From Salvelinus alpinus (taxonomy: Eukaryota > Chordata > Actinopteri > Salmoniformes > Salmonidae), in assembly GCF_045679555.1 (NCBI RefSeq), contig NC_092098.1, forward strand, positions 19,994,038 through 20,058,037: a stretch of DNA of 64,000 nt, read 5' to 3'. Shown one piece after another: positions 1-64,000 of the stretch. Position 1 is the stretch's first letter; each line of letters begins with the position of its first letter. The translations under genes and the position numbers were made by a program. The notes below the pieces were generated by a model that searched no databases, was not told the origin of the DNA, and worked only from the letters and a program-made list of their open reading frames with translations.

Positions 1-92
1 TTATTGTCACTGTTCTATTTTCTTCAATGACAGAAATACAGTCCTGGCAGTTCAACTTCATAACACTAGAGGACAGTATGGGAAGTTAACCT

Positions 93-93
<1 letters not shown>

Positions 94-136
<43 letters not shown>
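94..136. repeat. (TG)n microsatellite in tmprss4 intron
   Basis: About 20 uninterrupted TG dinucleotides inside the intron that follows the catalytic-Asp exon. The rest of 1-230 shows no coding signal. Confidence 0.95.
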
Positions 137-137
<1 letters not shown>

Positions 138-230
138 ATGTTCCCATCCATCATGCTGAGCAATGAAGGTTATAGGCTACTGTAAAGGACTTTGGGACGG
201 TTGAGTAACTGCTGGAGAGGTGTCCAGTAC

Positions 231-2686
231 CTCCGGTAGTGACAGGCCTGGTGAGCTTCAGCATGGCGATGTCATAGTCGTGAGTGAAACCATTGTAATC
301 TTTATTGATTATAATGGCTGCTACAGAAATCCCACCAGTAGACATCAGGTGGGTCCTACCCAGCACCACTTGCCAGAGGTTCAGATCCTTCCCATCACTG
401 GGTGTGTGTGAAAGAAAAAAAGTCAGCATTTGTTTTGCATATGCAAAATTAACAAATGTTATGACAGCAAAGAGCGTAATAATGCAAAACACAATTGTGA
501 GTATGTGTGCTGACCGGCTGAAGCAGTGTGCAGCGGTGATAAGCCAGGTGAGGGAGACCAGGGAGCCTCCACAGACGTGCTGCTTGTCTTTCTGCAGGCT
601 GGCCTGCCACGGCCACTCCTCTATGGTGGTGTCAGAACCTCCCACCACCCGGTCTTGCCCCACCGCATCCCCACAGTCTGGAGGGACACACATGGGATGA
701 CAAGCAATATGGTAAGCACTTCCAACTTAATACAAAAGTCAAACAATTTCTTTCGGGGGCACCATGAAGTATAGAGTAGTGGCAAAAGTGTGTAGATGGT
801 GATCATTTTAGATATTTACCTGAGCAGGAGAGAGCTATCACAGAGCCTGAGATGCAGGTTTGTCTGAGAAACAGAGAGGATTGTCAGTTTCTCACACCTA
901 AACAGTCAGATGGCTGGACAGCATCCAGTAGAACATCTACCTGCTGATGAGTGCAGTGTGAAGGGGACCCTTAGTTCTTGCTCTTACTGCACTGAAGGAC
1001 TCTCCCAGTGAGTGGTGTAGGCTGGTGATATCCAGTCTATCGCTTTTAGGGTTCCTGGTGTAGATGACAAACAGTAGCCAGATATATACAGGAGATGCAT
1101 GAGACTGTATGTATCTTACTGAATAGAAGAGTGCGGAGCTGTCATCTTACAGTGTGTATCCCAGATGCTGACAGGCACTGCGGGTGTCGCTCAATCCCCA
1201 GTCGTCTGCACACACAGTGCTCCACCCAGCCTCCACCCTGAACACCTGTAGCACCATGCTCTCACCCACCAACCGCACTACAGAGAGAGACAAGGATGGA
1301 GGAGTTAAATGGGCAATCGGCAGTAAAAAAAAAGAAGTGTTTTCCCCACCCATCTAGTGTTTTTGCAGACTTGTAGTATTTACAAGTTTACTGTTAATTT
1401 ACAGTTGTTTTATTACATTTGACATATAAGTGAAGGCTTTCTCCATGAGGACACCTATTGGAGAATACTATAAGAGAACATTTTCCATAACCTGTAGGCA
1501 CTGTAGGTAGAACTGGTGTCTGAATGGATAGTTCAGAGCTTCTGCTTTTTCCTATAATCTGTATGGAACACAATATGGTCTGTACTTAACGTGCAGGGTT
1601 CTCACTTATGCTGGCACAAACTGAGGCATGGGGGAAGGGAAATGGCAGGGTATACACAAATTAATGTAGTATTTTTGCAGACATTACTGTAGTATTTACT
1701 ACAGTGTTTGTGGATAATACTGTAGTATTTACTATAATATTCTACATAAAATGGCTCAACTTACCCCACTCTCCCATACGACAGTTAAACTAAGCACGAG
1801 GCATTGATCATTTATATTCTTCAACAATAAATGGGTACAAATCATTAATTTTTAAGTCCAAAAATGTATGTAGCAACTGCAGATTTCCCCTTTAAGAGAA
1901 AGAAGAATCAGAGAGTGGTATGGTAAGATGAGACGATGATGATAGAGGGAAGGGAAAACAGATGGACGAGATGGAGGGTGGTGCTGGTGGTCTTGCCTGG
2001 GAAGGTGGCGTTGGCCGGCTTGCTGGACACACATGTGAGCTCGTCCTTTCCACCAGCACAGTCTGCTTTCCCATCACACACCATCGCCACAGGGATGAAC
2101 TTCAATGACTGGGAGCAGAAGAAGAACTTGCTGTCGACAAGACACCAGACTGGGGAAGACGAGAGTGGATATAGGATGGAGAGGGGTACAGAGGATGAAG
2201 GAGGAAAAGACAATCCGAAGGTTGACAGTGGTACAACTCTACAATACAGGCTACATTACAACAGGAATATGCTTTAGAGAAACTCCAGGCTTTAAATGGT
2301 AGTTGAAGTTGAGACATGAGATGGCGGGACATACTGAAGTAAGCACCCACTGCCAATATCCCAAGTGTGACCAGTACACAACACACAGTGATCAGGGTCA
2401 TCTTCTTCTTAGCCCCCTGGTCCCTCCGGGCCACTGTAACCTGCCTCTTCTGGCGTTGAAGCATCATCAGAGCTGTCGGAGTGAGAGGTGAGGACAGTTA
2501 AGGTAGTCAGATGTGAGTTGTGTTAAAAAACAAGTTCCTCTCCCATTTTGGCAGTAATAATAATAAAGGCTACAGTATGATGTGGTTCTCCAGGTGATAT
2601 ACAGCAATCTGTTTTAACTCACCTCGAGACAGGTCTAGATGTGTGGGCTTGTGCTTGATGCTCCGAACAGCAGTGTGTGTGTGAAT
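231..2686 (-). CDS. tmprss4: tmprss4-like transmembrane serine protease (3' part beyond window)
   Basis: Type II membrane serine protease, expected at the cell surface. Minus-strand coding exons, 5' to 3': 2686-2623 (cytoplasmic), 2472-2335 (cytoplasmic plus membrane segment around ITVCCVLVTLGILAVGAYF), 2149-1997 (LDLa half-module, VCDGKADCAGGKDELTC), 1277-1151 and 1054-941 (SRCR), 863-820 (44 bp, end of SRCR), 677-515 (activation site R|VVGG and catalytic His in TAAHC) and 397-231 (catalytic Asp in HDYDIAML). Phases agree across every junction. The Ser exon lies left of position 1, so the gene is partial. The intron after 1997 appears to use a GC donor. The start is unresolved: either an upstream exon (one possible donor at 2821/2820) or the Met pair in the membrane exon. 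The KDKQHVCGGS stretch and the linker length before SRCR point to TMPRSS4, as does the synteny. The 127-bp and 44-bp exons match tmprss13 in the window, as expected for paralogues. Confidence 0.82.
1278..1996 (-). other. tmprss4 intron between LDLa and SRCR exons
   Basis: No reading frame, tRNA or recognised transposon here. On the minus strand it starts with GCAAGA after exon sequence CCAG and ends in a pyrimidine-rich tract and CTGTAG, so it looks like a GC-AG intron. Confidence 0.6.
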
Positions 2687-3598
2687 CTAAAAGGGAGGAG
2701 AAGAGAGATCAACAAAATGAACAGCATCTGAACCGCAAACATTTGTGCAAATCTAAATGTATAATGATATACACTTGTAGAGCGAAAGGTACAGTTAGTA
2801 TGTCCCTGTCTCATATCTTACCAGTGTGCCCACCAGGCTGTCCTGTCTATCAGCTGCTCTCAGGAAAAATCAGGTAAGGCTTCTGCCAAGCTCTAGAAAC
2901 AGCCATCAAACAGACAGATGCCACAATGCCATTACTCTAACAAGCACATCCTGTGCCCTAATGACCAATCAGCAGGTGGGGCAGGATCTTTGCTAATTAA
3001 GCTAATTGGTTTGGTGTGTGGAGGTGATGTGATTAGTGGAATCAGGCTGTTTTTGGCCCTGGCTGGGATAATACCAGAGACGGAAGAGGAAGCTAGAGAC
3101 GTCTCACTCGCTCCTTTTTTCTGGTTCATATACAGTCAATGAACTACTAAGAAGACCAGACCCAGCTGCTAAATCATTGGTGCCTATGGGAGAGCCACCC
3201 CTTAATTAAGCAGACTGGAACTGTGACCGTTTTTGTCTAAGGTAAAGAGCCTTCATTTATGCTCAGTGCTATCTGTGATCCTTGGGAAGTCACTACCCTA
3301 AACTTAACCCTTACATTAACAATTTTCAATGTCAACTTTAATAGGGTGACATCAGAGGTGGGACATCCCAAGCATTAGACGTTTCCCTTGTCCACCATCT
3401 TTGATGATACTACAGGCCCAGCACTGTCTGTCTATCTATCACTTTTGACATCTATGGTTGTCAAAAGACATTATTGATCTCTACTGTCATGATTCTAGAT
3501 ATCCCATATGAGTAAACTACTGTACATTTTATTGACTGATCTATGTGAGTGCATCACCAACTGTAAATTGTCTGGATTCTGACAAACAAACAGACAGT
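2687..3598. other. tmprss4 upstream region with a dispersed-repeat fragment
   Basis: Should hold the tmprss4 promoter. A CCAAT-type motif (ACCAATCAGC) sits near 2963, but no TATA box or start codon can be assigned. Positions 3290-3400 (around CTTAACCCTTACATTAAC and TAGGGTGACATCAGAGGTGG) share sequence with 63845-63920, marking a dispersed repeat family. Confidence 0.4.
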
Positions 3599-3600
3599 AC

Positions 3601-5131
3601 AGTCATGGCCAATTGTCCTGAGAATGACACAAATATTAATTTCCACAAAGGTTGCTGCTTCAGTGTCTTTAGATAATTTTGTCAGATGTTACTATGGAAT
3701 ACTGAAGTATAATTACAAGTATTTCATAAGTGTCAGGCTTTTATTGACAATTACATGAAGTTGATGCGAAGAGTCAATATTTGCAGTGTTGACCCTTCTT
3801 TTTCAAGACCTCTGCAATCCGCCTTGGCATGCTGTCAATTAACTTCTGGGCCACATCCTGACTGATGGCAGCCCATTCTTGCATAATCAATGCTTGGAGT
3901 TTGTCAGAATTTGTTGGTTTTTGTTTGTCCACCCGCCTCTTGAGGATTGACCACAAGTTCTCAATGGGATTAGGGTCTGGGGAGTTTCCTGGCCATGGAC
4001 CCAAAATATCGATGTTTTGTTCCCGAGCCATTTAGTTATCACTTTTGCCTAATGGCAAGGTGCTCCATCATGCTGGAAAAGGCATTCTTAGTCACCAAAC
4101 TGTTCCTGGATGGTTGGGAGAAGTTGGTACCATTCTTTATTCATGGCTGTGTTCTTAGGAAAAATTGTGAGTGAGCCCACTCCCTTGGCTGAGAAGCAGC
4201 CCCACACATGAATGGCCTCAGGATGCTTTACTGTTGGCATGACACAGGACTGATGGTAGCGCTCACCTTGTCTTCTCCGGACAAGCTTTTTTCCGGATGC
4301 CCCAAACAATTGGAAAGGGCATTGATCAGAGAAAATGACTTTACCCCAGTCCTCAGCAGTCCAATCCCTGTACCTTTTTCAGAATATCAGTCTGTCCCTG
4401 ATGTTTTTCCTGGAGAGAAGTGGCTTCTATGCTGCCCTTCTTGACACCAGGCCATCCTCCAAAAGTCTTCGCCTCACTGTGCGTGCAGATGCACTCACAC
4501 CTGCCTGCTGCCATTTCTGAGCAAGCTCTGTACTGGTGGTGCCCCGATCCCGCAGCTGAATCAACTTTAGGAGACGGTCCTGGCGCTTGCTGGACTTTCT
4601 TGGGCGCCCTGAAGCCTTCTTCACAACAATTGAACCGCTTTCCTTGAAGTTCTTGATGATCTGATAAACGGTTGATTTAGGTGCAATCTTACTGGCAGCA
4701 ATATCCTTGCCTGTGAAGCCCTTTTTGTGCAAAGCAATGATGAGGGCATGTGTTTCCTTGCAGGTAACCATGGTTGACAGAGTAAGAACAATGATTCCAA
4801 GCACCACCCTCCTTTTGAAGCTTCCAGTCTGTTATTCGAACTCAATCAGCATGACAGAGTGATCTCCAGCCTTGTCCTCGTCAACCCTCACACCTGTGTT
4901 AACGAGAGAATCACTGACATGATGTCAGCTGGTCCTTTTGTGGCAGGGCTGAAATGCTGTGGAAATGTTTTTTGGGGGATTCAGTTAATTTGCATGGCAA
5001 AGAGGGACTTTGCAATTCATCTGATCACTCTTCATAACATTCTGGAGTATATGCAAATTGCCATCATACAAACTGAGGCAGCAGACTTTGTGAAAATGTA
5101 TATTTGTGTCATTCTCTTTTGGCCACGACTG
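3601..5131 (-). mobile_element. Tc1/mariner element 1, dead transposase
   Basis: Inverted termini begin CAGTCATGGCCAA on the left and end TTGGCCACGACTG on the right, each flanked by the TA target. Minus-strand transposase pieces in order: helix-turn-helix part 4807-4427 (KESGSIVVKKASGRPRK), a central part 4309-4088, and the C-terminal DDE part 4031-3774 with PDPNPIENLW. They lie in different frames with stops between, so the transposase is inactive. Imperfect terminal repeats extend roughly 90 bp. Confidence 0.92.
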
Positions 5132-5167
5132 TACATAATGAGGGGATGTGGTGGAACAGGGGTATGT

Positions 5168-6477
5168 CAGAGGAGGCTGGTGGGAGGAGCTATAGGAGGA
5201 CGGGCTCATTGTAATGGCGGGAATGGAAGTAATGGAACAGTCGAACATGTGGTCTCCATATGCAAAAGTCATTCCACTACTGGCTCAAATAGCCGACCAA
5301 TCGGCCTGTTACCAACCCTTGGTAAACTTTTGGAAAAAATGGTGTTGGCTACAATGCTATTTTACAGTAAACAAACGGACAACAAACTTTCAGCATGCTT
5401 ATAGGGAAGGACATTGAACAAGCACAGCACTTACTGTACACTTACTGTACACATCAGCTACTACAGCGACTGAAATGACTGCAACACTTAACAAAGAGCT
5501 GCATTTAGTTTCAGAGTGGGTGGCAAGGATTAAGTTAGTCCTAAATATTTCTGAAACTAAAAGCATTGTATTTGGGATAAATCATTCACTAAACCTTAAC
5601 TAAATATTGTAATGAATAATGTGGACATTGAGCAAGTTGAGGTCATGATCAAAACATATTAATACAACAGTAGCTAAGACGGGTAGAAGTCTGTCCATAA
5701 TAAAGTGTTATTCTGCCTTCTTAACAGCACTATCAACAAGACAGGTCCTACAGGCCCTAGTTTTGTCGCACCTGGACTACCGTTCAGTCGTGTGGACAAG
5801 TGCTACAAAGAGACGTAGGAAAATTGCAATTGGCTCAGAACAGAGCAGCAGGGCTGGCGCTTGGATGTACACAGAGAGCTAACATTAATAATATGCACGT
5901 CAATCTCTCCTGGGTCAAAGTGTCGGAGAGATTGACTTCATCACCACTTGTATTTATGAGAGGTATTGACATGTTGAATGCACCGAACTGTCTGTCGGAA
6001 CTACTGGCGCACAGCTCGGACACCCAGGCATACCCCATTAGACATGCCACGAGTTCTCTTCACAGTCCCCAAGTCCAGAACAGACTATGGGAGGCACACA
6101 GTACTATATAGAGCCATGACTACATGGAACTCTATTCCACATCAAGTAACTGATGCAAGCAATACATTTTGATTTAAAAAACAGATAAAAATACACCTTA
6201 TGGAACAGTGGGGACTGTGAAGCAACACAAACATAGGCACAGACACATGCGCACACACACACAATAATATACGCACTATACACACACGTGGATTTTGTAC
6301 TGTAGATATGTGGTAGTGGTGGAGTAGGGGCTTGAGTGCACAACGTGTGTTGTGAAATCTGTGAATGTATTGTAATGTTTTTAAAATTATATAAACTGCC
6401 TTAATTTTCCCATTAATTCCACTCCAGCCATTACAATGAGCCCATCCTCCTATAGCTCCTCCCACCAGCCTTCTCTG
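5168..6477. mobile_element. Palindromic salmonid MITE, arms separated by a LINE remnant
   Basis: The left arm (5168 to about 5250) starts CAGAGGAGGCTGGTGGGAGG. The right arm (about 6395-6477) is its near reverse complement, ending CCAGCCTTCTCTG. I recall this family as a compact palindrome of roughly 150-200 bp; here the arms lie 1.1 kb apart with retrotransposon sequence between them. No clear target-site duplication. Confidence 0.8.
5265..6390 (+). mobile_element. Non-LTR retrotransposon remnant (RT C-terminal region)
   Basis: Plus-strand fragments resemble the thumb and C-terminal part of a LINE reverse transcriptase: RPIGLLPTLGKLLEKMV near 5290, then a frame at 5800-6111 containing KLQLAQNRAAGLALG and VKVSERLTSSPLVFMRGIDM, then AMTTWNSIPHQVTDASNTF near 6115-6171. 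The frame is broken and the rest of the element is missing. The clade is not assigned. Confidence 0.75.
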
Positions 6478-7082
6478 GTTCATGTGCTTACTGTAAATGT
6501 GCTTACTATATATTACTCAGTATATACCATCATTGTCTTAATTATTTGTTTATTTTAGAGTATTTCTCTTTCCATTTACTACTTGATTTATGCTCTGACA
6601 GGGTTGTCAAAAGGCTGTAATTCACCTGTCAACATAGATTTATCAGACAGCAGCCCAAGACAAAAAAAGAGAACCTTGTATGTGCTCATAAACGTACTGT
6701 ACAATGCAGACTGTGTGGTTATAACCCAGTGGAGTCCTCCTGGCCCTAGAGGAGCAGAGTCAAGCCCACATGTACAGTAGCTTACTCATCAACATCCTTC
6801 CTACGCTCCACTGTAGCCCCAACCCCTCTGAAGGCATGTGTAGGTAGCAGCTCCTGTAGCACCCTTAGCGGTGTTGGCAAAAAGTGGATGTTTCTGGTTT
6901 TCAGGGATGCAGTATTTTCAACCTAACTTCCGTTTGCCCTGAAAACAGAAGTAGTGACTTCGCTCAAGCGTCTTTCTACGCTCGCTACGTTAGATAACTC
7001 CTGTAGAGACACAGGAGAACCTGTATCTGGTCCTACTCCTTCTCCCCCCGAATGAGAACTGTAGACCCACCTAGTGTATTTA
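6478..7082. other. Intergenic stretch without recognised features
   Basis: No homology, splice-supported exon or repeat could be recognised. Short reading frames here show no protein-like composition. Confidence 0.4.
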
Positions 7083-8662
7083 CAGTGTCGGGAAAGTATT
7101 CAGACGCCTTTCCACATTTTGTTAGGTTACAGCCTTATGTTTTCCCCTCATCAATCTACACACAATACAGCACAATCACAACGCAAAAACTCAGTACTTT
7201 GTTGAAGCACCTTTGGCAGTGATTACAGCCTTGAGTCTTCTTGGGTATGATCCTACAAGCGTGGCACACCTGTATTTGGGGAGTTTCTCCCATTCTTCTC
7301 TGCAGATCTTCTCAAGCACTGTCAGGTTGGATGGGGAGCGTTGCTGCACAGCTATTTTCAGGTCTCTCCAGAGATGTTCAAGTCCAGGCTCTGCCTGGGC
7401 CACTCAAGGACATTCAGAGACTTGTCCCGAAGCCACTCCTGTGTTGTCTTGGCTGTGTGCTTAGGGTCATTTTCCTGTTGGAAGGTGAACCTTCTGGAGC
7501 AGGTTTTCATCAAGTATCTCTCAGCACTTTGCTTCGTTCATCTTTGCCTCGATCCTGACTAGTCTTCCAGATCCTGCTGCTGAAAAACATCCCCACAGCA
7601 TGATGCTGCCACCGTAGGGATGGTGCCAGGTTTCCTCCAGACGTGACGCTTGGCATTCAGGCCAAAGAGTTCAATCTTGGTTTCATCAGACCAAACTCCA
7701 AGCTGGCTGTCATGTGCCTTTTACTGAGGAGTGGCTTCCTCCTGGCCACTCTACCATAAAGGCCTGATTGGTGGAGTGCTGCAAAGATGGTTGTCCTTCT
7801 GAAAGGTTCTCCCATCTCCACAGAGGAACTCTGGAGCTCTGCCAGAGTGACCATCAGGTTCTTAGTCACCTCCCTGACCAAGGCCCTTCTCCCCCGATTG
7901 CTCAGTTTGGCCGGGTGGCCAGCTCTAGGAAGTGTCTTGATAGTTCCAAACTTCTTCCATTTAAAAATGATGGCCACTGTGTTCTTGGGGACCTTCAATG
8001 CTGCAGAAATGTTTGGTACCCTTCCCCAGATCTGTGCCTCGAAACAATCCTGTCTCGGAGCTCTACGGACAATTCCTTCAACCTCATGGCTTGGTTTTTG
8101 CTCTGACATGCACTGTCAACTGTGGGACCTTATATAGACAGGTGTGTGCCTTTTCAAAATCATGTCCAATCAATTGAATTTACCACAGGTGGACTCCGAT
8201 GAAGTTGTAGAAACATATCAAGGATGATCAATAGAAACAGGATGCACCTGAGCTCAATTTCGAGTCTCATAGCAAAGGGTCTGAATACTTATGGCGCAGC
8301 AGTCTAAGGCACTGCATCTCAGTGCTTGAGGCATCACTACAGACACTGGTTCGAATCCAGGCTGTATCACAACCGGGAGTGATTGGGAGTCCCATAAGGC
8401 GGCGCACAGTTGGCCCAGCGTCGTCCGGGTTTGGCCGGTGTAGGCCGTCATTGTAAATAAGAATTTGTTTTTAACGGACTTGCCTAGTTAAATAAAGGTT
8501 AAAATATATATTTTAAATAAATATATATATTCTCTTTGTCATTATGGGGTATTGTGAGTAGATTGCTGAGGAAATGTTTTCATTTAATCTATTTTACAAT
8601 AAGGCTGTAATGTAACAAAATGTGGAAAAAGTCAAGTGGTCTGAATACTTCCGAAGGCACTG
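7083..8662 (-). mobile_element. Tc1/mariner element 2, interrupted by a SINE
   Basis: Terminal inverted repeats (CAGTGTCGGGAAAGTATTC at left; its mate ends CCGAAGGCACTG) flanked by TA. Minus-strand transposase pieces: 8109-7657 (N-terminal DNA-binding part with IVRRAPRQDCFEAQIWGR and KVPKNTVAIIFKWKKFGT) and 7403-7191 (C-terminal end). The catalytic centre between them is broken by stops and shifts. A tRNA-derived SINE sits in the right end. Confidence 0.92.
8294..8520 (+). mobile_element. tRNA-derived SINE inserted in Tc1 element 2
   Basis: The pol III promoter is visible: an A-box-like GGCGCAGCAGTCTAAGG followed by a B box GGTTCGAATCC about 50 bp on. The body holds TTGGCCCAGCGTCGTCCGGG, and the 3' end has the GCCTAGTTAAATAAAGG tail shared by salmonid SINEs, then an AT-rich run. 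The same family is present at 57680-57870 on the other strand. Confidence 0.88.
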
Positions 8663-8711
8663 TAACTGCCATTTTCCTCCCCCCTTTCCAATGGGCTGTT
8701 CTTTCTCTGAG

Positions 8712-9125
8712 AGAAATCAATCAATCATTCAAATTAATTTATAATGCCCTTTTTACATCAGCAGATGTCACAAAGTGCTTATACAGAAGCCCAGTCTAAA
8801 ACCACAAACAGCAAGCAATGCAGAGGTAGAAGCACGGTGGCTAGGAAAAACTCCCTAGAATGGCTGGAACCTAGGAAGAAACCTAGAGAGGAACCAGGCT
8901 ATGAGGGGTGGCCAGTCCTAGTCTGGTTGTGCCGGGTGGAGATTATAACAGAACATGGCCAAGATGTTCAAATGTTCATAGATGAGTGGAGGTGGAGATT
9001 ATAAGAGTACATGCCCATTAACATGTTCAAACGTTCATAGATTACCAGCAGGGTCAAATAATAGTCACAGTGGTTATAGAGGGTGCAACAGGTCAGCACC
9101 GAGAGCGAGAGAGAGAGAAAGAGAG
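8712..9125. repeat. Dispersed salmonid repeat, class unknown
   Basis: Contains the stretches AAAAACTCCCTAGAATGGC, GAAGAAACCTAGAGAGGAAC and GGAGATTATAACAGAACATG, which I recognise as a high-copy salmonid repeat. No coding potential or clear termini; ends in a GAGA-rich run near 9100-9125. Confidence 0.6.
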
Positions 9126-9194
9126 ATGATGTGTATCTAGTTGTTAGTCCAATGCTTGCTTCCCTTCATTCCACTGGCCTGACAAAGATCCACG

Positions 9195-10345
9195 TTCTCG
9201 GTTGGTGATTGTGAAGACCAGGTCATCTGATGCAGCACTCCATCACTCTACTTGGTCAAATAGCCCTTACACAGCCTGGAGGTGTGTTTTGGGACATTGT
9301 CTTGTTGAAAGACAAATGATAGTCCCACTAAGCGCAAACCAGATGGGATGGCGTATCGCTGCAGAATACTGTGGTAGCCATGCTGGTTAAGTGTGTCTGG
9401 AATTCTAAATAAATCACTAGTGTCACCAGCAAAGCACCATCACACCTCCTCCTCCATGCTTCACGGTGGGAACCACACATGCGGAGATCATCTGTTCACC
9501 TACTCTGCATCTCACAAAGACAAAGCGGTTAGAACCAAACACCCACAGCGGAACCCACAGCGGTTGGACCAAAGGACAGATTTCCACCGGTCTAATGTCC
9601 ATTGCTCGTGTTTCTTGGCCCAAGCAAGTCTCTTCTTCTTACTGGTGTTCTTTAGTAGTGGTTTCTTTGCAGCAATTCAGCCATGACGGCCTGATTCATG
9701 TAGTCTCTTCTGAATAGTTGATGTTGAGATGTGTCTGTTACTTGAACTCTGTGAAGCAGCTCTGTAACTCTACTGATCTTATCCTCTGCACCAGAGGTAA
9801 CTCTGGGTCTTCCTTTCCTGTGGCGGTCCTCATGAGAGTCAGTTTCATCATAGCGCTTGATGGTTTTTGCAGCTGCACTTGAAGAAACTTTCAAAGTTCT
9901 GACCTTCATGTTTTGACTGACCTTCATGTCTTAAAGTAATGATGGACTGTCGTTTCTCTTTGCTTATTTGAGCTGTTCTTGCCATAATATGGACTTGGCC
10001 TTTTTCCAAATAGGGCTATCATCTGTATACCACCCCTACCTTGTCACAACACAACTGATTGGCTCAAAGGCATTAGGAAGGAAAGAAATTCCACAAATGA
10101 ACTTTTAACAAGGCACACGTGTTCCAGGTGAAACTGGTTGAGAGAATGCCGTGAGTGTGCGACGCTGTCATCAAGGCAAAGTGTGGCTACTTTGATGAAT
10201 ATAAAATATATTTTGATTTGTTTAACACTTTTTTTAGTTACTACATGATGTCTTCACTAATATTCTACAATGTAGAAAATAGTAAAAAATAAAGAAAATG
10301 CTTGAATGAGTAGGTGTATACAAACTTTTGTCTGGTACTGTACAT
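9195..10345 (-). mobile_element. Tc1/mariner element 3, truncated at its transposase 3' side
   Basis: The right terminus is present (GAGTAGGTGTATACAAACTTTTGTCTGG, family with ends TCAAAAGTTTGGACACACC). Minus-strand pieces: N-terminal helix-turn-helix part 9927-9652 (VSSSAAAKTIKRYDETDS) and a central part 9623-9423. Sequence left of about 9195 is missing, so only one terminal repeat remains. Its right end was duplicated into 11654-11910. Confidence 0.88.
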
Positions 10346-10389
10346 ACGTAAAAACAATATATTTGTCAGAGCTATCCAAACACAGCGGA

Positions 10390-10430
10390 CAATCTGGTAC
10401 ACACACACACACACACCCCCCACTCATAGT
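10390..10430. repeat. Short (CA)n tract
   Basis: ACACAC run followed by a C-rich run. The matching tract in copy B (near 11960-11980) is longer and followed by an expanded 25-bp repeat. Confidence 0.85.
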
Positions 10431-10804
10431 CATACAGTCATACCCTCCTTCTTTCTTTCTGTCCACAGAAATTGTCTCTGGCAAGGCACCAGTAAAATCT
10501 GCTCCTACCTTGTAATTCCATTGAGCAAAAATGCCACTCCTTTGTTGTCATAAGGATAAGGAAAACAGCAGTGGAGTTATTTGTTTGATTAAAAAAAAAA
10601 ATATCCACTGAAAGCAAAACATAGTTTGTTTGTTATTCTCATCAGGAGAGGTGTATTTGCATTAATGTTTTGGATTAAGAAGTGATAGTAATCGTTCTAG
10701 TCTCAAAAACATCCACAGTTGGGACATTTCTGGTTTTGTTTATGTAACCAAAAGGAATGTAGTTCAGTCATTGTGTGTACAAGTCACCCTCCTATAGCAC
10801 CTTT

Positions 10805-10912
10805 CCCACCGGGCACATACTGGTTCAATCAACGTTGTTTCCACTTCATTTCAATGAAATTACATTGAACCAACGTGGAATGGACGTTGAATTGTCTGTG
10901 CTGGGGTATTGT
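10805..10912. repeat. Palindrome-like dispersed repeat
   Basis: Left part CTGGTTCAATCAACGTTG and right part CATTGAACCAACGTGGAATG form a partial inverted repeat. The sequence recurs at 12807-12906 in copy B, and a related fragment ends near 24460. Resembles a short MITE common in salmonids. Confidence 0.55.
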
Positions 10913-11980
10913 TGACAGCACCCATTTTAGCTATTTCAGATTCATGATAGCAAACATTTCTTATTTCATTTGGGGAGGATACTCAAAACAGCTTTATAGT
11001 TGTGGCGTCATTGGTAAAGGTAAAAATGGTTTGTGTGTCCTGTATGGAGGTTGGAACATTTCCAAACCTATATGTATTATTCTATTCAGTCAGTCTGATC
11101 TCTGTACTGATAATGATGTAATTACAACATTATACTCAAGTCTGAGAATCCCTTCAAGTTTTCTTTAGGTAGCAGTATTTCAGTTTAATGAGTTTGTACT
11201 ATTTAGTTTGGCAGACATATGTATTTCTGAACACATTAATATTATGTACCACAATAGGTCTATAGTAGCCTAGAAACACTATTGTGCTTAGGATGATTGT
11301 TTGTTCAATTTGTACTTGTTCTTACCCAAATAAACTTTAAATAAAACAATGTTTTTTTTATCTTACAGTGAATTTTGTTTAATCTTCATAGATAACCTAC
11401 GATATTGTAATTGTTTTTAGTCATTGAAATTATCTCTTTAGAAAACAACATTTAAAAAAAGCTTAATTAGCGTGTTTCTGCTGGCTGTGCATGTATCACA
11501 AATCATGTCACCTACTTTCCATGATGGAACCAGTTTGGCCAGCATTGAAGAGAAAAGGTGGAGGGAGGGACAGAGGATTGGATACCAGTGCCTGTAGTGT
11601 GAATGGACTTTAGATTCAGGCGGAGACACTGAAGCACAGGGAACGGACAGAGATTCCACAAATGAACTTTTAACAAGGCACACGTGTTCCAGGTGACTAC
11701 CTCATGAAACTGGTTGAGAGAATGCCATGAGTGTGCGAAGCTGTCATCAAGGCAAAGGGTGGCTACTTTGATGAATATAAAATATATTTTGATTTGTTTA
11801 ACACTTTTTTAGTTACTACATGATGTCTTCACTAATATTCTACAATGTAGAAAATAGTAAAAATAAAGAAAAATGCTTGAATGAGTAGGTGTGTACAAAC
11901 TTTTGTCTGGTAAAAACAATACATTTGTCAGAGCTATCCAAACACAGTGGACAATCTGGTACACACACACACACACACAC

Positions 11981-12047
11981 CCCACTCATAGTCATACTGC
12001 CACGCCCCACTCATAGTCATATTGCCACGCCCCACTCATAGTCATAC
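11981..12047. repeat. 25-bp tandem repeat, about 2.7 copies
   Basis: Units starting CCCACTCATAGTCATA at 11981, 12006 and 12031. Copy A has a single unit, so the expansion came after the duplication. The solo LTR sits at its right end. Confidence 0.85.
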
Positions 12048-12424
12048 TGTCATGCCCTGACCTGAGATATCTCTGTTTTCTTTAAATTTTGGTTAGGTCA
12101 GGGTGTGACTAGGGTGGGTATGTTAGTTTTTGTATTGTCTAGGGTTTTTGTAGGTCTAGGTGATTTGTATGTCTATGGTGGCCTGATATTGTTCCCAATC
12201 AGAGGCAACTGTTTATCGTTGTCTCTGATTGGGGATCATATTTAGGTAGCCATTTTCCCTTTGGTGTTCGTGGGTTCTTGTCTATGTGTAGTTGCCTGTT
12301 CAGCACTCATTTGTATAGCTTCACGGTTCGTTTTGTTGTTTTGTTCAGTGTTCATTCTTAGAATAAAGAAGAATGTACGCATACCACGCTGCGCCTTGGT
12401 CTCCTCCTTTTGACGGCCGTGACA
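12048..12424 (+). mobile_element. Solo LTR 1 (LTR retrotransposon)
   Basis: Runs from TGTCATGCCCTGACC to GGCCGTGACA, with TG...CA ends. It has a conserved inverted pair (TTCCCAATCAGAGGCAAC and GTCTCTGATTGGGGATCA) and an AATAAA signal near 12361, about 60 bp before the end. It matches the element at 17222-17615 along its length. The flanking 5-mers (CATAC and CACAG) are not identical, so the target-site duplication is degraded or altered. Confidence 0.78.
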
Positions 12425-13599
12425 CACAGTCATACCCTCCTCCTTTCTTTCTGTCCACAGAAATTGTCTCTGGCAAGCCACCAGTAAAATCTGCTCCTAC
12501 CTTGTAATTCCATTGAGCAAAAATGCCACTCCTTTGTTGTCATAAGGATAAGGAAAACAGCAGTGAAGTTATTTGTTTGATAAAAAAAAAATATATATCC
12601 ACTGAAAGCAAAACATAGTTTGTTTGTTATTCTCATCAGGAGAGGTGTATTTGCATTAATGTTTTGGATTAAGAAGTGATAGTAATCGTTCTAGTCTCAA
12701 AAACATCCACAGTTGGGACATTTCTGGTTTTGTTTATGTAACCAAAAGGAATGTAGTTCAGTCATTGTGTGTACAAGTCACCCTCCTATAGCACCTTTCC
12801 CACCGGGCACATACTGGTTCAATCAACGTTGTTTCCACTTCATTTCAATGAAATTACATTGAACCAACGTGGAATGGACGTTGAATTGTCTGTGCTGGGG
12901 TATTGTTGACAGCACCCATTTTAGCTATTTCAGATTCATGATAGCAAACATTTCTTATTTCATTTGGGGAGGATACTCAAAACAGCTTTATAGTTGTGGC
13001 GTCATTGGTAAAGGTAAAAATGGTTTGTGTGTCCTGTATGGAGGTTGGAACATTTCCAAACCTATATGTATTATTCTATTCAGTCAGTCTGATCTCTGTA
13101 CTGATAATGATGTAATTACAACATTATACTCAAGTCTGAGAATCCCTTCAAGTTTTCTTTAGGTAGCAGTATTTCAGTTTAATGAGTTTGTACTATTTAG
13201 TTTGGCAGACATATGTATTTCTGAACACATTAATATTATGTACCACAATAGGTACTGTATGTCTATAGTAGCCTAGAAACACTATCGTGCTTAGGATGAT
13301 TGTTTGTTCAATGTGTCAATTTGTACTTGTTCTTACCCAAATAAACTTTAAATAAAACAATGTTTTTTTTATCTTACAGTGAATTTTGTTTAATCTTCAT
13401 AGATAACCTACGATATTGTAATTGTTTTTAGTCATTGAAATTATCTCTTTAGAAAACAACATTAAAAAAAGCTTAATTAGCGTGTTTCTGCTGGCTATGC
13501 ATGTATCACAAATCATGTCACCTACTTTCCATGATGGAACCAGTTTGGCCAGCATTGAAGAGAAAAGGTGGAGGGAGGGACAGAGGATTGGATACCAGT

Positions 13600-13766
13600 G
13601 CCTGTAGTGTGAATGGAGTTCAGATTCAGGAGGAGACACTGAAGCACAGGGAACGGACAGAGACTTACCAAGCTATAGAATCTCTCCTGTAGAATTGACC
13701 CAGATCCCAGTGAGGCCACCTCAGTCCCCAGAGGGCCACAGTGACTGTAGGCTTCCAAACACACAG
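13600..13766 (+). promoter_or_regulatory. Probable 5' UTR / promoter-proximal region of tmprss13
   Basis: Sequence immediately before the ATG (context CACAGATGG). No in-frame ATG upstream, TATA box or CpG cluster is obvious, so the transcription start cannot be placed. The left part, up to 13663, is also present in copy A. Confidence 0.4.
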
Positions 13767-33474
<19,708 letters not shown>

Positions 33475-33660
33475 TGTAACCACAACTGCTGTCTTCCAAG
33501 GACGCTCAGCATGTATTTTGGACCTGACAATGAGATTGAGACTGGTGTGGGAATGGAAGGCTCTTCACGTTACGTGCCTTTAAGCCTATATATGTTTTGT
33601 GTTTTTGTATTTATTCATTGTCGTCAGCAGCTTAACAATAAATATTTTTCTATGTGATCT
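33475..33660 (+). promoter_or_regulatory. tmprss13 3' UTR and poly(A) signal
   Basis: After the TGA at 33472-33474, an AATAAA lies at 33637-33642, followed by a T/GT-rich stretch (TTTTTCTATGTG). This gives a short 3' UTR ending near 33660, about 120 bp before the minisatellite. Confidence 0.7.
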
Positions 33661-33779
33661 TCTATGTGTCTTATAATGTTGATCATGTAGACTAGGATCC
33701 ATTTTTGCATGTGTTTGATCATTGCTTTCCTGAAACAGTGTTGAGCATATTTGTGCAATACTCTGAGGAATATATTTCA

Positions 33780-36700
33780 CTCACACTGCAACCTCTTCTA
33801 AACCTAATAACCTGTCTCAGGTTATACCACACTGCAACCTCTTCTAAACCTAATAACCTGTCTCAGGTTATACCACACTACATCCTCTTCTAAACCTAAT
33901 AACCTGTCTCAGGTTATACCACACTACATCCTCTTCTAAACCTAATAACCTGTCTCAGGTTATACCACACTACATCCTCTTCTAAACCTAATAACCTGTC
34001 TCAGGTTATACCACACTGCATCCTCTTCTAAACCTAATAACCTGTCTCAGGTTATACCACACTGCAACCTCTTCTAAACCTAATAACCTGTCTCAGGTTA
34101 TACCACACTACATCCTCTTCTAAACCTAATAACCTGTCTCAGGTTATACCACACTACATCCTCTTCTAAACCTAATAACCTGTCTCAGGTTATACCACAC
34201 TACATCCTCTTCTAAACCTAATAACCTGTCTCAGGTTATACCACACTGCATCCTCTTCTAAACCTAATAACCTGTCTCAGGTTATACCACACTACATCCT
34301 CTTCTAAACCTAATAACCTGTCTCAGGTTATACCACACTGCAACCTCTTCTAAACCTAATAACCTGTCTCAGGTTATACCACACTGCAACCTCTTCTAAA
34401 CCTAATAACCTGTCTCAGGTTATACCACACTGCAACCTCTTCTAAACCTAATAACCTGTCTCAGGTTATACCACACTGCAACCTCTTCTAAACCTAATAA
34501 CCTGTCTCAGGTTATACCACACTACATCCTCTTCTAAACCTAATAACCTGTCTCAGGTTATACCACACTGCATCCTCTTCTAAACCTAATAACCTGTCTC
34601 AGGTTATACCACACTGCAACCTCTTCTAAACCTAATAACCTGTCTCAGGTTATACCACACTGCAACCTCTTCTAAACCTAATAACCTGTCTCAGGTTATA
34701 CCACACTGCAACCTCTTCTAAACCTAATAACCTGTCTCAGGTTATACCACACTGCAACCTCTTCTAAACCTAATAACCTGTCTCAGGTTATACCACACTA
34801 CATCCTCTTCTAAACCTAATAACCTGTCTCAGGTTATACCACACTACATCCTCTTCTAAACCTAATAACCTGTCTCAGGTTATACCACACTGCAACCTCT
34901 TCTAAACCTAATAACCTGTCTCAGATTATACCACACTACATCCTCTTCTAAACCTAATAACCTGTCTCAGGTTATACCACACTACATCCTCTTCTAAACC
35001 TAATAACCTGTCTCAGGTTATACCACACTGCAACCTCTTCTAAACCTAATAACCTGTCTCAGGTTATACCACACTGCAACCTCTTCTAAACCTAATAACC
35101 TGTCTCAGGTTATACCACACTACATCCTCTTCTAAACCTAATAACCTGTCTCAGGTTATACCACACTGCAACCTCTTCTAAACCTAATAACCTGTCTCAG
35201 ATTATACCACACTACATCCTCTTCTAAACCTAATAACCTGTCTCAGGTTATACCACACTACATCCTCTTCTAAACCTAATAACCTGTCTCAGGTTATACC
35301 ACACTACATCCTCTTCTAAACCTAATAACCTGTCTCAGGTTATACCACACTACATCCTCTTCTAAACCTAATAACCTGTCTCAGGTTATACCACACTGCA
35401 TCCTCTTCTAAACCTAATAACCTGTCTCAGGTTATACCACACTACATCCTCTTCTAAACCTAATAACCTGTCTCAGGTTATACCACACTACATCCTCTTC
35501 TAAACCTAATAACCTGTCTCAGGTTATACCACACTGCAACCTCTTCTAAACCTAATAACCTGTCTCAGGTTATACCACACTACATCCTCTTCTAAACCTA
35601 ATAACCTGTCTCAGGTTATACCACACTGCATCCTCTTCTAAACCTAATAACCTGTCTCAGGTTATACCACACTGCAACCTCTTCTAAACCTAATAACCTG
35701 TCTCAGGTTATACCACACTGCAACCTCTTCTAAACCTAATAACCTGTCTCAGATTATACCACACTGCAACCTCTTCTAAACCTAATAACCTGTCTCAGGT
35801 TATACCACACTACATCCTCTTCTAAACCTAATAACCTGTCTCAGGTTATACCACACTGCAACCTCTTCTAAACCTAATAACCTGTCTCAGGTTATACCAC
35901 ACTGCAACCTCTTCTAAACCTAATAACCTGTCTCAGGTTATACCACACTGCAACCTCTTCTAAACCTAATAACCTGTCTCAGGTTATACCACACTGCAAC
36001 CTCTTCTAAACCTAATAACCTGTCTCAGGTTATACCACACTACATCCTCTTCTAAACCTAATAACCTGTCTCAGGTTATACCACACTGCAACCTCTTCTA
36101 AACCTAATAACCTGTCTCAGGTTATACCACACTACATCCTCTTCTAAACCTAATAACCTGTCTCAGGTTATACCACACTGCAACCTCTTCTAAACCTAAT
36201 AACCTGTCTCAGGTTATACCACACTACATCCTCTTCTAAACCTAATAACCTGTCTCAGGTTATACCACACTACATCCTCTTCTAAACCTAATAACCTGTC
36301 TCAGGTTATACCACACTGCAACCTCTTCTAAACCTAATAACCTGTCTCAGGTTATACCACACTACATCCTCTTCTAAACCTAATAACCTGTCTCAGGTTA
36401 TACCACACTGCAACCTCTTCTAAACCTAATAACCTGTCTCAGGTTATACCACACTGCAACCTCTTCTAAACCTAATAACCTGTCTCAGGTTATACCACAC
36501 TGCAACCTCTTCTAAACCTAATAACCTGTCTCAGGTTATACCACACTACATCCTCTTCTAAACCTAATAACCTGTCTCAGGTTATACCACACTACATCCT
36601 CTTCTAAACCTAATAACCTGTCTCAGGTTATACCACACTACATCCTCTTCTAAACCTAATAACCTGTCTCAGGTTATACCACACTGCAACCTCTTCTAAA

Positions 36701-39700
36701 CCTAATAACCTGTCTCAGATTATACCACACTACATCCTCTTCTAAACCTAATAACCTGTCTCAGGTTATACCACACTACATCCTCTTCTAAACCTAATAA
36801 CCTGTCTCAGGTTATACCACACTGCAACCTCTTCTAAACCTAATAACCTGTCTCAGATTATACCACACTACATCCTCTTCTAAACCTAATAACCTGTCTC
36901 AGGTTATACCACACTGCAACCTCTTCTAAACCTAATAACCTGTCTCAGGTTATACCACACTACATCCTCTTCTAAACCTAATAACCTGTCTCAGGTTATA
37001 CCACACTGCATCCTCTTCTAAACCTAATAACCTGTCTCAGGTTATACCACACTGCAACCTCTTCTAAACCTAATAACCTGTCTCAGGTTATACCACACTG
37101 CAACCTCTTCTAAACCTAATAACCTGTCTCAGGTTATACCACACTGCAACCTCTTCTAAACCTAATAACCTGTCTCAGGTTATACCACACTGCAACCTCT
37201 TCTAAACCTAATAACCTGTCTCAGGTTATACCACACTACATCCTCTTCTAAACCTAATAACCTGTCTCAGGTTATACCACACTGCAACCTCTTCTAAACC
37301 TAATAACCTGTCTCAGGTTATACCACACTGCAACCTCTTCTAAACCTAATAACCTGTCTCAGGTTATACCACACTACATCCTCTTCTAAACCTAATAACC
37401 TGTCTCAGGTTATACCACACTACATCCTCTTCTAAACCTAATAACCTGTCTCAGGTTATACCACACTGCAACCTCTTCTAAACCTAATAACCTGTCTCAG
37501 GTTATACCACACTACATCCTCTTCTAAACCTAATAACCTGTCTCAGGTTATACCACACTGCATCCTCTTCTAAACCTAATAACCTGTCTCAGGTTATACC
37601 ACACTGCAACCTCTTCTAAACCTAATAACCTGTCTCAGGTTATACCACACTGCAACCTCTTCTAAACCTAATAACCTGTCTCAGGTTATACCACACTGCA
37701 ACCTCTTCTAAACCTAATAACCTGTCTCAGGTTATACCACACTGCAACCTCTTCTAAACCTAATAACCTGTCTCAGGTTATACCACACTACATCCTCTTC
37801 TAAACCTAATAACCTGTCTCAGGTTATACCACACTGCAACCTCTTCTAAACCTAATAACCTGTCTCAGGTTATACCACACTGCAACCTCTTCTAAACCTA
37901 ATAACCTGTCTCAGGTTATACCACACTACATCCTCTTCTAAACCTAATAACCTGTCTCAGGTTATACCACACTGCAACCTCTTCTAAACCTAATAACCTG
38001 TCTCAGGTTATACCACACTGCAACCTCTTCTAAACCTAATAACCTGTCTCAGGTTATACCACACTACATCCTCTTCTAAACCTAATAACCTGTCTCAGGT
38101 TATACCACACTACATCCTCTTCTAAACCTAATAACCTGTCTCAGGTTATACCACACTGCAACCTCTTCTAAACCTAATAACCTGTCTCAGATTATACCAC
38201 ACTACATCCTCTTCTAAACCTAATAACCTGTCTCAGGTTATACCACACTACATCCTCTTCTAAACCTAATAACCTGTCTCAGGTTATACCACACTACATC
38301 CTCTTCTAAACCTAATAACCTGTCTCAGGTTATACCACACTACATCCTCTTCTAAACCTAATAACCTGTCTCAGGTTATACCACACTGCATCCTCTTCTA
38401 AACCTAATAACCTGTCTCAGGTTATACCACACTACATCCTCTTCTAAACCTAATAACCTGTCTCAGGTTATACCACACTACATCCTCTTCTAAACCTAAT
38501 AACCTGTCTCAGGTTATACCACACTGCAACCTCTTCTAAACCTAATAACCTGTCTCAGGTTATACCACACTACATCCTCTTCTAAACCTAATAACCTGTC
38601 TCAGGTTATACCACACTGCATCCTCTTCTAAACCTAATAACCTGTCTCAGGTTATACCACACTGCAACCTCTTCTAAACCTAATAACCTGTCTCAGGTTA
38701 TACCACACTGCAACCTCTTCTAAACCTAATAACCTGTCTCAGATTATACCACACTGCAACCTCTTCTAAACCTAATAACCTGTCTCAGGTTATACCACAC
38801 TACATCCTCTTCTAAACCTAATAACCTGTCTCAGGTTATACCACACTGCAACCTCTTCTAAACCTAATAACCTGTCTCAGGTTATACCACACTGCAACCT
38901 CTTCTAAACCTAATAACCTGTCTCAGGTTATACCACACTGCAACCTCTTCTAAACCTAATAACCTGTCTCAGGTTATACCACACTACATCCTCTTCTAAA
39001 CTTAATAACCTGTCTCAGGTTATACCACACTGCAACCTCTTCTAAACCTAATAACCTGTCTCAGGTAATACCACACTACGTCCTCTTCTAGGCCTAATAA
39101 CCTGTTGAGGTCACTACATCCTACATCTAAACCTAATAACCTGTCTCAGGTTATACCACACTGCAACCTCTTCTAAACCTAATAACCTGTCTCAGGTTAT
39201 ACCACACTACATCCTCTTCTAAACCTAATAACCTGTCTCAGGTTATACCACACTACATCCTCTTCTAAACCTAATAACCTGTCTCAGGTTATACCACACT
39301 GCAACCTCTTCTAAACCTAATAACCTGTCTCAGGTTATACCACACTACATCCTCTTCTAAACCTAATAACCTGTCTCAGGTTATACCACACTGCAACCTC
39401 TTCTAAACCTAATAACCTGTCTCAGGTTATACCACACTGCAACCTCTTCTAAACCTAATAACCTGTCTCAGGTTATACCACACTGCAACCTCTTCTAAAC
39501 CTAATAACCTGTCTCAGGTTATACCACACTACATCCTCTTCTAAACCTAATAACCTGTCTCAGGTTATACCACACTACATCCTCTTCTAAACCTAATAAC
39601 CTGTCTCAGGTTATACCACACTACATCCTCTTCTAAACCTAATAACCTGTCTCAGGTTATACCACACTGCAACCTCTTCTAAACCTAATAACCTGTCTCA

Positions 39701-41505
39701 GATTATACCACACTACATCCTCTTCTAAACCTAATAACCTGTCTCAGGTTATACCACACTACATCCTCTTCTAAACCTAATAACCTGTCTCAGGTTATAC
39801 CACACTGCAACCTCTTCTAAACCTAATAACCTGTCTCAGATTATACCACACTACATCCTCTTCTAAACCTAATAACCTGTCTCAGGTTATACCACACTAC
39901 ATCCTCTTCTAAACCTAATAACCTGTCTCAGGTTATACCACACTGCAACCTCTTCTAAACCTAATAACCTGTCTCAGGTTATACCACACTACATCCTCTT
40001 CTAAACCTAATAACCTGTCTCAGGTTATACCACACTGCATCCTCTTCTAAACCTAATAACCTGTCTCAGGTTATACCACACTGCAACCTCTTCTAAACCT
40101 AATAACCTGTCTCAGGTTATACCACACTGCAACCTCTTCTAAACCTAATAACCTGTCTCAGGTTATACCACACTGCAACCTCTTCTAAACCTAATAACCT
40201 GTCTCAGGTTATACCACACTGCAACCTCTTCTAAACCTAATAACCTGTCTCAGGTTATACCACACTACATCCTCTTCTAAACCTAATAACCTGTCTCAGG
40301 TTATACCACACTGCAACCTCTTCTAAACCTAATAACCTGTCTCAGGTTATACCACACTGCAACCTCTTCTAAACCTAATAACCTGTCTCAGGTTATACCA
40401 CACTACATCCTCTTCTAAACCTAATAACCTGTCTCAGGTTATACCACACTACATCCTCTTCTAAACCTAATAACCTGTCTCAGGTTATACCACACTGCAA
40501 CCTCTTCTAAACCTAATAACCTGTCTCAGGTTATACCACACTACATCCTCTTCTAAACCTAATAACCTGTCTCAGGTTATACCACACTGCATCCTCTTCT
40601 AAACCTAATAACCTGTCTCAGGTTATACCACACTGCAACCTCTTCTAAACCTAATAACCTGTCTCAGGTTATACCACACTGCAACCTCTTCTAAACCTAA
40701 TAACCTGTCTCAGGTTATACCACACTGCAACCTCTTCTAAACCTAATAACCTGTCTCAGGTTATACCACACTGCAACCTCTTCTAAACCTAATAACCTGT
40801 CTCAGGTTATACCACACTGCAACCTCTTCTAAACCTAATAACCTGTCTCAGGTTATACCACACTACATCCTCTTCTAAACCTAATAACCTGTCTCAGGTT
40901 ATACCACACTGCAACCTCTTCTAAACCTAATAACCTGTCTCAGGTTATACCACACTGCAACCTCTTCTAAACCTAATAACCTGTCTCAGGTTATACCACA
41001 CTACATCCTCTTCTAAACCTAATAACCTGTCTCAGGTTATACCACACTGCAACCTCTTCTAAACCTAATAACCTGTCTCAGGTTATACCACACTACATCC
41101 TCTTCTAAACCTAATAACCTGTCTCAGGTTATACCACACTGCATCCTCTTCTAAACCTAATAACCTGTCTCAGGTTATACCACACTGCAACCTCTTCTAA
41201 ACCTAATAACCTGTCTCAGGTTATACCACACTGCAACCTCTTCTAAACCTAATAACCTGTCTCAGGTTATACCACACTGCATCCTCTTCTAAACCTAATA
41301 ACCTGTCTCAGGTTATACCACACTGCATCCTCTTCTAAACCTAATAACCTGTCTCAGGTTATACCACACTGCATCCTCTTCTAAACCTAATAACCTGTCT
41401 CAGGTTATACCACACTACATCCTCTTCTAAACCTAATAACCTGTCTCAGGTTATACCACACTGCAACCTCTTCTAAACCTAATAACCTGTCTCCGGTTAT
41501 ACTCC
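33780..41505. repeat. 46-bp minisatellite, about 168 copies
   Basis: Unit (split): ACTGCAACCTCTTCTAAACC then TAATAACCTGTCTCAGGTTA then TACCAC. By hand count about 82 units read GCAA, 70 ACAT and 15 GCAT at the variable site, plus one degenerate unit near 39090-39130. Nine units are preceded by CAGATTAT instead of CAGGTTAT. Each unit has an 8-bp inverted repeat, ATAACCTG-TCT-CAGGTTAT. All frames are closed within a few units, so it is non-coding. It starts just beyond the tmprss13 poly(A) signal. Confidence 0.98.
35155..41100. repeat. Higher-order repeat: two ~3.0-kb blocks inside the minisatellite
   Basis: The order of unit variants from about 35155 to 38144 recurs from about 38145 to 41100, offset by 65 units (2990 bp). 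The rare CAGATTAT junctions before units 32, 44, 65 and 68 recur before units 97, 109, 130 and 133. Only single-unit gains or losses separate the two blocks. Confidence 0.85.
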
Positions 41506-41789
41506 AGCTTCACATAAACCTTACTGCTGTGCCTGTTTCTTATTGTTGGGGCGGTTACAGGTACATTATCCATTTTTAAACCAGTACCCGTAGACTGGCA
41601 TTTTTTTGGGACTTGTAGTTTCTTCAAAAGAAGAAAAACTGTAAGAAATACATACAGATTTTATAATAAATTCAGCATAAACAGGACAAGACGTGGACCT
41701 CCACCCCCAACCTCCCATCCCATTCCCGCAACCCCACCAAGTCAACATGTCTCCATTCAATTCCCTCCCTTCTCAACCCCCTAGCAACT
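41506..41789. other. Spacer after the minisatellite
   Basis: No recognised gene or repeat apart from a short hairpin near 41620-41640 (TTTCTTC...GAAGAAA). Confidence 0.35.
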
Positions 41790-42058
41790 AGGGTTGCTAC
41801 TCAGTCACAAAGTGGTGCACCTGGCACCAACTACCATGCCCCATTCAAAGGCACTTAAATCTTCTGTCAGGCACACATACACAATCCATGTCTCAATTGT
41901 CTCGAGGCTTTAAAATCCTTTAACCTGTCTCCTCCCCTTCATCTACACCGATTGAAGTGGATTTAACAAGTGACATCAATAAGGGATCAAAGCTTTCACC
42001 TGGTCAGTCCTTCTCATGGAAAGAGCAGGTGTTCATAATGTTTTGTACACTGTCTATA
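41790..42058 (-). mobile_element. Tc1-like fragment, same family as element 6
   Basis: Reverse complement of the left end of the element at 25115: shared features include GAAGTGGATTTAACAAGTGACATC and GAAAGAGCAGGTGTTCATAATG. Only the terminal part survives. It abuts Tc1 element 10's TA site. Confidence 0.8.
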
Positions 42059-42060
42059 TA

Positions 42061-43675
42061 CAGTCAGGTCCATAGGTATTTGGACAATGACACAATTTGC
42101 ATCATTTTGTCTCTGTACGCCACAATGGATTTGAAAGGAAACAATCAAGATCTGCTTTAAGTCTAGACTTTCATCTTTAATTTAAGGGTTTTGTCAAAAT
42201 TATTGTATGAACCGTGTAGGAATTACAAACATTTTTATACATAGCCCCCCAATTTTAGGGGCTCAAAAGTAACAATCACAAATTATATTGTGAGTTTTAA
42301 TACTTGGTTGCAAATCCTTTGCAGTCAATGACTGCCTGAAGTCTGGAACCCATAGACATCACCAGATGCTGGGTTTCTTCCCTGGTGATGCTCTGCCAGG
42401 CCTTTACTGCAGCTGTCTTCAGTTCCTGCTTGTTCTTGGGGCGTTTTGCCTTCAGTTTTGCCTTCAGCAAGTGAAATGCATGCTCAATTGGATTCAGGTC
42501 AGGTGATTGACTCGGCCATTGCAGAACATTCCACTTCTTTGCCTTAAAAAAGTATTGGGTTGCTTTCGCAGTATGCTTCGGGTCATTATCCATCTGCACT
42601 GTGAAGCGCTTCACAATGTTTTGAAGCATTTGGCTGAATCTGAGATGATATTATAGCCCTAAACACTTCAGAATTCATCCTGCTGCTTTTGTCAGCAGTC
42701 ACATCAGCAATAAATACAAGGGAACCAGTTCCATTGGCATCCATATATGCCCACGCCATAACACTACCTCCACCATGCTTCACAGATGTGGGATGCTTCG
42801 GATCATGAGCAGTTCCTTCCCTTCTCCATTCTCTTCTCTTCCCATCATTCTGGTACTAGTTGATCTTTGTCTCATATGTCCACAGGACGTTGTTCCTGAA
42901 CTGTACAGTCTTTTTTAGATGTTTTTTTGGCCAACTCTAATCTGGTCTTCCTGTTTTTGAGGTTTACCAATGGTTTACATATTGTGGTAAACCCTCTGTA
43001 TTTACTCTGGTGAAGTCTTCTCTTGATTGTTGACTTTGACACTGATACGTCTACCTCCTGGAGGGTGTTCTTGATCTGGCCAACTGTTGTGAAGGGGTTT
43101 TTCTTCACCAGGGAAAGAATTCATCTGTCATCCACCACAGTTGTTTTCCGTGGTCTTCCAGGCCTTTTGGTGTTCCTGAGCTCACCAGTGCATTCTTTCT
43201 TTTTAAGAATGTACCAATAGTTGATTTGGCCACACCTAATGTTTTTGCTCTCTCTCTGATGTGTTTGTTTAGATTTTTCAGCCTAATGATGGCTTGCTTC
43301 ACTGGCAGTGACAACGCTTTGGACTTCAGATTGAGGGTTAACAGAAACAGATTCCAAATGCAAATGCCACACTTGAAAAAATAAACTCTAGACCTTTTAT
43401 TTGCTTACTTGTAAATTAACTAATGAGGGAATAACACACACCTGGCCATGGAACAGCTGAGCAGCCAATTGTCCAATTACTTTTGGTCCCTTAAAAAGGG
43501 GGGGGGACCACATATACTGTATTAAAAAGCTGTAATTCCTACACTGTTCACCTGATTTGGATGTAAATACCATTAAATTAAAGCTGAAGGTCTGCACTTT
43601 CAGCTCATTCATTATTTAATTTCAAATAAAATAAAAGTAACGTGGTCAATGTCCAAATATTTCTGGACCTGACTG
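42061..43675 (-). mobile_element. Tc1/mariner element 10, TIRs complete, transposase broken
   Basis: Terminal repeats CAGTCAGGTCCATAGGTATT and its mate TTTCTGGACCTGACTG, each next to TA (42059-42060, 43676-43677). Minus-strand transposase pieces: 43314-43105 (start MSLPVKQAIIRLKNLNKHI), 43108-42872 (TTVGQIKNTLQEVDVSVSKS), 42783-42586 (MKHGGGSVMAWAYM) and 42629-42297 (second Asp in QMDNDPKHT, and [15 protein letters not shown] through to CKGFATKY). Confidence 0.93.
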
Positions 43676-43677
43676 TA

Positions 43678-44776
43678 TACACGTATGTATATATGTACTG
43701 TATATGTTTGTTTGTTTGTCTGTTGGGCCTTATGGGTTGTTTATTTGTATTTATACAACGGGTGGGTTTAATCCTGAATGCTGATGGGTTAAAACCGAAT
43801 TCCAGCCAGTGTCTATTCCACAAGTTACCACCAGCTAAATCTATGACGTTAAAATGCATATTTTCTCTGTTCCATCTGACTGCGCAATCCACTTGTATCA
43901 TCAGCCAAGCAAAGCAATTTATAAACTTGATCTCCATTCTAAAAAGCATCTAGACATTATCTCACATTTCTTTTGCACTAACATTTAGTTTTCAACAGCG
44001 GAGATTTGTATAAACTTTGCTGTCTGTCTCTCTGACATTTGCGAAATTGTTTCAATATTCAAATTCCATCTCCAGCTGTCCTATATTAATGAATGTTTAT
44101 AGAGTCGGGACGAGACAGACAGACAGGCAGGTAGCGTTTCTCAGCCAGTCTAAATCATGAATCAGCTGGCATTATTTTTATGGATATACACAAAGAAATG
44201 TCAATTGAAAAAAGGTAAAACAAAACGAAATGCAGCCAGTTTGCAGTCTTTCCAGCTTCAGTTTGAAGTGATTGTGTTAGCTGTGTTGTTGGCTAGCTCC
44301 TCTGAACAGCAGTGTTCTGACAAGTGAGAACATGTTCTATGCCAGGCAAAATCGTGCCTCATTAGCTCATTGTTATGGATGTGCCCAAATAAATGTCACT
44401 AGAAAACAGTTTAAACAAATGCAAATGCAGCTACCTTGCTGTTACTCTGGCTGCATTTTTTTGACGTGACTGTAAATTAGCAATAGTTGGCTAGCTAGCA
44501 AGCAAGGGATAAAAGCGTTGCCAGCCAGTATGGCAATTGAACATTTAGAATGAACGACTGGGTCGCGTCCATAGATACAGAACTAAAAATACTGAGCGAC
44601 TGGGTCGCGTCTCTAGCAACCAAACCGATAGAACAAACGACCAGCCGGCTTGGGTAACAACCCTAGATTTATGTCGGGACAATATCTTGTGGAAGGATGA
44701 AATAGTATAAATAAATTCATGAAAATAATGTTTTTAATGAAAAAATGTCAATCATTATTTTGAATATGTTAGTAAC
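43678..44776. other. Intergenic stretch, low-copy or unknown
   Basis: No gene recognised. A 16-bp motif (GCGACTGGGTCGCGTC or near) occurs twice at 44550-44620. The region includes a (GACA)n-like patch near 44112-44130. Confidence 0.35.
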
Positions 44777-44936
44777 ACATTGCATAAAAGTGATAATTCC
44801 CTCGAAGCCGGTGTTTGGAGGATATATTGGCACGGTTTGCCGGCCCTCGACTTAGTCTCAGGCCTAACAACACCTGTGCCAATATATCCTCCAAACACCG
44901 GTTTCTCTAGCATTATCACTTAAGTGTTGGGCTTTA
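44777..44936. mobile_element. Palindromic MITE-like element
   Basis: Arms CCGGTGTTTGGAGGATATAT (from 44808) and ATATATCCTCCAAACACCGG (ending about 44900) are perfect reverse complements, extending inward to TTGGCAC/GTGCCAA. The loop of about 40 bp contains GCCGGCCCTCGACTTAGTC. Outer GTGATAA/TTATCAC continues the palindrome. No coding content. Confidence 0.75.
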
Positions 44937-45165
44937 GCCAAGATTATTCTTCACAGAGTAAAGTATATTTGACCAGGTCTTAATTGTGCCTTGACCAGCA
45001 CCATTCATTCTCTCTGTTGATAATTCTAATGTCATAACTTCTAATAGTACTGTAACTGTATCTACTGGTATATTGGGAGAGAGTGAGGTGATTGCCATCT
45101 AAGAGCCAACATCTTTTTTCAGCAGCGTGCTAGCAGTTATCGTCTCTGGTTGATTGAAGGAGTTA

Positions 45166-45860
45166 CAGTGCCTTCAAAAAGTATTCACACCCCTGACTTT
45201 TTCCTCATTTTGTTGTGTTACAGCCTGAATTTAAAATTGATTACATTTTGATTTATTGTCACGGGTCTTCACACAAAACCCCATAATGTCAAAGTGCAAT
45301 TATGTTTTTTTAGAAATGTTTACTAATTTATTAGAAATTAAACACTGAAATGTCTTGAATCAATAAGTATTAAGCCACTTTGTTACGGCAAGCCTAAATA
45401 AAAATGTGCTTAACAAGTCACGTAATAAGTTTCATGTACTCGGCTGTGTGCAATAATAGTGTTTAACATGATTTTATAATGACTACCTCATCTCTGTACC
45501 CGACACATACAATTATCAATAAGGTCCCTCAGTCGGGCAGTGAATTTCAAACACAGATTCAACCACAAAGACCAGGGAGGTTTTCCAATGCCTTGCAAAG
45601 AAGGGCACCTAAAAAGCTGACATCCCTTTGAGCATGGTGAAGTTATTAATTACACTTTGGATGGTGTATCAATACACCCAGTCACTACAAAGATACAGGC
45701 AACCTTCCTAACTCAATTGCCGGAGAGGAAGGAAACGACTCAGGGGTTTCACCATGAGGCATATGGTAACTTTAAAACAGTTGCAGAGTTTAATGGCTGT
45801 GATAGTAGAACACTGAGGATGGATCAACAACATTATAGTTACTCCACAATACTAACCTAA
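45166..45860 (+). mobile_element. Tc1/mariner element 8, left half only
   Basis: Starts CAGTGCCTTCAAAAAGTATTC and keeps the N-terminal transposase region (frame 45657-45860: FLTQLPERKETTQGFHHEAY, FNGCDSRTLRMDQQHY). Everything after the DNA-binding half is missing. Same family as element 5. Confidence 0.85.
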
Positions 45861-45949
45861 TTGACAAACTGAAAAGAAGGAAGCCTGTACTGCATGCTTC
45901 CCCAACTGGTGGACTGCAGGTCGACTAACGTTCTGAGAACATACGGTTC

Positions 45950-47462
45950 CAGTCTACTCATTTCGGGGGTTTCTTTATTTTTACTATTTTCTACATTGTA
46001 GAATAATAGGGAAAACATCAAAACTACAAAATAACAAAAAAACAAAAAAGTGTTAAACAAATCAAAATATATTTTATATTTGAGATTCTTCAAAGTAGCC
46101 ACCCTTTGCCTTGATGACTGCTTAGCTAACTCTTGGCATTCTCTCAACCAGCTTCATGAGGTAGTCACCTCGAATGCATTTCAATTAACAGGTGTGACTT
46201 GGTAAAAGTTAATTTGTGGAATTTCTTTCCTTCTTAATGAGTTTGAGCCAATCAGTTAAGTTGTGACAAAGTAGGGGTGGTATACAGAAGATAGCCCTAT
46301 TTGGTAAAAGACCAAGTCCATATTATGGCAAGAACAGCTCAAATAAGCAAAGAGAAACGACAGTCCTTCATTCCTTCAAGTCATGAAGGTCAGTCATTCC
46401 GTAAAATGTCAAGGACTTTGAAAGTCTCTTCAAGTGCAGTCGCAAAAGCCATCAAGCGCTATGATGAAACTGGCTCTCATGAGGACCGCAACTAGAAAGG
46501 AAGACCCAGAGTTACCTCTGCTGCAGAGGATAAGTTCATTAGAGTTAACTGCACCTCAGAATGCACAAATAAATGCTTCATGGAGTTCAAGTAACAGACA
46601 CATCTCAACATCAACTGTTCAGAGGAAACTGTGTGAATCAGACCTTCATGGTCAAATTGCTGCAAAGAAACCAATAAGAAGATGAGACTTGCTTGGGCCA
46701 AGAAACACGAGCAATTGACCTTAGACCGGTGGAAATCTATCCTTTGATCTGATGAATCCAAATTAGAGATATTTGCTTCCAACCGCTGTGTCTTTGTGAG
46801 ACGCAGAGTTGGTGAACAGATGATCTCCACATGTGTGGTTCCCACCGTGAAGCACGGAGGAGGTGTGATGGTGCTTTGCTGGTGACACTGTCAGTGATTT
46901 ATTTAGAATTCAAGGCACACTTAACCAGCATGGCTACCACAGCATTCTGCAGCGATACGCCATCCCATCTGGTTTGCGCTTAGTGGGACTATCATTTGTT
47001 TTTCAACCAGACAATGACTCAACACACCTCCAGGCTGTGTAAGGGCTATTTGACCAAGAAGGAGAGTGATGGAGTGCTGCATCAGATGACCTGGCTTCCA
47101 CAATCACCCGACCTCAACCCAATTGAGATGGTTTAGGATGAATTGGAGTGAAGGAAAAGCAGCCAACATTTGCTCAGCATATGTGGGATTCCTTCAACAC
47201 TGTTGGAAAAGCATTCCATGTGAAGATGGTTGAGAGAATGCCAAGAGTGGGCAAAGCTGTCATCAAGGCAAAAGGTGGCTACTTTGAAGAATCTCAAATA
47301 TAAAATATATTTTGATTTGTTTAACACTTTTCTGGTTGCTACTTGATTCCATGTGTTATTTCATAGTGTTGATGTCTTCACTATTGTTCTACAATGTAGA
47401 AAATTATAAAATAAAGAAAAACCCTTGAATGAGTTGGTGTGTCCAAACTTTTGACTGGTACT
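45950..47462 (+). mobile_element. Tc1/mariner element 9, dead transposase
   Basis: Right end TTGGTGTGTCCAAACTTTTGACTGGTACTG; left end decayed near 45950. Plus-strand pieces: 46301-46495 (MVKDQVHIMARTAQISKEK, helix-turn-helix), 46434-46685 ([21 protein letters not shown]), then shifted remnants to 47300 in which an Asn-Pro-Ile-Glu-like site can still be traced near 47115. Same family as elements 3 and 7. Confidence 0.9.
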
Positions 47463-47532
47463 GAATTCTTGTGGGGACCAGAAGTAAACCAAAAAAATGT
47501 TGACCAACTGGGGACATATTTTTTGGGCGCAC

Positions 47533-48245
47533 CAGTGGTGTAAAATACTTAAGTAAAAATACTTTAAAGTAGTATTCAATAAGTTTTTTGGGGTATCTGT
47601 ACTTTACTTTACTATTTATATTTTTTACAACTTTTACTTTACTACATTACTAAAAAAATATTGTACTTTTTACTCCATACATTTTCCCTGACATCCAAAA
47701 GTATATTATGAATGCTTAGCAGGACAGGAAAAGGGTCCAATTTACACACTTATCAAGAGAACACATGGTCATCCCTACTGCCTCTATCTGGCAGACTCAA
47801 ATTAAATTAATATATATATATAAGGAATTTGAAATGATTTATACTTTTACTTTTGATAGTTAACTATATTTTAGCAATTACATTTACTTTTGATACTTAA
47901 GTATATTTAGAACCAAATACTTGTAGACTTTTACTCAAGCAGTATTTTACTGGGTGACTTTCACTTTTACTTGAGTAACTTCCTACTAAGGTAGGTACCC
48001 TAGCAGCAGGTAGCCTAGTGGTTAGAGCGTTGGGCCAGTAACTGAAAGGATGCTGGATCGAATCCCTGAGCTGACAAGGTAAAAGTCTGGCATTCTTCCC
48101 CTGAACAAGGCAGTTAACCCACTGTTCCCTGGTAGGCTGTCCTTGTAAATAAGAATTTCTTCTTAACTGACTTTCCAAGTTAAATAAATAAACAAAAGTT
48201 ATCTATACTTTACTCAAGTATGATGGGAACTTTTTCCATCACTTG
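47533..48245. mobile_element. hAT-like non-autonomous element with HpaI SINE
   Basis: Left CAGTGGTGTAAAATACTTAAG and right CTTTTTCCATCACTTG are imperfect inverted repeats. Subterminal runs of TTACTTTTAC/CTTAAGTA are typical of this teleost family. No clean 8-bp duplication is seen, so the termini may be altered. Confidence 0.7.
47999..48197 (+). mobile_element. HpaI-type tRNA SINE
   Basis: CAGGTAGCCTAGTGGTTAGAGCG head, B-box region GGATCGAATCCCTGAGCTG, diagnostic GGCAGTTAACCCACTG, and tail TTAAATAAATAAAC. Inserted in the hAT-like element. Confidence 0.92.
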
Positions 48246-48279
48246 TCCCCACAAGGTCAAAGGATATTTATAGGAGTTT

Positions 48280-48440
48280 TAGTGTTAAGGATATAATTTA
48301 GGTTTAGGGTTGGAGTTAGGAGCTAGGGTTCGTTTTAGGGTTAGGAGCTAGGATTAGTGTTAAGGTTAGGTTTTCGGGGGAAGGTTAAGGTTCGGGTAAT
48401 TGTTTAGGTTAGGTTTAGAGTTAGGGGTTAGGGAAAATAG
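48280..48440. repeat. Degenerate telomere-like (TTAGGG-related) repeat
   Basis: Many imperfect TTAGGG/TTAGG/GGTTAGG units, including TTTAGGGTTGGAGTTAGGAG and GGGTTAGGAGCTAGGATTAG. No long perfect hexamer run, so this is probably an old interstitial or dispersed repeat rather than a recent telomere fusion. Confidence 0.6.
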
Positions 48441-48482
48441 GATTTTGGATGAGACTGAATTGTGTGTTCCCTCGTTAGTTAT

Positions 48483-49729
<1,247 letters not shown>

Positions 49730-52700
49730 ATGGGTGGAGGTAAGACTGAATCCATTGTCTTCCATTTCTATCATTACTTCAATTGATCCTGTTATACACT
49801 AAAGGAACATCAAGGATATCTATTTTATTGTCAGATTTTTTTTATTCATTACGATTTCCTATTCATTATGATATTTTTGCATTTAGTTGCAGAAACTGTC
49901 ATTCAACAATTGATACTTATTCTTCTTTTTAAATGTTCTTCAAGTATTCATTTTAATGGATGGTCTTTCCTTCTGCCTTTCCCTCAGAAACATCACATGA
50001 CATCTCAGACTACGACTTTAACTATGGTAAGTGTAGAGTGTTTGATGGAATATGTGTTTAGTTAGTAATGTGCATGTGGAAAATGAAGTTAGCTTGAATA
50101 ATATCATGTGCTATGAATGAACGAATTAATGAAATAAATTGTATTTTCATGTCAAATCGCCAGTTGGCAACCAATCTCTTATGGGATTAATTGACACATG
50201 AACAAACATTACAATAATTCACTGTGGTAATTAAAGGATCATTCTTCTTCTGGTGTTCTCTGCATTGCGCGTCGCATAAAGAGTGAAAAACGTTAAGGTA
50301 AAAATCTATACATAATAGTAAATAAGGTTGTCCAAACAATAATTATATCCCTAGAGCAGTAAAATAATATACCTATACTACCGTTCAAAAGTTTGGGGTC
50401 ACTTAGAAGTGTCCTTGTTTTTGAAAGAAAAGCTATTTTTTTGTCCATCAAAATAACATAACATTTATCAGAAATACAGTGTAGACATTGTTAATGTTGT
50501 AAATGACTATTGTAACTGGAAATGGCAGATTTTTTATGGAATATCTACATAGGCGTACAGAGGCCCATTATCAGCAACAATCACTCCTGTGTTCCAATGG
50601 CACGTTGTGTTAGCTAAACCAAGTTGATCATTTTAAAAGGCTAATTGATCATTAGAAAACCCTTTTGCAAATATGTTAGCACAGCTGAAAACTGGTGTTC
50701 TGATTAAAGAAGCAATAAAACTGGCCTTTAGACTAGTTGAGTATCTGGAGCATCAGCATTTGTGGGTTCGATTACAGGCTCAAAATGCCCAGAAACAAAG
50801 AACTTTCTTCTGAAACTTGTCCGTCTGTTCTTGTTCTGAGAAATTAAGGCTATTCCATGCGAGAAATTGCCAAGAAACTGAAGATCTCGTACAACGCTGT
50901 GTACTACTCCCTTCACAGAATAGCGCAAACTGGCTCTAACCAGAATAGAAAGAGGAGTGCACAACTGAGCAAGAGGACAAGTACATTAGAGTGTCTAGTT
51001 TGAGAAACAGACACCTCACAAGTCCTCAACTGGCAGCTTCATTAAATAGTACCCGCCCGCAAAACACCAGTCTCCACGTCAACAGTGAAGAGGCGATCCC
51101 GGGATGCTGGCCTTCTAGGCAGAGTTGCAAAGAAAAAGCCATATCTCAGACTGGCCAATAAAGTCAAAAGATTAAGATGGGCAAAATAACACAGACACTG
51201 GACAGAGGAACTCTGTCGAGAAGGTCAGCATCCCGGAGTCGCCTCTTCACTGCTCCAAAACCGCCATAAAAAGACTGACTATGGTTTGCAACTGCACATG
51301 GGGACAAAGATCGTACTTTTTGGAGAAATGTCCTCTGGTCTGATGAAACAAAATAGAACTGTTTGGCCATAATGACCATCGTTATGTTTGGAGGAAAAAG
51401 GGGGAGGCTTGCAAACCGAAGAACACCATCCCAACCGTGAAGCACGGGGGTGGCAGCATCATGTTGTAGGGGTGCTTTGCTGCAAGAGGGACTGGTGCAC
51501 TTCACAAAATAGATGTCATCATGAGGGAGGAAAATTATGTGGATATATTGAAGCAACATCTCAAGACATCAGTCAGGAAGTTAAAGCTTGGTCTCAAATG
51601 GGTCTTCCAAATGAACAATGACCCCAAGCATACTTCCAAAGTTGTGGCAAAATGGCTTAAGGACAACAAAGTCAAGGTATTGGAGCGGCCATCACAAAGC
51701 CCTGACCTCAACCCTATAGAACATTTGTGGGCAGACCTGAAAAAGCCTGTGCGAGCAAGGAGGCCCACAAACCTGACTCAGTTACACAAGCTTTGTCAGG
51801 AGGAATGGGCCAAAATTCACCCAACTTATTGTGGAAGCTTGTGGAAGGCTACCCGAAACGTTTGGCCCAAGTTAAACAATTTAAAGGCAATTCTACCAAA
51901 TACTAATTGAGTGTATGTAAACTTCTGACCCACTGGGAATGTGATGAAAGAAATAAAAGCTTAAATATATCATTCCCTCTACTATTATTCTGACATTTCA
52001 CATTCTTAAAATAAAGTGGTGATCCTAACTGACCTAAAACAGGACATTTTTACTAGGATTAAATGTCAGGAATTGTGAAAAACTGAGTTTAAATTTATTT
52101 GGCTAAGGTGTATGTAAACTTCCGACTTCAACTGTACACACAAACCATTTACCACATAGAAGCAAAATATTTTTACAATTTAATTATAGGTAGCCCTTTT
52201 TCTTTTATTCTAGGCTTTATCTAAATATTCCACAAACAGAAATACACAATGGACAAAAAAAACATTTCAGTTTCTCCTCATCATTCAGCCACATAATGGC
52301 AGGGTATATCTGCTGTGCTTTCTGGAATAAGAGCAAGCATATATCGTGATAGAAATGGCAATAGAGGATAAAATTAGTTTTGTTCTCTATTTCTTCGAGG
52401 TCACAATAGTTACGTAGTCTTTCCTCTTCCATTTCACCACAGTGAGTTATTTGTGTCTGATTTCCTCACAGACTATCCCTTACTTAGAAGAGGAGGGCTC
52501 ATCTTTGCTGCTGTGTTCTTCTGCCTGGGTATCGCTATCATCTTCAGTGAGTAGTATCCTCCAGGCCAAAGACGTGTCAGGAACAAGCCTAGAACATGCC
52601 TATACCAATGGGTACCCATTCTGCCTCAGATACATGCCTAACATGTAAGGAAAATGTTAAAATGTGTAATTTCCTCTAATAAGGATACAATGGAACTGTA

Positions 52701-53174
52701 AAGAAGCCGTTGAAGTAGCTGTTGAATTATATATTAAGTGATTCACAAGCATTTGGGAGACTGTTGGTTTAGTGAACAATCTAAGTGGAAAGTGCTGTCG
52801 TTCTGCATTTAAAATGACATTTCTGAAGGGGAGATGGAGAAATATTAAAGCTGTTCAGTGGGCCGGTTATGATGTGTAAGCTTTGTCTGTTTTCACTGTG
52901 AGTGTCTGACTGTGTTCCTCTGTATTGACACAGGTAAGAAGCTCAGCTGTTGGAAGGGTCATGCAAAGTAAGAAAATAAAAATGGTTGAACTCATCAGTG
53001 CTAAAACAGGAAACATTCAATTAAACATTGAACATGAAAAAAAAACGCCTCCCGTACAAGTGTTTCACACATACAGTATAAACATACACACATTGTCTTA
53101 CACTCGGTCCGTGGTTCGATGGTTTGTCTTGTTTTTGTCTTGTTTACAGGCCTGTGAACACCTCTGAACCTTGA
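49730..53174 (+). CDS. fxyd2: FXYD-family Na,K-ATPase regulator (fxyd2-like)
   Basis: Five coding exons: 49730-49739, 49988-50026, 52472-52546, 52934-52967 and 53150-53174 (TGA 53172-53174). All junctions are GT-AG and in frame, giving 60 aa. FXYD proteins are small single-span subunits that tune Na,K-ATPase kinetics. The core motif is FNYD (residues 14-17), but the usual preceding Pro is Asp13. One membrane segment follows (GGLIFAAVFFCLGIAIIFS, 24-42) with the family's two conserved Gly and terminal Ser, then a basic tail (KKLSCWKG) and a C terminus ending EP, as in FXYD2. There is no signal peptide, which argues against FXYD6. The location beside tmprss13 and dscaml1 fits FXYD2. A chimeric Tc1 element occupies intron 2. 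Another fish FXYD subtype remains possible. Confidence 0.82.
50378..52134 (+). mobile_element. Chimeric Tc1 element joining two families
   Basis: The left end (CCGTTCAAAAGTTTGGGGTC) and left half belong to one Tc1 family. From about 51253 the sequence is the Sleeping Beauty-type family: CTGCTCCAAAACCGCCATAA onward, transposase frame 51521-51910 with [13 protein letters not shown] and [16 protein letters not shown], and right terminus AACTTCCGACTTCAACTG before TA. At the join, 51208-51252 is an inverted copy (about 40 of 46 bases) of 51083-51128. The two ends are therefore not inverted repeats of each other. Confidence 0.88.
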
Positions 53175-53321
53175 AACAAGGTAATGTAATGGTGTATTGA
53201 CTGAGACAATCAGACCAACATAGCCTATATAATAGGCTTTAAAGTTTAGACACATTATACCCTGACTGGTCATGTGAGCTATTATCAATGTCTAAATGTG
53301 TTCTTTTATTTTTTGTTCCAG

Positions 53322-53500
53322 ACATTCACCAGAGACAGCCATGATTGGACCCAGGGACATCCCTATGACATCAATACCTTGGCAAGATGAGGGATCACTA
53401 TATATTTGTATTTTACTAATGGAGGAACAATATGAAGAGTGATGTGTGGTGACTGTCACATTACAATAATATAAAATTAGCGTTAATAAAAAAAAAATTG
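53322..53500 (+). promoter_or_regulatory. fxyd2-like terminal 3' UTR exon and poly(A) signal
   Basis: A possible donor follows the stop exon (AACAAG|GTAATG at 53180) and an acceptor TTTTTGTTCCAG ends at 53321. AATAAA lies at 53485-53490, followed by an A run. This makes the last exon purely non-coding, or the 3' UTR is continuous. Confidence 0.5.
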
Positions 53501-54187
53501 CCATTGTTTTTTTCTTTGGTGATGCTGAGGATTGAGGCAAGGTCAATCCAAGTGATCTAGGCCTACTCCAGAATGGTATTTATCCCTCTGGACACATAAT
53601 ACTGGTCCTCCATTCATCATATGGTTTATTTATCCATTTCAACCAGAGCAATGGATATTGGTGGACAAACAACAATTATGGTCCAGGTGCAATAGAGATT
53701 TCAAACACAGGGTGGCAGCAATAACGCATTAATTCAAACGGATTGTCTCAAAGAGGCTCTCTCAGGTACCAAGGCTAGGCACTGACGCCAAGTAGAAACT
53801 CCAAGCTGGTCAATGCCAGTCCCAAGAAGCAAGTTATGCGTATTCCAAATTGTTATAAAACATTCTAAATTTAAATTAGTCACATGGATGGTCTGTGTCA
53901 GGATCTGTTGCAATGAGTTGGTAAAATTGCAAATCACAAGGAACAAATCTAAATTGAAAACATTCAAATAACTCTCCCCTCCCCCACTCCTTTCACAAGA
54001 AGGCTAGAGACTCGACCTGAGACAGGTAGACACAGTGGCATTTAAATCATTTTGACATTTTCTTTAAAAAGCAACCAATTTTGGCCACATCTCAACCACT
54101 GACTAGCCTAGCTGTATTGATATTGGCTATCCCACTTCAACCCCTAGAGGGGTTCCATTTGAATGCATTGGGAAGAAGACTATTTGC
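53501..54187. other. Intergenic stretch after fxyd2
   Basis: No repeat or coding feature recognised. Confidence 0.3.
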
Positions 54188-54532
54188 CTATTCTGTGAAG
54201 CAACATTTGGCCCAGTAACAGCTATTCTGTTAAGCAACATTTGGCCTAGTAACTGCTATTCTGTTAAGCAACATTTGGCCTAGTAACAGCTATACTGTTG
54301 AGCAACATTTGGCCTAGTAACTGCTATTTTGTTAAGCAACATTTGGGCTAGTAACAGCTATACTGTTGAGCAACATTTGGCCTAGTAACAGCTATACTGT
54401 TGAGCAACATTTGGCCTAGTAACTGCTATACTGTTGAGCAACATTTGGCCTAGTAACTGCTATACTGTTGAGCAACATTTGGCCTAGTAACTAACAGCTA
54501 TTCTGTTGAGCAACATTTGGCCTAGTAACAGC
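54188..54532. repeat. 34-bp minisatellite, about 10 copies
   Basis: Unit close to CTATACTGTTGAGCAACATT followed by TGGCCTAGTAACAG, with TTCTGTTAAGC and AACTG variants. One unit near 54490 carries a 4-bp insertion. Confidence 0.93.
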
Positions 54533-54865
54533 GTGTCTAATTTCAGGGATTTATATATAAGGTCACCATTTCATATAAAGCAAATTTGCAAACCTTAACC
54601 ATATAGCAGATTTTGTTTAGGAAGAAATGTAACTGAAGTCCGGTTAAGTGAGTTATTGGGAAAAATAGCTTTTTTTGTTTTAACTTTAGGTCTATAGAGT
54701 GTATTATATCCATACTAACCTGAAGTAGCAGACATAAAAGAAAAGCCTGAAATGAGATACCTTACATGCTGGTCATGAGGAGAACAGAAAAAAACTATCG
54801 GGGAGGTTCTCTTCTGCACTGCTCAACCAATCCAGTAAATGTGGAGGAGTTAAGAGGGCGTGTCG

Positions 54866-55153
54866 CCTTGTTAACTCTGAGGTATATGTTAACGTCCAAA
54901 ACCTTGTTAACTCTGAGGTATATGTTAACGTCCAAAACCTTGTTAACTCTGAGGTATATGTTAACGTCCAAAACCTTGTTAACTCTGAGGTATATGTTAA
55001 CGTCCAAAACCTTGTTAACTCTGAGGTATATGTTAACGTCCAAAACCTTGTTAACTCTGAGGTATATGTTAACGTCCAAAACCTTGTTAACTCTGAGGTA
55101 TATGTTAACGTCCAAAACCTTGTTAACTCTGAGGTATATGTTAACGTCCAAAA
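54866..55153. repeat. 36-bp minisatellite, exactly 8 copies
   Basis: Eight essentially identical units of CCTTGTTAACTCTGAGGTAT followed by ATGTTAACGTCCAAAA (288 bp). Because 36 is divisible by 3, frames stay open on both strands (155 codons plus, 129 codons minus), but only as 12-residue repeats. Each unit has two GTTAAC palindromes. Confidence 0.96.
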
Positions 55154-55536
55154 CCAGAAGACCTGTCACAGGCTCTCTTCCCATTTCCCCTGAAAACCGG
55201 AATATCCTGTTGTTGGGAAAATCCTGTTGTTGAGAACTCGGCAGAGGCTATGCCCATACTGATTCATTGATGATGTTGCTGTATAGTGTAGGCCTTGCTA
55301 AACCTTGTTCACCAGACACTTCCGCACACACGAGATTAGGCCTACTGTATGTGAGGGTGTGGCAGTTTGTGGAGCAGAGGTAGAGGACACTAGACATAGA
55401 TAGGAAAATCTGGTTAGATGAGGTGGGATAAAGTTGAATGATTAATCTCCCTGCCAGATGTTAGTAGAGTGTAGCTTCGGGTCTGTTGTTATTGTCAGGT
55501 ATAGGATGAGGTGAAGATTATATAGAGACAGATGTA

Positions 55537-57134
<1,598 letters not shown>

Positions 57135-57679
57135 TAGGTGTGGAAAAAGCAGGCCACAGCAACGATGGCCGCTCCCAGTGCAGACAGGCTTATGGGACAG
57201 GCTGACAAAGCATATTCATCAGTGAGATTGCTCTGTGCTCGGCTAATTATTCTTGAGTAAATAAGTCATCATGGAGCTGATAAAACACACACTCTCTCTC
57301 TCTCTCCCTCTGTGAGAAATATACTCTGTGAGGCACAGTCAGTCACACACACACATTTTGTAACACTTTTATTACATGTCAGATCACACACACACACACA
57401 CACTCTCATTTTCACACATGCGCACGCACGCACACACACAGACACAGCTCCAGTTTTAGGCATGCACCTTACTGAAAACTACTGCACCTCCTCTGCACCT
57501 GTATTCATTTCAACAGAGAACATAACATGAGGTTTCCAGTCCAACCCTGAGTGGGGGTCATTGGCCACTGAGCCTACTTAGACTGGAGTGTCCTTCAATG
57601 GTCATCTGTGATTATGAGCATATTGGTCCTACAATGGCAAGAGTTCAGTGTAATCAATAATTTGGATACATTTTTTTTA
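57135..57679. other. Intergenic stretch with short CT and CA repeats
   Basis: (CT)n near 57290-57310 and (CA)n near 57388-57440. No gene recognised. Confidence 0.5.
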
Positions 57680-57870
57680 ACCTTTATTTAACTAACCGAA
57701 GTTAGTTAAGAACTGTCTAACATGGACGATGCTGGGCCAATTGTGTGCCACCCTATGGGACCACCCAATCACGGCTGGTTGTGATACAGCCTGGAATCTA
57801 ACCAGAGTGTCTGTAGTGACACCTCTAGCATTGAGATGCAGTGCCTTAGACCGGTGCCACTCGGGAGCCC
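57672..57870 (-). mobile_element. tRNA-derived SINE, minus strand
   Basis: Same family as 8294-8520. Head at the right (minus GGGCTCCCGAGTGGCACCGG), a mutated B box (GGTTAGATTCC), the TTGGCCCAGC body and an AACCTTTATTTAACTA tail at left with a T run. Confidence 0.88.
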
Positions 57871-58093
57871 ATATATAAGCAAGTCCATATATGGGGTCGG
57901 GGTGATATGGTGAAAAACAAAAAACAAAATAATATAAATGTAGGCTATTGGTCTGTGTGTAAACGTTCCGGTGGCTCACCCAAACAGAGGACAGCAAACC
58001 CTGATCTCAAGAGGGATCTTTCAAGTCTCTCCATCTCTCTCTTGCTCTCTATCTCTCTCTTCCTCTCTCACACATGCTCTCTCTCTCTCTGTT

Positions 58094-58095
<2 letters not shown>

Positions 58096-58168
<73 letters not shown>
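58096..58168. repeat. (GT)n microsatellite
   Basis: About 36 GT units, preceded by a CTCTCT-rich segment (58020-58092). Confidence 0.96.
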
Positions 58169-58169
<1 letters not shown>

Positions 58170-58289
58170 CGCGCTGGAGAAAGAGCCTTACACATGCATG
58201 CATTTGTGCGCGTACTCCGTTGTCGGGGAGAGGAAAGAGAAGAAAGAAGTGCTTTCAATTTAAGTCACTAATGCGACTCATTAGTCATA

Positions 58290-59895
<1,606 letters not shown>

Positions 59896-60179
59896 TATAT
59901 CCAGCAATATATCCAGCAATATATCCAGCAATCCCTCAGCGACTGAGTGAATCCACAAATAAACACACAAGTAATATTGTTGATTATAGGGATTTGGTCT
60001 CCAATGGTATCTGGAGAAGATCCATCCATAGCCAGAGAAACAGGTAGTTTAGTCCGTGTGGCACACAGGTGGGCGCGCTCACCTGCGTGTCAGAGTCTGA
60101 CAGCAGACATCCACCTGTCGTCGTCAAACCGGTGCACCCTCCCTCCTTTCCATTGATAAATTACCGAATGTCCACTCCT

Positions 60180-60485
60180 CAACTCAACTCAACCCTCGGC
60201 CGGCTCAGCGGTTCAATTTGACGCGTAACCATCGTTCCGCGGTGTCTCATGAGAATACGGAGGGAGGCTTCGCGTGTATGATAGTCACATCGAGGGGAGG
60301 GGACGTGGGCGGGTCTCACAGGCGCTTCTCATTTCCCCGCGATGGTTATCTGGGCAGCAGGGCTGGAGAGACCGCCGGGGAGCATAGTCGCCAGTCCAGC
60401 ACGGAGACTCGCCTGGCCAAAGACTGCGCCGCACACTCGCCAGGATTGCCAAACATTCCTGAAAAATATACCTGCTATTTATGGC
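60180..60485 (+). promoter_or_regulatory. CpG-rich promoter / 5' UTR of dscaml1-like gene
   Basis: CpG density jumps compared with the rest of the window (CGGCCGGCTCAGCGG, GACGCGTAACC, CGCGATGG). A GC box (GGGCGGG) lies near 60309. No TATA box. Typical of a neuronal CpG-island promoter. Confidence 0.6.
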
Positions 60486-60528
60486 ATGTGGCTTGTAACT
60501 TTACTCCTGCTGTACTCTCTCCAGGAAG
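60486..60528 (+). CDS. dscaml1: dscaml1-like first coding exon (signal peptide start)
   Basis: ATG at 60486 gives MWLVTLLLLYSLQE, then one base of a Gly codon and a GTAAGA donor at 60529. This is a hydrophobic signal-peptide beginning and closely resembles the start of human DSCAML1 (MWLVT followed by a Leu run and SL). DSCAML1 is a neuronal Ig/fibronectin adhesion receptor that lies next to FXYD2 in human 11q23.3, in the same relative orientation. An out-of-frame ATG five bases upstream (60481) is in poorer context. All other exons lie beyond the window. Only 14 residues are available, so synteny carries much of the weight. Confidence 0.72.
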
Positions 60529-63500
60529 GTAAGAAACACTGTTTTTATTTATTATCTTTTTAAATTAAATCCAGTGAGTGTCTCACTTATTCTATCCTGA
60601 TTAAAATCCGTACTGCAATATGTACCAATAATTATAAAGAAACAACAGGAAAAAATAACTGAATTGATGTAGCCTATCAATGGAATCCATGAAATTAGGA
60701 GAGATCGGATTTGAAAAGGGTGTAAATGACTTTGTCTACAAAATCCATATTATTGTAACGGTGCAGGTAGAGGTGTTTTAGGTGTGAAGTAGCCTACATT
60801 TTTTGTTGATTGCTGTGTGGCGGTGTGCACGGGTCCATGATGCCGCAGATGGTGCTGATAGCACGGTTTGTTTTCGCATTATACCAGCGAGAGTTATGAA
60901 TATGTAAAATGGCTGGATAGGAAGAACGAACGAGGTGGGAGTGAGAGAGAAATTAAGAAAAGGCTTGAAATGCCTGATTTGTCGACTTTTTGAGCGGTCA
61001 AAACTTGAATGTGCACTGGCACATGCAGTGCGAAGTACGAAGTAATCTATGCTTATCATTTATTTCATTGTTAATCTTTTTTTAAATATAATTTGCTGTG
61101 ATTATTTGACTTATTGTTGTCGTTTTTGTGGGTCTGTCTGTGAATGTGTTTTTGCGCTTGGCTATGGACACAGCCGTAATGTTCTGGAGGGGTGCTGTGG
61201 GGATTTTTGGGAGGTGATTTGGATGAGATTTTTGGCAAGAGTCCCTGTCTGGCGATGAGTAGGCTAGTTGCCATGTTGAAAAATGAAGTAACAAATGAAG
61301 AGCTTCTTCCACATAAATGATGCTCCCAAATTAATTACCACATAATGAAAATACAATTACACTTTTCAAAATGTCCTCTTTTATTTTGTGGACATTATGA
61401 GTCAAATCTTGGTTAGGCCTATATGATTTCTGTTATAAAGTGCTTTCTGTTTTGAAGGGGAAAATCCTTGTTCAACATGGCTGAAAATCCCCGACCCTAT
61501 TACCGTTGCTGATCTCCCTTGCTATTACAGTGTATTATAATAACTCTGAACAAATCTGCGTTGAAAATAACACAGAAACTAAACAGCATCTCTGTCCTTT
61601 GTTGAGCCTGCCTTTTTTAAGTTATGTATGTATGTTTATGAGTTATGATTTCATAAATTAGCCTGGAGGATGATCAGATAGGTTTTCTCTTATGACGCCA
61701 TATGTAGGCCTAACAGACATTTGTCAATACTGGAAGGGCAAACTCATATAGCCTAGATACATACTTACATTGGCGCTTACTTCTATTTAGGCTGTTTCGT
61801 GTTAATAATTGTTTAATGACATATCAGTCTATAATTTTGGAGAAATAAGTCCTGTGCATATGAGCGTTGATATTTCATATTTTCATAAATGGGTCTATTT
61901 ACATTGAAGCATTTGGATGTCTCTCTGAATGCATAGCAATTAAAATGAAAAAAATAAGGTGTAGGCACAAATTATCTCAGACCAGCATCCAATAGTCTTT
62001 TAAAGCTATTTAATTCGATCTAATTTATTAGACCAAAGAAGGCCCCAGATGCGTGGGTGGATGTAGACAAGCCCAGGCGTGTTTCCCTCTAATAGCCCAC
62101 CTGAACCCTGGCTGCTGTGTGTGCGCGCGCGTGCGTGTGTATTTGTGTGTTTGTGAAAGGGGGGACACCCCTCCCTCTCTGCCTTGCGTTGGGCCTGTTT
62201 GCTGTGAAGTTGCGATTTCAATGTGGTTATAATTTAATTGTAACAATATATTGTGTGCATTTTTTATTGTTAAATGGTTCACTTTAATATTTTGTAAACA
62301 TCATATTTTAGTTGAATATTCTATTCCATTTTCAACGCAAATACACCAAATTCAATGGGCAAGCTAATTATTCACAGCGACAAATTGTTCAATTACGTAA
62401 ATCAAAGAAAATAAATAAAAGAAGAGACACTCAAACCTATTTCAGTCAAAATGGCAGTAAAAATCATTAGTATTAATTTGCTAGATCTTTAAGTGTTGCA
62501 AATCGCTCAATCTTTTTTAGGCCTACAACCAATGTCGCTAAATGAAATAGCATATTTTTACGACCATTAGCACTATATTTCATTACGGAAGATGGGCATT
62601 AGACAATTTTGTCAATATGGAAATCATTTGAATGGATTTTTATAATCAGACTACATTATTTTTTAAATACAAATTATGATAATCTAACACTGATACACAG
62701 ATTTGTATTAATGATTACCTAGAATGATGATCAATTAATGATGTAAGCATTTCAGAAACGCTATATTTGATGTAGAACATTTTGTAATTTCAGTGTCATT
62801 TTTAGGATGTATAGGTCTATTGAAAAAATATGAATTATGAAATTAAAATGAAATAAATATAATCAAATTGTCCCCTCAATTGCATTTGGAAACTGAATTG
62901 AATAAATCTAAATATATGTTGTCATAAGGCATTCCCTCCCTCGTCATAAACTCCAACTGTCACCCTCTACCCCTCCCTCCCGCTCCTGCCCCCTCCCTCA
63001 TATAAAATAGAAATATGCAAAATTGGTCTCTCTCTATTTTAGCCCAAATCCCCAGCTGCCTTCTCCCACAGCTGCGCAATTAGCGCTGGGATCTGCCGTA
63101 TCACCCAATGACAGAGCAGCAAAGCAGGTCACAGGACAGAAGCGTGCCAAGATAATTGCCCATAGTCCCTGCTCTTATTTTTCGAATCGAATATGTTCAT
63201 AAATCACTTTTTTTATGCAATAATACTGCAACAATAAAATGCACAGCCCTTTTCGTAAACTTAGCATAGGCCTACTCCCACTTAATTTTAACGTGAAGGG
63301 TCAGATTGTATTCTTATAAACACAAACAAACATTGTCATATCTCGATTATTTATTAGTGTAATTTAGATTAATTCTGACTCCTTGAGTCGGTGCTGGATG
63401 CCCTGGGTTCAATAAGGAGTCAAATAGTCTTAACCTACTCGTAAAAAGGTAAAAAGGCCTACTGTTAGAATGTTTTATTTATTATTGTTTTCGTTTTGAG

Positions 63501-64000
63501 CCCAAATAAACCTTCAAACTTCCCTCCCGTAAAAAATCATCCCACAAACTTTTTCAATGGACTTCATGTGGGTACAAAACTATTTCTATGTCCTTGGCCG
63601 GAGTTGCCCTTGCCTCTAGTAAGGAACTCGAAAGGTGCGTTTTACCTCGGTGTAGTGTTGATTAGGTCTACCTATTTAATAATGTTGTCAGATGTACAGT
63701 AGGCTGAACGTTACTGCTGCTGGTGTAAAAGTGGTGCGTTGCAGTGGTGAGGCTGGCAGGGGAGCGCAGGGGATTTCAGAGCGCGCGGAGAGGAGCCATG
63801 GCACTTTCAGCGATAGGATCATGTCATATCGTCATGGCACATCGTACCTAACCCTTACATTAACCGTCTTAAATTTCAACTTCAATAGGGTGACGTCAAA
63901 GTTGGACGTCCCAAGGATCCCCTTTGCGTTTCCCATTTTCTTTTCGATTCGTCTGTCTCTCCACATCCTCTCGCTCTTCTCTCAACCCATCCTTATAACG
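60529..64000 (+). other. Start of dscaml1-like intron 1
   Basis: No further exon seen. Mostly AT-rich, especially 62220-62930, with a C/T-rich block at 62935-63000 and a repeat fragment at 63845-63920 (TAACCCTTACATTAAC, AATAGGGTGACGTCAAAGTT) shared with 3290-3400. No transposon with clear ends is visible, in contrast with the rest of the window. Confidence 0.5.
63030..63185. promoter_or_regulatory. Candidate conserved non-coding element in intron 1
   Basis: A GC-balanced island in AT-rich DNA that packs transcription-factor-like motifs: E boxes (CAGCTG twice), CAATTAG (homeodomain core) and CCAATGACAG (a MEIS/PBX-like TGACAG). No repeat match. Inference only; conservation was not tested. Confidence 0.3.

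Follow-up and report, generated by a model that had tools for sequence, protein, structure and literature searches.

Minisatellites consist of head-to-tail units of roughly 10-100 bp that span hundreds of bp to many kb, and in the higher-order repeats of alpha satellite a multi-unit period stands above the basic unit. Many autosomal minisatellite loci are highly interspersed, the human autosomal loci MS32 and CEB1 gain repeats within an allele in events of which many are complex, and the intra-allelic changes of the human minisatellite MSY1 have been explained by slippage or by sister-chromatid strand annealing (all in the excerpts of PMC2599865 used here). An excerpt of PMC2897807 suggests slippage for short duplicated segments and exchange or conversion for long ones, and according to part of the Atlantic cod genome study 21% of the tandem repeats were heterozygous in the sequenced individual (PMC5241972). 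Here we describe a 46-bp minisatellite from Salvelinus alpinus; the window is the whole 64-kb stretch of DNA that was analysed.

Tandem Repeats Finder returned a single array with a period of 46, 168.0 copies and 97% matches, close to the limits of 33780-41505 and the roughly 168 units of the first-pass annotation:

33782-41502, no strand: 46-bp minisatellite of 168 units (Tandem Repeats Finder and unit decoding), taken as non-coding

Cutting at CACACT gave 167 pieces; of these, 166 measure 46 bp and one, made up of two units with small deletions, 85 bp, hence the count of 168. Across the 166 full units 6 of the 46 positions vary. Four unit types account for 163 of the 168 units, namely A (GCAA, 71 units), B (ACAT, 68), C (GCAT, 15) and D (GCAA ending in CAGA, 9; units 25, 31, 43, 64, 67, 96, 108, 129 and 132), and five further units are private. 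The types are interspersed, forming 104 runs over the 168 units, so that with its head-to-tail 46-bp units and scattered variants the locus has the form of a minisatellite. The variant coding proposed earlier, including eight CAGA positions that had been paired with one another, agrees with our unit decoding. GC content is about 40%. The locus is best read as a young minisatellite of high homogeneity that lies in the 3' flank of a TMPRSS13-like gene.

A coding role was rejected: 46 is not divisible by 3, so each forward frame hits the TAATAA of some unit, and no stop-to-stop frame of at least 150 aa lies inside the array. A two-tetrad G-quadruplex on the G-rich strand was dropped as well, the simple GG pattern being unmatched on three A units. 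Outside the array the window holds only 10-13 bp pieces of the unit, and the 300-bp flanks contain no decayed units (312 of 500 shuffles on the left and 337 of 500 on the right scored as well). There was no match of an exact 30-base pattern of the unit to viral contigs, no RNA family at gathering score in the whole window, and no tRNA in the whole window by ARAGORN in its bacterial setting. In the open-licence literature of PubMed Central, two fragments of the unit had no match and no paper on this array was among the matches listed.

To the left of the array, trypsin-type serine protease open frames occupy 30494-33324 on the plus strand, with Pfam PF00089 in all four frames scanned; the last of them, also on the plus strand, has TMPRSS13 as its nearest solved structure (E 8.2e-23). 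This frame ends with a TAA at 33322-33324, and an AATAAA at 33637, presumably the signal used by the TMPRSS13-like gene, is followed 145 bp further on by the start of the array. A CT run of about 213 bp lies among the protease frames (31855-32067), and a second transmembrane-type serine protease frame, with a Trypsin domain and TMPRSS6 and TMPRSS13 as best solved relatives, is found at 151-726 on the minus strand. Also on the minus strand, at 15985-17269, are two overlapping frames, one with RVT_1 (remains of a reverse transcriptase) and the other matching Pfam ALKBH8_N, where the model is probably catching the end of that retroelement. To the right of the array there is an apparently decayed Tc1-like element with inverted ends and a DDE_3 domain (42057-43679), and Tc1-like sequence with Sleeping Beauty-type HTH domains recurs at 56305-56847 and 58973-59575; Tc1-like copies of this kind point to a fish, perhaps a salmonid. 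The window contains further minisatellites of 34 bp x 10 (54188-54532) and of 36 bp in 8.1 identical copies (54866-55155), the latter open on both strands (stop-to-stop 160 and 150 aa).

When the array was written as a string of unit types and aligned with itself, rare units being weighted, the best local alignment paired units 16-92 with units 81-159 (69 matches, 8 mismatches and 2 one-unit gaps, i.e. 69 of 79 columns identical; score 93.6). This is the 65-unit diagonal that the first-pass annotation had predicted for such a string. At a fixed offset of 65, only 63 of 103 units are identical, because the true offset drifts from 65 to 66 to 67 via two extra units. At the DNA level the longest exact runs measure 932 bp (offset 3029), 916 bp (2990) and 773 bp (2983), with a further run of 456 bp at offset 3075, and the offset steps rightward by -7, +46 and +46 bp. 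The CAGA junctions previously reported as pairs, before units 32 and 97, 44 and 109, 65 and 130, and 68 and 133, are all exact, each of the four within the first block recurring 65 units later. The D at unit 25, absent from the earlier account, is without a partner at unit 90, which fits a block starting after unit 25. A 30-unit diagonal (units 3-112 against 33-144, score 33.3) was dropped, being within the range of shuffled and Markov strings.

The simplest cut divides the array into 27 + 65 + 67 + 9 units, with block limits good to within a few units:

33782-35023: unique head, units 1-27 (self-alignment and block alignment)
35024-38013: block 1, units 28-92, 2990 bp (self-alignment and block alignment)
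38014-41088: block 2, units 93-159, 3075 bp, two units more and a net 7-bp loss (self-alignment and block alignment)
41089-41502: unique tail, units 160-168, the last unit with a private A>C (unit decoding and block alignment)
36864-37967: doublet of 12 units within block 1, formed by units 68-79 and 80-91 (identical over 564 bp at offset 552)
39847-41042: counterpart of that doublet within block 2, spanning roughly units 133-158 and longer by two units (exact 426-bp run, offset 552)

The copy and its offset thus stand as first described, and the limits given then (35155-38144 and 38145-41100) sit about 130 bp off, a matter of where the period is cut. Of the shorter periodicity of 11-12 units noticed at the time, the 12-unit one is real, units 68-79 being the same as units 80-91. 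Since this doublet is common to both blocks, it predates the block copy.

Global alignment of the two blocks yields 15 substitutions and 5 gaps. Two of the substitutions amount to one unit-type switch (unit 29 against 94), two of the gaps each stand for a whole unit of block 2 that block 1 lacks (39841-39886 and 40593-40638), while the remaining 13 substitutions and 3 gaps all fall within four units:

38980-39156: divergent patch, units 114-117, with 7 private substitutions and with 3 gaps, of which one measures 7 bp (block alignment)

Outside this patch the alignment covers about 2800 bp in which no private substitution distinguishes the blocks, and the copy, if real, looks recent, as judged from the two extra units and one type switch that alone separate the blocks there. 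If vertebrate DNA mutates at about 1e-8 per base per generation and no conversion took place, the age of the copy would have an upper limit near 50,000 generations; this limit is meaningless if units convert one another, and joined alleles would look the same.

Could such a diagonal arise without any copying of a block? In 200 shuffles, at offsets of at least 20, the mean score was 27.1 and the maximum 43.3, against the observed 93.6; when offsets down to about 5 were admitted, the maxima of 25 draws per model were 51.9 for shuffles, 62.2 for order-1 and 71.7 for order-2 Markov strings. The fraction of equal units at one offset (observed, 0.61) was reached by 0 of 150 shuffles, 2 of 150 order-1 and 0 of 150 order-2 strings, and the longest equal run, 20 units, was matched by none of 450 null strings of these three kinds. 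Simulated slippage by single units reached the observed score in 0 of 400 arrays over three settings, so slippage by single units alone is insufficient. With a diagonal far above both the shuffles and the single-unit slippage models, and two single-unit differences separating the copies, the sequence supports a block duplication, which is how the array had been read at the outset, whether the event belonged to the genome or to the assembly.

We consider it fairly probable, at roughly 0.7, that this is a young minisatellite grown stepwise, whose last large step, as read from one sequence, was a genomic tandem duplication of 65 units. The earlier steps would have been slippage or conversion events on a small scale, spanning one to a few units, and a 12-unit tandem duplication; the tandem duplication of 65 units (2990 bp) would then have followed, and later still one copy would have gained single units or the other would have lost them. 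The 65-unit step would most simply have been an unequal exchange, between sister chromatids or alleles, or a gene conversion with out-of-register strand annealing, with mispairing between like stretches near units 16-27 and 81-92. Units 16-23 (ABCAAAAB) are the same as units 81-88, and would be a likely place for such out-of-register pairing. Against this history counts the divergent patch, which occurs in one of the blocks only. That the mechanism was exchange or conversion, and that the event took place in the genome rather than in the assembly, is what we infer; overall, the array is best read as shaped by the usual turnover of minisatellites, in which unequal exchange or gene conversion adds to smaller slippage.

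One may also consider that the doubling was created by the assembly, two alleles or overlapping contig ends of one shorter array having been joined inside the repeat. We regard this as unlikely, although it deserves serious attention, as the near-identity of the blocks outside one patch, together with single-unit differences in length, is what one would expect of two alleles. The patch itself resembles poor polishing: besides its private changes it contains three unit-type switches (6 substitutions; the split between the two kinds is our reading of the list of alignment differences), whereas the other 164 units hold one private change in all, in the last unit. However, a head of 27 units and a tail of 9 lie outside the blocks, so that the join must lie within the array, and the patch begins 21 units inside block 2 rather than at its border. 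Moreover, unit 117 has CTACATC twice in succession, whereas in other B units the first copy is followed by CTCTTCT, and this doubling looks templated rather than like a random read error. A plain double use of the same reads is opposed by the extra units and the unit-type switch, an argument that leaves the joining of alleles untouched. The patch may be either a badly polished stretch of assembly or a real, repair-derived cluster of mutations; were it a surviving old unit, the block duplication should have carried it along, which did not happen. A single origin for patch and duplication, in which unit hairpins stall replication and one break-induced copying event doubled the 65 units and left the patch as a scar of error-prone synthesis, strikes us as a long shot.

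Very improbable, in our view, is a history without any large event, in which the 65-unit resemblance accumulated bit by bit through many slips, none longer than about a dozen units. In an initial simulation, which applied 400 gains and losses at random and left composition free, the observed score was reached in 0, 6, 17 and 24 of 100 arrays for slips of up to 1, 3, 6 and 12 units, and an equal run of at least 20 units in 74, 74, 45 and 37; we think that these arrays had lost diversity. Fairer simulations were kept near the observed composition, started from 60 or 103 units and discarded arrays outside the limits (188 to 370 made per 150 kept). Here slips of up to 1, 2, 3 or 6 units gave 0 of 150 each for both starting lengths (0 of 1200 over eight settings), and slips of up to 12 units gave 1 of 150 from 60 starting units and 0 of 150 from 103. 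Order-3 Markov strings did score up to 96.8 in 25 draws, above the observed 93.6, a result given little weight, since a model of this order reproduces long parts of the string it was built from. Piecemeal growth is further opposed by the one exact spacing of the four D junctions: four pairs sharing one offset of at least 20 occurred in 676 of 200000 random placements. Compared with a history of medium slips, one large event is the simplest reading.

All A, B and C units (154 of 168) contain an inverted repeat whose 8-bp arms pair perfectly around a 3-base loop, as in unit 1:

33807-33825: ATAACCTG-TCT-CAGGTTAT, example of the inverted repeat (sequence; hairpin fold)

Folded as single-stranded DNA, A and B units reach -5.7 kcal/mol, with 0 and 1 of 200 shuffles as good; in the D units, which make up 9 of the 166 full ones, a G>A weakens the stem, leaving -0.9 kcal/mol. 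A unit that folds into a stem-loop marks a hairpin-unit minisatellite of the MSY1 kind, and the A and B units do fold in this way, with an 8-bp stem and a 3-base loop; the hairpin may help slippage, as proposed for human MSY1 in part of PMC2599865. A further reading, compatible with the others, gives the array a function in the neighbouring gene, as a terminator or insulator, say, with its hairpin under selection. It could draw on the stem's stability and on the array's position 145 bp past the AATAAA, but it is hardly to be credited, since 3 of the 6 variable positions fall among the 16 stem positions, so that the stem is not spared and selection on it is not supported, and since the block duplication also carried the stem-weakening G>A along.

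Should the block copy be real, the growth of the array can be read clearly from its units, a 12-unit copy followed by a 65-unit copy and then by single units, and the array is also a candidate hypervariable marker for the species. Should it not be, the array illustrates how an allele join can hide in a tandem repeat and be brought to notice by unit coding. Existing knowledge of minisatellites is altered in neither case. With alpha satellite the array shares a multi-unit period, although here the 65-unit period is present in two copies only, rather than in the long regular array of a higher-order repeat. The genome of the Atlantic cod, likewise a fish, has many tandem repeats, which caused gaps in its first assembly, as told in part of PMC5241972, a genome-wide survey and not a study of the present locus. 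MS32 and CEB1 are GC-rich loci where germline mutation was measured (PMC2599865, in excerpt), whereas here we deal with a single sequence of about 40% GC. MSY1, as described in the same excerpts, has a 25-bp AT-rich unit, is Y-linked and carries its variants in long blocks instead of interspersed, and the changes described for it there do not include a block copy such as the one of 65 units seen here. In contrast, a hairpin-forming unit, a near-fixed unit length and variant units that can be coded are common to MSY1 (PMC2599865) and to the array described here.
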